Positions 1 to 64,000 of a stretch of 64,000 nt of DNA are shown piece by piece (within the stretch, counting starts at the first letter, position 1; each line of letters opens with the position of its first letter). The notes beneath the pieces were generated by a model. That model was not told the origin of the DNA, searched no databases, and worked only from the letters and a program-made list of their open reading frames with translations. The stretch is from Gammaproteobacteria bacterium (lineage in GTDB: Bacteria > Pseudomonadota > Gammaproteobacteria > GRL18). The translations under genes and the position numbers were made by a program. Location of the stretch: the NCBI GenBank assembly GCA_016744375.1, contig JADGEM010000019.1, positions 1 through 64,000 of the forward strand, given 5' to 3'.

Positions 1-4
1 GTCG

Positions 5-922
5 ATGGATGACATTGATGGCGTCATCTGGTTTGATGGTAAAATGGTTCCCTGGCGTGATGCCAAAGTTCATGTCTTAACACACACATTGCATTATGGT
101 ATGGGTGTTTTTGAAGGTGAGCGTGCCTATCAAACTGAAAAAGGAGCGGCAATTTTCCGCTTGCAGGAACATACGGACCGTCTGTTTCGCTCTGCACATA
201 TTCTCAATATGAAAATGCCCTTTGATAAAGAAACGATTAATGAAGCAACCAAAGCGGTAGTGGACCAGAATAATCTTGATTCTGCCTATATTCGGCCAAT
301 GGCCTTTTATGGCAGTGAAGGCATGGGCCTGCGCGCTGATAACCTGAAAGTTCATATCATGGTTGCCGCCTGGGAGTGGGGAGCTTATCTGGGGGCAGAA
401 AATCTGGAAAAAGGCATCCGTATCCGGACGTCTTCTTTTACTCGCCATCATGTTAATATTACCATGTGCAAAGCAAAAGCCAATGGTAACTATATGAACT
501 CCATGCTTGCTCTGCAAGAAGCTTTAACTGATGGTTATGATGAAGCTCTGTTACTGGATGTTGAAGGTTTTGTGGCAGAAGGCAGTGGTGAAAATATCTT
601 TATTGTTCGAAATGATACCATCTATACACCGGATCTGACCTCAGCTCTGGAGGGTATTACTCGTGATACAATTTTCACATTAGCCGCTGAACTTGGCTAT
701 GAAGTTAAAGAAAAACGAATCACTCGTGATGAAGTTTATTGTGCTGATGAAGCCTTTTTTACCGGCTCTGCAGCAGAGGTGACTCCGATTCGTGAACTGG
801 ATAACCGTCAGATCGGCAATGGTGGACGAGGACCCATTACTGAGAAATTACAATCCATGTATTTTGATCAGGTTCATGGCCGCCGTGAATTGTATCCGCA
901 ATGGCAAACGCTGGTTAAATAA
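5..922 (+). CDS. ilvE: Branched-chain amino acid aminotransferase (IlvE, class IV)
   Basis: Full-length class-IV aminotransferase sequence (VIWFDGKMVPWRDAKVHVLTHTLHYG..., EGSGENIFIV, GITRDTI, FFTGSAAEVTPI). Confidence 0.95.
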   Translation: MDDIDGVIWFDGKMVPWRDAKVHVLTHTLHYGMGVFEGERAYQTEKGAAIFRLQEHTDRLFRSAHILNMKMPFDKETINEATKAVVDQNNLDSAYIRPMAFYGSEGMGLRADNLKVHIMVAAWEWGAYLGAENLEKGIRIRTSSFTRHHVNITMCKAKANGNYMNSMLALQEALTDGYDEALLLDVEGFVAEGSGENIFIVRNDTIYTPDLTSALEGITRDTIFTLAAELGYEVKEKRITRDEVYCADEAFFTGSAAEVTPIRELDNRQIGNGGRGPITEKLQSMYFDQVHGRRELYPQWQTLVK

Positions 923-978
923 AGAATGGTAATATTAAAGAACAGCCATTCAGTTAATATCACTTAGAGGAACCATCT

Positions 979-1197
979 ATGGCACAAGCAAATATGGCTC
1001 AAACAAAGAATGAAGAACTAATGACACCCAATACCAGTAATCGGTATGAGTTGAGAGAATCTGAGTTGCCTGCACATTGTCCAATGCCTGGTACCAGCCT
1101 CTGGAATTCTCACCCTAAAGTCTACCTGCCTGTGGTGGAAAATGGGGGTATGGCAAAATGTCCATACTGCGGTGCTGAGTATTTACTCAAAGAGTGA
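979..1197 (+). CDS. Zinc-finger (zf-CHCC type) small protein
   Basis: 72 aa with C-x..-H...-CPYCGAEYLL tail typical of the NDUFS6-like zf-CHCC family; RBS-like agagga upstream. Confidence 0.75.
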   Translation: MAQANMAQTKNEELMTPNTSNRYELRESELPAHCPMPGTSLWNSHPKVYLPVVENGGMAKCPYCGAEYLLKE

Positions 1198-2246
1198 AAT
1201 TGAATACTGCTTCAGAGCAGGACAGGATCCTGATTATCGGCCCATCCTGGGTGGGCGATATGGTAATGGCACAGAGTCTGTTTATTGCACTTAAACAGCA
1301 AAATCCGGTGGCGCAGATTGACGTTATGGCCCCTCCCTGGAGTAATGCGCTTCTAGAACGTATGCCTGAAGTGACTGATGTTATTGATATGCCTCTCGGG
1401 CATGGTCAGTTACAACTTAAACTGCGTTATCAACTGGGTAAATCCTTGCGTGGCAAAGGTTATACCCAGGCCATTTTATTACCCAATTCTCTAAAATCCG
1501 CTTTAGTGCCTTTCTGGGCAAACATTCCTCGAAGAACAGGTTATGTGGGAGAATTCCGCTATGGTTTGCTCAATGACTGGTATCCGTTAGACAAATCAAA
1601 ATTAACCATGACCGTACAGCGTTTTGTTGCTCTGGCAAAGCCTGTCAATGAAAACCCGCCTGATATCACTTCCATTCCTGTACCGGCATTAACGGTTCAG
1701 GCTGAAAAAGTTCAGTCGGCCCTGAATGACTTTGGATTATCTGATGACAAGCCTGTACTTGCACTGTGCCCAGGAGCAGAATATGGTCCTGCCAAGCAGT
1801 GGCCAGCCAGACACTATGGAGCACTGGCGCAGGAAAAAATAAAACAGGGGTGGCAGGTGTGGATCTTTGGCTCACAAAAAGATCATGGTATTGCGCAGCA
1901 GATCAATCAGCTCATTGATCAGAAAGCGGTGAATTTATGCGGTAAAACCCAACTGGCACAAGCTATTGACCTGATGTCTTTGAGCCAGGCTGTGGTTAGT
2001 AATGATTCCGGACTGATGCACATGGGGGCCGCACTGGGGGTGCCGGTTGTGGGAGTCTATGGTTCCAGTGATCCAAATTTTACTCCGCCATTAGGAAAAA
2101 ACTGTGCAACTGAAACACTAAACCTGGACTGTAGCCCCTGTTTTAAACGCACCTGTCCTCTAGGTCATACACAATGCCTGGAGAAACTGGAACCCAAAAG
2201 AGTTTTGCGGGCTCTTGAGTCTCTTTCAATGATCGGGGAGTCTTAG
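1194..2246 (+). CDS. waaF: ADP-heptose:LPS heptosyltransferase II
   Basis: GT9 features: ILIIGPSWVGDMVMAQSLF, CPGAEYGPAKQWP, SNDSGLMHMGAALGVPVVGVYGSSDP, DCSPCFKRTCPLGH. GTG start overlapping the previous stop. Confidence 0.95.
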   Translation: MKLNTASEQDRILIIGPSWVGDMVMAQSLFIALKQQNPVAQIDVMAPPWSNALLERMPEVTDVIDMPLGHGQLQLKLRYQLGKSLRGKGYTQAILLPNSLKSALVPFWANIPRRTGYVGEFRYGLLNDWYPLDKSKLTMTVQRFVALAKPVNENPPDITSIPVPALTVQAEKVQSALNDFGLSDDKPVLALCPGAEYGPAKQWPARHYGALAQEKIKQGWQVWIFGSQKDHGIAQQINQLIDQKAVNLCGKTQLAQAIDLMSLSQAVVSNDSGLMHMGAALGVPVVGVYGSSDPNFTPPLGKNCATETLNLDCSPCFKRTCPLGHTQCLEKLEPKRVLRALESLSMIGES

Positions 2247-2247
2247 A

Positions 2248-3354
2248 TTGAAGACTGTCCTTATCATTAAAACATCCTCTCTGGGTGATGTGATACATAC
2301 ACTGCCTGCATTGACTGATGCTAAAAAATCTCTGGGTGATATTCAATTTGACTGGGTTGTTGAAGAAAGTTTTGCTGAAATTCCTCATTGGCATCCTGAT
2401 GTCAGGACGGTGATTCCTGTTGCGATCAGACGCTGGCGTAAACAACTTTTTAAAGCCCTGTTTACTGGTGAGTGGAAACAATTTAAACAACAATTACAGC
2501 AACAAGAATATGATTATGTCATTGATGCACAAGGTTTGTTTAAAAGTGCGATGCTTACTCGCATGGCAAGAGGCCCAAGTTATGGCCTGGATAAAAAATC
2601 TGCCAGAGAGCCGGTTGCATCCTATTTTTACCAGTACCCTCAGGCTGTTCAAAAAAAACAGCATGCTGTTGAGAGAGTCCGGAAACTATTTGCCAAAGTC
2701 CTTGGCTACAAGCTCCCCCCTGTCATCGATTACGGCATAAAAGAAAATATTGACAGTCTTGATACTAGTGCTTTTCCCTTCTTGAGAAGTGGGGTAGAGG
2801 GGAAGGCACTTCACACCCCGCAAATACTCTTTCTACATGGCACAACATGGACAACAAAACACTGGCCGGAAAATTACTGGCTTGAGCTGGCAGATATAAT
2901 GACAGAACAGGCTTATACGGTTTTGCTGCCATGGGGCAATGAGACTGAACATCAAAGAGCCCTAAAAATCAAACAACATAACAAACAATCTGATCAGGTT
3001 TTAGTGCTAGATAAAATGAATCTCAATGAACTGCTCAAGCAGCTAAGAAAAGTTGATGCAGTGGTTGCAGTTGATACCGGATTGGCGCATCTGTCTGCAG
3101 CGTTAGGAAAACCAACGGTTGCACTCTATGGGCCGACCAGTCCAGGACTGACTGGGACGTATGGTCATAATCAGTTGCACCTGCAAGCAGATATTGATTG
3201 TGCTCCTTGTTTTAAAAAAGAGTGTTTTAAAAAAGAACGATCTAACAGAGCAGATAGCATTACGCCTGAATGTTTCATTTCGCTGACTCCAAACCAGGTT
3301 TCAGAATCGTTGAATAAAATGTTAGCTTCTGATGATGAATCATCAACAACCTGA
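2248..3354 (+). CDS. waaC: LPS heptosyltransferase I
   Basis: GT9: VLIIKTSSLGDVIHTLPAL, FDWVVEESFAEIP, LHGTTWTTKHWP, AVDTGLAHLSAALGKPTVALYGPT. TTG start. Confidence 0.94.
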   Translation: MKTVLIIKTSSLGDVIHTLPALTDAKKSLGDIQFDWVVEESFAEIPHWHPDVRTVIPVAIRRWRKQLFKALFTGEWKQFKQQLQQQEYDYVIDAQGLFKSAMLTRMARGPSYGLDKKSAREPVASYFYQYPQAVQKKQHAVERVRKLFAKVLGYKLPPVIDYGIKENIDSLDTSAFPFLRSGVEGKALHTPQILFLHGTTWTTKHWPENYWLELADIMTEQAYTVLLPWGNETEHQRALKIKQHNKQSDQVLVLDKMNLNELLKQLRKVDAVVAVDTGLAHLSAALGKPTVALYGPTSPGLTGTYGHNQLHLQADIDCAPCFKKECFKKERSNRADSITPECFISLTPNQVSESLNKMLASDDESSTT

Positions 3355-3370
3355 TTGAATGGGATAAAAA

Positions 3371-4552
3371 ATGAAATTAGCTTTTGCACTGTTTAAATAT
3401 TTCCCTTATGGTGGACTGGAGCGTGATTTTTTACGAATTGCAAAAGAGTGCCAGAAACGAGGGCATGAAATCTCAGTTTATACTTTTATCTGGGAAGGTG
3501 AAGTACCTGATGGCTTTAATCTCACAAAAATTTCAGTTAAAGGTTTTACTAATCACCAGCGGATAAGTGATTTTTCAGATAAATTGTCTCAACTATTGCT
3601 TCAGGAAAGTTTTGACTTGGTTGTTGGTTTTAACAAAATGAAGGATCTGGATCTCTATTATGCAGCCGATCCCTGCTATGAAGCGAAAGTCAGTGATCAG
3701 CACGGTAAACTCTATCGCTTAGGTAATCGCTATAAAGTCTTTCAGTCAATGGAAGAAGCTGTTTTTTCTGTTGATACAAATGTTGAACTGCTCTTTATCT
3801 CTGAAATTCAAATGGAGAATTTTAAAAAAATCTACCATACGCCTGCAGAGCGTTTTCACTCATTACCACCCGGTGTTGATCGATCACGTATCAGGCCAGA
3901 TAATGCTGATGAAATACGCAGCAGAGTTCGTAAGACTCTGGCGTTCAATCACCATGTATTGAATGATGGTGACAAGTTATTGCTGATGATAGGCACTGGT
4001 TATAAACGCAAGGGGGTTGATCGGGCCATGGAAGCTTTGGCCAGTTTACCTGAACCGTTACGCAGTAAAACTTTTCTTATCGTGGCTGGTGAAGACAAGC
4101 TCAAAAAATACAGAGCACTTGCCAAGAAATTGGGCATTGAGAATCAAGTCCATCTTCCTGGGGCAAGAGATGATGTGCCGGAATTGCTATTGGCAACTGA
4201 TCTTTTTATGCATCCTGCACGACATGAAAATACTGGAACAGTACTTTTAGAAGCAATAGCGGCAGGAATTCCACAGCTGATTAGCGGTGTTTGTGGTTAT
4301 GCCTTTCATATTGAAAAGGCAAAAGCTGGTCGAGTTCTGTCAGAGCCTTTTCAACAAGCTGAATACAATTTGCAGCTGTTAGATATGCTGACTTCAGATG
4401 AGTGGCCGCAATGGCAGGAAAATGCCTTAAACTATATGCGAAACAGCGATATTTTCAGTATGCCAGACAGAGTTTCTGATATTATTGAAGAAACGGGCAA
4501 AAAGAGATCGCGAGCTAATGTTTATGAAAATCATAAAACAGAGATAAAGTAA
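3371..4552 (+). CDS. waaG: LPS core glucosyltransferase (GT4, WaaG-like)
   Basis: GT4: MKLAFALFKYFPYGGLERDFLRIA, PPGVDRSRIRPDN, HPARHENTGTVLLEAIAAGIPQL; sits after waaC as in Pseudomonas. Confidence 0.88.
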   Translation: MKLAFALFKYFPYGGLERDFLRIAKECQKRGHEISVYTFIWEGEVPDGFNLTKISVKGFTNHQRISDFSDKLSQLLLQESFDLVVGFNKMKDLDLYYAADPCYEAKVSDQHGKLYRLGNRYKVFQSMEEAVFSVDTNVELLFISEIQMENFKKIYHTPAERFHSLPPGVDRSRIRPDNADEIRSRVRKTLAFNHHVLNDGDKLLLMIGTGYKRKGVDRAMEALASLPEPLRSKTFLIVAGEDKLKKYRALAKKLGIENQVHLPGARDDVPELLLATDLFMHPARHENTGTVLLEAIAAGIPQLISGVCGYAFHIEKAKAGRVLSEPFQQAEYNLQLLDMLTSDEWPQWQENALNYMRNSDIFSMPDRVSDIIEETGKKRSRANVYENHKTEIK

Positions 4553-4558
4553 TTACTT

Positions 4559-6022
4559 ATGTCGATCGAAGCAATGACATTGAAGAAGCTTCAGGATACA
4601 AAGTATCAGGTGGCTTCTCCTTTTCAGTTAAGCATTGATGATCAAGCGATTCAGTGTGATCAATTACTTCGTATTGTGCCGGGAAAACGAATGGTTTTTC
4701 TCGGAAGTTATGCAAATAATAAAGCCATTATAAAATTATTTCTACATTCTTCTCGAGCTGAAAAACACTGGTTAAGAGAAACATCCGGAGCCGAACTGCT
4801 TGGCAAATATCATATCCTAACGCCTGAATTAATAACTCGTGGTCTCTCAGATGAAGGTGTTTATTTTCTGGTTTTTAGATATATTGAAGGACAAAACCTG
4901 GCTGAGTTCTGGGCGAATAATGATCACCAAAAACGAGAACAGCAACTTAAATCTATGATGTCAGTATTAGAACAGCATCACTGTTCAGGTTTAGCACACC
5001 AGGATTTACATTATGCCAACTTCTTCCTTGAAATTGTTCCAAATGAAGATGAGAGAAAAATCTATACACTTGATGGTGAAGAACTCAAAGCCAGTGCTGT
5101 GCCTTTAAAGAAAAAAAATCGACTCAATAATCTGGCCTTATTTCTTGCCCAAACGTTTGATATTACAAAAAACAGCAGCATGGTTTTACTGAAAGAGTAC
5201 AGCTCTCTGGCTAATATGAACCTGACCAAAACTGATTTAACTCAATTCTGGCATTCAATACAATTTTTTCAGATGGGACGTATTGAACATTATTTAAAAA
5301 AAATACTCAGAGAGTGTACTGAAGTCATTTATGAAAAAAAACAGCAGGCTTATACCCTATGTCGTCGGGAATATCATACATCGGCTATACAGGAATTACT
5401 GGATCAACCGGAACTTTTTTTTCAAAATGAGCAATCAGCTTTTTTAAAGCAGGGGAATACCTGTACTGTAAAATCTGTATTGGTTGGCGATGAGAAATAT
5501 GTTGTTAAACGTTATAACCCTAAGGGCATTGCTTATGAATTACTGCATAAGGGGCAGAATTCAAGAGCCAGGAAATCATGGATCAATGCGCATCTTCTGC
5601 GTTTTATGGGGATTTTGACACCAGAACCTGTGGCATTAATTGAATTATCACCTTCGCTGGGCAAACGCTGTAGTTACTTTATTTGTAAATACCAGCAGGG
5701 GCAGAGTAGCTGGGACTTCTTTTGTGATGACAAGAAGTGTGATGAGAACTTAAGGCGTGATAAACAAATTGTTGCAGACAAATTAATTACCACATTAAAC
5801 CAACTCAGCAACTATAATATTTCTCATGGAGATCTTAAAGGCAGTAACTTTCTGATTGATGAAAGTAATGTTTGGATACTGGATCTGGATGCCATGGTTC
5901 AGCATAAAATGAGCTGGCGTTCTAAAAAAAGCTGGCAACGAGATAGACTTCGATTTTTGAAAAATTGGAATAACAAAGACTGTTATAAATACTGGAAAGA
6001 TTATTTTAATCGGGCGTTTTAA
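4559..6022 (+). CDS. Tandem kinase-like protein (two LPS-kinase/Kdo-kinase-like domains)
   Basis: Two kinase catalytic-loop-like motifs in one chain: HQDLHYANFFL (N-terminal half) and SHGDLKGSNFLI...WILDLDAM (C-terminal half). Confidence 0.7.
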   Translation: MSIEAMTLKKLQDTKYQVASPFQLSIDDQAIQCDQLLRIVPGKRMVFLGSYANNKAIIKLFLHSSRAEKHWLRETSGAELLGKYHILTPELITRGLSDEGVYFLVFRYIEGQNLAEFWANNDHQKREQQLKSMMSVLEQHHCSGLAHQDLHYANFFLEIVPNEDERKIYTLDGEELKASAVPLKKKNRLNNLALFLAQTFDITKNSSMVLLKEYSSLANMNLTKTDLTQFWHSIQFFQMGRIEHYLKKILRECTEVIYEKKQQAYTLCRREYHTSAIQELLDQPELFFQNEQSAFLKQGNTCTVKSVLVGDEKYVVKRYNPKGIAYELLHKGQNSRARKSWINAHLLRFMGILTPEPVALIELSPSLGKRCSYFICKYQQGQSSWDFFCDDKKCDENLRRDKQIVADKLITTLNQLSNYNISHGDLKGSNFLIDESNVWILDLDAMVQHKMSWRSKKSWQRDRLRFLKNWNNKDCYKYWKDYFNRAF

Positions 6023-6027
6023 CCATT

Positions 6028-6849
6028 ATGCAGCTAGAATTGAGTGAACCATTTGCACAGCAATGGCAAAATAAAGATCCTTTCATCGAAGCTGAAGAGC
6101 TTCAGGGAGATATTTTTCGTGCCCTGGAAGCACGAAAAACTTTACGTTTTTCTCTGCTTGAACAGAGTTACTTTATCAAGATACACCGAGGTGTCGGCTG
6201 GTTTGAAATTATTGAAAACTTGATACGTTTGCGTTTACCTGTGCTGGGAGCCGCCAATGAATACCTTGCCATAAAAAAATTGGAACAACTTAATATCGAG
6301 ACAATGAAAATTGCCGGTTATGGGAATAAAGGCAGCAATCCGGCTACACAGCAGTCATTTATTATTACTGAAGATTTGATCAACACCATTAGCCTGGAAG
6401 ATTTTTGTGCTGACTGGAAACAAAAAACACCAGAATTTTCTATGAAACGGGCTCTTATTACTAAAGTTTCTCATATTAGTCGTACTTTACATCAAAATGG
6501 TGTGAATCATAGAGATTTTTATATCTGCCATTTTTTATTAGCAGAAGCATCATTGTCAAAAGTTAATCAAGTTGGGCAAGACTTAAAAATTTCTTTGATT
6601 GACTTGCACCGAGCCCAACTGCGAAAGCAAACACCTGAACGCTGGATTGTTAAAGATATCGCCAGCCTGTATTATTCTTCAATGGATATTGGCTTGACTC
6701 AACGAGATTTTTTTCGTTTTATGAAATTATATCATCAGTGTAGTCTACAAGATTGTTTGACTAAGCACGGCGTCTTCTGGCAAAAAGTTGAAAAGCAGGG
6801 GCAGAAATTATGGCAGCGAAAGCAACGAAAAGGGGATGCAATATCATAG
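6028..6849 (+). CDS. waaP: LPS core heptose(I) kinase
   Basis: WaaP/RfaP signatures: FSLLEQSYFIKIHRGVGWFEIIENLIRLRLPVLGAANEYLAIKKL, GVNHRDFYICHFLL. Confidence 0.9.
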   Translation: MQLELSEPFAQQWQNKDPFIEAEELQGDIFRALEARKTLRFSLLEQSYFIKIHRGVGWFEIIENLIRLRLPVLGAANEYLAIKKLEQLNIETMKIAGYGNKGSNPATQQSFIITEDLINTISLEDFCADWKQKTPEFSMKRALITKVSHISRTLHQNGVNHRDFYICHFLLAEASLSKVNQVGQDLKISLIDLHRAQLRKQTPERWIVKDIASLYYSSMDIGLTQRDFFRFMKLYHQCSLQDCLTKHGVFWQKVEKQGQKLWQRKQRKGDAIS

Positions 6850-6889
6850 TCTACTAGCTCTCAATAGGCTCTGATACTCATTATAAAAA

Positions 6890-7678
6890 ATGATTTTTGA
6901 CTCTCTGATAAATTACTTTCACCATAAAAAAATTGAGTGGCATATTATCCCACAATACCAGGGGAGCCCTCTGAGTAAACTGTTTAATAATTTTGACACT
7001 GCCTATGACTATAAAGGTGAGTTTATTACCAAAAGTCCTCTGAGCCAGGTTTACAAAATACACATTGACGGTAAAAATTATTATCTAAAAAAATATAATA
7101 TTTCCAGAAAAAAAATTCAGCGATATCTGGGACAAAGTAAAATTAAAACGGAATGGCAAAATTTACGCTGGTTTGAAGAGCTGAATCTTCCTGTTGCCAA
7201 AGTGGTTGCCTATGGTCAGGAAACAAAAGGCTGGATCACAACACGAGGTATTTTAATCACCGAAGAACTTGTGAATACTTGTGATCTTGCCGATATTGCT
7301 GATAACTATCAGACGTATCTGCAGCAGCCTGAATGGGTCGCCCAGGTTAGTCAACAGGTTGCTTCTGCAGCTCGAATCTTACACCAGCATAACTTTGCGC
7401 ATAATGATTTTAAGTGGCGTAATATCATGGTGGACATTAAATCGGATTTTCCGAAAATTTACTTAATTGACTGTCCATCCGGTATGAAATGGTATAAACC
7501 TTTTTTAGAATACCGAATCATTAAAGATCTGGCTTGTTTGGATAAACGAGCAAAATATGAACTATCAAAATCTCAAAGACTTGCCTTTTACAAAGACTAT
7601 GCGCAATGCCAGAAATTAAGTCTGAAAGACAAAAAACGCATCCGAAAAATTATAAAATTTTTTCATAATAGGGAATGA
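6890..7678 (+). CDS. LPS kinase family protein (InaA/WapP-like)
   Basis: FAHNDFKWRNIMVD catalytic loop and YLIDCPSG; adjacent to waaP. Confidence 0.78.
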   Translation: MIFDSLINYFHHKKIEWHIIPQYQGSPLSKLFNNFDTAYDYKGEFITKSPLSQVYKIHIDGKNYYLKKYNISRKKIQRYLGQSKIKTEWQNLRWFEELNLPVAKVVAYGQETKGWITTRGILITEELVNTCDLADIADNYQTYLQQPEWVAQVSQQVASAARILHQHNFAHNDFKWRNIMVDIKSDFPKIYLIDCPSGMKWYKPFLEYRIIKDLACLDKRAKYELSKSQRLAFYKDYAQCQKLSLKDKKRIRKIIKFFHNRE

Positions 7679-7751
7679 AATTTATGGTTTTGCTCTCGGC
7701 ATTTGTTCCAGGAAATGAAATGTAAATTTTTAGTCTGATATTCGTAGTAGC

Positions 7752-7768
7752 ATGGGCGGTTTGCCCAT
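7752..7768. terminator. Possible bidirectional terminator hairpin between convergent genes
   Basis: ATGGGC-GGTTT-GCCCAT inverted repeat between the + strand kinase and the minus-strand DUF805 gene; no long T tract, so weak. Confidence 0.35.
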
Positions 7769-7813
7769 ATCAGATGTTTAAAATACAGGCTTGATTGTGG
7801 AGAGCTAAAATGA

Positions 7814-8386
7814 TTAATTATTCTGCATCTGCATGCTTTTAGCTCTATCAACATAGTCCTGATAAGCAGGAATAGCAATTGCAGCAAGAATACCGCCCAG
7901 CACAAAAAGGATGGGGATAAATAAGGCGACTATTTTGACACCTTTGGAATTCTCAACGGGAGCAGCACCAAAGTTGTTAGCCCCTTCTGAACCAGAGAAA
8001 AAAAGGATATATATAGCGATAATAATGTTAGCAATCGGCACAAAAAATAATAAAAACCACCAGCCGCTTTTATCCAGGTCATTTAGGCGACGTTTACCAA
8101 ACATAACGGCAAAAGCAATTGATAGTATATAGTAGATGCCTGATATCACTATAATCATGACTGGTGTACCTTCCTGTGGCATTTCGTTTCCGGAACCCAG
8201 TGCCGCCGCCAGCCCCATCATTACGGCCATTGCCACCATTAATATAATGCTGATACCAAAACTATAGGCCAGATATCTTAAACGCCCAATGCGGCCGCTG
8301 AAACTAAAGATATCAGGCTGATATTTTTGCTCCTGTTCTATCTCCAGAGAGGCTTCAGGTGTTGAGTACGGGTTTTGTTCTGACAT
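7814..8386 (-). CDS. DUF805 family membrane protein
   Basis: FSFSGRIGRLRYLAY..., FGKRRLNDLDKSGWWFLLFFVPIANIIIAIYILFFSGSEGANNFG. Internal ATG at 8386 preceded by aaggaag (minus strand) is the better start; the ORF extends to 8443. Confidence 0.82.
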   Translation of the reverse strand: MSEQNPYSTPEASLEIEQEQKYQPDIFSFSGRIGRLRYLAYSFGISIILMVAMAVMMGLAAALGSGNEMPQEGTPVMIIVISGIYYILSIAFAVMFGKRRLNDLDKSGWWFLLFFVPIANIIIAIYILFFSGSEGANNFGAAPVENSKGVKIVALFIPILFVLGGILAAIAIPAYQDYVDRAKSMQMQNN

Positions 8387-8602
8387 GCTACTTCCTTGTT
8401 TAAAAAATGTTGTTTCATTTTTGAGAATTTCAGGCAAATTCATGAATAACTTGAATTAGTGTATCATAAAGTACGGTGAAAAATGATAAAAATAATAAGT
8501 GGTCGGGCAGTCATACTAAGCATTTGTATGAAGCCTATTACTTCCTAATCAAATAATTGCTAAAATAGTCAATTCTTATACGATACTAGACAAGGAATTT
8601 CA

Positions 8603-10354
8603 GTGCCATTGATCACTCTGGGGCTTTCAGGCTCCCTTAATCATGATCCCTCTGCTGCGCTTTTTATTGATGGCAAACTGGTTGCTGCTGCTGAAGAGGA
8701 GCGCTTTCTTCGGGATAAACACGCTAAAGGTAAAATGCCTCTTGAGGCGACAAAATTTTGTCTGGATTATGCTGGCATTAAGCCAGAACAAATTGACATT
8801 GTTGCAGTACCCTATGCTGAAATAAATCTTTCTACTCCGGCTCGTTGGCATTATGCCAAACGATACTGGTATGCCCCGGATCGGGCTCTGGATGCTTTGT
8901 TTAATGGAAATCGCCGCTATCGTCGCTATGTCGGTTATATCAAAGCAATGTGTGAACAGATTGGTATTAACTGGGATGAGATTCAGTTTGAATCCGTTGA
9001 ACACCATCTGGCGCATGCCAGCAGTGCCTATCATCTATCTGGTTTTAAAGAAAAAACTGCGATTATGGGTATTGATGGCAAAGGTGAGTATGCCACAACA
9101 TTCTTTGGTTATGGTGAAAATGGAATAATTCATAAAATAAAAGAATTTTATGATCCTGATTCTTTGGGTGGTGTGTATGGTGCCATAACTGAATTTTTGG
9201 GCTTTGAAATGCTTGATGGCGAATTTAAAGTCATGGGTATGGCGCCGTATGGTGATCCGGATAAATACGATTTTTCCCGCCTGATCACGCTTAAAGAAAA
9301 AGCGGATGGCCTGGATTTCAGAGTGAATACGGATTTGATCAATGTGATTGGCACTCGTCGCTACAAAGAAAATGGCCAGGGCTATTATTTTTCACCCAAA
9401 TTAATTGACTGGCTCGGTCCTAAGCGGCAGGGTGATGAAATTGATGATCCCTATATAGATTATGCTGCTGCCATTCAAAAGTTGTTTGAAGAGGTGTCCT
9501 TAAAACTTATGGATTATTATCTGGGAGATATCATTAAGGAAACAGGCAAAATAGCTTTTGCCGGTGGTTCGGCTCTTAATGTTAAATTAAACCAGAAAAT
9601 TGTTGCCCGTGATGAGGTTAAAGAACTCTTTGTTCAGCCTGCCGCTTCTGATGCTGGTACAGCTATCGGTGCAGCATCATTTGCTATTGCCAAACGCGGT
9701 ATTGAGCTGGAAAAAATGGAACATGTTTTTCTGGGGCCTGAATTTACCAATGAAGAATGTATTACGGCCTGTAAAAGTTATAAACCGGAAAGTGGGCAGA
9801 GTGTTCAGTTTGAACAAATTAATGATGTCCCGAAAATAATCGCTCAGATTTTAGCCGATGGTAATCCCGTGTCCTGGTTTCAGGGGCGCATGGAGTTTGG
9901 CCCAAGAGCTTTGGGTGGACGCAGTATTTTAGGCTGTCCAAGTATTGAAGGCGTTGCCGATAGAATTAATGAACAAATAAAATTTCGTGAACGCTGGCGT
10001 CCTTTTTGCCCCAGTATGCTGGATACCGTTGCACCTCTCATGTTGAAAACTGATCACCCTGCACCTTTTATGACCTTCACCTTTGAAGTGAATGATGGCT
10101 GGGCTGAACGTGTCCCGGAGGTGGTGCATGAAGATGGTACCGCAAGGGCACATTCGGTTAAAGAGCATATAAACCCTCGCTATTATGCTTTAATTAAAGA
10201 GGTTGAAGTGTTAACCGGCAATGGTGTGGTTTTAAATACATCACTTAATCGTCGTGGTGAACCGGTCGTCTGTACACCGGAAGATGCATTGAACATGTTT
10301 TATGGTTCGGATTTGCAATACCTGATTATGCAGGACATTCTGGTGACAAAATAA
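8603..10354 (+). CDS. Carbamoyltransferase, NodU/CmcH family (WapO-like)
   Basis: LGLSGSLNHDPSAALFIDGKLVAAAEEERF, HHLAHASSAYHLSGF, FAGGSALNVKLNQKI, GRMEFGPRALGGRSILG, VVLNTSLNRRGEPVVCTPEDAL. Confidence 0.93.
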   Translation: MPLITLGLSGSLNHDPSAALFIDGKLVAAAEEERFLRDKHAKGKMPLEATKFCLDYAGIKPEQIDIVAVPYAEINLSTPARWHYAKRYWYAPDRALDALFNGNRRYRRYVGYIKAMCEQIGINWDEIQFESVEHHLAHASSAYHLSGFKEKTAIMGIDGKGEYATTFFGYGENGIIHKIKEFYDPDSLGGVYGAITEFLGFEMLDGEFKVMGMAPYGDPDKYDFSRLITLKEKADGLDFRVNTDLINVIGTRRYKENGQGYYFSPKLIDWLGPKRQGDEIDDPYIDYAAAIQKLFEEVSLKLMDYYLGDIIKETGKIAFAGGSALNVKLNQKIVARDEVKELFVQPAASDAGTAIGAASFAIAKRGIELEKMEHVFLGPEFTNEECITACKSYKPESGQSVQFEQINDVPKIIAQILADGNPVSWFQGRMEFGPRALGGRSILGCPSIEGVADRINEQIKFRERWRPFCPSMLDTVAPLMLKTDHPAPFMTFTFEVNDGWAERVPEVVHEDGTARAHSVKEHINPRYYALIKEVEVLTGNGVVLNTSLNRRGEPVVCTPEDALNMFYGSDLQYLIMQDILVTK

Positions 10355-10365
10355 CAGGCTATTAA

Positions 10366-10410
10366 CTACCCCCTTTTTTAAATTAAGAGCAAGGGGGATT
10401 GAGGGGGTTC
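10366..10410 (+). repeat. Copy 1 of a short G-rich intergenic repeat (aagggggattgagggggtt)
   Basis: ctaccccctttttta...aagggggattgagggggttc directly before ATG 10411; related copies near 20513-20543 and 21147-21181. Confidence 0.6.
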
Positions 10411-11532
10411 ATGATTGATCAAAAATTCGTTTTACAACTATGCCATGACTACACTTTCCCCTTTCTTGATGTGGCTCGACAATATTCCAGTTTGTTTAAA
10501 GGAACTGACTATAAAATCATAACTGTCTATCTGGTTGGCGATAGGAATGATGATGTGATTCAACAGACGGATTCTGATGATGTCATTTTCCTTGAATACC
10601 CTCAAAAAAGCTTACGAGGATTGAAGCGCGATCCCATTAAACAGCTAAAAAAAATATGTTCTCAATATGACTTTGAGTTTGCCATTGGACACCGTTATCA
10701 GGCGACTTATATCCTTCGAAATATTAAAAACCTGCCCGTTATCGGCATCAACCATTCTTTTGGGAAGTTCAAACGTTTTACTCGCCGCTGGTTTGTTAAT
10801 CATCACAAAAAAAATCTTTATCTGCTTGGGGTTTCTAATGCCATTCGCGATGAGATGAGGGCGTCTCTGCCGGGATTTCCGCAGAACCAGATACAAACCC
10901 TGTATAATCGTATTAATGTCAAACAGGTGGTTGCCAGACAGGTTAATAGTGCAGAAGCAAGAAAACACCTGGGTATTGCAGCAGACAAATATGTGTTTGC
11001 GAATGTCGGGCGACTGCATCCGGATAAAGATCAAAAAACATTGATTAATGCTTTTGCCAAAGTAGCATCCGAACTCACTGATACTATTTTAGTTATTCTC
11101 GGTCAGGGAAGGCTTGAGGATGAATTAAAAGCACAGGTAGAACAGCTGCAGCTGGAGGAACGTGTTTTCTTTCTTGGTGTTGTGCCTCATGCGATTAATT
11201 ATTATCGGGCTTTTAATAGTTTTGTTTTAAGCTCTGATAAAGAGCCTTTTGGTATGGTATTACTTGAAGCGATTATTGCTGAAGTACCCGTGATTGCCAC
11301 TAATGCGGGTGGAGCAAAAGAAGTTATTAGCAATTCACAGTATCTGTTTAATGTTGGCGATGAGAAAAAATTGATGGAACTCATGCGGAACGTATATTTG
11401 CAAGACAAGCCATCTTTGAAACTGATACAACAACAAAATTTACAATGGTTAGAGCAAAATTTTACTGATAATGCGGTACAACGAGCCTTTTGGTCATTGC
11501 CTTTTTTTAAGCATATTCACAGCGGTCAATGA
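10411..11532 (+). CDS. Glycosyltransferase family 4
   Basis: ANVGRLHPDKDQKTLINAFAKV, ILGQGRLEDELKAQ, FVLSSDKEPFGMVLLEAIIAEVPVIATNAGGAKEVI. The track start (10399 TTG) lies in the repeat; ATG 10411 preferred. Confidence 0.9.
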   Translation: MIDQKFVLQLCHDYTFPFLDVARQYSSLFKGTDYKIITVYLVGDRNDDVIQQTDSDDVIFLEYPQKSLRGLKRDPIKQLKKICSQYDFEFAIGHRYQATYILRNIKNLPVIGINHSFGKFKRFTRRWFVNHHKKNLYLLGVSNAIRDEMRASLPGFPQNQIQTLYNRINVKQVVARQVNSAEARKHLGIAADKYVFANVGRLHPDKDQKTLINAFAKVASELTDTILVILGQGRLEDELKAQVEQLQLEERVFFLGVVPHAINYYRAFNSFVLSSDKEPFGMVLLEAIIAEVPVIATNAGGAKEVISNSQYLFNVGDEKKLMELMRNVYLQDKPSLKLIQQQNLQWLEQNFTDNAVQRAFWSLPFFKHIHSGQ

Positions 11533-11557
11533 GTAATTAATTTACCAATGAATGATG

Positions 11558-12601
11558 TCACTTAATCTGAACCAGAAATTTCTCCATACATTTATTCCAC
11601 GAATGTTTCTTTAAAAAAGACTCATACCCTTTTATAGCAATTTTATTTCTTTTGTCTTCATTTTTTAAGTAGTAACTAACCTTATCAACGAGTTCTTCTG
11701 AGCTGGAATAGCTTTCAATTTCTTCGCCAATTTTAAATAGATCAGCCAGTTCCGGCGTGTGATCGGTTAGTAAAAAGCTCTGTGCTGCAAGTGTTTCAAA
11801 TATCCTTAAATTGATACCGGTTTCAACGCCAAAAAAAGTAGAACGGGTAATATTGAGAATAATTTTACTTTTAAATAACTGCTGATGAAGTGGCTCTCCC
11901 CAAATGGATTCCGGGGATATGGCTGTATTAAGTTCCGGAGAAATAACGGAATGATTTCTTTGCCATTTGCTGCCGTATACCTTTAGTTTAAATTGAGTAA
12001 GTTGCTCTAATAAATATACGCGTCTCATATCTGCACTGCCGACAAATAAAATGTCATTGACTTTGTCCGGGGTATGCAAGGGAATACTTTTGGCACCAAA
12101 AGGCAGGTGGCTGGCATCTAATTGATTAAGCTTATTAATAAATTGAGTGGTTGTTTTTGAAAAAGAAAAAATATGATCATAAATAGGCAGTTCATTATTA
12201 AAAAAATAAACCAGCTCTCTTTTATTGGTAAAAAGGTTGCAGCTATCTGTGTCATAAAGATAGAGCTCAAAACCAAATTCTTTTTTAATTTTCTGCACTT
12301 GGTTTAAATCAAAAAAGCGATATAAGAAACCAATAACAAATACAATGTCAGGCTTTGTTTCTTTAATCAGCTTAACCAGGCTATCATCTGTAAGTTTGGG
12401 GTAACGATAGTATGTTTCATTGTAAATATGTTTATGAATGGCCTTATTTATCGCGGATAGGGGTTTATAAAAAGATCTATGATTTAAATTGACTGCTGCA
12501 ACATAGTGACTGGGAATATTTAAATTATGAAAGGCCTCATCAATTTCTAAACCCATCGGCACGCCGCTGATACCATCTATAATTAATATTTTTTTATTCA
12601 T
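11558..12601 (-). CDS. Glycosyltransferase (CgeB/GT1-like C-terminal domain)
   Basis: NDILFVGSADMRRVYLLEQL, LHQQLFKSKIILNITRSTFFGVETGINLRIFETLAAQSFLLTDHTPELADLFKIGEEIESY. Confidence 0.75.
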   Translation of the reverse strand: MNKKILIIDGISGVPMGLEIDEAFHNLNIPSHYVAAVNLNHRSFYKPLSAINKAIHKHIYNETYYRYPKLTDDSLVKLIKETKPDIVFVIGFLYRFFDLNQVQKIKKEFGFELYLYDTDSCNLFTNKRELVYFFNNELPIYDHIFSFSKTTTQFINKLNQLDASHLPFGAKSIPLHTPDKVNDILFVGSADMRRVYLLEQLTQFKLKVYGSKWQRNHSVISPELNTAISPESIWGEPLHQQLFKSKIILNITRSTFFGVETGINLRIFETLAAQSFLLTDHTPELADLFKIGEEIESYSSSEELVDKVSYYLKNEDKRNKIAIKGYESFLKKHSWNKCMEKFLVQIK

Positions 12602-13733
12602 TGGTTTTTATTGTTTTCTCTTGAACCAGCTTAAGATATTTTTCACGGTATAATTTAATATCAAAATATTTCAGCAAATGTTGAAATAAGCGATTACCTG
12701 ATTGTACTCTTTCTTGTTCAGACATTTTACAATATTTGTTCATTATATATGACAGATGCTGGATGTCTTTAGGATGTACGATTTCATCTTTATTCGTGAT
12801 AATTGCAGGTACAATGCCGACCTGGGTGGCAACAACAGGAATTTTAGCGGCCATTGCCTCAAGTACAACCAAGGAAAAACCTTCAGTGAGTGATGACAGG
12901 ACAAACACATCAAATGCTGGCATCAATAACTTTGCATCAATTATTTCTCCCGGAAAGAGAACAGCATCCTGAAGTTTCCTTTCGTTGACATACTGCAGCA
13001 ACTCAGGTTTTAATTTACCATCACCAATGAGTACTAATTTAATCTTTTTATTAGACTGATAGAGTTCTTCAAATGCCTTAATGAGATAGATATAACCTTT
13101 TACCGTGACCATGCGGCCAATGGAGCCAAAAACAAAGCTGTCAGGTTCCAGGCCAAGCTGTTTTCTTGCCTTTTCTTTAGAATAAATCCGTTGTAATAAT
13201 TTGTCAGTATCAATGGCATTGTTAATGGTGATGACATTGTCCTGATTAAATCCATAGCCAATTTTTGTTAAAGAATCATTCACTATTTGTGAGACAGTGA
13301 CAATTGTCCAGCGTTTATCTAAAAATAAAAGTGCATTGAGCTTGCGATAAAAACGATTAAAATCACCCAGATTATGTATTACACCAATACAATGGGGTAT
13401 TTTGAGGCGTTTATTCAGCTTCATCATAATATCCAAAGCCTTAAAGCGATGTGTAATGATGACATCAAATTTTTCATTGCGGCAAAATTCTAATAATTGC
13501 TGCATTAAGGGCAGTCGCAGCCCCTTCATATCATTTTTTTTTAAATTAAAATGTTTAACACGCTCACTCTGTGACTGGATACCACTGGTTCGTTCTTCTG
13601 GAGCATTGGTCAAGTATGCCGTCACTACTTCAAATTTATCCGTGGGTAATGCGGCAATGATCTCTTCTTGCAGGTCAGAAACACGAATATTACAGATGGG
13701 TTGAAGGTGTAATACTTTAATTCGTTTTGTCAT
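12594..13733 (-). CDS. Glycosyltransferase family 4
   Basis: GSIGRMVTVKGYIYLIKAFEEL, LVLIGDGKLKPELLQYV, FVLSSLTEGFSLVVLEAMAAKIPVVATQVG. Confidence 0.9.
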   Translation of the reverse strand: MTKRIKVLHLQPICNIRVSDLQEEIIAALPTDKFEVVTAYLTNAPEERTSGIQSQSERVKHFNLKKNDMKGLRLPLMQQLLEFCRNEKFDVIITHRFKALDIMMKLNKRLKIPHCIGVIHNLGDFNRFYRKLNALLFLDKRWTIVTVSQIVNDSLTKIGYGFNQDNVITINNAIDTDKLLQRIYSKEKARKQLGLEPDSFVFGSIGRMVTVKGYIYLIKAFEELYQSNKKIKLVLIGDGKLKPELLQYVNERKLQDAVLFPGEIIDAKLLMPAFDVFVLSSLTEGFSLVVLEAMAAKIPVVATQVGIVPAIITNKDEIVHPKDIQHLSYIMNKYCKMSEQERVQSGNRLFQHLLKYFDIKLYREKYLKLVQEKTIKTNE

Positions 13734-14343
13734 GATTGTTTATATGCGAGGAAAAAGAGATGAAACGATTGATATCATTGCTCTGCAGGTATTTTAAGCC
13801 TTCTTTTATTTGAGTTTCAGGCCAGTTCCACCAGCAAATAGAAAGCAGTTGCTTTATTATTTCAGGTGAAAAACGATACTTGATAATTTTTGCAGGATTG
13901 CCACCGACAATACTATAGGGTTTGACATCCTGGGTAACGATGGCACCATTGGCAATGACAGCACCATCACCAATGGTGACTCCAGATAAAATAATCACAT
14001 TTGCACAGATCCAGACGTCATTGCCAATAATTACATCGCCCTTACTAAGACCATAATCTTTAATGCTGTTATCTTCAAACATATAGCTGAGGGGTGAAGT
14101 TGTTATCCAGTCTAAACGATGTTCGCCACCGAGAAAAATCTGCACATAAGCAGAGATCGAACAAAAAGAGCCGATTTTTAGTGTCGAGCCTTCCTTCCAG
14201 TCATGAACCTCCGGCACACCATAGGAACCTCTTCCGATGATATAGTTCGGGTATTTCTTTTTAAAACGACGTGTCCGGCGTTCAAATTTGGACTGTTTTG
14301 GTTCAGATTTGAATTGCTTAAAAAAATGTTTGATCATATTCAT
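13717..14343 (-). CDS. Hexapeptide-repeat O-acetyltransferase (CatB/xenobiotic acetyltransferase-like)
   Basis: Left-handed beta-helix repeats: GRGSYGVPEVHDW, IGSFCSISAYVQIFLGGEHRLDW, VIIGNDVWICANVIILSGVTIGDGAVIANGAIVTQDVKPYSIVGGNPAKII. Confidence 0.88.
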   Translation of the reverse strand: MNMIKHFFKQFKSEPKQSKFERRTRRFKKKYPNYIIGRGSYGVPEVHDWKEGSTLKIGSFCSISAYVQIFLGGEHRLDWITTSPLSYMFEDNSIKDYGLSKGDVIIGNDVWICANVIILSGVTIGDGAVIANGAIVTQDVKPYSIVGGNPAKIIKYRFSPEIIKQLLSICWWNWPETQIKEGLKYLQSNDINRFISFSSHINNHDKTN

Positions 14344-14368
14344 TTGATTTAATTCTTTAGAACTACTT

Positions 14369-15238
14369 TTATTGGTGGTGTGGTAATAATAAGTAAAAAA
14401 AGCCTCTCAAAAATTTTAAATTATAATATTGTGGTGAAATTTGTTTGAGGATTTTCCAGGCGTAAACACGGTCTTTTTTTGAAACCTTCAAAAACATTCG
14501 TAACAGTACCTGGTTTTTGACATCGAGATACTCAGGTTCATTGGTATAATTTGAATAGGTTGTCATAAGACTTTCAGTCATGAACTGATAATTTTTGTAA
14601 GAATTAGTACTATGCTCGCGGTAATAAGCCAACACATCATTTAGTACTGTTATTTTATGACCGGCATGTGTAATGCGTAACCATAAATCCAGATCTTCAA
14701 GGTTACTTTCAGTATTAAAACCCTTCACTTCGGAGAGTATTGTGGCGCGGATCATGACAGTTGGAGCGGCAGGTATTTGCTTTGGTGTCAGAAACACAGT
14801 TTTAAAATCAAGCTCATGATATGGCTTTAATCGTTGCTTTGCCTTGATTTTCCCATGATCATCAATGCACAGGATATTACCCCCGACGACGGCAATATTT
14901 TCATGGGTTTCAAGATACTGCACCTGCTTTTCTGTCTTATCCAGCATTAGATAATCATCAGAACCCAGAGGTGCAATATATTTACCCTTTGCTTTGCTCA
15001 TGGCTTTATTTAAGGTTTTTGTCAGTCCTATATTGGCCTGGCGCTCAAAAGAAAAATGATATTTTTGGCTTAACTGCTCTAAAATATCGGCACTCTTATC
15101 GGATGAACCATCATCAATTACAATGAGTTCGATGTTTTTATATGTCTGCTGCACAATGCTTTCAATGCACTGAGAAATATAATCCTGGTGGTTATAGCAA
15201 GAGATAATAATGCTGACAAGCGGCTGAGTTGAGTTCAT
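14369..15238 (-). CDS. Glycosyltransferase family 2
   Basis: VSIIISCYNHQDYISQCIESIVQQTYKNIELIVIDDGSSDKSADIL, APLGSDDYL. Confidence 0.92.
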   Translation of the reverse strand: MNSTQPLVSIIISCYNHQDYISQCIESIVQQTYKNIELIVIDDGSSDKSADILEQLSQKYHFSFERQANIGLTKTLNKAMSKAKGKYIAPLGSDDYLMLDKTEKQVQYLETHENIAVVGGNILCIDDHGKIKAKQRLKPYHELDFKTVFLTPKQIPAAPTVMIRATILSEVKGFNTESNLEDLDLWLRITHAGHKITVLNDVLAYYREHSTNSYKNYQFMTESLMTTYSNYTNEPEYLDVKNQVLLRMFLKVSKKDRVYAWKILKQISPQYYNLKFLRGFFYLLLPHHQ

Positions 15239-15247
15239 TGAGACAGG

Positions 15248-15934
15248 CTATCCAGTTTCTCGGTTAATTGCCTTGAGATCACGGCTGGTTTGTAAAAATT
15301 TTTTCTTAAAATACTGTTGTGTGAAAAAAAGAGTTCTAACATGGCTGTGATTGAGATAGCCATTTTCTATGGCCTGACTCTGCTGGATAAATCGAATGTC
15401 TTCCGGTAGACGAAAAATATGTTTTAAGTTTCTTAAGCGTTTAAAAATGCTTAGCGGGAAAGGACTAATATTCATATCTGAAATATCAATCAGTCCAAAC
15501 TGTTTATCTGGTGTGTAAATTATGTTGCCAAAGTGCACAGAACGGAAAAAAATACCTTTCGAATGTAAGAGAGCAAGGAATTCACCTAGTTTTTCTAAAA
15601 ATTGATCATTTCCAGAATGACTGTTCAGGTATTCCCTGACCATTATACCTTCCAGCTGATGATAATGCACAGCTGTACGCCGAATCCCTTTGATATTATA
15701 AAGATCAATTAAAGTGATAGTGGGAATGTTCAACTGCTTTAGCTTTTTTGCATTTTTTGCAAAGCGACGAGCCGGTGAATAAATAGTGGCCTGTGACAGC
15801 AGACGTTTAACGCGAAAAAGTTTGATAATAGAATGATCAGTGAGTTCCAGCACTTTTTTACCATGCTCATCATCAGCTAGAACTGCAGAATTTTGAGTGA
15901 GACGATCAAATGCCTCAAGTGTCAATTGTTTCAT
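15248..15934 (-). CDS. LPS kinase-like/toluene tolerance family protein
   Basis: Kinase-fold signature GIFFRSVHFGNIIYTPDKQFGLIDISDM; RLLSQATIYSPARRFAKNAKKLKQLNIPT. Confidence 0.7.
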   Translation of the reverse strand: MKQLTLEAFDRLTQNSAVLADDEHGKKVLELTDHSIIKLFRVKRLLSQATIYSPARRFAKNAKKLKQLNIPTITLIDLYNIKGIRRTAVHYHQLEGIMVREYLNSHSGNDQFLEKLGEFLALLHSKGIFFRSVHFGNIIYTPDKQFGLIDISDMNISPFPLSIFKRLRNLKHIFRLPEDIRFIQQSQAIENGYLNHSHVRTLFFTQQYFKKKFLQTSRDLKAINRETG

Positions 15935-16056
15935 TTAACTATTTTTTTTGGCTGACAGCTCTTATTTAACCTAAGCACTGATATGAAAGTATCTCTGATT
16001 ATCCCATAAACACTGTAAAATATGCCAGTAAATGCTGAATTTGTGTTAAATATGAT

Positions 16057-17835
16057 ATGATTTATCCTTTCAAAAATAATGAGATATCAGTGAATACAAA
16101 AAGTAAGCAATCAGGTCTCACCGTATACATCCGCTTATTACAATATGTAAAGCCGCACTGGAAAATATTTGTACTGAGTGTTTTTGGTTATTTGCTTTAT
16201 TCCGGCTCTCAGCCATTACTTGCCAAGGTAACAGGTTGGTTGACTGATGCAGTTTACAGTAAGGATACTGAGGCTGTTTATCTGATCCCTATCAGCTTGT
16301 TGGTCATTTATTTCTTTAGAGGTTTGGGCGGTTTTATTGGTACTTACTTTTTAGCAAAAGTCTCTTTTTCTATCGTACATACCTTGCGCACAGAGATGTT
16401 TGACAAGCTGGTACTCTTACCCAATAGTTACTACGAGCAAAATAACTCTGGCCAACTGATCTCAATGATTACCTTTAATGTCGCTCAGGTGACTGGTGCA
16501 GCGACAGATGCGGTGAAAGTTATTGTCAGAGAAGGCATCACGGTTATTGCTCTGTTGGGTTTTCTCTTTTATTCTAACTGGCAACTCTCTCTAACCTTTT
16601 TAGCCATTACACCTTTGATTGGTTTTGTTGTCGCCTTTGCAAGCAAACGATTCAAAAAACTGAGCAAAAAAATTCAGGTTACCATGGGTGATATTACCCA
16701 TATCTCTTCTGAAGCGATAAATGGTTATAAAGAAGTCAAAAGCTTTGGCGGGGAGACCTATGAACAGGCTCGTTTCCTGGGTGCCAGCCAGAAGAACTAT
16801 CGGCAGAACATGAAAATGGTAATGACTTCTGCTATTAATACCCCCGTTCTACAAATGATAGTTGCCTTTGCATTATCCATGCTGGTATTTCTAGCCCTAA
16901 GTTTTCTCGATCAGATGGAGCCTGATGCTTTTATTGCCTACATTGTTGCCGCCGGTCTGCTACCTAAACCCATCCGTCAACTCAGTGAAGTCAACTCAAC
17001 TATACAAAAAGGCATTGCCGCAGCTGAGAGTGTTTTTTTGATACTGGATGAAGAGCCAGAGAAGGATATGGGTACTCTTGAGGTACAATCCATAAAAGGC
17101 CATCTGGAGTTTAAAAATATCAATTTTCAGTACCCTGATACTGAAAAAACAGTCATCAAAGATTTCAATCTAAGTATTAAGCCTGGCCAGACAGTTGCCT
17201 TTGTGGGGCGTTCCGGGAGTGGCAAGTCGACCCTTGTGAGCCTGATCTCTCGTTTTTATGATGTTAGACAGGGTGAAATCCTGCTTGATGGGGAAAATCT
17301 GGCTGATTATTCCCTGAAATCACTCAGAGAGCAAATCTCTTTAGTGACACAGGATGTGACCTTATTTAATGACACCATAGAAAAAAATATTGCCTATGGC
17401 TCACTGAGTCACCATAACCGAGATGAAGTTACCAGTGCTGCTGAATCAGCCTATGCGATGGAATTTATTGCAGAGCAATCCGATGGACTGGATACTTTGA
17501 TTGGTGAAGATGGTGTGCTTCTGTCCGGTGGACAAAGGCAGCGCCTGGCCATTGCCCGAGCCTTGCTGAAAAATTCTCCCATTCTCATCCTGGATGAAGC
17601 GACTTCAGCATTGGATACCGAGTCAGAGCGTAAAATTCAGGCAGCGTTAGAAAATGTGATGAGAGGGCGGACCACTCTGGTCATTGCTCATCGCTTATCA
17701 ACGATTGAAAATGCTGACTTGATTGTGGTTATGGACAAAGGTTCTATTATTGAAATGGGTAGCCATGATGAACTGATTGTTCATGAAGGCTTCTATAATA
17801 AGCTGCATAAGAAGCAATTTGATGATAATGAATAA
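16057..17835 (+). CDS. msbA: Lipid A export ABC transporter permease/ATPase
   Basis: Fused ABC TMD-NBD: VGRSGSGKSTLVSLISRFYD, LLSGGQRQRLAIARALLKNSPILILDEATSALDTESE; located at the end of the core locus as in Pseudomonas. Confidence 0.92.
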   Translation: MIYPFKNNEISVNTKSKQSGLTVYIRLLQYVKPHWKIFVLSVFGYLLYSGSQPLLAKVTGWLTDAVYSKDTEAVYLIPISLLVIYFFRGLGGFIGTYFLAKVSFSIVHTLRTEMFDKLVLLPNSYYEQNNSGQLISMITFNVAQVTGAATDAVKVIVREGITVIALLGFLFYSNWQLSLTFLAITPLIGFVVAFASKRFKKLSKKIQVTMGDITHISSEAINGYKEVKSFGGETYEQARFLGASQKNYRQNMKMVMTSAINTPVLQMIVAFALSMLVFLALSFLDQMEPDAFIAYIVAAGLLPKPIRQLSEVNSTIQKGIAAAESVFLILDEEPEKDMGTLEVQSIKGHLEFKNINFQYPDTEKTVIKDFNLSIKPGQTVAFVGRSGSGKSTLVSLISRFYDVRQGEILLDGENLADYSLKSLREQISLVTQDVTLFNDTIEKNIAYGSLSHHNRDEVTSAAESAYAMEFIAEQSDGLDTLIGEDGVLLSGGQRQRLAIARALLKNSPILILDEATSALDTESERKIQAALENVMRGRTTLVIAHRLSTIENADLIVVMDKGSIIEMGSHDELIVHEGFYNKLHKKQFDDNE

Positions 17836-17981
17836 TCTTACAGTCAGATGCTGAAATATCTGACAGATTCTGCACCAATGTGCTGATAGTTCCCACATTA
17901 TATCTTCCGTAAAATACTTAATCAGCTGCTCAGGAAGGTCCTGACAGTTTACTTTAAAGAAAATTATTTTAAGGAAAGAAT

Positions 17982-18251
17982 ATGAAAACAATTAATTACG
18001 GACTGAATGTACTTTTACTGGCTATGATGCTGACGTTTACTTCCATTTCTATGGCTCAGGAAGTGAATGTGAATACCGCTGATGCACAAAGCATTGCCGG
18101 CAGTTTAAATGGTATCGGCTTAAAAAAAGCCGAAGCCATTGTTGCCTGGCGGGCAGAACATGGCGACTTTACGGATTTAAGCAGTCTGGAAAGTGTCAAA
18201 GGTGTGGGCCCAAAAACCATCGAAAAAAATAAGGCAAATATCCAGTTTTAA
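17982..18251 (+). CDS. ComEA-family helix-hairpin-helix protein
   Basis: Signal peptide followed by VNVNTADAQSIAGSLNGIGLKKAEAIVAWRAEHGDFTDLSSLESVKGVGPKTIEKNKANIQF. Confidence 0.92.
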   Translation: MKTINYGLNVLLLAMMLTFTSISMAQEVNVNTADAQSIAGSLNGIGLKKAEAIVAWRAEHGDFTDLSSLESVKGVGPKTIEKNKANIQF

Positions 18252-18260
18252 ACTCACCCC

Positions 18261-18288
18261 ACATTCCCACTTCCTCATGTGGGAATGT
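18261..18288 (+). terminator. Strong hairpin downstream of comEA-like gene
   Basis: Perfect 10-bp inverted repeat ACATTCCCAC-ttcctcat-GTGGGAATGT; no canonical U tract immediately after. Confidence 0.5.
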
Positions 18289-18330
18289 ACATGCCCATTT
18301 ATTTACAAATAGATTATTAAGGATGATAAT

Positions 18331-18513
18331 ATGATATTTTTTGAAGGATTTGAACAACTTTATAGAGTAGAAGAACTATCAGCTCAAAAGGCAAAAAAAA
18401 TTTTGATACAGCAGGAAATGGATGAACCTGTGATTGAAGAGACTATTGAGCAATTATTTAATCAGACCTATTCATTTCGAGCTAATTGTAAGCCAACCCG
18501 ATTCGTCTTATAA
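18331..18513 (+). CDS. Small hypothetical protein (60 aa)
   Basis: ORF preceded by taaggatgataat RBS-like sequence; no family recognised. Confidence 0.4.
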   Translation: MIFFEGFEQLYRVEELSAQKAKKILIQQEMDEPVIEETIEQLFNQTYSFRANCKPTRFVL

Positions 18514-18565
18514 TCCCCATATCTAACATAGTAATTGCTCTTAAAGACTGATTCAGGAGATCATA

Positions 18566-19621
18566 TTGAATATTATTGTAACAGGAGGAGCTGGATTTAT
18601 AGGTTCAGCTGTGATACGTCAATACATCAAGGAGACTGAACACACTATCATTAATGTCGATGTCCTGACCTATGCGGGTAATTTAGAGTCATTGTCCGAA
18701 GTTGAAAAAAATTCCCGATATCATTTCGAACAGGTTGATATCTGTGATAATGAAGCAATGACCCATGTTTTTGAACAATACCAGCCCGATGCCATAATGC
18801 ACCTGGCGGCAGAGTCTCATGTTGATCGTTCCATTGATGGACCTGCTGATTTTATACAAACTAATATTGTCGGCACCTGCAATCTGCTTGAAGTCGCTCG
18901 CCAATACTGGAATCAACTGGATGATAGCAAAAAATCCACCTTCCGCTTTCACCATGTTTCGACAGATGAAGTTTATGGTGATTTAGATGAAACCGGCTTT
19001 TTTACTGAAAAAACAGCCTATGAGCCCAGCTCACCCTATTCAGCCAGTAAGGCATCGTCTGATCACCTGGTGAGAGCATGGCATCGTACCTATGGTTTTC
19101 CAGTCGTGATCACCAATTGCTCTAATAACTACGGCAGCCATCAATTTCCGGAAAAACTCATCCCCCTGGTGACGCTCAATGCTCTGGAAGGAAAGCCATT
19201 ACCCATCTATGGTAATGGCCAGCAAATCAGAGACTGGCTGCATGTCGATGATCATGCTCGTGCTTTAAGACTGGTTCTGGAAACAGGCAAGGATGCTGAG
19301 ACCTATAATATTGGTGGTCATAATGAAAAAACCAATCTTGAAGTGGTTAAAACCATTTGCACCTTACTGGACAAGCTTGTTCCTGAGTCGGCCTATAAGC
19401 CTCATGAACAATTAATTACCTATGTGACTGATCGTCCAGGTCATGACCTGCGTTATGCGATTGATGCTGACAAAATTGACAATGAACTGGGCTGGCTCCC
19501 TCAGGAAACCTTTGAATCAGGCATAGAAAAAACCATCAACTGGTATTTGAACAATAAGGCGTGGTGTCAGCATGTACAGGATGGCAGCTATCAGCGTGAA
19601 CGCCTGGGGGCTGATATATGA
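18566..19621 (+). CDS. rfbB: dTDP-glucose 4,6-dehydratase
   Basis: [72 protein letters not shown]. Confidence 0.96.
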
Positions 19622-20502
19622 AGGGTATTATCCTTGCTGGTGGTTCTGGCACTCGTCTTTATCCCATCACTAAAGGGGTTAGCAAACAACTTACTCCGAT
19701 TTATGATAAACCCATGGTGTACTATCCGCTCTCAGTACTGATGTTGGCAGGAATAACCGAAGTGTTGATTATTTCGACCCCCCATGATTTGCCTCAATTT
19801 GAATCTTTACTGGGTGACGGTCATGATATTGGGATGAAATTTTCTTATAAAGTTCAGCCATCACCTGATGGGCTGGCTCAGGCTTTTATTATTGGTGAAG
19901 AATTTATTGGAGATGATGATGTCTGCCTGGTTTTAGGGGATAATATTTTTTATGGGCACGGTTTCAAAAGAATGCTCAGACATTCAGTTAATAATATCAC
20001 TGAACAGGCTAAAGCTACGGTCTTTGGTTATTATGTCCGTGATCCTGAACGCTATGGTGTCGCAGAGTTTGATTCTTCAGGAAACGTTTTAAGTATTGAA
20101 GAAAAACCAGAACATCCCAAAAGCAATCATGCTGTTGTCGGCCTCTATTTTTATCCCAATAATGTCATTGAGATTGCCAAAGCCGTTAAACCTTCCCACC
20201 GTGGTGAACTGGAAATCACCTCGGTGAATCAGGCTTATCTTAAACAGAAGAACCTCAAAGTTGAACTCATGGGACGAGGTTTTGCCTGGCTGGACACAGG
20301 TACCCACGAAAGCTTGATGGAAGCATCAAACTATATTCAGACTATAGAAAAACGTCAGGGTTTAAAAGTAGCCTGTATTGAAGAAATTGCCTATGAAATG
20401 GGCTATATCAATAAAGAACAGTTAATTGAACTTGCTCAGCCACTCAAGAAAAACCAATACGGTCAGTATTTGTTACGCAGAACCAAAGAGGACATTGCTT
20501 AA
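19618..20502 (+). CDS. rfbA: Glucose-1-phosphate thymidylyltransferase
   Basis: [65 protein letters not shown]. Confidence 0.97.
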
Positions 20503-20512
20503 GCTCTTGCTT

Positions 20513-20543
20513 CCCCTTTTTCAAAAGGGGACTGAGGGAGGCT
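20513..20543 (+). repeat. Copy 2 of G-rich intergenic repeat with perfect CCCCTTTT-tc-AAAAGGGG inverted repeat
   Basis: cccctttttcaaaaggggactgagggaggctg between rfbA and rfbC. Confidence 0.6.
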
Positions 20544-20558
20544 GTATGCATACAAGAT

Positions 20559-21134
20559 ATGAAATATACCAAAACAAACATACCTGAGGTCATCCTGATC
20601 GAGCCCAAAGTGTTCGGCGATGATCGAGGCTATTTCATCGAAACTTTCAGATGTGATATCTTTGAACAGAATACCGGGATACAGACGACCTTCGTGCAGG
20701 ATAATGAATCCCGTTCTAGTCATGGTGTGTTAAGAGGTCTGCATTATCAGCTTCCTCCTTATGCTCAAAGCAAGTTGGTTCGGGTTATTGAAGGTAAAGT
20801 CCTGGATATTGCCGTTGATATCAGAAAAGGTTCGCCAACATTTGGCCAGCATGTCACTGTAGAACTTTCAGCAGAAAATAAACATCAGCTCTTTATTCCC
20901 AGGGGTTTTGCCCATGGCTTTGTCGTGCTCTCAGAAAACGCCATTTTTGCTTATAAGGTTGACAATTATTATTCACCGGAATGTGACAGGGGCATTCAGT
21001 TCGATGACCCACAGCTTAATATCAACTGGAAAGTGGAGCACCAACACCTCCAGCTTTCAGAAAAAGACAAAACCCAAGCACAACTAAAAGATGCCCCCGA
21101 TCTGTTCGACTATGAAATAAATTTATATGCATAA
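20559..21134 (+). CDS. rfbC: dTDP-4-dehydrorhamnose 3,5-epimerase
   Basis: VILIEPKVFGDDRGYFIETF, SRSSHGVLRGLHYQLPPYAQSKLVRVIEGKVLDIAVDIRKGSPTFGQ, IPRGFAHGFVVLSE. Confidence 0.96.
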   Translation: MKYTKTNIPEVILIEPKVFGDDRGYFIETFRCDIFEQNTGIQTTFVQDNESRSSHGVLRGLHYQLPPYAQSKLVRVIEGKVLDIAVDIRKGSPTFGQHVTVELSAENKHQLFIPRGFAHGFVVLSENAIFAYKVDNYYSPECDRGIQFDDPQLNINWKVEHQHLQLSEKDKTQAQLKDAPDLFDYEINLYA

Positions 21135-21146
21135 AACATTCTCCTG

Positions 21147-21181
21147 TTTCCCTATCCTATAAGGGGGAATTGAGAGGGTTG
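21147..21181 (+). repeat. Copy 3 (degenerate) of G-rich intergenic repeat
   Basis: tttccctatcctataagggggaattgagagggttg between rfbC and rfbD. Confidence 0.5.
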
Positions 21182-21213
21182 CAACTAACAACAACATAAA
21201 AAACTGATTATCT

Positions 21214-22095
21214 ATGAAAATACTTATTACTGGAGCCAAAGGACAGGTCGGTACAGAGCTCGTCACAGAAGCCAAACAACGAGGCCATGATGTTTATGGC
21301 TTTGGCTCCCGGGAACTGGATATCTCAAATTTAGAGCAAGTCAATACAATAGTTCGAAATATAAAACCGAATGTTATTATCAATGCCGCTGCTTATACCG
21401 CCGTTGATAACGCAGAAACAGAACATGAACAGGCCTATGCTGTCAACTCTCTGGGCAGTAAAAATCTGGCTATAAGCTGTAAAGAACTTGATATACCTCT
21501 CATGCATATTTCGACCGATTATATCTATGATGGTGAGAAACCAAGTCCTTATCTTGAATCCGATCCCCCAAACCCAACAGGTATCTATGGTGCATCCAAG
21601 CTGGAAGGTGATCAAAAAATTGAACAGATCTGGCCTAAACATATTATACTTCGAGTCAGCTGGGTTTTTGGGAATCACGGTAATAACTTTGTTAAAACCA
21701 TGCTCAGGCTGGCAGAACAAAGAGATGAACTGAGTATTGTCGATGATCAATTTGGTGCACCCACGTCAGCAAAAGCAATCAGTACCTGTCTGCTGGATAT
21801 TCTGGAAGCAAAACAGTTTAATCAGCCGCAATACCCCTGGGGCGTCTACAATTTTCAAAGTGATCCTGGTGTCAGCTGGTATAACTTCGCACAGGAAATA
21901 TTCCAGCAGGCAAAAGAATCTGGTTTGATCAACAAAACAATGCAACTCAACCCCATCCCATCATCCGAATTTCCAACACCGGTCAAACGTCCTGCAAATT
22001 CAAAACTTGACGGTCATAAACTGTTGAAGTCTTTGCATCTTAAGCCAGCAGACTGGAAATCTGACCTGAATAATATGTTGACCAATATTAAATAA
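21214..22095 (+). CDS. rfbD: dTDP-4-dehydrorhamnose reductase
   Basis: MKILITGAKGQVGTELVTEA, NAAAYTAVDNAETE, HISTDYIYDGEKPSPYLESDPPNPTGIYGASKLEGDQ. Confidence 0.95.
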   Translation: MKILITGAKGQVGTELVTEAKQRGHDVYGFGSRELDISNLEQVNTIVRNIKPNVIINAAAYTAVDNAETEHEQAYAVNSLGSKNLAISCKELDIPLMHISTDYIYDGEKPSPYLESDPPNPTGIYGASKLEGDQKIEQIWPKHIILRVSWVFGNHGNNFVKTMLRLAEQRDELSIVDDQFGAPTSAKAISTCLLDILEAKQFNQPQYPWGVYNFQSDPGVSWYNFAQEIFQQAKESGLINKTMQLNPIPSSEFPTPVKRPANSKLDGHKLLKSLHLKPADWKSDLNNMLTNIK

Positions 22096-22203
22096 AATAT
22101 GTTTTATCACTCAATGCATATCAAGTTATAATTATTAAACAGTTGCATTATCAGTGAAGTTTATTATTTGATTATCGACCTAAGGCTTTATTAAAAAAAC
22201 GAG

Positions 22204-23301
22204 ATGACTATGGATGTAAAAGTTGCGTTAATTACAGGTGTTACTGGGCAAGATGGTGCCTATCTTGCTGAATTTTTATTGGGTAAAGGCTATGAAGTCC
22301 ATGGTTTAAAGCGTCGTGCATCTTCTTTTAACACGGATCGAATTGATCATCTTTATCAAGATCCCCATGAAACGAATCGAAAATTTGTTCTGCATTATGG
22401 TGATTTATCGGATTCAATGAATTTAGTGCGCATTATTCAGGAAATTCAACCCGATGAGATTTATAATCTGGGTGCTCAGAGTCATGTGGCGGTATCTTTT
22501 GAAAGTCCTGAATATACGGCTGATACAGTAGGCTTAGGTGCTTTGCGTATTCTGGATGCAATTCGTATTTCTGGACTGGAGAAAAAGACACGCTATTATC
22601 AGGCTTCAACATCTGAGTTGTATGGTGATGTGAGAGAAACGCCTCAGAAGGAAACAACACCATTTTATCCTCGTTCGCCTTATGCGGCCGCTAAGTTATA
22701 TGCTTACTGGATCACTGTGAATTATCGTGAAGCCTATGGTATGTACGCTTGTAATGGAATTTTATTTAATCATGAATCACCGATCCGGGGTGAGACATTT
22801 GTCACTCGTAAAATCACTCGTGCAATGGCACGTATTCATCTGGGGCTTCAAGATACGGTGTTTCTGGGAAATATGAATGCATTACGTGACTGGGGGCATG
22901 CCAAAGATTATGTTGAAATGCAGTGGTTGATGCTTCAGCAGGATGAGCCAGATGATTTTTGTATTGCTACGGGAGTCCAGTATTCGGTTCGTGATTTTGT
23001 TAATTTTGCCTGGGGACATTTGAATAAGAGCATTCGCTGGGAAGGTGAGGGCATGGATGAGAAAGGCTATGATGAAGAATCTGGCAAGGTGATTGTTGCG
23101 GTTGATCCACGTTACTTTCGTCCAACTGAAGTTGAGACATTATTAGGTGATCCCAGTAAGGCTAAAGAGAAATTGGGCTGGGAACCAAAAATTACCTTTG
23201 AAGAGATGGTTCATGAAATGATGGAGCATGATATTACTCTGGCCAAACGTGACTCTTTAGTTAAAAAACATGGCTACCGGGCATTTGATTACCATGAATA
23301 A
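22204..23301 (+). CDS. gmd: GDP-mannose 4,6-dehydratase
   Basis: [105 protein letters not shown]. Confidence 0.97.
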
Positions 23302-24259
23302 ATTGAAACAGGGTAAAATTTATGTGGCTGGCCATCGTGGTTTGGTAGGATCGGCGATAGTGCGCCAACTAAAGACTTTAGGGTGTACGAATATTATAAC
23401 TCGCACTCATACTGAACTGGATCTGGTTGATCAGGCTCAGGTTCAGGCTTTTTTTAAGAAAGAGAAACCTGAATATGTATTTTTGGCTGCAGCCAAGGTG
23501 GGTGGAATTCATGCGAATAATACCTATCCAGCGGAATTTATTTATCAAAATATGATGATTGAGGCCAATATTATTGATGCGGCCTATCATAGTGGGGTGG
23601 AAAAATTATTGTTTTTGGGTAGTTCCTGTATTTACCCTCGGGCGGTTGAGCAACCGATGCAAGAAGAAGCTTTGTTAACGGGGATTCTGGAGCCGACCAA
23701 TGAGCCTTATGCTCTGGCCAAAATTGCTGGAATCAAGTTATGTGAATCGTATAATCGTCAATATGGCACAGATTTTCGTTCGGTGATGCCGACCAATCTT
23801 TATGGTGAGGGTGATAACTTTCACCCGGAGAATTCTCATGTTATTCCAGCGGTCATGCGTCGTTTTCATGAAGCAAAAGAGCGAGGGAGTTCTGAAGTCG
23901 TCGTCTGGGGCAGTGGCAAACCCATGCGTGAATTCTTGCATGTGGATGACATGGCTTCAGCCTGTCTTTATGTCATACAGCTTGATAAAGAAACCTATGA
24001 AATTAACACCAAACCCATGTTGTCACATATCAATGTCGGTACCGGGGTTGACTGTACCATTCGGGAAATGGCTGAAACGATTAAAAAGGTAGTTGGTTTT
24101 GAAGGTGATCTGGTTTTTGATACAAGCAAACCTGATGGTGCCATGCGAAAACTAATGGATATTTCACGGCTCAAAGCGATGGGGTGGGAAGCTTCTATTG
24201 ACTTTGAAGAGGGGCTGGCATCGACCTATGAATGGTTTTTAACAAGAGTGAATGAGTAA
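23294..24259 (+). CDS. fcl: GDP-L-fucose synthase (GDP-4-keto-6-deoxymannose epimerase/reductase)
   Basis: [78 protein letters not shown] 23294 preferred over track start 23270; overlaps the gmd end. Confidence 0.95.
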
Positions 24260-24395
24260 AAAATTAGATAATTTTTCAAAATATTGTATTTCTTATTTTT
24301 ATAATAATCCTTCAACATAACCAAAATCTCTGGTTCTAAGATATTAAAGATATCAGATAAGATAAATTACAGAAGAAATAACCAAGGCAAACATA

Positions 24396-25289
24396 ATGTT
24401 ATGGAACTCAAGAATTATTAAAATTCTCAAACGAAAATTAATAGACTCAGGCTTAATAAGAAAGAAAACCTTTATTCTTAATAATAGAACAATCAAGCTA
24501 ACAAATTTAGGCGAATCAAATCTGCTAAAAGATATTGCTATCAATGGCTTTGAATCTTATGAAAATGAAGTTGTTACTTTAATTAAAAATTATCCATGGG
24601 ATATATCCGCATTTTTTGATATAGGGGCAAATGTTGGTTATTATTCAATCTTAACTGAAATTTATCATCCCAAAATAAAAGTGGTTTCTGTTGAGCCTTT
24701 CCCCAAGAATGTCGAATATATAAAAAAAATAAAAACGACAAATCAATTAAAATTTGAGCTCATTGAAAAGGTTGTTGATAAAAACTCTAATGAGAAAAAA
24801 ACATTTTATTTTCCTACGGGTAAAAATAATTCAAAATTATCCACATCATCATCTTTAATAAATTCATTTAAGGGAACTGATGGTATTTTTAAAGATTCAC
24901 CCTTTGAAACAGTTGAAGTAACTACAAGCACTTTAAATTCAATTGTCTCTTCATATAGTGATTCTTGTTTAATCAAACTAGATTGTGAAGGCAATGAGTT
25001 GAATATACTTGAGTCATCAACGTCTATTCTGAAGCGAGCTAATGTGGACTTTATTATTGAAATAATGATAAATGACACCGATAAGCATAAAGTGTTTTCT
25101 ATTATGCAAGATTATGGGTATAAAGGTTTTTTAATTACTAATGCTGGACTTGTTTATGAAGAGCGTCCGTTAACTTTCCCATATCCCGAAATTAAAAACA
25201 GGACAGTTTGGAAAAATCACTTTTTTACCAAAAAAGATATTTCAGAAATAAAAAAAGTGTCAGAAAAGTATTATGGATATTGGATTTAG
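24396..25289 (+). CDS. FkbM-family methyltransferase
   Basis: FFDIGANVGYYSILTEIYHPKIKVVSVEPFPKNVEYI, CLIKLDCEGNELNILES, DFIIEIM. Confidence 0.85.
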   Translation: MLWNSRIIKILKRKLIDSGLIRKKTFILNNRTIKLTNLGESNLLKDIAINGFESYENEVVTLIKNYPWDISAFFDIGANVGYYSILTEIYHPKIKVVSVEPFPKNVEYIKKIKTTNQLKFELIEKVVDKNSNEKKTFYFPTGKNNSKLSTSSSLINSFKGTDGIFKDSPFETVEVTTSTLNSIVSSYSDSCLIKLDCEGNELNILESSTSILKRANVDFIIEIMINDTDKHKVFSIMQDYGYKGFLITNAGLVYEERPLTFPYPEIKNRTVWKNHFFTKKDISEIKKVSEKYYGYWI

Positions 25290-25428
25290 GGCGGTTATGT
25301 TATAATCTTCTTAAACTTAATGATTGAGCTAACACTTCAAAACTCATGAGATACTTGCATGAGGTGTGATAATCTCATAAATGCTTTGGCTTTATAACTA
25401 TCGAACAACTATGGTAAAAATTCTATAA

Positions 25429-27018
25429 ATGAACATTTCCTTATCCGCTGATATGGCGTGGAACTTTGTTGCACTGAACGATCTTCAGATCCATTATCGT
25501 GGTAATCTCCAGGTAATAGAAACAATTGCTGATGCTGCTGCAGAAAATAATATGCCTTTATTAACAAGTACATTAAGAGAAAGTTATGGCCATTTTGCAT
25601 GTTTAATTGAAAGTGAAGCATTTGTTTTTGCATGTGTTGATAACTGTCGTTCAACACCGATATTTTATTCAGACACTCTCGTGTCAAATTCAGCTGAACT
25701 TATAAGGCACTCCCAGAAACTTACACAAACAGATGGACATGCTTTACTTGATGTTGCTATGGCAGGCTATACCACTGGCGCTGATACTATTTTCAGTGGA
25801 TTAAAACAACTTCAATCAGGTGAGTTTTTGTTTTGGGATAAAAATAAGTCTGCTTTAACCACAGGTTTTTATTATGAGTTTGTACCTGATGAGTTAGTAG
25901 ATAGTGATGATGAAGAGCTTATTTCTCAAATTGCATCATCATTTGACAATGTTATGCAAAGAGTTATAAAACAGGCAGATGGTCGTTTCATATGGGTACC
26001 TCTTAGCGGGGGATTAGACTCACGGTTAATCTTATCAAAGCTGGTTGAATTTGGCTGCCCAAATGTGAAGGCTTTTTCATATGGCCCTGCTGGTAATGAT
26101 GAGGCTCGTTCTGCAAAAAATGTGGCTGAAGTATTGGGTGTGCCATGGTACTTTGTTCCGAGTACCAAGAAAGCTATGCGCAAGCTTTTTGCGTCGCCAA
26201 AGCGCCAGGCTCTTTGGAAGCATGCAAATGGGCTTAACGGAGTACCGAACTTCCAGGATTTCTTGCCATTGAATGAGTTAATGGAGCAGGGAATCATAAA
26301 AAAAGGCGATATCATTATTAATGGGCAATCAGGTGATTTTATTACTGGAGGGCATATTCCTGCACAGCTTTTAAAGCCAGAAGCAACAATTGATGATTTG
26401 TTTTCAGCTATTTTGAAAAAGCATTTTTCATTATGGCATGCACTTAAGACTCCTGAAAATATAGCAATTATTAAGTCACGAGTTTTTGCAAATTTATCAT
26501 TACAGGATAATGATAAAATTTCACCTCAAGAATTAGCATCAGCCTATGAACTCTCAGAATATCAAGAACGACAATCAAAATTTGTTGTGAATGGTCAGAG
26601 AGTCTATGATTTTTTGGGACTTGATTGGTTTTTGCCCCTTTGGGACCCAGAATTTGTTGAAGTGTGGAGAAATATCCCTGCAGAGAGAAAAATTGGACAG
26701 AAGCTGTTTAAAGAGTATTTGCAGATTTACAATTACCAAAATTTATTTGCTAACTTCAAACCATGTCTAGATGGCTGGCCTGGACTTTCTAAACTAGTAT
26801 TACCTTTTGCCCGTTTAATTCGTTGGACTTTCGGGATTGAATGGCGAGATAAATACTTAAAAACGATGACAGTTTTTGGTATGTATAGTTACTTGTATGC
26901 TCCTTATCCATTATGGAAAAATCTTTTAGAGTCACAAAATTATCGAAATCCTATTTCTTTATTTACGCGGACCTGGTTAATTGAAAATAATCTTTCAATA
27001 CCTGATGGGTTAAAATAA
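25429..27018 (+). CDS. Asparagine synthase-like protein lacking the N-terminal nucleophile Cys
   Basis: PP-loop FIWVPLSGGLDSRLILSKL and AsnB-like C-terminal domain; N terminus MNISLSADM... lacks the MCGI start. Confidence 0.78.
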   Translation: MNISLSADMAWNFVALNDLQIHYRGNLQVIETIADAAAENNMPLLTSTLRESYGHFACLIESEAFVFACVDNCRSTPIFYSDTLVSNSAELIRHSQKLTQTDGHALLDVAMAGYTTGADTIFSGLKQLQSGEFLFWDKNKSALTTGFYYEFVPDELVDSDDEELISQIASSFDNVMQRVIKQADGRFIWVPLSGGLDSRLILSKLVEFGCPNVKAFSYGPAGNDEARSAKNVAEVLGVPWYFVPSTKKAMRKLFASPKRQALWKHANGLNGVPNFQDFLPLNELMEQGIIKKGDIIINGQSGDFITGGHIPAQLLKPEATIDDLFSAILKKHFSLWHALKTPENIAIIKSRVFANLSLQDNDKISPQELASAYELSEYQERQSKFVVNGQRVYDFLGLDWFLPLWDPEFVEVWRNIPAERKIGQKLFKEYLQIYNYQNLFANFKPCLDGWPGLSKLVLPFARLIRWTFGIEWRDKYLKTMTVFGMYSYLYAPYPLWKNLLESQNYRNPISLFTRTWLIENNLSIPDGLK

Positions 27019-27037
27019 AAAATAAATCAATTATATT

Positions 27038-28408
27038 ATGTCTAACTTATTTCCTCTTATATCGGTGTACCTGGTTAATTACAATTACGGACGATTTGTC
27101 GAACAGGCAATTGAAAGTGTATTGCAACAAACATTTCAGGACTTTGAATTAATCATCATAGATGATGGTTCGAGTGATAACTCTCGTGAAATTATTGAAC
27201 CCTATGCCAGAAATGAAAAGATCATGACGATCTTTCAGGAAAACAAAGGGCTCAATGCAACAAATAATATAGGTTTAAGAGCGGCAACAGGTAAATATAT
27301 AATGCGTCTTGATGCAGATGATTATCTTGATGCACATGCACTTGAATTATTATCAGGTGTGCTTGAAAAAAATGAAGATGTTGGCCTTGTCTTTCCTGAC
27401 TACTATATGGTTGATATTGATGGTCAGGTACTAGAAGTTATCCAGCGCCACAATTTTGATGAAGTCACTATGATGGACCAGCCGGCACATGGAGCCTGTA
27501 CAATGATCCGGCGTGAATTGCTGGAATCCATGGAAGGTTATGATGAGAGTTTTCGTTGCCAGGATGGTTGGGATTTGTGGTTGCGCTTTATTCAACACCA
27601 CCAGGTAAAAAATGTCAGCTTGCCGCTGTTTTATTATCGACAGCATGGTAACAATCTGACTGCTAATGAAGAACGATTACTTTCAACTCGCTCGGAAATA
27701 ATGCGTAAAGTGGTTCAGTCAAAAAATGAGCAACTCAAATGCATTGCAGTGATACCTGTGAGAGGAAAAACAGCGGATCCTCATTCTCTGGCATTACGAG
27801 AATTAAATGAAAAACCCATACTGGATTGGAGCATAGAGGCAGCATTGAACGCTGATTGTGTCACCGATGTTGTTGTAACCAGCCCAGATGAAAAAATTCT
27901 TGAGCATATAAAGAACACATATGGTGATAAGGTTATGCCCATTGCCCGTGACTGGAAATTTGCTTTACCAAATACCTCAATTGACGATGCAGTGACTGAT
28001 GTCTTTAATCAACTCCCCGAAGACAGGCGAAACTTTGATGCAGTAACAATCTTATTCGTTGAATCCCCCTTTCGTTCATCAAAATACATTGATATGGCTG
28101 CTGATGTGATGCAGCTTTTTTCAGCGGATCGGGTTATTGGTGTGCGGCCAGAAAACAGTAACATGTATCAGCATGATGGTAGTGGTATGCTGCCACTAAA
28201 GCATGACAAGCGATTGCGCTATGAGCGGGATGAGATGTTCAGAGAGGTTGGAAATATGGTGCTGGTTCGCCGGAGACATTTCTTAAGGACAGCAATGGAG
28301 CCTGGAGAAAGAGTCGGCCATGTGGTTTTAAGCAAAAAAGCAGCGCTTTCTCTGGATTCACAATGGGAATGGGATATCGCTGAACTAATGAGTGCAGAAA
28401 AAAAATAA
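27038..28408 (+). CDS. Bifunctional-looking GT2 glycosyltransferase fused to a CMP-sugar cytidylyltransferase-like domain
   Basis: N-terminal GT2 (ISVYLVNYNYGRFVEQAIESVLQQTFQDFELIIIDDGSSD, MRLDADDYL); C-terminal NeuA-like (CIAVIPVRGK...PILDWSIEAALNADCVTDVVVTSPDEKI). Confidence 0.82.
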   Translation: MSNLFPLISVYLVNYNYGRFVEQAIESVLQQTFQDFELIIIDDGSSDNSREIIEPYARNEKIMTIFQENKGLNATNNIGLRAATGKYIMRLDADDYLDAHALELLSGVLEKNEDVGLVFPDYYMVDIDGQVLEVIQRHNFDEVTMMDQPAHGACTMIRRELLESMEGYDESFRCQDGWDLWLRFIQHHQVKNVSLPLFYYRQHGNNLTANEERLLSTRSEIMRKVVQSKNEQLKCIAVIPVRGKTADPHSLALRELNEKPILDWSIEAALNADCVTDVVVTSPDEKILEHIKNTYGDKVMPIARDWKFALPNTSIDDAVTDVFNQLPEDRRNFDAVTILFVESPFRSSKYIDMAADVMQLFSADRVIGVRPENSNMYQHDGSGMLPLKHDKRLRYERDEMFREVGNMVLVRRRHFLRTAMEPGERVGHVVLSKKAALSLDSQWEWDIAELMSAEKK

Positions 28409-30273
28409 TGTGTGGAATAGCAGGCTATGTGACAGATAATTTACTTGATGAAAATATTCTGGAGCAAATGGTTAACTCGCTCTGGCATCGAGGCCCAGAC
28501 AGTATGGGGACATATCGTAATGACCCCTATGCTGGAGGCATGCGACGCCTGAGTATTAATGGTATTGAAACAGGTGACCAGCCTCTTTTTAACCATGATC
28601 GTTCCATTGTTGTTTTCTATAATGGCGAAATTTACAATTCACCACAACTGAGGCGTGAGCTGAAAGCAAAAGGCTATCAGTTTCGAACTGAATCAGATGG
28701 CGAAGTTATCGGCCATCTCTATGAAGAGTATGGAACTAAAGTCTTTGGGCGATTGGATGGCATGTTTGCCATTGCAATCTGGTCTGTCAAAGAGAAAAAA
28801 TTAATTCTGGCACGGGATATACCTGGAGAGAAACCACTTTATTATAGTCAGTTACCCAATAACGGTCTGGTGTTTGGCTCAGAATTGCGAGTCTTCAAAC
28901 AGTTTCCAAAACTTAACCTTTCTCTTGATTATCAGTCACTTTGGGATTTTCCCACATTTCTATGGATACCTGAGCCTTCGACAGTTTATAAAGAAGTCAA
29001 AGCAGTGCCCCGTGGTCACTATTTAACGCTTGATCACACTGGAATAGCCTTGCACCCATTTCCTAATCGTTTTGCTGGGCAGATAGCCGAAGCATCAAGC
29101 TGGCAGGATCTGGTTGATCTCACTCGTCAGACAGTTACTGATTCTGTAAAGAGCAGGCTCTTGTCACAAGTACCGGTTGGAAGTTTTTTAAGTAGCGGCC
29201 TGGACAGCTCAATTGTTGCCACTATTGCCCAGCAAGAATTGGGTAACTTGACAACATTCTCTATTGGTTTTGAAGATGTCGATGATCCCTATCACGGCAA
29301 TGCCGATGAATCGAGTGCCGCACGGGCTTATGCAAAACAACTTGGAACTAAACATCATGAAATTCATGTGAACGGTGATGATTTTTATCAGGCTTTACCC
29401 GAATTCTGTGATTATGGCGATCAACCTTTTGCTGTTTCATCAGGTCTTGGTATTTTATTTGTTGCTAAGGCTGCCCGGGAACAAGGCATAAAAATTCTTC
29501 TTTCCGGTGATGGCGCCGATGAATCCTTCGGCGGCTATTCCTGGTATTCACACCTTAATAGTCCTTATCTATCAGATAGTACTGGCAATGATGAATTACT
29601 CGGGGTGACTTCTTTTCAGAATTTTGGTCTGGATACTGAAATGCGGCTAAGAGCCATGAGTCGATATAAAGCACCGCAGCGAGCCTGGGCATGGCATTAT
29701 TATGCTGCTGAAGAAGAGAAAGCCGCTCTTTTCTCAAGAGAGCCCTTTAGTGACATTATGGGGTCACACCGATATTTTAGTGACTATAATTCGGCTTCCC
29801 AATGGAGTCCTGAGACATATGTTAATCAGGACAAGAATTTTTATCTGCCTAATGAGATGATGCGTAAACTGGATAAAATGACCATGGCCCATTCTGTTGA
29901 AGGGCGGGCACCCTTTGTCGCACCTTCAGTCTTAGCTTTAGCGGAACAATTACGCTATAAACATATGGTCAAAGGTGAAGTTCTCAAACCGGTATTGAGA
30001 GAAGCATTTGCTGGTCTGTTACCAGAAGATATATCTAAACGGCCAAAACATGGTTTTAATGTGCCGATTGATCATTGGCTTAAAGGTAGTTGGTCCGGGC
30101 TTATGGAAGAGACATTTTCCATGGATTCAGCATTATCAAAAATGGGCCTTGTTTCAAAAAATGCAGGGTCCTTAGCTTCCCAAATGCTTGCTGATCCGCA
30201 ACGTTTAAATGGTCATACCCTATTTTGTTATGTCATGCTTAATATGTGGCTTGAACGTAACTGGATCCGATAA
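28408..30273 (+). CDS. Glutamine-hydrolysing asparagine synthase-like amidotransferase
   Basis: MCGIAGYV N-terminal Cys, HRGPDSMGTY, YNGEIYN, SFLSSGLDSSIVATIA, LLSGDGADESFGGY. Confidence 0.93.
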   Translation: MCGIAGYVTDNLLDENILEQMVNSLWHRGPDSMGTYRNDPYAGGMRRLSINGIETGDQPLFNHDRSIVVFYNGEIYNSPQLRRELKAKGYQFRTESDGEVIGHLYEEYGTKVFGRLDGMFAIAIWSVKEKKLILARDIPGEKPLYYSQLPNNGLVFGSELRVFKQFPKLNLSLDYQSLWDFPTFLWIPEPSTVYKEVKAVPRGHYLTLDHTGIALHPFPNRFAGQIAEASSWQDLVDLTRQTVTDSVKSRLLSQVPVGSFLSSGLDSSIVATIAQQELGNLTTFSIGFEDVDDPYHGNADESSAARAYAKQLGTKHHEIHVNGDDFYQALPEFCDYGDQPFAVSSGLGILFVAKAAREQGIKILLSGDGADESFGGYSWYSHLNSPYLSDSTGNDELLGVTSFQNFGLDTEMRLRAMSRYKAPQRAWAWHYYAAEEEKAALFSREPFSDIMGSHRYFSDYNSASQWSPETYVNQDKNFYLPNEMMRKLDKMTMAHSVEGRAPFVAPSVLALAEQLRYKHMVKGEVLKPVLREAFAGLLPEDISKRPKHGFNVPIDHWLKGSWSGLMEETFSMDSALSKMGLVSKNAGSLASQMLADPQRLNGHTLFCYVMLNMWLERNWIR

Positions 30274-30305
30274 ATTTATATACAGAGTAAAAATTAAAGA
30301 GACGA

Positions 30306-31007
30306 ATGATGGAAATAATAGCTGAAATTGGACAAAACCATAATGGCGATATGGGACTTGCAAAGGAATTGATCCAGGTATCTGCGGAGAATGGCGCTGA
30401 TGTGGCTAAATTTCAGGTTTATGATGCCAGGGCCTTATTTCCAAAAGAAGGCAATCCCTGGTATGAATACAATTGTAAAACGGAACTGAGCCGTGAACAA
30501 CTGGCAGAACTGTCAGAGGAATGTGATCGGGTTGGTATTGAATTTATGGCCTCAGTCTTTGATGTAGAACGCATACAATGGCTTGAAGCGCTGAATGTTC
30601 ATCGCTATAAAATTGCATCACGTTCGATCAATGATCAGCCACTGATTCAAGCATTAGTGAGTACTGGAAAACCAATTATTGCATCACTGGGAATGTGGGA
30701 AGGCGAAGATTTTCCTGTAATTGATTTACAACGTGACATTGAATTCTTATATTGTGTATCAAAATATCCGACAGAACTGGAAGACCTTCATTTTTCAGAG
30801 GTTTCATTTGATCGTTATGTGGGGTTTAGTGATCACTCCATTGGCACTGTGGCTGCAATAACTGCTTGCGCGCGTGGTGCAAAAATTTTAGAAAAACATT
30901 TTACTCTGGATAAAAAAATGACTGGTCCTGATCATGAGGGCAGTATGACACCAGATGAATTAGCTGAAATCTCTCATTTCAAAAATCAATTTAAACTGTG
31001 TTTGTAG
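30306..31007 (+). CDS. NeuB-like sialic/nonulosonic acid synthase catalytic domain (short, no SAF domain)
   Basis: IIAEIGQNHNGDMGLAKELIQVSAENGADVAKFQVYDA, YKIASRSINDQPLI, GFSDHSIGTVAAITACARGAKILEKHFTLDKKMTGPDHEGSM; 233 aa ending after the TIM-barrel. Confidence 0.88.
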   Translation: MMEIIAEIGQNHNGDMGLAKELIQVSAENGADVAKFQVYDARALFPKEGNPWYEYNCKTELSREQLAELSEECDRVGIEFMASVFDVERIQWLEALNVHRYKIASRSINDQPLIQALVSTGKPIIASLGMWEGEDFPVIDLQRDIEFLYCVSKYPTELEDLHFSEVSFDRYVGFSDHSIGTVAAITACARGAKILEKHFTLDKKMTGPDHEGSMTPDELAEISHFKNQFKLCL

Positions 31008-31010
31008 ATT

Positions 31011-31751
31011 ATGAAAATTATTGCCACCATTGAAGCCCGAATGGGTTCAACTCGCTTACCAGGAAAAGTTATGCTGCCCCTTGGTGGCCAACCCATGATT
31101 GTACAGCTGGTTGAGCGTATTAAGAGAAGCAAGTTAGTTAATGAGGTGGTTGTAGCAACGACTGTCAACCCAACGGATAGTATCATTATTGAGACTTGTG
31201 TTCGCAATGACATTAAAGTTGTCGCTGGGAGTGAAATGGATATCACCCAGCGCTTGCTTGATGCTGCAGGCTCTGAAAATGCAGATTATGTGGTTCAATT
31301 AACTGGGGATAACCCATTACTTGATGGTCAATTAATTGATTCTGCAGTACAGACTCTAATTGATGGTGATTATGATTATGTGACAAACTATCGAGATAAT
31401 AAATTAACCATTGGTTTTAATGTACGCTGTTTTAAATATGAAGCATTAGAACGAGCCGCTGAGCTTTCAGATGCACCCGGTGATCGGATTCACGGCAGTT
31501 ATTTCATTCATCGCAGCCCAGACTTATTTAATATAGGTCAGGCAGAAGTCCCGGATTCTCTTCAACGAGATGACATTCGACTTACCGTTGATGAGCCAAT
31601 GGATTTTGAAATCGTACGGAGAGTATTTGAAAGTCTCTATCCTCTCAAAAAACACTTTTCAGCGGATGATGTCATAACAATAATTGATCGCTTTCCTGAG
31701 TGGCGAGAAATTAATGTCAATGTAGAACAAAAAGTACCTGGAGAAGGTTAA
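31011..31751 (+). CDS. SpsF/NeuA-like cytidylyltransferase (CTP_transf_3)
   Basis: IIATIEARMGSTRLPGKVMLPLGGQPMIVQLVERIKRSKLVNEVVVATTVNPTDSIIIE. Confidence 0.88.
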   Translation: MKIIATIEARMGSTRLPGKVMLPLGGQPMIVQLVERIKRSKLVNEVVVATTVNPTDSIIIETCVRNDIKVVAGSEMDITQRLLDAAGSENADYVVQLTGDNPLLDGQLIDSAVQTLIDGDYDYVTNYRDNKLTIGFNVRCFKYEALERAAELSDAPGDRIHGSYFIHRSPDLFNIGQAEVPDSLQRDDIRLTVDEPMDFEIVRRVFESLYPLKKHFSADDVITIIDRFPEWREINVNVEQKVPGEG

Positions 31752-31959
31752 CTGCCAAGTATTTTTGTAAGATTAGTCTGTGAATAGAAACTATACAAGT
31801 TCTTAAGCTTGATGATATAATTCTCTAATTACTATCTGAATTGATGAATATTTTGACTAGAAAACCAATAAATAATAATCAGTATTTCACTGCTCTTACA
31901 GAAAAAAAATTCTTTCAGATAAGACTATTATCAGAGATTACGAGGCCGGAAATAAGCTA

Positions 31960-33885
31960 ATGTGTGGAATAGCCGGCTTCATCACCAGTGAACAGTCCTT
32001 ATTCACTGAAGGTTCGATTAGAAATATGCTTGATGTACTCCAGCCTAGAGGGCCAGATGGTACCTCATGGCTTGGAGTCGATACCCGAGGGAAAAAATTC
32101 TGGAAGCAAATCAATCAGACAAATGAAGCACATATGCCGCTTTCTCTGGCAATGGGATGTTGTCGACTGGCAATTAATGATCGTTCCGATCATGGCCTGC
32201 AGCCAATATCGAATGAAGAAAATAATGTCTGGGTTGTACAAAATGGTGAAATCTTCAACTTTATCGAATTACGTGCTGAATTAGAGTCTGCGGGGCACGT
32301 CTTCAAAACAGCCACCGATACAGAAGTGATTGTTCATGGTTATGAACAGTGGGGGTTGGATTGTTTTAATCATTTTAATGGTCAATTTGCCATTGCTATC
32401 TATGATGAAAAAACTAAGCAAACAATTTTAGCACGAGACAGACTGGGAATTACTCCCTTTTTTTATCATGTATCAAGGACTGCGATCAGTTTCGCTTCAG
32501 AAATAAAAGCAATTCTAACACTCCCGGAGATTAAAGTAGAAATAAACCATGAAAGACTGGCAACAATTATAGGCTTGCCCTATAAGCTCCATGGCAAACC
32601 AGGTTCAAGTCTTTTTAAACAAATAGAGGCTGTACGGCCAGGTGAAAGACTGGTTATTGATGCTGATAATAAAATCACTCGTAGTATGTACTGGACATTC
32701 AATCAGTTTCAAGAGCCTTTTGTTGGTAGTTTCAGACAAGCGCGAGGGCAGTTAAAAGAGCTTCTATCGGATGCGGTCAAGATTAGATTAAGAACAGACA
32801 GAAAGCTGTCATTTCTTGTGAGTGGCGGGATTGATTCACCGGCATCAATTGGTATTGCCTCACAGATATACGGCGTGGAGCCTGAAACATTTAGTCTTGA
32901 TCTTCCGGATGCACGTTTTAATGAAAATGATTCCATACAGGAAGTTATTCAATATAATAATGTGACCAGCCACTTTATTCCAGTCACTGCTGAGCGTGTT
33001 AAAGAAATGATACCTCAGGTGCTGGCAGCTTCAGATGAACCTTTGCCAACAGCAAATGGTGTTCTGCATGGCATTATGGCCAGAGAAATTGTTGACCGTG
33101 GTTTCAGAGTGGTTTTGAATGGGGTTGGTGGCGATGAAGGTTTCTTTGGTTACCATGATCACTTCCTCTATTATTTGAGAGATCTGGAATTATCAGGTGC
33201 ACCTAATTTTCAGGATGAGTTGGATGCCTGGCAGCGGACACAACAACGCCCACTTGAGACTTATGAAAAATTCAGGGCATTTCTAGAGAGTGGTGATGCA
33301 AAATACAGTCCTGATTTTCTGGCAAGAAGTGGTGGCTTTGATTATCGTCAATGTTTGAGGGGTGATTATGCCGAGCAATATTTGAAGCCGGCGGCATTAT
33401 TCGATAGTACAGACTACTCCCCTCGAAATAAACAAATTGTTGACATGGGGCGTCTGACATTACCCTATTCATTAAAAATGGATGATGGCTGCTATATGTC
33501 ACAGGCATTGGAAACACGACAGCCATTTCTGGATCATCGACTGATAGAGTTTGGGCTGACCATACCTTCACGTTATAGAATACATAAAGGTATCTCCAAG
33601 TTTTTGCTGCGCAGTGCCGTAAGAAATTGGGTGCCGGACACACGCCGCCGCGATATGCGTAAAGTTGGCTTGAATTTACCCATTGATGAATGGATGAAAG
33701 TTGAGTTAAGGAGCTGGGTCGAACAATTCCTGTGTTCTGCAAACAGGCCCATATTCCAATATGTGGATTTCAACCAGGTGCAAAAAATTGTTGCCAGCCA
33801 TATGGATGGCAAAGCAAATCATAGTATGAAATTGTGGGATCTGATCAATGTTGATAATTGGTTAGATAAATTTTACCCATCTTGA
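31960..33885 (+). CDS. Glutamine-hydrolysing asparagine synthase-like amidotransferase
   Basis: MCGIAGFI, LQPRGPDGTSW, QNGEIFNFIELRAEL, SFLVSGGIDSPASIGIA, LNGVGGDEGFFGYH. Confidence 0.93.
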   Translation: MCGIAGFITSEQSLFTEGSIRNMLDVLQPRGPDGTSWLGVDTRGKKFWKQINQTNEAHMPLSLAMGCCRLAINDRSDHGLQPISNEENNVWVVQNGEIFNFIELRAELESAGHVFKTATDTEVIVHGYEQWGLDCFNHFNGQFAIAIYDEKTKQTILARDRLGITPFFYHVSRTAISFASEIKAILTLPEIKVEINHERLATIIGLPYKLHGKPGSSLFKQIEAVRPGERLVIDADNKITRSMYWTFNQFQEPFVGSFRQARGQLKELLSDAVKIRLRTDRKLSFLVSGGIDSPASIGIASQIYGVEPETFSLDLPDARFNENDSIQEVIQYNNVTSHFIPVTAERVKEMIPQVLAASDEPLPTANGVLHGIMAREIVDRGFRVVLNGVGGDEGFFGYHDHFLYYLRDLELSGAPNFQDELDAWQRTQQRPLETYEKFRAFLESGDAKYSPDFLARSGGFDYRQCLRGDYAEQYLKPAALFDSTDYSPRNKQIVDMGRLTLPYSLKMDDGCYMSQALETRQPFLDHRLIEFGLTIPSRYRIHKGISKFLLRSAVRNWVPDTRRRDMRKVGLNLPIDEWMKVELRSWVEQFLCSANRPIFQYVDFNQVQKIVASHMDGKANHSMKLWDLINVDNWLDKFYPS

Positions 33886-33904
33886 TGAATTTAGAGGAAA
33901 AAAA

Positions 33905-34636
33905 GTGACTGAAGAACATCGCTGGAACACAAAAGAGTATGAAGAACGCACTCGTCAGCTTTACAGAACAGACTTATATAAACTCTATCCGAGTGAAGCA
34001 TGGGCCTTGTATCGTATACTTCCTGAATGTGAGTCAGTGATTGATTTAGGATGTGGCAATGGTGCTATGGCGGCTATATCAAAGAAAATTGCCCCCAATG
34101 CAATGTATCATGGTATGGATCATCAGGAAAATCTCATGGAAGAAGCTCGACAAGCCTTCCCTTATGCTTCTTTTGACTCAGGTGATCTTATTCCTTACAT
34201 CAAAGCCAGTGAAATGGCTGATTGTGTTATGAGCTGGTCTGTTATCAAGTCCTTTGAAAACTGGCGTGAAGTGATTGCTGAAATGCTGGCAAAAGCTAAT
34301 AAGTACGTTATTTGTGATATTCGTGTTGCCAATACTGATATTGAAGCATTTGACGCTGATATCTGCTGGGCAGATTATGGTGGCAGAAAAGGTCCGATTA
34401 CTTATTTAGGTTATGCTGCATTCAGAGATGCTTTACTTGAATTTAAGGATGAGTTGGCAAGAATTGAAATAGCAGCTTATCAAAGCGAGTGGGGAAAGTT
34501 TGTAAACATCAAAGAGGGCATCAATCCAGAAACCTTTCTGACCGTTTGTGTTTTAGTAAAAAAAGGTGCTGATGGAACAAGCCCTGATGCAGACTTCGAA
34601 CTATTTGAAAGATTACCAGGTAATTTGCAACGTTAA
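33905..34636 (+). CDS. Class I SAM-dependent methyltransferase
   Basis: SVIDLGCGNGAMAAISKKIAPNAMYHGMDHQENLMEEA. GTG start. Confidence 0.8.
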   Translation: MTEEHRWNTKEYEERTRQLYRTDLYKLYPSEAWALYRILPECESVIDLGCGNGAMAAISKKIAPNAMYHGMDHQENLMEEARQAFPYASFDSGDLIPYIKASEMADCVMSWSVIKSFENWREVIAEMLAKANKYVICDIRVANTDIEAFDADICWADYGGRKGPITYLGYAAFRDALLEFKDELARIEIAAYQSEWGKFVNIKEGINPETFLTVCVLVKKGADGTSPDADFELFERLPGNLQR

Positions 34637-34684
34637 AAGTCTGTCTAAAAACAGGCATTGATTTGAAACTTCTGAGACAGGAAT

Positions 34685-35437
34685 ATGGAAAATAAACTTG
34701 AGAAAATAGGTGGTGTGGATCAGTTTTTTGCAAATGAAATGTCAGCAAAAGATTTTTCATTTGATGAAAAAGTGGCAAGCGTATTTGATGATATGGTTTC
34801 CAGAAGTGTGCCCATGTATGGTGAAACCATGTCGGCAGCACTTGATCTGGCTTCAAACTTTGTTGAATCGGGCAGTAATATTTATGATATCGGTACAGCA
34901 ACTGGCACATTATTAATTGAGTTTGATAAGATTCTTGGAAAAACGGATGTGAATCTAATCGGTATTGATAACTCTGAGGCAATGGTTAAACAGGCACAAG
35001 ACAAAATTGATCAAAAAGAATTGAACAATAATATTGAATTAATTGTGGGTGACATGGAAGAAAGCCTGGGATTAAACAATGCTTCCGTTGTTTTTATGAA
35101 TTACACATTGCAGTTTATACGACCACTTCACCGTGAATCAGTGATTCGTCAAATATATGAAAGTTTAAATGACAATGGCTGCTTGATCCTTGTTGAAAAA
35201 GTTCTGGGTAATGACTCTTTGTTTAACCGTCTATACATTGATCTTTATTACAAATATAAACATCAGGTTGGATATAGCGATAAAGAAATTAAACAAAAAA
35301 GAGAAGCGCTGGAAAATGTATTAATACCTTATCGTATTGATGAAAATTTAGAGCTGTTAAAGCGTTGTGGCTTTTCTTCTTCAGATATTTTTTTCAAATG
35401 GTATAATTTTGCTGGTTTTATTGCTGTAAAAAATTAA
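34685..35437 (+). CDS. CmoA-like protein (carboxy-SAM synthase family/related methyltransferase)
   Basis: FSFDEKVASVFDDMVSRSVPMYGETM, NASVVFMNYTLQFIRPLHRESVIRQIYESLNDNGCLILVEK, VGYSDKEIKQKREALENVLIPY, WYNFAGFIAVKN match CmoA order and motifs. Confidence 0.8.
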   Translation: MENKLEKIGGVDQFFANEMSAKDFSFDEKVASVFDDMVSRSVPMYGETMSAALDLASNFVESGSNIYDIGTATGTLLIEFDKILGKTDVNLIGIDNSEAMVKQAQDKIDQKELNNNIELIVGDMEESLGLNNASVVFMNYTLQFIRPLHRESVIRQIYESLNDNGCLILVEKVLGNDSLFNRLYIDLYYKYKHQVGYSDKEIKQKREALENVLIPYRIDENLELLKRCGFSSSDIFFKWYNFAGFIAVKN

Positions 35438-35467
35438 AATAAATTCTTTCATATTGATGATGTTTAA

Positions 35468-36211
35468 ATGAGTAGACAAGGTAAAATTAGTGCCATCATT
35501 GAAGCACGAATGACATCAACCAGATTGCCCGGAAAAGTGTTGTTGGAAGCAGTTGGAAAACCCATGTTGCAATTGATGATTGAACGTATATCTCGTGCAG
35601 CAGCTATTGATAATATTATTATTGCAACAACGACCAATGATAGTGATGACCCCATTGTTGAACTAGCAAAAACTCTCTCAATAGATTATTTTCGTGGAAG
35701 TGAGCATGATGTTTTGGGGCGAGTTGTTGGTTCTGCACAGGCTCATAATGTCGATGTCATCGTCGAAATCCCAGGGGATTGTCCGCTTATTGATCCTGCC
35801 TATGTCGACTTATGTGTAAATGAATTTATTGAAGGTGATGCTGACTATGTTTCTAGTGCTTTAAGTAATAGTTTCCCTCATGGTTCAGAAGCTCAGGTTT
35901 TCTTGACCAAAACATTGGAAGATGTTGCTTCAAGAACTGATGATCCGACTGATCATGAACATGTCAGTCTATTTATGTATAACAATCCGAAATTATATAA
36001 AATACAAGCAATAAATGCACCGATAGATATTGCTCGACCTGATGTCCATCTCACTTTAGATGAACAAAAAGATTATGAATTTATTTCACATATTTTTGAA
36101 CATTTTTATTTAGACAATCCAAACTTTACATTACAAGAAATATTAGACTTGCTAAATAGCAATGATTGCCTGGCTAGATTGAATAAAGATATCCAACGGA
36201 CAATAATTTGA
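35468..36211 (+). CDS. SpsF/NeuA-like cytidylyltransferase (second copy)
   Basis: SAIIEARMTSTRLPGKVLLEAVGKPMLQLMIERISRAAAIDNIIIATTTNDSDDPIVELA. Confidence 0.88.
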   Translation: MSRQGKISAIIEARMTSTRLPGKVLLEAVGKPMLQLMIERISRAAAIDNIIIATTTNDSDDPIVELAKTLSIDYFRGSEHDVLGRVVGSAQAHNVDVIVEIPGDCPLIDPAYVDLCVNEFIEGDADYVSSALSNSFPHGSEAQVFLTKTLEDVASRTDDPTDHEHVSLFMYNNPKLYKIQAINAPIDIARPDVHLTLDEQKDYEFISHIFEHFYLDNPNFTLQEILDLLNSNDCLARLNKDIQRTII

Positions 36212-37254
36212 TTGAAGATATAAATAAAAAAGAAATATCCATGCCTCTTAAAACGCTTGTTATTGGTTTTGGAATGATCGCAGCTGGTAATGATCACGAT
36301 CCCGTGATGGGTAAAACATATAAGTATCCGAGTCATATGGCAGTGCTTAAAGCACATAAAGGTTTTTTAGTTGAAGCTGTTGTTGATCCCTCTGAAGAAG
36401 CAAGAAATAGGGCAAGTGAAAAATGGGGGATACTTAAGACTTTTTCTTCTGTAGAAGAAGCCTGTAAAAAAACAGTATTTGATGTTGCTGTTATCTGTAC
36501 GCCGCCACAACAAAGAGAACAAGTAATTGTTGCACTCCCTCCTTTACTTGCTGTAATTATTGAAAAACCACTTGGAACGACATCGAATAATAATAGTGAT
36601 GAGATATACCAACTTTATCAAAATTTAGCACCAGTTGTACAAGTAAATTATTGGCGGCGTGCTGATAAAACTTTTCGTGGGTTAGCGAATGGTGTATTGC
36701 ACTCATTAATCGGTGTAGTACAAGGTGGTGTTCTTTTATATGGTAATGGATTGCATAATAATGGAATTCATTTAGTGGATTTTATTAGAATGTTAGTGAC
36801 GGATATATCAGCTGTTCAGGCTGTAGGAAAGTCTAATGTGCTGGAAGCTGGGCCTTTTTCTGGTGATATTCAATTTTCTTTTAATCTGATTTTAAATACA
36901 GGAGTTGTTATACATGCAATTCCTCTTGATTTTTCTTATTATCGTGAGAATGGTATTGATTTGTGGGGTTCAAAAGGAAGGCTTTCAATTTTGCAGGATA
37001 GCAGAACCATATTATTTCATGAAAAACAAGCGCATGGTGGTCTTTCTGAAAATTATGAATTAGCGAGTGATAAGCCACAAAAATTGGATGCAACATTTGG
37101 GGAAGCATTATATGAATTATATGATAATACCTACCATTGTGTTAAGGATAATGCATTACCCTATTCACCACTGAGTAGTGCCATTCAGACTGAAAAAATC
37201 TTTGAATTAATAAAACAATCCTATGACAAAGATGGAAAAATAATTGATGTCTAA
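36208..37254 (+). CDS. Gfo/Idh/MocA-family oxidoreductase
   Basis: LKTLVIGFGMIAAGND, VEAVVDPSEEARNRA, FDVAVICTPPQQREQVIVA, VIIEKPLGTT. Track start is TTG; ATG 36241 (MPLKTLVIGFG) is probably the true start. Confidence 0.85.
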   Translation: MIEDINKKEISMPLKTLVIGFGMIAAGNDHDPVMGKTYKYPSHMAVLKAHKGFLVEAVVDPSEEARNRASEKWGILKTFSSVEEACKKTVFDVAVICTPPQQREQVIVALPPLLAVIIEKPLGTTSNNNSDEIYQLYQNLAPVVQVNYWRRADKTFRGLANGVLHSLIGVVQGGVLLYGNGLHNNGIHLVDFIRMLVTDISAVQAVGKSNVLEAGPFSGDIQFSFNLILNTGVVIHAIPLDFSYYRENGIDLWGSKGRLSILQDSRTILFHEKQAHGGLSENYELASDKPQKLDATFGEALYELYDNTYHCVKDNALPYSPLSSAIQTEKIFELIKQSYDKDGKIIDV

Positions 37255-37275
37255 AATTTAAATGAATCCCTACAG

Positions 37276-38394
37276 ATGAATAAACCAGATATTGTAATTG
37301 TTGTAGAGGATCCAGGTGCGGCTAATTTTATTCAGTACTTTCCTGAAATTTTTTCTAATTTGAATATTAATACCATTATCTTTTCTCTTAATTTAGCTTC
37401 TAAATTTCTTAAAGAACGTAATATAGATTGTATCCCAGTCAATGATTTTGATCTTCTCGATAGAGTTGTAAAACTGCATCCTGATGTGTTGATTATTGGG
37501 ACTTCAGATAATCGAGACTCTCAGGTTTTAGCTCTTATAGACGTTGCAGATAATCATAGTATTCCAACTCTTGGAGTCATAGATTCAATTATGAGTTACC
37601 AGTTTAGATTTAGTGGTCGGACTGATAATGCTTTAGAATATGCTCCAGACTGGTTGTTTGTACCAAATGAAGAAACACACAGGTGTTATGCTAAATTAGG
37701 TTTTCCAGAAGACAAAATATTCATGGTAGGTCATCCAAGGTACATGGATGTTGTGAAAAAAAAAGCAGATTTTGATTCAAGGGGATGTGCCTTTTATCGG
37801 AATAAGTTATTACCCAAAAAATGTTCAAATCGATTTGTAATCTTTTTCGTCGCTGAACCCGAAGTACCCATTGAGAATCAATCAAACATAGTTGGTCAAT
37901 TTGACTTATTTAATAGTGATGAAAGATGTTATGTTGCATTAAATTCATTAGTTAGGGCTTGCCAGAATAAATTTCCAGATGCTTTTATCATCTTAAGGCT
38001 TCACCCTAAAAACAGGCCTTCTGAATTTGAAGAATTTAAATCTTCTATTGGTATTATCAGTAGTGAAAAAGACCCCTTACCATTAGTTTATGCTTCTGAT
38101 CTGGTGGTTGGTATGACATCAAGTTTAATGGTAGAATCCTTGATATTAAATAAGCCTGTAATATCGATCATTTCAAGAGAAAATGATCGAAATGAATTAC
38201 CAGTCTGGACTAATTCACTTATTTTTCAGGCAATGAATCAAGCAGAACTTGAGAATCTTTTAAATAGAGAAATCCATACTTTTTCTTCAAACAGAGTGAG
38301 TAAACTTGACCATATTGTTAATTCAACGTCTATGATTTCTACTGCAATAAAAGAAATTTTATATTCATATGGAGTCGGTATTGAGAATGAATGA
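37276..38394 (+). CDS. Surface-carbohydrate biosynthesis protein (GT-B/CDP-glycerol transferase-like)
   Basis: DKIFMVGHPRYMDV, FIILRLHPKNRP, ASDLVVGMTSSLMVESLILNKPVISI. Confidence 0.6.
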   Translation: MNKPDIVIVVEDPGAANFIQYFPEIFSNLNINTIIFSLNLASKFLKERNIDCIPVNDFDLLDRVVKLHPDVLIIGTSDNRDSQVLALIDVADNHSIPTLGVIDSIMSYQFRFSGRTDNALEYAPDWLFVPNEETHRCYAKLGFPEDKIFMVGHPRYMDVVKKKADFDSRGCAFYRNKLLPKKCSNRFVIFFVAEPEVPIENQSNIVGQFDLFNSDERCYVALNSLVRACQNKFPDAFIILRLHPKNRPSEFEEFKSSIGIISSEKDPLPLVYASDLVVGMTSSLMVESLILNKPVISIISRENDRNELPVWTNSLIFQAMNQAELENLLNREIHTFSSNRVSKLDHIVNSTSMISTAIKEILYSYGVGIENE

Positions 38395-39661
38395 GCTTGC
38401 TTTACTTGGAGGGACCCCAGTGTTGGATAAGTGTCTGGAACCATACAATTCACTTGGTCTTGATGAGGAAAAAGCGGTAGTTGAAGTCGTTAAATCAGGC
38501 TGTTTGTCTGGTTTCTATGGAAGCTGGAGAGATGGTTTTCTTGGTGGGCCGAAAGTACAAGAATTTGAAAATGCATGGAAGCATTACTTTTGTGTGGAAA
38601 ATGTTATTTCTGTAAACTCTGCCACATCAGGTTTGTATGCTGCTATGGGCGCAATTGGCCTAAGTCCTGGAGATGAAGTCATTGTGCCTCCAACCACCAT
38701 GTCTGCCACAGCTATGGCACCCTTAATTTATGGTGGAATACCAGTATTTGCAGATATTGATGAAGATACATTTTGTCTGGGTCTGGAATCAGTTCGTCAG
38801 AATATTACTGAGAAAACAAAGGCTATTATTGTCGTAAATTTATTCGGACAGGCTGGACCTCTTAAGGAATTGCGAGAGCTTTGTGATACGAAAAATATTT
38901 ACTTAATTGAAGATAATGCTCAAGCGCCGTTGGCAAAAGAATATGATGTTTTTTGTGGAACAATAGGTCACATTGGTGTGTTCAGCTTAAATTATCATAA
39001 GCATATTCATACTGGTGAAGGAGGAATGTGCTGCACAAATGATGATAATCTGGCAAGACGATTACGGTTTATCAGAAATCATGCTGAGGCTGTTGTTGAG
39101 AGTGCAGATGAAAAAGATCTGACAAATATGGTTGGTTTTAACTATAGAATGACGGAATTAAGTGCAGCAATTGGTTTAGTGCAGTTAGGAGCAATTGAGC
39201 TGCATGTTAAAAGACGACAACATTTAGCACAACAATTGTCATCAGCGATAACTGATTTGGATGGATTAACTGCGCCATTTGTTAGAGATAATTGTGAGCA
39301 TGCATATTATGATTGGATTATTCGTTATGATGCTGCTCAAGTAGGAGTCAGTAGAAAGTTATTTGTTGATGCACTTAATGCAGAAGGTTTTCCATGTTTT
39401 GAAGGTTATGTAAAACCATTATATCAACTGCCAATCTTTTCTAATAACGTCGCAATAGGCAATAAGGGTTACCCTTTTTCTCTTTCGCAACGAAGCTATC
39501 ATAAAGGATTGTGCCCTGTAGCTGAAAGACTCTATGAAGAAGAAATTATAGGATTTGAAACATGTGCATATGATATTAATTCAGGTGATTTGGGGTTATT
39601 ATCTACGGCTCTTAATAAAGTATTTTCTAACCGTTTTGCTTTAATTAACAAGGAAAAATAA
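38387..39661 (+). CDS. DegT/DnrJ/EryC1/StrS PLP-dependent sugar aminotransferase
   Basis: LALLGGTPV start (as in scyllo-inosose aminotransferase-type members), GGPKVQEFENAWKHYF, LIEDNAQAP, VFSLNYHKHIHTGEGGM with conserved Lys. ATG 38387 preferred. Confidence 0.92.
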   Translation: MNELALLGGTPVLDKCLEPYNSLGLDEEKAVVEVVKSGCLSGFYGSWRDGFLGGPKVQEFENAWKHYFCVENVISVNSATSGLYAAMGAIGLSPGDEVIVPPTTMSATAMAPLIYGGIPVFADIDEDTFCLGLESVRQNITEKTKAIIVVNLFGQAGPLKELRELCDTKNIYLIEDNAQAPLAKEYDVFCGTIGHIGVFSLNYHKHIHTGEGGMCCTNDDNLARRLRFIRNHAEAVVESADEKDLTNMVGFNYRMTELSAAIGLVQLGAIELHVKRRQHLAQQLSSAITDLDGLTAPFVRDNCEHAYYDWIIRYDAAQVGVSRKLFVDALNAEGFPCFEGYVKPLYQLPIFSNNVAIGNKGYPFSLSQRSYHKGLCPVAERLYEEEIIGFETCAYDINSGDLGLLSTALNKVFSNRFALINKEK

Positions 39662-39891
39662 TATTAAAACTGCATTATTATTCTCGAAACACAATTCTGA
39701 GGGAATAAAGTACTACCAATAATTAACGTGGATTTATTTTTGACAATGAAGATTGTATATTTAGACAATAATAATTTCTTTTGAAAATGTACCTGGAATT
39801 TAGAGATGTCAGAATAATTACATCCTCAGAATATATTTTAAAGCACTGGTTTAAAATTAATAAATAAAATTCATGCTCAAGAGTAAAAATT

Positions 39892-40725
39892 ATGAAAACA
39901 TATACAAAAGCTGATTTAATCTTTGCATTGAGGAAACTTGGCATTTGTGAAGGGGATGTTATTTATGTCAGTTGTAGCCTTTTTCAGTTAGGTAGGGTGG
40001 ATGGTATTGCAAATAAGGAACAGCTTTGCCAGATGGTATATGATGCATTGATATCGGTTATTGGTAATGGTGGAACTATTGTTGTTCCAACCTTTACTAC
40101 TTTTTTAGGTAGAAGTGGTGAGGCTTTTTTTTTAGAAACTACCCCAACTGATACGGGTATATTTTCTGAATATATCCGGCAGAGAGAAGATAGTATAAGG
40201 AGTTTGCATCCACTTCACTCTGTTGCAGCAACAGGTGCCAAAAGTAGGGAAATTTGTGAAAAAATTTCTCCAAATAGTTATTCTATTGCTTCACCATCAT
40301 ACCGTCTTTATCAGATTGGAGCAAAGGCGATAACTCTTGGAGCTAAGCGTGCGTATAGTGGTTGGGTTCATCTTTTAGAAGCAATGCATGGTCTTCCATA
40401 TATATACAATAAATTATTGGATATAGATGTTTATGCAAAAGATCAGAAAGTAAAGTGTGATTTTTTTGCACCAGTGAGATATCTTGATTTTAATATTGAG
40501 TATGACATTATACGAGCTGAAAATATTATAAGTGATAGTGGTATTGTCACTTATGAAGGTGTTGGTAGTGGTCAGATTTCATGCATTTTAAGTAAGGATT
40601 ACTTTGAACTTGGTAATAGGCTCTTGATAGAAAACCCTAATTTTTTTCTAAAACAAAAACCAGATTTTCGACATGGAGAAATACCCTTTGATGGTATTAC
40701 CGGACTGCGAGAACCAGATAAATAA
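39892..40725 (+). CDS. AAC(3)/Antibiotic_NAT-fold N-acyltransferase
   Basis: ALRKLGICEGDVIYVSCSLFQLGRVDG, VIGNGGTIVVPTFTTF, TPTDTGIFSEYIRQREDSIRSLHPLHSVAATGAKS. Confidence 0.85.
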   Translation: MKTYTKADLIFALRKLGICEGDVIYVSCSLFQLGRVDGIANKEQLCQMVYDALISVIGNGGTIVVPTFTTFLGRSGEAFFLETTPTDTGIFSEYIRQREDSIRSLHPLHSVAATGAKSREICEKISPNSYSIASPSYRLYQIGAKAITLGAKRAYSGWVHLLEAMHGLPYIYNKLLDIDVYAKDQKVKCDFFAPVRYLDFNIEYDIIRAENIISDSGIVTYEGVGSGQISCILSKDYFELGNRLLIENPNFFLKQKPDFRHGEIPFDGITGLREPDK

Positions 40726-40764
40726 TTAAATTGAATTTTAAGTTATTATGATTGAGAGGTTATA

Positions 40765-42066
40765 ATGTCAAAGTTAAGAGTGTTGCTTGTAACTGCATAT
40801 GCGCATCGTGATATGGGAACATGCTATGTTTTAGCATCCTTGTTAAAGCAAAAAGGTTATGACTGCATGATCGTTAGCAATGGAGGAGCTCATAGTCTTC
40901 ATGTGCGAAAATGGCGACCATCTGCTGTTTTTTGGATGAGAATGACTAATTTGAAAAAAGGATTAAAATTATATACAAATTCATATCATTATTATTGCCC
41001 TGGTGAAGGTGGAGAGCAGTATCAGTTTGCAGAAGAGAAAAATTTGGCAGTAGATAAAGATTTATTTTCTAATATTAAAAGAGTATTTCTCTGGGGCAAT
41101 AATTCTGTAGATAATATTTTAAAAAAGGTTGAGGAACTAGGAAAAGAAAGTCATTTATATAATAAAAAGCAATGGATGGAGAATAAAGTGCATATTGTTG
41201 GGCATCCTAGAATGGATATTGCCCGCTTTGTTAATAATGCTGAAAATACAGTCGATAAAATTCGTATTGGATTTGTTGGATCATTCTCAGTTATTAATCA
41301 AGCCTCTAAACAAAGCCTTTTATCTAAGGTCTTAAATAGTTCTAATGGTTATACTCATGGGATATTTCAACTAAATCTTGCTAATACCTATTCTCGTTTA
41401 ATGAGCGAACTAGATCAATCAAAATACAGGTTTAGCTTGCGGCCTTATCCTGGTGAGTCACGAAGTGAATATGATTCTATGAAAAAGGTAAAAGATGGCA
41501 TTTTATCAATTGATAAGCACTTTGATTTTGCGACATGGATTTCTGAGCAAGATTTACTTATAGCCCCAACTTCAAGTACTATTCCACAAATTGTCATGGG
41601 GCGTAAGCCATTCATTTTAGTTGATTTTATTGATAATGAACCTGAGCAGAGTGTTTATCGAATTAGTTTAAGTAAAATGTTTCATCATCATATGCCAAAG
41701 AATGTTCCTAAATCGTTTGGTGAATTAAAACAATTAATTAATAAATATAATGAACTGCCTTTTACAACTGACGGAATGAATAAATTGTTAGAATATGTCT
41801 ATCTGATGAGTCCAGATAATTCTGCAAGAAGCAATTTACCATCAACTCTTATGCTTATGGCAAGTTGTATTGATTCCGATTTGAAAATGTGTGCGAATAG
41901 AAAGTTTTCTATTTTTGTGTGGCCTGGATGGTTGATACGGGTTATAGATCGTTTTAAAAAAGTGGATGCAAATTCATACAATGATTTCAGAATGTCTGAT
42001 TTTAACAATAATCTTAGCGATGAGTTTGAGCAAGTAGTAATGAATATGTTAGCTGTAAACAAATGA
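40765..42066 (+). CDS. Surface-carbohydrate biosynthesis protein (GT-B-like)
   Basis: VHIVGHPRMDIARF motif shared with the 37276 gene, DLLIAPTSSTIPQIVMGRKPFILVDF. Confidence 0.55.
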   Translation: MSKLRVLLVTAYAHRDMGTCYVLASLLKQKGYDCMIVSNGGAHSLHVRKWRPSAVFWMRMTNLKKGLKLYTNSYHYYCPGEGGEQYQFAEEKNLAVDKDLFSNIKRVFLWGNNSVDNILKKVEELGKESHLYNKKQWMENKVHIVGHPRMDIARFVNNAENTVDKIRIGFVGSFSVINQASKQSLLSKVLNSSNGYTHGIFQLNLANTYSRLMSELDQSKYRFSLRPYPGESRSEYDSMKKVKDGILSIDKHFDFATWISEQDLLIAPTSSTIPQIVMGRKPFILVDFIDNEPEQSVYRISLSKMFHHHMPKNVPKSFGELKQLINKYNELPFTTDGMNKLLEYVYLMSPDNSARSNLPSTLMLMASCIDSDLKMCANRKFSIFVWPGWLIRVIDRFKKVDANSYNDFRMSDFNNNLSDEFEQVVMNMLAVNK

Positions 42067-42099
42067 TTGATACAGTGGTGCTCTGGTGATGAATAATTT

Positions 42100-42738
42100 A
42101 TGGAGAAGGCTTTGACTGACAACGGTCGATTTATTAATACATGGAAAACTTCCAAAAACATAATGGTAAATAAATATAAAAATTTACTTGCTAAACATGG
42201 TGATGATTTAAAATCTATACAAATGAGTCAAGATGGACAATTATTCCGTTTTAAAAAACTGTTAGAAATTGGTGATCTTAATGGTAAAAGTATCTTAGAT
42301 ATCGGTTGTGGCCGAGCTGATTTGTATGATTATTTAAGACATGAAATTAAAGATTTTAAATATACAGGAATTGATATAGTTCCAGAATTAACTAAGGTGG
42401 CACAATCTAAATACCCTGATGCTAACATTCATTGTAGAGATATATTGGAAGATCCAATTGATGATACATTTGATTACATCTTTATTAGTATGGTTATAAA
42501 TAATAACATTCCAAATATGGAAGTTTTTGCAAAACAGCTCCTTAACGTTGCTTTTAAAATGGCAAATGTTGGATTAGGTTTTAATTTTGTTTCATCATAT
42601 GTTAATCATAAAAATCCGAATGGGATTAACCATGATCCAGTCGAAATGTTTGATTTTTGCTTGAATGAACTATCTAAACAGGTCACTATCTCTCATCACT
42701 ATCAAAGGTGTGATGTCTCAGTGTTTGTTTATAAATAG
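42100..42738 (+). CDS. Class I SAM-dependent methyltransferase
   Basis: GKSILDIGCGRADLYDYLRHEIKDFKYTGIDIVPELTKVAQSKYPDANIHCRDI. Confidence 0.8.
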   Translation: MEKALTDNGRFINTWKTSKNIMVNKYKNLLAKHGDDLKSIQMSQDGQLFRFKKLLEIGDLNGKSILDIGCGRADLYDYLRHEIKDFKYTGIDIVPELTKVAQSKYPDANIHCRDILEDPIDDTFDYIFISMVINNNIPNMEVFAKQLLNVAFKMANVGLGFNFVSSYVNHKNPNGINHDPVEMFDFCLNELSKQVTISHHYQRCDVSVFVYK

Positions 42739-42791
42739 TTTTTTAAAAAAAGTGGATTTCTATATTGTTATGTCAGGTAGGAGATTGTTTA

Positions 42792-43037
42792 ATGAAAAAT
42801 GACATTTGTCAGAAGATTATAAATTATTTTGTAACGTCAGGATTAGGTGAGCCAGGTTGTGACGATGAATTATTTGTTAATGGTTTTTTAGATTCATTTG
42901 GTATGTATGATTTTATTGAGTTTATTGAAAGAGAGTTTAAAATTGTAATGTCACCAGATGCTATTTCTGTGAAAAATTTTAAAACTATTACAATTGTATG
43001 TGAATTAATTGAAACCATTATTAAAGAAGGGAAGTAA
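42792..43037 (+). CDS. Acyl/peptidyl carrier protein
   Basis: DDELFVNGFLDSFGMYDFIEFIEREFKI: phosphopantetheine-type DS motif; ATG 42792 preceded by taggagat RBS. Confidence 0.85.
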   Translation: MKNDICQKIINYFVTSGLGEPGCDDELFVNGFLDSFGMYDFIEFIEREFKIVMSPDAISVKNFKTITIVCELIETIIKEGK

Positions 43038-43064
43038 TATTGGTTATTTTTTGAGGTTGTATAA

Positions 43065-44606
43065 ATGAGTAATGTTGCTAAATTGTTTTTATCAGCTGTT
43101 AAAGAAGTTCCGGAAAAAAAAGCATTAATAATCAATGCTGATCTAAGTTTAAGTTGGTTTGAATTGTATTGTTATGCACAGAATCTTGTTAATAAGTTGA
43201 ATGTGGTTGGTGTTAACAGGAATGATCGTATAGGGATTTATATTCCACACTGTTCAGAGCAAGTTGTTGCTATATTAGCTGTATTTTTGGCTGATTCTGT
43301 TTTTACTATTATTTCATCTACATTAAAAATTGATCAAATTAAACACCAGATTTGTGATTCAGACATTAGGGGCTTGCTTGTTGATGGCGATATTTCAAAT
43401 GAATTAAGCTCACTTTTATCTTATAGACAAATAGATATCATCACAGTTGAAAAAATTACAGGACCACCAACTGTTTTAACCAATGTTATAAATGATGTTA
43501 CAAAAAGTATTCCTACGGATGTGGCTTGCATTATTTATACATCTGGTTCGACTGGTAACCCCAAGGGTATCGTGGTTCCACATCGAACTTTGCTGGATGG
43601 AGCAAGGATTGTGAGTGGCTATTTAGGAATTACTGAAGATGATATCTTACTCAGTATTTTGCCATTAGGCTTTGACTATGGGTTAAATCAGTTACTTTCT
43701 GTTATTTATAAAAAAGCAAAAATCAAAATTTCTGACTCTAATTTGCCAAATGATATATTTTCACAGATACATGAATATGGCATTACAGGATTTGCAGCTG
43801 TTCCTTCAATGTGGGTACATTTCTTTAATAAAAAATACTTTGATAGTAAAAATACTAATTTACTCGATAGTTTGAGATATGTTACCACTGCAGGTGGAAA
43901 ACATTCGGAAGATCTACTTATAAATTTACAGGAGCTTTTTCCACAAACTGAAATAATTATTATGTATGGCCTTACTGAATCATTTAGATCTGCATATTTA
44001 CCTGCTTCTGAGGTATTTAAGCGTATTGGTTCGATTGGTAAAGCTGTCCCTGAAGTTGAATTACTTGTTCTTAATGAAAATGGTCAAGAGTGTAAACCTG
44101 GAGAGAAAGGCGAACTATATCACCGTGGTGCTTTTGTAAATTATGGCTATCTTAATAATGAAGAACTAACTAAAAGACGGTTTATAAAATTAAGAACTGG
44201 TGGTGTAGGTTGTCGTGATGAATATATTGTTCGCTCAGGTGATCTTGTTTCAAAAGATGAAGAAGGTTATATATATTTTCATGAAAGAATCGATACTCAA
44301 ATAAAATGTAGTGGATATCGAATAAGTCCAAACCAGGTAGAAGAAATTGCACTGATGATTCCTGATATTAAATCAGTTGCTGTGGTTGGTGTGGAAGATT
44401 ATGAACTTGGTCAGGTAGTTGGTTTAGTTTATTCAACTTATTCGGGTGAGGAGACAATGAAACAAGAGATGAATCGAGTTTTTAACAAGAATCTACCTTC
44501 TTATGCTGTTCCTCGTCATGTTCATTTCCTCAATGATCTACCTGTTACAGGTCATGGAAAGCTCGATTATCAGAAAATTAAGTCACATGTTTTAGGTCTC
44601 AGTTGA
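43065..44606 (+). CDS. AMP-forming acyl/amino-acid ligase (ANL superfamily)
   Basis: CIIYTSGSTGNPKGIVVPHRTL, LPLGFDYGLNQL, IIMYGLTESF, YIVRSGDLVSKDEEGYIYFHERIDTQIKCSGYRISPNQVEE, GHGKLDYQKIK. Confidence 0.92.
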   Translation: MSNVAKLFLSAVKEVPEKKALIINADLSLSWFELYCYAQNLVNKLNVVGVNRNDRIGIYIPHCSEQVVAILAVFLADSVFTIISSTLKIDQIKHQICDSDIRGLLVDGDISNELSSLLSYRQIDIITVEKITGPPTVLTNVINDVTKSIPTDVACIIYTSGSTGNPKGIVVPHRTLLDGARIVSGYLGITEDDILLSILPLGFDYGLNQLLSVIYKKAKIKISDSNLPNDIFSQIHEYGITGFAAVPSMWVHFFNKKYFDSKNTNLLDSLRYVTTAGGKHSEDLLINLQELFPQTEIIIMYGLTESFRSAYLPASEVFKRIGSIGKAVPEVELLVLNENGQECKPGEKGELYHRGAFVNYGYLNNEELTKRRFIKLRTGGVGCRDEYIVRSGDLVSKDEEGYIYFHERIDTQIKCSGYRISPNQVEEIALMIPDIKSVAVVGVEDYELGQVVGLVYSTYSGEETMKQEMNRVFNKNLPSYAVPRHVHFLNDLPVTGHGKLDYQKIKSHVLGLS

Positions 44607-44640
44607 ATTCTTATCTTATTAAAAATATTATGGTTGATTT

Positions 44641-46584
44641 ATGAATGAGTTTCGCAAAATTCTTTTAGGTAGTATTGGCGGTGATTCTCATTCTGTAGGT
44701 CTTATCATTATTCGAGAAGCGCTCCGTGCAAGTGGTTGGAATGTTCACTTTCTAGGTGTTCAAAATTCACTTGATGATTTTTTCGAAAATGCTGCTGGGA
44801 CTGACTTGGTCATGATTTCTAGTTTAGATGGTCATGCCTGGCATTACTTAAAGGAGTTTCCTGACTATTGTCAAAAATTTAATTTGGGTGATAAATCACC
44901 TCTGTGGTTTTTAGGCGGGAATTTAACCATCGGTGATTCTGTGAGGCATGAAGAACAATTTCGTCAAATGGGTTTTGACGAGGTATTTGTGAAGCCTGTT
45001 GATATTGAAGTTGTTTTAGATTTAGTTAAACGTCGAATGGCTTCACGTAATAATAATTACAGCTCTTCAGATAAAAAAAATCATGAATCACCTTTGCTAA
45101 ACGTGGATGCAGTACCTGCTGGTGAGGTATTGGAAAAATCATTCATACTCAAGGAGAGAAAGATAGTTTTAGAGCATTGGAGTACGGGGTTTGGAGCTCG
45201 CTCACTAGAAGATAATGCGAAGTTTCTTCTTAATAGTCCATCTTTTGTTACTAAGCAAAAAGATGTTTTACTGGGGAATGAGAATGTACTTACACAACCA
45301 CGTTCTGGAGTGGAACTTGTTGATGCTCAAATAGCCTTGTTTAAGTCTTTTGCTCATATAGGCGCGAAAGTTTTATCATTTCAAATTGATTCTCTTACCA
45401 GAAACAATAGTTATGCTCTTGCGAGTGAGGCAATTAACCATGCAAAATCATATGGTGATTGTTCTTTGAATGGTTTTCCGTTAATAAACCACGGAGTTAC
45501 AGAAGTTAGAAGAATTGTAAGAAATGTTGGCGTCCCTATTCAAGTGAGGCATAGTACTCGTGATCCCCGGCTGTTGGCAGAAATATCTTTAGCTGGCGGG
45601 TGTACTGGTTTTGAGGGTGGTTCAATTTGCTATAATATTCCATATTATAAGGACTATAAGCTAACAGATTCTATTCATAATTGGCAGTATGTTGACAGAT
45701 TGGTTGGAATTTACTTTAAAGAATACGGTGTTAGGATTGACAGAGAGTTTTTTGGAGTTTTGACAGGAACGTTAATTCCTCCTTGTTTGGCTATTGTCAC
45801 TTGTGTGTTGGAGTCTGTTTTAGCTGTCCAACAGGGAGTTAAATCTGTTAGCGTTGGCTATGCGGAACAAGGAAATAGAGTACAAGATATTGCCGCAATA
45901 AGGGCACTTGAAACAATTACGCATGATGTTTTGGCCAATCTTGGATACGGTGATGTTCAGGTCAATACAGTCTTTCATCAGTATATGGCTGCTTTTCCTA
46001 CAATACCAAGCAAAGCTGAAAGTTTAATTTTGAATTCAGCAATTACGGGTAAAATGTCAGGTGCTACTCGTATTATGGTAAAAACACCCGTGGAATCATA
46101 CAAAATACCTTCAGTCAAAGATAATCTTGAGGGATTGGCTTTAGTTCAAAAGGGTGTAAATAAAGCTATAATAGATGATATAAAAGAAGTTTATAATAAA
46201 AAGGAATTTGATTTGATATGTGATGAAGTCTATTGCATTCTTGATAAGATAGTCCTTTGTGGCAATGGCAGTATGACAGAGGGTATTGTTAAGGGATTTC
46301 ACCAAGGATATATAGATATTCCTTTTGCTCCAAGTCAATATAATAAAGGTCAGGTGCTTTGTGCTAGAGATACTAAAGGTGCTATACGATTTATTAACAC
46401 TGGTAACATACCATTTGATAAAAATATTAAAGAATTTCACAGACATAAAATGTCTGAGCGGAGAAAAAAAGAGGGATTACTTGCTGAAAGACTAAACTAC
46501 CGGTTAATTGAGAAGGATGTTTTACAAATATCTAGGGGACAATATAGTAGTTGGCCTCTTGATTTGCATAATGATTATGCTTGA
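44641..46584 (+). CDS. Fused adenosylcobalamin-dependent glutamate (methylaspartate) mutase, S (B12-binding) + E (catalytic) domains
   Basis: N-terminal DSHSVG...ISSLDGHA...FLGGNLTIG (DxHxxG / SxL / GG). Remainder GlmE-like: QPRSGVEL, DSLTRNNSY, NGFPLINHGV, VRHSTRDPRLL, GFEGGSICYNIPY, DSIHNWQYVDRL, GVLTGTLIPP. Confidence 0.93.
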   Translation: MNEFRKILLGSIGGDSHSVGLIIIREALRASGWNVHFLGVQNSLDDFFENAAGTDLVMISSLDGHAWHYLKEFPDYCQKFNLGDKSPLWFLGGNLTIGDSVRHEEQFRQMGFDEVFVKPVDIEVVLDLVKRRMASRNNNYSSSDKKNHESPLLNVDAVPAGEVLEKSFILKERKIVLEHWSTGFGARSLEDNAKFLLNSPSFVTKQKDVLLGNENVLTQPRSGVELVDAQIALFKSFAHIGAKVLSFQIDSLTRNNSYALASEAINHAKSYGDCSLNGFPLINHGVTEVRRIVRNVGVPIQVRHSTRDPRLLAEISLAGGCTGFEGGSICYNIPYYKDYKLTDSIHNWQYVDRLVGIYFKEYGVRIDREFFGVLTGTLIPPCLAIVTCVLESVLAVQQGVKSVSVGYAEQGNRVQDIAAIRALETITHDVLANLGYGDVQVNTVFHQYMAAFPTIPSKAESLILNSAITGKMSGATRIMVKTPVESYKIPSVKDNLEGLALVQKGVNKAIIDDIKEVYNKKEFDLICDEVYCILDKIVLCGNGSMTEGIVKGFHQGYIDIPFAPSQYNKGQVLCARDTKGAIRFINTGNIPFDKNIKEFHRHKMSERRKKEGLLAERLNYRLIEKDVLQISRGQYSSWPLDLHNDYA

Positions 46585-46606
46585 TAATTAATTAGGAACG
46601 CAACGA

Positions 46607-47308
46607 GTGACCACAATAGTAATTATTCCAGCCAGGGGAGGCTCTAAGGGCGTTCCAGATAAAAATATACGCAATATTGCCGGCCAGCCATTGATAGCCT
46701 GGAGTATTCAGCAAGCTCTGGCTACATCGGGTGTTGATCAGGTTATTGTATCGACTGACAGTGCTGATATTGCACAAATTGCCAAAGACTATGGTGCTTC
46801 TGTGCCATCATTAAGACCTGCATATCTTGCCGAGGATAATACACCAACAGAGCCTGTGCTGGAGTATATTGTTAATGAATTGAAAGCTGACGATATTCAG
46901 ATAGATACGGTTATTTTGCTGCAGCCAACCTCACCATTAAGATTAGCTCACTCAATCCAGAATGCTTTGAACTTATTTCATCAATCAGACGCTGATTCTC
47001 TCTTGAGTGTTGTTGAATCCCATGCTTTTTTCTGGGAATTACCCGGTGAGGCAGATGGTCTTCCAGTGGCAGATTATGACTATCAAAATCGACCCAGGAG
47101 GCAAGATATTAAGCAAGCTGATAAACGCTATAGAGAAAATGGCTCGATCTATATAACACGCTCAGAAATACTGGTAAAAAATCATAACCGTCTCGGTGGA
47201 ACTATGAAAGCTTATATTATGGATGATATTGAAGGTTATGAAATTGATACTCTGACGGATTTTAAGGTAGTAGAAACACTCATGCATTCTGTAGGGATGG
47301 CTAAATGA
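46607..47308 (+). CDS. neuA: CMP-nonulosonic acid cytidylyltransferase (NeuA-like)
   Basis: IVIIPARGGSKGVPDKNIRNIAGQPLIAWSIQQAL; GTG start. Confidence 0.92.
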   Translation: MTTIVIIPARGGSKGVPDKNIRNIAGQPLIAWSIQQALATSGVDQVIVSTDSADIAQIAKDYGASVPSLRPAYLAEDNTPTEPVLEYIVNELKADDIQIDTVILLQPTSPLRLAHSIQNALNLFHQSDADSLLSVVESHAFFWELPGEADGLPVADYDYQNRPRRQDIKQADKRYRENGSIYITRSEILVKNHNRLGGTMKAYIMDDIEGYEIDTLTDFKVVETLMHSVGMAK

Positions 47309-49551
47309 TAATTGAGCGTAATATTGATAAATTTTGCATTTTTGCTGAAGACAGTATTCTGAGTGCATTGAGAAAGATCAGTGATAATAAATCACGGGTT
47401 GTTTTTTCGGTCACGGAGCATAGACGTCTTGAAGGTATTGTCACTGATGGCGATATCAGACGCTGGTTACTTGATTCATCTGATTTTGATTTAAATCAGC
47501 CTGTGAAGACGATTTCCAATAGTCATTTTACCTGGGCATCCATTAAAAAAAGTGCTGAAGAAATATCAGCACTCTTTTCTTCTCGGATTGAGTATGTACC
47601 ACTGCTGGATGAACAACAGCATTTAATTGGCTTTGCACGTTTTGCATTGTCTGAAGTGGTTATTGATGAACATATGATAGGTAAAAATCATCCAACGTTT
47701 GTGATTGCAGAAATTGGGAATAATCACAATGGCAGTGTTGAGCAGGCTAAAAAATTAGTGGATGAAGCGGTAAAAAGTGGAGCTGATTGTGCTAAATTTC
47801 AAATGCGTGATATGGAAAGCCTTTATGCCAATTCAGGCGAGGCCAATGATGCCTCAGAAGATTTGGGGTCTCAATATACTTTAGATTTACTTTCACGCTT
47901 TAATCTTGATATTCAATCATTGTACGATGTCTTTGATTATTGCAAGCAACATGGAATTACACCGCTGTGTACCCCATGGGATATGCCCAGCTTATCAGCT
48001 TTAGAACAATATGGTATGCCTGCCTATAAAATTGCATCGGCTGATTTAACAAATTTTGAAATGCTCGAAGCTCTGGCCAGGACGGGTAAGCCACTTATTT
48101 TATCGACAGGAATGTCTAGTGAAGAAGAGATCCTTCATGCTGTCGAGTTGCTTCGTCGGTATGGTGCAAGCTTTGTGCTTCTACACTGTAATTCAACTTA
48201 TCCAGCCCCTTTTAAAGATGTTAATCTGAGTTATATTTCCAGACTAAATGAAATTCATGATGGTCTGATTGGGTATTCCGGGCATGAGCGAGGCTATAAT
48301 ATTGCTGTCTCTGCAGTTTCACTGGGGGCCTGTGTCATTGAAAAGCATTTTACCTTAGATCGTGAAATGGAAGGTAATGATCACAAGGTCAGTTTACTGC
48401 CGGATGAATTTACTTTAATGGTTCAGGCCATTAGAGAAGTGGAAGAGGCCATGGGAACCTCTGCCAGCAGAATACTGAGCCAGGGTGAATTGATGAATCG
48501 GGAGATTCTGGCAAAAAGTCTGGTCGCATCGGAAACAATTACCGAAGGCAGTGTTATTGGTTATGACAATATTGTCATAAAGAGTCCGGGGCGTGGTTTA
48601 CAGCCCAATAGACGAGAAGAGCTGGTTGGAAAAATTGCCCGTAGAGATATAAAGAGTGGTGACTTTTTTTATCCCAGTGATCTGGGTGAAGGGATTGTTG
48701 AGCCAAGACCTTATCAATTTAAGCGCCCTTGGGGAATACCGGTGCGTTTCCATGATTTCTCATCACTCTGCTCCATCAGTAGTCCTGATTTGCTGGAATT
48801 TCATTTGAGTTATAAAGATCTTGAACTTGAACCAGCTGATTTTTTTACTGATGAAATGAATTGTGAGTTGGTGGTACATGCTCCGGAATTATTCACGGGC
48901 GATCATATTCTTGATCTGGTGTCGGATGATGATAACTATGTTGATGAGTCAGTCAGGAATTTGCAAAAGACCATTGATGCTACCCGAGCACTAAAAAAAT
49001 GGTTTCCAAAAACACAGCGACCGGTATTAATTGTGAACGTGGGTGGTTTTAGTAACAATAGCTTTCTGCCTAAAGAACAACGCCAGAACTTGTATCAAAA
49101 ACTGATCGAGACATTAACTCGACTGGATCAGACTGGGATTGAAATTATTCCACAAACGATGCCGCCGTATCCATGGCATTTTGGTGGGCAGCAATATCAT
49201 AACCTATTTGTTGATCCTGATGAAATTGATCAATTTTGTCATAAAACAGGCTATCGGGTTTGTTTTGATGTGTCACACTCAGCATTAGCATGCAATCATA
49301 CGGGGATTGATTTAGGTGAATGTATTCGTCTGGTAGGACCTCATACTGCTCATCTTCATATAGTGGATGCTAAAGGTGTTGATGGTGAAGGGCTACAGAT
49401 TGGTGATGGTGATATTGATTTTGCCAGTATGGCTAAAGCTTTATCTCAGTATTCTCCTAACTCGGGATTTATTCCTGAAATCTGGCAGGGGCACAAAGAT
49501 AGTGGAAGTGGTTTTTGGTGGGCGCTTGAGCGGCTTGAGACGTGGTTTTAG
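47305..49551 (+). CDS. neuB: Multidomain NeuB: CBS pair + NeuB synthase + SAF + xylose-isomerase-like TIM barrel
   Basis: CBS-like N terminus (SILSALRKISDNKSRVVFSVTEHRRLEGIVTDGDIRRWLL); FVIAEIGNNHNGSVEQAKKLVDEAVKSGADCAKFQM; SAF (LAKSLVASETITEGSVIGYDNIVIKSPGRGLQP); C-terminal FDVSHSALACNHTGIDL..HLHIVDAKGVDGEGLQIGDGDIDF..IPEIWQGH. Confidence 0.88.
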   Translation: MIIERNIDKFCIFAEDSILSALRKISDNKSRVVFSVTEHRRLEGIVTDGDIRRWLLDSSDFDLNQPVKTISNSHFTWASIKKSAEEISALFSSRIEYVPLLDEQQHLIGFARFALSEVVIDEHMIGKNHPTFVIAEIGNNHNGSVEQAKKLVDEAVKSGADCAKFQMRDMESLYANSGEANDASEDLGSQYTLDLLSRFNLDIQSLYDVFDYCKQHGITPLCTPWDMPSLSALEQYGMPAYKIASADLTNFEMLEALARTGKPLILSTGMSSEEEILHAVELLRRYGASFVLLHCNSTYPAPFKDVNLSYISRLNEIHDGLIGYSGHERGYNIAVSAVSLGACVIEKHFTLDREMEGNDHKVSLLPDEFTLMVQAIREVEEAMGTSASRILSQGELMNREILAKSLVASETITEGSVIGYDNIVIKSPGRGLQPNRREELVGKIARRDIKSGDFFYPSDLGEGIVEPRPYQFKRPWGIPVRFHDFSSLCSISSPDLLEFHLSYKDLELEPADFFTDEMNCELVVHAPELFTGDHILDLVSDDDNYVDESVRNLQKTIDATRALKKWFPKTQRPVLIVNVGGFSNNSFLPKEQRQNLYQKLIETLTRLDQTGIEIIPQTMPPYPWHFGGQQYHNLFVDPDEIDQFCHKTGYRVCFDVSHSALACNHTGIDLGECIRLVGPHTAHLHIVDAKGVDGEGLQIGDGDIDFASMAKALSQYSPNSGFIPEIWQGHKDSGSGFWWALERLETWF

Positions 49552-49611
49552 GACAATTTATATATGGCATGTACTAGTATTCACTATCTAAATGATTTTT
49601 TGTAGTAATTT

Positions 49612-50544
49612 ATGATCAAACCAAAGACTAAGCATGTTATTCCTGATGTTTTCCATATTGGGTATCAAAGGACAGGTACAACATGGATTCAAAAAGGTGT
49701 ATTTCCTCAGTTAGGAAATGAATTATTTATACCTTTGAGTCGTGTTTCCGCATATTATCATGCGACAAAAAGTCATGACCTGGTTGGAATTTATGAAGAT
49801 ATTTCATTCGATGAAGTGAATGGGCGAATTGTCCTGGAAAGTGAAGAGGTTTTTTCTGGTGGCGTCTTTCATGATGAAATTAAAATGCCGGAGCGAATTG
49901 CATGGGTTAATCCTAATGCAAAAATTATTATAACTATACGTTCTCAGTTGACATTAATTCCTTCTCTATATCCTCTTTATATTCGTAAAGGTGGTACTTA
50001 TTCGTTTAATGAATTTGTAGAGCAGATTTTAGAGAATAATAAACTGGATTATTATAAATTGATTTCATATTATAGGGAGCAATTTGGTTATGAGAATGTC
50101 TCAATTTTATTTTTTGAAGACTTGGTGAGTTCCAAAAGTGAATTTATTAAAATGTTTTTAAATACATTTAATATAAAAAAAACAATTACTCTTCCTGATG
50201 ATAAGTTGAAAAATATTAGTCCTGTTTGTGCATTTGTTAAGCTTCAGCGTTTATATAATTTAAGCTTTGGGTTAAAGGCATTTGAACGGTCCTGGCCTGA
50301 ATCTGACACTAAGAAGCATAGAAAAAAATTGACTGTGAGAGCAAATATTCTAAGGCCAATTATGATTATCCTCCAGTTGATCCAGAGAAACTATAAATTA
50401 AAAAGAAAATTTGTACTTTCTAATAAACAAATTGAGCGCATCCAGGCACAGTATACAGATTCAAATACAAAACTTTTTATGAGCTTAAAAAAAACAATTA
50501 TTAATTCAGGTTATCCAGGTGATAACTTTGATATAACAGACTAG
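49612..50544 (+). CDS. Sulfotransferase-like protein
   Basis: VFHIGYQRTGTTWIQKGVFPQL (PAPS P-loop-like), AKIIITIRSQLTLIPSLYPLYI, LFFEDLVSS. Confidence 0.78.
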   Translation: MIKPKTKHVIPDVFHIGYQRTGTTWIQKGVFPQLGNELFIPLSRVSAYYHATKSHDLVGIYEDISFDEVNGRIVLESEEVFSGGVFHDEIKMPERIAWVNPNAKIIITIRSQLTLIPSLYPLYIRKGGTYSFNEFVEQILENNKLDYYKLISYYREQFGYENVSILFFEDLVSSKSEFIKMFLNTFNIKKTITLPDDKLKNISPVCAFVKLQRLYNLSFGLKAFERSWPESDTKKHRKKLTVRANILRPIMIILQLIQRNYKLKRKFVLSNKQIERIQAQYTDSNTKLFMSLKKTIINSGYPGDNFDITD

Positions 50545-52001
50545 TGGATAATACCGTGTTACAGCATGCAGAAAATGATATTTCGACAATTCCTTTCACT
50601 TCAAGGCTTCAGAGTTTTCATACTGATTTATCTACTGTTGATTGGTCGTTAATTCCTGGTAGTTTATTTATTCGTGATTATGAGAAATTACCTAAATACT
50701 CACCAAATGACATTGATATCATGGCACCAGAAAAATCATGGGATTTATTAACTAATACACTGGACTTGCATTCAAAAAAACATGAATTAGTGTGTCTGCA
50801 TAGACAGTCAAAAGGCGGTCTTTTTATTTTAATTTTTGATCCTTATTTTGAAGATGGCTATCGTAGCTGGTCATACTTTGAAGTTCGTAAAGAAATTGTT
50901 ATTAAGCAGGGAGAAACAATTACCTCTGAAGATATTGATATTGTTATTGATAAAGGGCTACCTGTTCCAGATAAAAAATGGCTTTTTTTATTATTATTGC
51001 ACCAAGGATTAAGAAAAGGGAAAATTGAAAAATATGACTCTTTGTTAGATGGAATGCTTAAAGAAGATAACAATTGTTTAACTCTTGTTAGAGATCGTTT
51101 TTCTCTTACAGATAATGATGTTTTATCAATTATTAATAATCCTCATGAAGCAGGTGTTTGGCGAAAAAAGGTAGGCATAAATCATGCTGGTATTAAAAGT
51201 GCACCTTTCCAGTCGAAATTGTCTATTATTAAACAAAAACTTGCTCGAAAATTTTACCCTTTTCATACAAAGGGCCCAGTATTTTTTACACTCCATGGCC
51301 CAGATGGTGTTGGTAAAACAACAATTACTAATGAAATTTCATCAATCTTATGCTCATATCCGTTTGACCATGAAGTTTTTCACCATATTACAGGTTGGAA
51401 AAGAAAGCATAAAGAAGAAAATTTGACAAAAGAAAAAGAGCGTAAGAACTCTGTAAAAGTCAAACAGAAAGTCTCAATGTTGCACAAAATACTTCGCATT
51501 ATATACAAATATCTACCTTCTGCCTTACGTAGCATTTGGGTGCATACTAGTAACTATATAAAATATTCTACTAATCTGAACCGACATATTCTTGATAGAT
51601 TTTATGATAGTAAAGTCATGATTTGTGACCGATATATTTACGATCTGTGGGCAAAAGAACAAGTTTCTTCTAATTATTCTTACCTGTTGCATCCACTTCA
51701 CTTTATTCACAGCAAGTTATTAAGACGCCCTAATATCGCATTTGTTATTACTGATGACCCAAATGAAATTTATAAAAGAAAACAGGAGTTAACTCCCTCG
51801 CAAATTAAAAAATATCAAATAGTAATGAAAAATATTATTAAGAAAATTGGTGTGCCAATGATTGAGATACCTGTTTCAGAAAGAAAACCTGATGAGATTG
51901 CACGTGAAATTGTAATTGAAATTCTTAAGAATATTAATCCTGATGTTTTTTTTATTATAAGGGACAATGCGTGGAAAAGAAGAAAAATGGCGTATAAATG
52001 A
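50544..52001 (+). CDS. Nucleotidyltransferase-like N terminus fused to thymidylate kinase-like P-loop domain
   Basis: KYSPNDIDIMAPEKSW (DxD); FFTLHGPDGVGKTTITNEISSIL; MICDRYIYDLWAKE. Confidence 0.68.
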   Translation: MDNTVLQHAENDISTIPFTSRLQSFHTDLSTVDWSLIPGSLFIRDYEKLPKYSPNDIDIMAPEKSWDLLTNTLDLHSKKHELVCLHRQSKGGLFILIFDPYFEDGYRSWSYFEVRKEIVIKQGETITSEDIDIVIDKGLPVPDKKWLFLLLLHQGLRKGKIEKYDSLLDGMLKEDNNCLTLVRDRFSLTDNDVLSIINNPHEAGVWRKKVGINHAGIKSAPFQSKLSIIKQKLARKFYPFHTKGPVFFTLHGPDGVGKTTITNEISSILCSYPFDHEVFHHITGWKRKHKEENLTKEKERKNSVKVKQKVSMLHKILRIIYKYLPSALRSIWVHTSNYIKYSTNLNRHILDRFYDSKVMICDRYIYDLWAKEQVSSNYSYLLHPLHFIHSKLLRRPNIAFVITDDPNEIYKRKQELTPSQIKKYQIVMKNIIKKIGVPMIEIPVSERKPDEIAREIVIEILKNINPDVFFIIRDNAWKRRKMAYK

Positions 52002-53008
52002 AGCCATCAGGGATTCTAATTGCGGGACCTGCACGTTGTGGCAAGAGTACCGTATCAGGAATCATGAGTGAAGGGGATGTTGATTATGCAGTGCTGACTG
52101 TTGATGCTCTTTTTCCTGCTTTTATAAAAAAACACTTAAATTCACGGGAAGAATCAGTAAAGTTTCTTCGTGAATACTTGTTGCGTCCACGCTATATGAA
52201 TCCTGAAAAAACAAGTGTTCGATCGCCTGCGGATGATATGGGGATTTTTTTTGAACCGATTATTGCCGCTCTTTCTGAAAAAATAGCCTCCTCTAACTCT
52301 GCTACAGGTTTAATTTCCAGTAGTTTTGAGCAATGGGCTGCTGAGTCTGGAAAAGAAGCCTGGCTTGCTCCTGATCTCCATGCTGAACTTTATTTTCAGC
52401 AGTTGATTTCTGATACTCCTGATTTGCAAATAATTGTTTTATTGCGTGATCCATGTGAAGCAATTGCTGCTTCTCTATACTGGCGTACTTATCCAGAACG
52501 AATGGCCGGTGGTTGGAGGACATTTGCCTTTAAATTGTTTCTCTGGTGTTTATCTGCTGAGACAGGTCGTCGATTAGTTATGCATTATCCTGAGAATGCC
52601 AGGGTAGTATTTATTGATGACTTTTCAAATAAATCTCATTCTGATTCGCTGTCAAATTTATTAAGTTCTGGTCTTGCCTCTTTTAATAATAAAGAGATGT
52701 ATTTTAGTTATGACTCTGAGTACGGCTGGTTGGGGCCTGATGGCCAAAGAAGCAAGCTGTTAAGTCATAATGAAAAGGTAATGATTGAGAGCATCTGTTA
52801 TCCCTGGTTTAATCAGCAAGCTGAAACGAGTAAGCCTGTTAATACGGCGAGTATCATTGCTGGACGTCTATTTCTTATGGTAATATTACTGGTTGCCAGG
52901 CTGAGTCCTGGAAAAGCTAAAACCATTATGGAATGGTTGTTGTTTCCAGAGGTGCATTTACGACGAACATTTATGAATATGGCTCGCCGAGTAACAGGGT
53001 TGAAGTAA
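51998..53008 (+). CDS. P-loop sulfotransferase/kinase-like protein
   Basis: GILIAGPARCGKSTVSGIM; IIVLLRDPCEAIAASLYWRTYPE (sulfotransferase-like RDP...S). Confidence 0.55.
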   Translation: MKPSGILIAGPARCGKSTVSGIMSEGDVDYAVLTVDALFPAFIKKHLNSREESVKFLREYLLRPRYMNPEKTSVRSPADDMGIFFEPIIAALSEKIASSNSATGLISSSFEQWAAESGKEAWLAPDLHAELYFQQLISDTPDLQIIVLLRDPCEAIAASLYWRTYPERMAGGWRTFAFKLFLWCLSAETGRRLVMHYPENARVVFIDDFSNKSHSDSLSNLLSSGLASFNNKEMYFSYDSEYGWLGPDGQRSKLLSHNEKVMIESICYPWFNQQAETSKPVNTASIIAGRLFLMVILLVARLSPGKAKTIMEWLLFPEVHLRRTFMNMARRVTGLK

Positions 53009-53038
53009 TTAATTTTGGTTGGAGTAAGCAGGGGAACT

Positions 53039-53941
53039 ATGCTAGAAAAAGGGTCGGGGAAAAAGATTAATATTGGTGCAGGGGCTTTTTGGTTTGCTGA
53101 AGGTTGGGAGTCACTTGATAATGCGCCTGCTGAGTATAACAAGCCCTGGAAACACGAAGGTAAGTGTTGGGATTCCAGGTTACCAGATGATGCTTATGAT
53201 ATTGTATTTTCCAGTCATATGCTGGAGCATGTGCCTCACTTTCGTATGGAAAAAACAATTGCTGAATTTAATCGGATAATGACAACGGGTGGAACCATAA
53301 GAATTCTTGTGCCCAGTTTGAGGAAATATGCTGAGGCTTATGTGAATAATGATGTCAGCTACTTTAGTGGTGCAAAGCACTATAGTAATCATATGGGAAT
53401 TGGTGCCAGCTTTTTAAGGATGCTTATTTCTCCAGGTGGTCAAACCCTGGCAATTAGTCGTGAAATGGATGAGATTTTTGGCGGTTATGCTCATTTATAT
53501 TCCTATGATTATGAAATGCTCAGTACGGTTCTGGAAAAGTGGGGCTTTGGAGACATTAGAGAGTGTGAGCCTGGACAGTCACAAATAGAAGAATTGCGAG
53601 ATTTTCAGCATGCGGAAAGTAATGGTAAGCGCTATGATATGAAAGATCCTTTTGTTAAAGATAAAAGTTTTTTAGCAGAGGGCAGTGATGGACACTTTAC
53701 TGGTTTTGATAAAACGTCAACAACTCAATTAGTTGTTGAAGCAAAAAAAATCTCATCGGTTGCATATGCTTTTGAGAAAGAATATAAATTTAATAAAATG
53801 TCACGGTTTGATAATCCTATTGATAAACTCAAATTAAAACTGATCCGCTTTGTCTGCCATGCCGTCGACATTACTTATGCATTTGCTAAAAAAACGGGCA
53901 TGACTTCATTGCTGAAGTTATTACTTGGTAAAGGCAAATAA
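53039..53941 (+). CDS. SAM-dependent methyltransferase (predicted SAM-dependent, glycan cluster type)
   Basis: KKINIGAGAFWFAEGWESLDN, YDIVFSSHMLEHVPHFRMEKTIAEFNRIMTTGGTIRILVPSL. ATG 53039 with gcagggg upstream. Confidence 0.78.
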   Translation: MLEKGSGKKINIGAGAFWFAEGWESLDNAPAEYNKPWKHEGKCWDSRLPDDAYDIVFSSHMLEHVPHFRMEKTIAEFNRIMTTGGTIRILVPSLRKYAEAYVNNDVSYFSGAKHYSNHMGIGASFLRMLISPGGQTLAISREMDEIFGGYAHLYSYDYEMLSTVLEKWGFGDIRECEPGQSQIEELRDFQHAESNGKRYDMKDPFVKDKSFLAEGSDGHFTGFDKTSTTQLVVEAKKISSVAYAFEKEYKFNKMSRFDNPIDKLKLKLIRFVCHAVDITYAFAKKTGMTSLLKLLLGKGK

Positions 53942-53975
53942 AGCATGTTTATTATCAAAAAAATTAAACAACTGA

Positions 53976-55775
53976 TTGAGAACGCCTGAAGTGAAACAAT
54001 CTTCTCTTCAAGCATTATTATTAGTTGCCTGGCAGCGTGCTGGTAGTCGCTTGCTGGTATTAATCTTTGTTGCTTTACTGGCTTCAGTAGTTGAGATGTT
54101 TGGTATTGGAATGATACTGCCCTTGTTTAGTATTGCCAGTAATGGTGTTGTGGGTGATGATAAGTTTTCTCAATTTATTGTTCAGCTTCTGGATTCGGCT
54201 GGATTGGAGGCGACACTTCAGATCATGTTATTGATTATGGTTGTTGCTTTTACAACGAAAGCTATTTTTTTATTGGCTTCTACTATTATTGAGCTATGGA
54301 TCACAACAAAAATAAGAAGGGATATCCAGTTGACTCTGGCCCAGCTGATTGAAAGTGCTCGTTTTACATACCATCATACCGAAAAGGCTGGAACCAATAC
54401 TAATTTGCTTTCTCGCGAATGTGAACGGTTTACTTCAACGATTAGAAATCTTGCCAGGGGAATAGTTGCTGCGATAAGCAGTCTTGTCTTCGTTGTTACA
54501 ATGGGGGTTCTCAATCCTGGTTTAACAACCATGATTATTTTGCTTTGTCTGGTGGTTATCTTTTTATTGAGACCAGTGATACGATGGACTCGTCAATATT
54601 CTGTCAATACAACGGATTATTATGCCTCGGCTCAAAGTTCTTTATTGGAGCTGGTACAAAACATTGCTTATCTTAAGGCAACTCAGGGGACAACACGATT
54701 ACAGAAAAATATTGAGACCCGGATTAATCAGTTGACTCATGTTCAGCGGCGAATTGGTCTTATAAGCAGTGGCCTTAATGCGATTAAGGAACCGATTGGT
54801 ATTATTGTACTTGCAGGTATCATATTCTATGATGTGGTACTTAATGGCAATGCAATTGCTGAGGTAATTGTTGTTGGTCTGGTTTTTTATAAAATAGTCC
54901 ATCGTCTTCTTGATATACAAAATAACTGGCAAAGAATGAACACCAGTATTGGTGGTGTTTTTGCTGTTGAAGATGGGATTAAGCGTCTCTTGGCTGCGCA
55001 GGAAGAATTGACTGGTGAGCAGGAAGCTGATTTTTCCCTACCTTTGGTTTTTCAAAATGTCAGTGCAAAATATGGTGATGTTTGTGTATTAAATGATCTG
55101 AATATTACGATTCAGCCACATGAAACCATTGGTCTGGTTGGCCCGTCTGGCGCAGGAAAATCCACTTTTTTTCACCTGATCACCGGGCTTCTAAAGCCCT
55201 CTTCAGGAAGCATTAAACTGGGACTGGTTAATTACTCAAATATTGATAAGACATCGTTGCGGAGTCAGGTCGGCTATGTGACACAAGATCCTGCAATGTT
55301 TCATGCAACACTGGCTGAAAATATTGCTTTCTGGCGTTGCGATCCTGCAGATAAACTTTGTTGGCAAGCGATTGAGTCAGCAGCTGAGGATGCTGGTTGC
55401 AGCGATTTGCTTGAGCGGGCTCATGAGTTAGTGGGTGAGCAGGGCAAACAATTTTCCGGAGGGCAAAGGCAACGTATAGCAATTGCTCGTGAGCTATTTA
55501 AAACTCCCCCCCTATTGATTTTTGATGAGGCGACCAGTGCCCTGGATAGTCAGTCAGAGTCAGCCATTCAGGAAAGTATTCATGCCTTACATGGACAGCG
55601 TACTATTTTAATTATTGCCCATCGTTTATCTTCTGTTAAAGGCTGTGATCGTATTATTGTTCTTGATGCGGGTAAGATTGTACAACAAGGCAAGTTCGAT
55701 GAACTATGGCATGATAAAGACAGCTTATTTCGTTCATTATGTGATAGTCAGGGTATCAGTACGGTCAGCCTATGA
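53976..55775 (+). CDS. ABC transporter, fused permease/ATPase (MsbA/PglK/Wzk-type flippase candidate)
   Basis: LVGPSGAGKSTFFHLITGLL, QFSGGQRQRIAIARELFKTPPLLIFDEATSALDSQSE; hydrophobic N-terminal half. Start may be GTG 53991. Confidence 0.88.
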   Translation: MRTPEVKQSSLQALLLVAWQRAGSRLLVLIFVALLASVVEMFGIGMILPLFSIASNGVVGDDKFSQFIVQLLDSAGLEATLQIMLLIMVVAFTTKAIFLLASTIIELWITTKIRRDIQLTLAQLIESARFTYHHTEKAGTNTNLLSRECERFTSTIRNLARGIVAAISSLVFVVTMGVLNPGLTTMIILLCLVVIFLLRPVIRWTRQYSVNTTDYYASAQSSLLELVQNIAYLKATQGTTRLQKNIETRINQLTHVQRRIGLISSGLNAIKEPIGIIVLAGIIFYDVVLNGNAIAEVIVVGLVFYKIVHRLLDIQNNWQRMNTSIGGVFAVEDGIKRLLAAQEELTGEQEADFSLPLVFQNVSAKYGDVCVLNDLNITIQPHETIGLVGPSGAGKSTFFHLITGLLKPSSGSIKLGLVNYSNIDKTSLRSQVGYVTQDPAMFHATLAENIAFWRCDPADKLCWQAIESAAEDAGCSDLLERAHELVGEQGKQFSGGQRQRIAIARELFKTPPLLIFDEATSALDSQSESAIQESIHALHGQRTILIIAHRLSSVKGCDRIIVLDAGKIVQQGKFDELWHDKDSLFRSLCDSQGISTVSL

Positions 55776-57376
55776 AACAATTGCCTCTTGATATAAGCCG
55801 AGCCGCTGCAATGAGAGAAGATGTTGTTGGTTCTGCGTGGGCGACGCCCTATCATGAATATCACTTTATGGATAAGGCACTTTTTAAAGCGGCTATTTCA
55901 AGCATTCGTCAGTTAAGCTCTGAGCAACGTTTATCAATTATTGCAACAGCAAGGCTATCAGATATACTGTTAGATGTTGGCAGAGTCTATAGGCTGGCTG
56001 TGGATCTTTTGGCAACTCAGGAGAAAGGTCTTGTACCTATTTTTGATTCTTCTGCAAGCCCTGTCCTTAATTTTCTTTATTCCGGGTATGAAACGAATAC
56101 CATTGCGCGAGCTCGCCTCACAGGGCATCGCCGTGAAGGTTATCTTGTTTTGCCATGGAAGATAAAGCATTATTCGCAACGCATAATTTCTACTCTGAAA
56201 TATGGATTCAACCATCCTGATATTATGCAACAAAATCTTTTATGTAATGAGTATCTTAATGTTCAGCATAAAACGGTATTACCTATTATGCCCTGGCAGG
56301 AAATGGTACCAGATGTTAAGCCGCTATTGAGTAATGAATTAGCAGTAATTGATGAAATCTGCCATTCATTATTAGCCGTTTTACCTTCATCGTTTCATGA
56401 GCATGCAACTCTTAATTCTCGGGTTAGTCATGCAATAAATGAGATAGTAAGGGCTCATATTGCACAGGGTGTAGCAGACTTTAAATATATTCACAATTCT
56501 TTTTTACATAAAAAAATGGGGGCAGCATTAATTAGCGGCACACCCAGAAGTCATGGGCGCTTATTTTCTGCGTTATATCAAAATGAAGGAAAACCAGTCA
56601 TTCGTTTTTCTCATGGTGGTGAGCGAGGTTTGATAGAGGATTATGGTTGGGGAATTGCAGAACTGGAGTTTTGTGATACATATTATACTCACGGTTCGAG
56701 TGAGGCTGATTTTCTTGGACAACGTTTAAATGAAAAACGTATTGGGAAAATAACAAAAAACCAAGTTAAGTTTAAATCCATTGGCAGCAAAAAACATCAA
56801 CAAATATATGCCGGAACGTGCGATTTTTTCAATAAAGGGATCAAGAAAAAAGGTCCAATTATCTATGTCACATCTTTATTTACATCAGAATTTCGAGATC
56901 TGATGCCTGGTCATAAAGCCCCTGATCCGTTAGTGCTTGAGTGGCAGCTCTGGTTACTAAAAACTCTGAGAGATCAGGGCTATGAAGTGATTATCAAAGA
57001 GCATCCAAAAGGTTATCAGTTTAATCGTCCGACAACAGGTCCAATGGCGTGGGGACCAGTATTAAAAGGGCATTTTAATCCACTTGAAACGGATGCTCAA
57101 TGCATCATTTTTGATTACCCAGGAACTGCTTTTATGGACAGTCTAGCATCACAACATGCCATCATTTATTTAGATATGGGTATTCGTACAGTGGACAGAC
57201 AAGCGGTGCCTTTACTTGATAAACGAGTGTCAAGGATCCGTTGTTTTTTTAATGAACAAAACCTTTTTCGTTTAGCTCCAGAGAATTTAAAAAATGCTTT
57301 GGAAGAGGCAGAGGATAAGGCAAACAATGAAAATATCTGTCAGTTTGTTGATTATTATTTTGGTGTGGCCGTTTAA
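55772..57376 (+). CDS. Uncharacterised polysaccharide biosynthesis protein (GT-B-like)
   Basis: GTPRSHGRLFSALYQNEGKPVIRFSHGGERG, EVIIKEHPKGYQF, FDYPGTAFMDSLASQHAIIYLD; 4-nt overlap with the ABC transporter gene. Confidence 0.55.
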   Translation: MKQLPLDISRAAAMREDVVGSAWATPYHEYHFMDKALFKAAISSIRQLSSEQRLSIIATARLSDILLDVGRVYRLAVDLLATQEKGLVPIFDSSASPVLNFLYSGYETNTIARARLTGHRREGYLVLPWKIKHYSQRIISTLKYGFNHPDIMQQNLLCNEYLNVQHKTVLPIMPWQEMVPDVKPLLSNELAVIDEICHSLLAVLPSSFHEHATLNSRVSHAINEIVRAHIAQGVADFKYIHNSFLHKKMGAALISGTPRSHGRLFSALYQNEGKPVIRFSHGGERGLIEDYGWGIAELEFCDTYYTHGSSEADFLGQRLNEKRIGKITKNQVKFKSIGSKKHQQIYAGTCDFFNKGIKKKGPIIYVTSLFTSEFRDLMPGHKAPDPLVLEWQLWLLKTLRDQGYEVIIKEHPKGYQFNRPTTGPMAWGPVLKGHFNPLETDAQCIIFDYPGTAFMDSLASQHAIIYLDMGIRTVDRQAVPLLDKRVSRIRCFFNEQNLFRLAPENLKNALEEAEDKANNENICQFVDYYFGVAV

Positions 57377-57392
57377 ACTTAAGTAGATAAAT

Positions 57393-58610
57393 ATGCGAAT
57401 TCTTGTTGTTGCTAGTAAATATCCACCTGAATATGCTGGGGCAGGCTATCGTATTCATAATACTTATAAGCGTCTGAAAAAAATATACCCTGAGCTTGAG
57501 TGGTCTGTGCTATGCAGTTCAGTTGAATTTAAGAATACAGAACACTATCAATATGAAGGTATTAATGTCACTCGAATTGGTGCAGGAAACTGGCGAGTTA
57601 ATGGAAACTCCTGGAATAAACGTTTTGTTGATGCACTGGTTGCCTACCGAGAAGCATTTGTTGGATGGAATTTCTTTAATACTGAAGTTGATATTGTGCA
57701 TGTATTTGGTTCTAGCGGATTGACTGCGGCCGCAATTATGTGGGCACAATTTAATAAAATTCCTCTATTAACTGAGTTAGTGACGAACAAAGCTTCACCG
57801 CAGCAAACTTTACCTGGACTGGCACGTTTCTGGAAGCCATCGGTAACAGGGCGGATTGCTATCATTGCAATTTCTGAAACCCTGGCAAATGTGAGCGAAC
57901 AGTTGGGGTTTAAAGGGAAAGTATGGTCTCGACCAAACCCCATTGATGAAAATCGTTTTTTTCCAGCATTTGAACAACGAAAAGTGTTACGTAACGAGAT
58001 AACACCTTTTGATGTGAATGATATTGTCTTAGTTGCTGTTGCCAAGTTTATGCCGCAGAAAAATCAATTGTTTCTTATCGATGTCCTTGCTCGGTTACCA
58101 GAACACTTCAAGTTGGTACTTGTTGGCCCTATGGTAGAAACGGGGCCTTTATTTTCTCGTGATCAAGCCTATATGAATGATATTCATCAACGCATTGCAC
58201 ATCTTAACTTAGAAAAAAGAGTTTATATAAAAACAGGATTTGCAGACATGGCTGATCATGTAAAGTTATCTGATGTTTATTTGTTACCTAATACCAATGA
58301 AGGCCTGGGAACTCCTATGTTGGAAAGTCTGGCTTGTGGTGTTCCAGTAATTGCTAATCAAGATGAGGCTGCATTTCGTCAATGGATACGTCAGGATAAA
58401 GATGGTCTATTGGTTAATTTAGATGCCCCCTTATGGGCTGATGCCATAAAAGAGGTGCTCACTTATAAGCAGTCTCAATTAGAGGAAGCATCAAAACGAG
58501 TACTTGCATTGGCTGGAACTAAGATGATTGATGATGTTTTTTATAAAATACTTCTTGGACTCCTGAAAACACGGGCTGGGAAAAATTTCCAAATGCCTAA
58601 TAAAGGATAA
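57393..58610 (+). CDS. Glycosyltransferase family 4
   Basis: ILVVASKYPPEYAGAGYRIHNTYKRL, AKFMPQKNQLFLIDVLARLPEHFKLVLVGP, LPNTNEGLGTPMLESLACGVPVIAN. Confidence 0.9.
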   Translation: MRILVVASKYPPEYAGAGYRIHNTYKRLKKIYPELEWSVLCSSVEFKNTEHYQYEGINVTRIGAGNWRVNGNSWNKRFVDALVAYREAFVGWNFFNTEVDIVHVFGSSGLTAAAIMWAQFNKIPLLTELVTNKASPQQTLPGLARFWKPSVTGRIAIIAISETLANVSEQLGFKGKVWSRPNPIDENRFFPAFEQRKVLRNEITPFDVNDIVLVAVAKFMPQKNQLFLIDVLARLPEHFKLVLVGPMVETGPLFSRDQAYMNDIHQRIAHLNLEKRVYIKTGFADMADHVKLSDVYLLPNTNEGLGTPMLESLACGVPVIANQDEAAFRQWIRQDKDGLLVNLDAPLWADAIKEVLTYKQSQLEEASKRVLALAGTKMIDDVFYKILLGLLKTRAGKNFQMPNKG

Positions 58611-58717
58611 AATAAGTACTGGGGGATGATCATTGACAATGTGAGCGATTTTAATATACGCTATCTCACTGTTTTAATTGGGGCCTCAGAACATTGATGA
58701 GTTTGTAGATAGTTATT

Positions 58718-59947
58718 TTGCATAAAATTAAAGAAAAAAAATCGCTTACCATTGCATTGCCCATTTCTTCTTTTCTTCCAAATCTTGGGGGGATGGAAGT
58801 CGGTCTGCATAATATTGCTTCAAGATTGATTAAACTTGGCCATCGTCCCATTGTCATCGCACCGTATTCTCATGTGCAGCAACTCAAGGAACAAGAGTTT
58901 GATTTACCCTATGAGGTAATCGCCTTTCCACCCAAACTCTTATCGTTTCTAGAGAAGTTCCCTTCTTCAGGTTTTTTTGCTTTTGACTGTTTTTTTTCAT
59001 GGACACAATGGCGCTATCATTTTGATGTCTGGCATATCACTATGGGCTATCCTCTTGGTGTGGCTATGGTTCACTATGGCAAACAATGCTCTACTATTAA
59101 TTATCTTACCAGATGCGCTGGTGATGATATTCAGGTTTCACAAGACATTGGTTATGGTATGAGACTGAATCCGGTTATTGATAGACTGGTGAGAGAGTAT
59201 TTGCCGCAAAGTCAAATGCTCATTGCTATTAGTGATAGTGTTAAATCTGAATATCTTGAGCTGGGTACTTCAGAGAAAGTGATTCGCTCGGTACCCAATG
59301 GTGTCGCTCTTGAGCGTTTTAAAATCGAGATTGATACAGATAAAGTCAGAAGGATATTTGGATTGGAGCCACAGTCATTTGTTTTTCTGAGTGTGGGTCG
59401 TAATCATCCCAAAAAAAATTATAGTACCTTGATTAAAGCCGCTGGATTGCTTCAGTCTATGACTGATCAAGTGTTTGAGCTTGTGATTGTTGGGCGTGGT
59501 GTTGAAGCTCTTGAGCAGAATATTGCTGAGTGTGGAAACCCACCCGTTCATCTCATTAATGAGATTGGTGACAGCCAGAATTCTGCTAAAGTTCCCAATA
59601 TTCCGGGGCAGAATCTGATTGAGCTTTATCGCACTGCAGATGTGTTTGTTTTTCCATCATTAATGGAAACATTTGGCATTGCTATTGTTGAAGCAATGGC
59701 AGCTGGTTTACCTGTTATTGTGGGTGATTCGGCAGGTTGTCGTGATATTGTCAGACATGGTCAGGATGGTTTAATGGTGCCTCCTGATGATGCCATGCGA
59801 TGTGCTGAAGCAATGTGTCAATTGATGGCTGATTCCAGTATGAAAAATGAGTATGCTAAGCGCTCTGAAAAAAGAGCCAAGGACTTCTCTTGGGATGTTG
59901 TTGTTGATGATTACTGCAATTTGTATCATGAATTGATTGGTTATTAG
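58718..59947 (+). CDS. Glycosyltransferase family 4
   Basis: LPNLGGMEVGLHNIASRLIKLGH, FLSVGRNHPKKNYSTLIKAAGLL, FVFPSLMETFGIAIVEAMAAGLPVIVGDSAGCRDIV. TTG start. Confidence 0.9.
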   Translation: MHKIKEKKSLTIALPISSFLPNLGGMEVGLHNIASRLIKLGHRPIVIAPYSHVQQLKEQEFDLPYEVIAFPPKLLSFLEKFPSSGFFAFDCFFSWTQWRYHFDVWHITMGYPLGVAMVHYGKQCSTINYLTRCAGDDIQVSQDIGYGMRLNPVIDRLVREYLPQSQMLIAISDSVKSEYLELGTSEKVIRSVPNGVALERFKIEIDTDKVRRIFGLEPQSFVFLSVGRNHPKKNYSTLIKAAGLLQSMTDQVFELVIVGRGVEALEQNIAECGNPPVHLINEIGDSQNSAKVPNIPGQNLIELYRTADVFVFPSLMETFGIAIVEAMAAGLPVIVGDSAGCRDIVRHGQDGLMVPPDDAMRCAEAMCQLMADSSMKNEYAKRSEKRAKDFSWDVVVDDYCNLYHELIGY

Positions 59948-60012
59948 TGCTGATGTATTATGGTGCTGATTTTTATAAGTGCTTCACCCACTAGGACAGG
60001 CTCCTGGCGTTA

Positions 60013-61197
60013 ATGAGAAATAATGTGAAACAAATACATTTTCTGGCAAATCGTGACCAAATTATTAATTATACATTAGCACCGATTAGAGCAAATCGCG
60101 CGAGATTACGTGACCGCGGGTTTGAGATCAAGATTTTTTATAAACCATCTGATGCTTGCCTTGATTGTGATATTTTATGCTTGATTTCAAAGCCTACCTA
60201 TAAATTAACGGGTGATAAGTCGCCCATCTTTCAGGATGGAGGGCCTATTATTGAGCTATTAAAAAAGGCCCGCTCTACTGCTGATACTATTATTTGGATG
60301 GATGACTCAGATAGTTCATCGGTGACTCATTTTGAACTTCTTCCTTATATTGATTTATATTTAAAAAAACAATTATTAGTAAATAATGATCTGTATCGCA
60401 AGCCATTTTATGGCGGGCGGATTTTTACTGACTATTATTCTAATGAGTTTGGAATAGAAGATGATGAGCCTTTTATTCAATTTTATCCATTACAGGAAGA
60501 GGCAGAGCATAAGCTTAGAGTTTCCTGGAATATCGGTCTTGGTGACATGTTTTCTGCCTTTTCTCTCAAGAATTATGCACAGCGATTTGTGCCTGATATT
60601 GTTCCTGTTAATTATTCTGTTAATACCACTAATCCAGAGAATGAGCGAACAATTGATGCCTTTCTAAGAACATCAGCCAATCTTTCCCGCAAGACGATTG
60701 CATTTCATCGTCAGGAGATCATTCGTCGTTTGAATCTCTATTTTGAGAAGCATGTGAATCGTACCGGTATGGTTGGCGATGCGATTTATAAATCTGCCAG
60801 TAATAATTTGTCTTGCTTGCCTGAAAAAGGTGGCCATTTAGCAATGAAGACTTATCGTGATATTATGGCTCATACTAGAATTGTGCCGAGTCCCTTCGGT
60901 TGGGGTGAGCTGGGTGTCCGTGATTATGAAGCATTTATTTTTGGTGGTTTGTTATTAAAGCCGGATATGAGCCATATGAAGACATGGCCAGATATTTTTA
61001 TACCCGATGAGACATATAAGTCGATACAATGGGGCTTTGATGATCTGGAATTTGTGGTAGAGGAAATGCTTGAAAATTCTACTGAACGTTTAAGAATTGC
61101 TAAGAATGGACAGGAAGCCTACATGGACTCCATTTCGCAAGCGGGGATGGAAAAATTTTGCGACTGGTTTACTTCTCAGATTGATACACCTTCATGA
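60013..61197 (+). CDS. Glycosyltransferase-like protein (CgeB/exostosin-like C terminus)
   Basis: HTRIVPSPFGWGELGVRDYEAFIFGGLLLKPDMSHMKTWPDIF. Confidence 0.65.
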   Translation: MRNNVKQIHFLANRDQIINYTLAPIRANRARLRDRGFEIKIFYKPSDACLDCDILCLISKPTYKLTGDKSPIFQDGGPIIELLKKARSTADTIIWMDDSDSSSVTHFELLPYIDLYLKKQLLVNNDLYRKPFYGGRIFTDYYSNEFGIEDDEPFIQFYPLQEEAEHKLRVSWNIGLGDMFSAFSLKNYAQRFVPDIVPVNYSVNTTNPENERTIDAFLRTSANLSRKTIAFHRQEIIRRLNLYFEKHVNRTGMVGDAIYKSASNNLSCLPEKGGHLAMKTYRDIMAHTRIVPSPFGWGELGVRDYEAFIFGGLLLKPDMSHMKTWPDIFIPDETYKSIQWGFDDLEFVVEEMLENSTERLRIAKNGQEAYMDSISQAGMEKFCDWFTSQIDTPS

Positions 61198-61898
61198 ATA
61201 CTAAAAAAAATAGGCTTGAATCTCAGTTTGATGAAATGTTTGCCAGGAATACCCTAAAGTATGAATATGATATTGATAAAATGGGGAGAAAAGATCGTGC
61301 CATAGCTCATTCCCTGCTATCACAAGGAGTTGATGGCAAGGTTTGTCTTGATATTGGACCAGGGACAGGACGTTGGTTGGGATTTTTACAACATCATGGT
61401 GCTGACTGTTTAAATGCTGTTGATATTTCCAGTAAATCATTAGAGCGATGTGAATCAATGTGTGAGAAAACACAAAAAGTTGATCTGGAAACTGATAAGT
61501 TGGATTTTGTAGATAATAGCTTTGATCAAATTATTTCTATTGAAGTGCTAGAACACATACGAACACCTGACAATTTTTTTCATGAAATTGTACGTGTTGC
61601 AAAAAATGGGGCAATGGTTTTGATTAGCCTGCCAAATATTTCATCTTTAATTTCAAGGTTACGTCTACTGGTCGGTATGCTGCCTGTCGCTATTTCTTCT
61701 GATCCGACTCATGTGGGATTTTACCGTCAAAAGGATATCTCTCGCATGCTCAATTTGTATGGGCAAAAGCCACACTTTATTCCAACTTCGATCTCTTTAA
61801 ATCCGTTTAATGCTAAAAGCCGTTTCTTTATACCCAGTAATAATGCACTATCATCATTTGATGACAGCATTGTTTTTTCATTTATAGTTAAAAAATAA
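61194..61898 (+). CDS. SAM-dependent methyltransferase
   Basis: KVCLDIGPGTGRWLGFLQHHGADCLNAVDISSKSLERCES, FDQIISIEVLEHIRTPDNFFHEIVRVAKNGAMVLISLPN. Confidence 0.85.
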   Translation: MNTKKNRLESQFDEMFARNTLKYEYDIDKMGRKDRAIAHSLLSQGVDGKVCLDIGPGTGRWLGFLQHHGADCLNAVDISSKSLERCESMCEKTQKVDLETDKLDFVDNSFDQIISIEVLEHIRTPDNFFHEIVRVAKNGAMVLISLPNISSLISRLRLLVGMLPVAISSDPTHVGFYRQKDISRMLNLYGQKPHFIPTSISLNPFNAKSRFFIPSNNALSSFDDSIVFSFIVKK

Positions 61899-63055
61899 TG
61901 GTTGCTCAAGTTCTTTTTGTGGTTGCAAATCTGGATGTTGGTGGTGCCGAACGGCATATCACTCAAGTTGTCACTCAACTTGATCAATCAGTTGTTTCTC
62001 CGACTATTTTTGCTCTTTTGAATAAGGGTAGACTCTCTACTCAGGTTGAAGCGCATGGTGTTAATGTTGTTTCTAATAAGAATAAGTCAGAGTGGTTAGG
62101 CTTAAGTAAAATACAGCGACTTTTTCGTGTTCTATCAGGTGCCTGGCAGCTTTATCAGTATTTGCGCAAAAACAAGCCTGATATCGTGCATTTTTTTTTA
62201 CCAATGCCTTATATCGTTGGTGGTTTTGTTTCGATTGGGGCAAGGGTTCCAATACGAATAATGAGCCGACGCAGCCTCAACCACTATCAGAAGGGGCATG
62301 TGGGTAGTGCTGCGATTGAGCATTGGTTGCACCAGAAAATGTCAAAGGTGCTGGGTAATTCTCAGGCTGTTATTGATGAACTGCATAATGATGAAGGTGT
62401 TGCTCTAGAGAATTTAAAGTTGATATATAATGGCGTTCATGTCCCTGAGATGATGTCAAAAGAGGAATATTGCTTAAAACGAGAGGCTTTAAACTGCTCT
62501 GAGAATGAATTAATTCTTGTCATTGTGGCGAATTTAATTCCCTATAAAGGACATTCTGATCTATTAAAAGGCTTATCTGAAGTCAATGACCAATTACCGA
62601 AGCATTGGAGTTTATTGTGTGTTGGCAATGATAATCACAGAATTCGTGCTAGTTTGGAATCACAGGCTGAAGCATTAAACCTTAAATCGCATATACGATT
62701 TCTTGGTGGTCGTGACGATGTCAGTGAAATTCTCCAAATATCCAATATTTCAATCTTACCTTCCCACGAGGAAGGATTTTCAAATGCCATATTAGAGGGA
62801 ATGGCTGCAGGTTTGCCTTCGGTGGTTACTCACGTTGGGGGGAATGCTGAAGCAGTGAGAAATGAAATTGATGGCTATGTTGTTGAAGCAAAATCTCCTG
62901 ATTTATTGGGTGATGCGATTTTAGCCTTATCAATGGATGAAGCCTTACGTAAAACAATGGGCGCATCTGCCAGAAAAAGAGTACAGGAAATGTTTTCGAT
63001 TAAACAATGCCTGAAAGGTTATGAGACACTCTATCAAGAGGTCGCTGCAAAATAA
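61898..63055 (+). CDS. Glycosyltransferase family 4
   Basis: VLFVVANLDVGGAERHITQVVTQL, VIVANLIPYKGHSDLLKGL, LPSHEEGFSNAILEGMAAGLPSVVTHVGGNAEAV. Confidence 0.92.
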   Translation: MVAQVLFVVANLDVGGAERHITQVVTQLDQSVVSPTIFALLNKGRLSTQVEAHGVNVVSNKNKSEWLGLSKIQRLFRVLSGAWQLYQYLRKNKPDIVHFFLPMPYIVGGFVSIGARVPIRIMSRRSLNHYQKGHVGSAAIEHWLHQKMSKVLGNSQAVIDELHNDEGVALENLKLIYNGVHVPEMMSKEEYCLKREALNCSENELILVIVANLIPYKGHSDLLKGLSEVNDQLPKHWSLLCVGNDNHRIRASLESQAEALNLKSHIRFLGGRDDVSEILQISNISILPSHEEGFSNAILEGMAAGLPSVVTHVGGNAEAVRNEIDGYVVEAKSPDLLGDAILALSMDEALRKTMGASARKRVQEMFSIKQCLKGYETLYQEVAAK

Positions 63056-64000
63056 TGTGTGGCTTAGCTGGTTTTTGGGATACAAAAATAATAACCTCTG
63101 CTGATCAATTTACTGATGTGCTTAATAAAATGGGGAAGAGCATTCAATCCAGAGGTCCTGATAGTGAAGGAATCTGGTTTGAAACCTCTATTGGCCTGGG
63201 TTTATCACATCGGCGTTTATCGATTGTGGATTTGTCTCCTCTGGGGCATCAGCCCATGCTCTCGTCAACAAAAAAAAGTGTGCTTGTTTATAATGGTGAA
63301 ATTTATAATGCTGATGAACTCAGGATTGAGTTACAAAAATCAGGCATAAAATTTTATGGTCATTCTGATACCGAGGTGTTGTTAGAAGGCTGTGAATTCT
63401 GGGGCGTTGAGCAAACAGTTTCACGTTGTATTGGTATGTTTGCCTTTGCTTTTTTTGATATTAAACGTCAGCGTCTGAGTCTGGTTCGTGATCGTATTGG
63501 TATTAAACCCTTGTATTGGGGGCAGCAAAATGGCACCTGGTTTTTTGCCTCACAACCCAAAGCCATTATGGCAAATCCTGATTTTAAGGCCGCTATTGAC
63601 CGTCAGGTCATGGAGCGATTTGTCCATTTTGCCTATGTACCGGCAAGTGATTCTATCCTGAAGGGGATTGAGCAATTACGACCGGGGCATTTGCTTCATA
63701 TTGATGCAGATGGCCACACTGAAGTAAGGCGCTATTGGGATCTGCCTGCCATTGCTCGCCAATTATCATCACCACCGGGTATTGATACTCAACAGGGGTA
63801 TGCCCGTTCTGTTGATGAGCTGGAATCTTTATTGCTTGATGCCGTGGGACGACGCATGCATGCTGATGTGCCCTTAGGGGCATTTCTGTCTGGTGGCGTT
63901 GATAGCTCACTGGTTGTTGCTCTGATGCAGGCTCAATCGGATAAACCCGTGAGAAGTTTTTCTATTGGCTTTAATGAAAAAGGCTTCAATGAGGCGGTTT
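63055..64000 (+). CDS. Asparagine synthase-like amidotransferase, 3' truncated by window edge
   Basis: Not in the ORF track because there is no stop in the window. ATG 63055 overlaps the preceding TAA: MCGLAGFWDTKIITSADQFTDVLNKMGKSIQSRGPDSEGIWFE..., YNGEIYN, VPLGAFLSGGVDSSLVVALM. Confidence 0.92.
   Translation, partial: MCGLAGFWDTKIITSADQFTDVLNKMGKSIQSRGPDSEGIWFETSIGLGLSHRRLSIVDLSPLGHQPMLSSTKKSVLVYNGEIYNADELRIELQKSGIKFYGHSDTEVLLEGCEFWGVEQTVSRCIGMFAFAFFDIKRQRLSLVRDRIGIKPLYWGQQNGTWFFASQPKAIMANPDFKAAIDRQVMERFVHFAYVPASDSILKGIEQLRPGHLLHIDADGHTEVRRYWDLPAIARQLSSPPGIDTQQGYARSVDELESLLLDAVGRRMHADVPLGAFLSGGVDSSLVVALMQAQSDKPVRSFSIGFNEKGFNEAV

Follow-up and report, generated by a model that had tools for sequence, protein, structure and literature searches.

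In Vibrio cholerae O1, tetronate acylates perosamine, and a carrier protein (ACP), a ligase and a transferase together decorate the O-antigen amino sugar; in the flagellin of Clostridium botulinum, legionaminic acid bears an N-methylglutamyl amide. Genes for an ACP and an AMP-dependent synthetase are also carried by the flagellin glycosylation islands of Aeromonas (PMC7874193) and Enterobacteriaceae (PMC4875605). In vicenistatin biosynthesis, the glutamate mutase VinH/VinI forms 3-methylaspartate, VinN loads it onto VinL, and decarboxylation by VinO follows (PMC11284099).

Organization of the locus

The window, that is, the whole 64-kb stretch of DNA analysed, starts with LPS core genes (two heptosyltransferases and a Kdo/WaaP-like kinase), which are followed by rml, GDP-mannose and glycosyltransferase genes, three asparagine-synthase-like genes, a pair of NeuB genes, and cytidylyltransferase genes. 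Judging from this gene content, the locus is an LPS/O-antigen cluster. The GC content falls to 32% near 40-44 kb of the window; low GC is common for clusters of the LPS/O-antigen type. The three asparagine-synthase-like genes lie within the glycan cluster at 25429-33885 and possibly amidate sugar carboxyls.

Three neighbouring orfs, all intact and co-directional on the + strand, were predicted to encode a stand-alone acyl/aminoacyl carrier protein (ACP, 42792-43037), an AMP-forming aminoacyl-ACP ligase (43065-44606) and a fused adenosylcobalamin-dependent glutamate mutase with GlmS and GlmE in one chain (44641-46584). That these three genes adjoin in the same direction, with glycan genes on either side, had been claimed in a sequence-only reading of this DNA, and both points were seen again in the orfs and in the window annotation. 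The module had no near DNA match in E. coli genomes, and the mutase had no match among phages.

Glutamate mutase

The mutase matched TIGR01503 with 465.9 bits (cut-off 390.1) and PF06368 with an E-value of 9e-144. Its N-terminus is the S (B12-binding) domain, which was matched by PF02310 and by MutS models, the S-subunit models scoring below their cut-offs, and the B12 motif DxHxxG is present (D15, H17 and G20). In an alignment to the solved Clostridium cochlearium enzyme, R221, R254 and R303 corresponded to GlmE chain positions 66, 100 and 149, and E325, Y331, Y335, K481 and E485 to chain positions 171, 177, 181, 326 and 330, which in this enzyme family are the substrate-binding arginines (three-arginine claw) and the catalytic residues. 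The arginine claw, the E/Y/K residues and the DxHxxG motif were identical in 23 of 23 fused mutases. These active-site residues support the prediction that the protein is a real glutamate mutase.

The window mutase was the sole MutE match in the 4.29-Mb genome, and the mutase is rare in the class (5 of 369 genomes). A BtuR-type cobalamin adenosyltransferase is encoded in the genome, and no MutL reactivase was found there. A genome search for methylaspartate ammonia-lyase gave a single partial match of 28 bits in a 432-aa frame, which is probably an enolase, since the same lyase model also matches in E. coli and B. subtilis. Catabolic glutamate fermentation via methylaspartate was rejected because neither MutL nor a convincing methylaspartate lyase was found. 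The idea of a glycan-specific mutase clade was likewise dropped, as it received no support from the mutase tree, which was poorly resolved and drawn from a small sample.

Ligase and carrier protein

The ligase matched PF00501 and PF13193, and its best NCBIfam model was TIGR03098 (450.8 bits, under the cut-off of 592.35). The profile of the ligase had its best matches among amino-acid adenylation domains, and a motif alignment to such domains placed an Asp at the amino-group position (PheA 235) and an Arg near position 330. These features support its assignment as a putative ligase of the amino-acid-activating type. A fatty-acyl ligase was disfavoured, given that amino-acid adenylation domains rank first for the ligase profile and that the motif alignment places an Asp at the amino-group site. 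The AlphaFold model had a mean pLDDT of 66 with a poor active site, and the fold search confirmed the superfamily only.

In a tree of 21 ligases, the six that are linked to a mutase formed one clade (97/98), sister to the exosortase-associated TIGR03098 ligases, these supports, like the E-values, being drawn from small samples. The sequences FDYG and YGLTESFRS, from which the Asp and the Arg of the motif alignment come, were invariant in all six. No member of this clade without a mutase was found in about 500 genomes searched (299, 48, 148 and 24 genomes, in overlapping sets), and every match above the clade gap came from a genome with a mutase adjoining the ligase. The pocket Arg was considered as a hallmark of mutase-linked ligases and rejected, because TIGR03098 ligases have it too. 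As FDYG is also shared with them, the motifs fit an acidic amino acid and would not be diagnostic for 3-methylaspartate, that is, they are no proof of 3-methylaspartate over aspartate.

It is rather unlikely that the substrate of the ligase is a different acid (aspartate, glutamate or a short acid), with the mutase acting separately to supply or consume glutamate. The same ligase motifs do occur in TIGR03098 ligases without a mutase, and VinN accepts L-Asp weakly (PMC11284099); however, the ligase clade and the mutase are direct neighbours in six genomes with strict co-occurrence, and catabolic partner genes for the mutase were not found in the genome.

The TIGR03098-type ligases of four loci (L027, L056, L060 and L062), which have pocket motifs in common with the mutase-linked clade, adjoin orfs resembling DAP/ornithine decarboxylases (in L027, 11112-12398 on the - strand). 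The exosortase-associated pair may produce an acidic amino acid that is decarboxylated while bound to an ACP.

The predicted ACP had no match in Pfam and only a weak carrier-protein match in NCBIfam (AmcB, 7e-7). It was called a carrier on the basis of this match, of the phosphopantetheine site LDSF, in which DS is retained in five homologues, and of the equivalent position of the homologues elsewhere, which lie upstream of the ligase in L041, L034, L039 and L037 and beside it in G379. An alternative TTG start at 42765 would extend the protein by 9 residues.

Distribution of the module

The fused mutase was found at 20 loci in a scan of 85,462 species genomes, and one more was obtained from a plasmid search; many of these loci are bordered by NRPS/PKS genes. 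A search of genomes for the triad near glycan genes, which the sequence-only reading had suggested, recovered the ACP-ligase-mutase unit in five other lineages (46-53% identity to the window), with nonulosonic-acid genes close by in several. The triad lies together in L034 (Nitrospirota), L037 (Rhodospirillaceae; the same record region as G380), L039 (an alphaproteobacterial MAG) and L041 (Arenicellaceae), whose ligases are 46-51% identical to that of the window; the fifth genome, G379, belongs to another class, came from a separate search and has a ligase of 52% identity. The gene order ACP, ligase, AAC(3)-like, methyltransferase, mutase is common to L037, L039 and L041, and the order in L034 is ACP, PLP-family enzyme, ligase, mutase. 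A NeuB gene lies near the mutase at five of the six loci, at a distance of 0.7 kb in the window and 6-24 kb in L034, L037, L039 and L041; in G379 the NeuB genes sit on other contigs and none is near the mutase. The mutase is rare, yet a ligase of the same clade and an ACP are found beside it in five other genomes, whose taxonomic distance ranges from a different order to a different phylum, and the adjacency is therefore not due to chance. The ligase clade was absent from 23 other genomes of the same order, which makes the module a variable element of this species' cluster.

A DUF4910/DUF2172 peptidase-like gene accompanies the cassette in L037 (5375-6643), L039 (4515-5807) and L041 (13202-14536), the products being 42-47% identical; it is located upstream of the ACP gene in L037 and L039 and on the opposite side and strand in L041, and no homologue was found in the window. 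Fused mutases without a clade ligase nearby occur in L033, L040, L042 and L046 (Pyrinomonadaceae, Acidobacteriota, Marinobacter and Photobacterium). Gammaproteobacterial operons L002, L003 and L005 contain GlmE and a MutL-like gene, with a separate GlmS in L002 and L003, and probably represent a different use of the mutase.

In G379, a TIGR03099-like PLP decarboxylase gene adjoins the mutase and ligase genes, and the product there would more likely be 3-aminoisobutyrate. That the ACP-bound 3-methylaspartate of the window is likewise decarboxylated in the manner of vicenistatin, so that the glycan receives a 3-aminoisobutyryl group, would also agree with the DAP-type decarboxylases that, by eye, the orfs following the TIGR03098 ligases of L056, L060 and L062 resemble. 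We consider this unlikely, however, since no homologue of the G379 decarboxylase was found in the 64-kb window, none was recognised near the mutase of L037 or L041, and distant matches only were seen in L039 (26%) and L052 (23%). With such a homologue missing from the window, the residue is expected to retain both of its carboxyl groups. It is very improbable that the module yields a small natural product instead of a glycan substituent, as the fused mutases of Roseibium, Streptomyces, Dictyobacter and Acidobacteriota, which adjoin NRPS/PKS genes, would suggest, because none of the window proteins scanned was an NRPS or PKS and the module is flanked by LPS core, rml, GDP-mannose, NeuB and glycosyltransferase genes.

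Candidate transfer and acceptor genes

Upstream of the triad, all on the + strand, are genes predicted to encode a DegT/PseC-like sugar aminotransferase (38369-39661; PF01041, E 7e-79; best NCBIfam PseC, below cut-off), which may supply the acceptor amine, an AAC(3)-like N-acyltransferase (39892-40725; PF02522, E 3e-27, 96.1 bits versus a cut-off of 25) and a SAM-dependent methyltransferase (42100-42738; PF13649, E 1e-10). A member of the AAC(3) family is situated between the ligase and mutase genes of L037, L039 and L041, and the window protein is the best candidate for carrying the ACP-bound aminoacyl group over to the amine of a sugar. This assignment is weak, since the window copy shares only 20-26% identity with the cassette copies and has HPLHS where these have DPNFS or DGNFS, the motif being HPxHS. 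The methyltransferase, which possibly methylates the aminoacyl group on N or O, belongs to another subfamily than the cassette methyltransferases of L034, L037, L039 and L041. Neither gene showed clear orthology to those of the other cassettes.

Downstream, also on the + strand, are genes for a PseF-like CMP-nonulosonate cytidylyltransferase (46607-47308; PF02348; TIGR03584 at 156 bits, below the cut-off of 206) and a nonulosonic acid synthase (47305-49551; PF03102, E 1e-84). The latter is an unusual CBS-NeuB-SAF-AP_endonuclease-2 (AP_endonuc_2) fusion of 748 aa. The second NeuB homologue (30306-31007) is short (233 aa), apparently without a C-terminal SAF, and adjoins an SpsF-like gene.

Proposed pathway

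Our preferred reading, which we consider somewhat more probable than its opposite, is that the module supplies a surface glycan with 3-methylaspartate, which it both synthesises and activates. First, the fused B12 mutase would convert L-glutamate to (2S,3S)-3-methylaspartate, as its family and full active-site conservation suggest. Second, the ligase, to judge from its clade, pocket residues and strict linkage, would adenylate 3-methylaspartate and load it onto the stand-alone ACP. Third, and this is the weakest step, an acyltransferase would pass the 3-methylaspartyl group on to an O-antigen sugar at one of its amino groups; this enzyme is possibly the AAC(3)-like protein encoded from 39892. 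To judge from the DegT, NeuB and PseF-like genes close by, the acceptor is probably a nonulosonic acid or its amino-sugar precursor, and the methyltransferase may methylate the 3-methylaspartyl group. Against the pathway are the decarboxylase and the lack of a nearby NeuB gene in G379, and the fact that related fused mutases serve NRPS clusters. The overall interpretation given in the sequence-only reading is thus upheld in part, for the mutase by its active site, the ligase by its type and the ACP by its stand-alone nature, and the module is wider than had been described, including the AAC(3)-like and methyltransferase genes.

The recurrence of the same gene set in sugar clusters of unrelated bacteria indicates a probably undescribed route of surface-sugar decoration. 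The chances appear even that it is a mobile cross-phylum cassette in which a B12 radical mutase provides carrier-activated 3-methylaspartate, or its N-methyl form, for nonulosonic acids, a substituent class that is apparently unreported. If this is true, B12 radical chemistry builds a surface sugar and ties LPS structure to B12 supply, and a new amino-acid substituent is predicted that can be searched for by mass spectrometry. It would further suggest an acidic amino acid as the substrate of the exosortase-associated ligase/decarboxylase pair, so far poorly understood, and so make an older question testable.

Comparison with known systems

Open-library full text yielded no paper that places a glutamate mutase in the biosynthesis of a surface glycan, and none on methylaspartate with nonulosonic acid; within the same text, the earlier statement that no described O-antigen pathway of such logic was known still holds. 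Papers retrieved on methylaspartate with polysaccharide and O-antigen, and on glutamate mutase and flagellin, were judged unrelated from their titles and abstracts. Provisionally, both the activation chemistry and ACP-dependent glycan acylation are known, and their combination was not found described.

The tetronate system of V. cholerae O1 differs from the window in using a hydroxy acid and having no mutase. The C. botulinum flagellin resembles the proposed product in that an acidic amino acid is amide-linked to a nonulosonic acid, the amino acid being glutamate rather than methylaspartate. The flagellin islands (PMC7874193, PMC4875605) similarly have an ACP and an AMP-forming synthetase in a glycan cluster, thought to modify sugars, but possess fatty-acid-type reductases and LuxC/LuxE, with no B12 mutase reported. 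The exosortase A-associated TIGR03098/TIGR03099 pair, of which the surface setting is given by the family name, contains ligases of the sister clade with the same pocket motifs; it lacks a glutamate mutase, and its ligases are 33-37% identical, in contrast to 46-52% within the mutase-linked clade. The vicenistatin parallel drawn in the earlier reading stands in part: a VinO-type decarboxylase, present in one relative (G379), and a PKS were not seen in the window, the mutase is fused in one chain, the context is that of a glycan cluster, and the ligase is no nearer to VinN than to other adenylation domains, whereas a glutamate mutase, a stand-alone adenylation enzyme and a stand-alone ACP occur together in the window as they do in that pathway.
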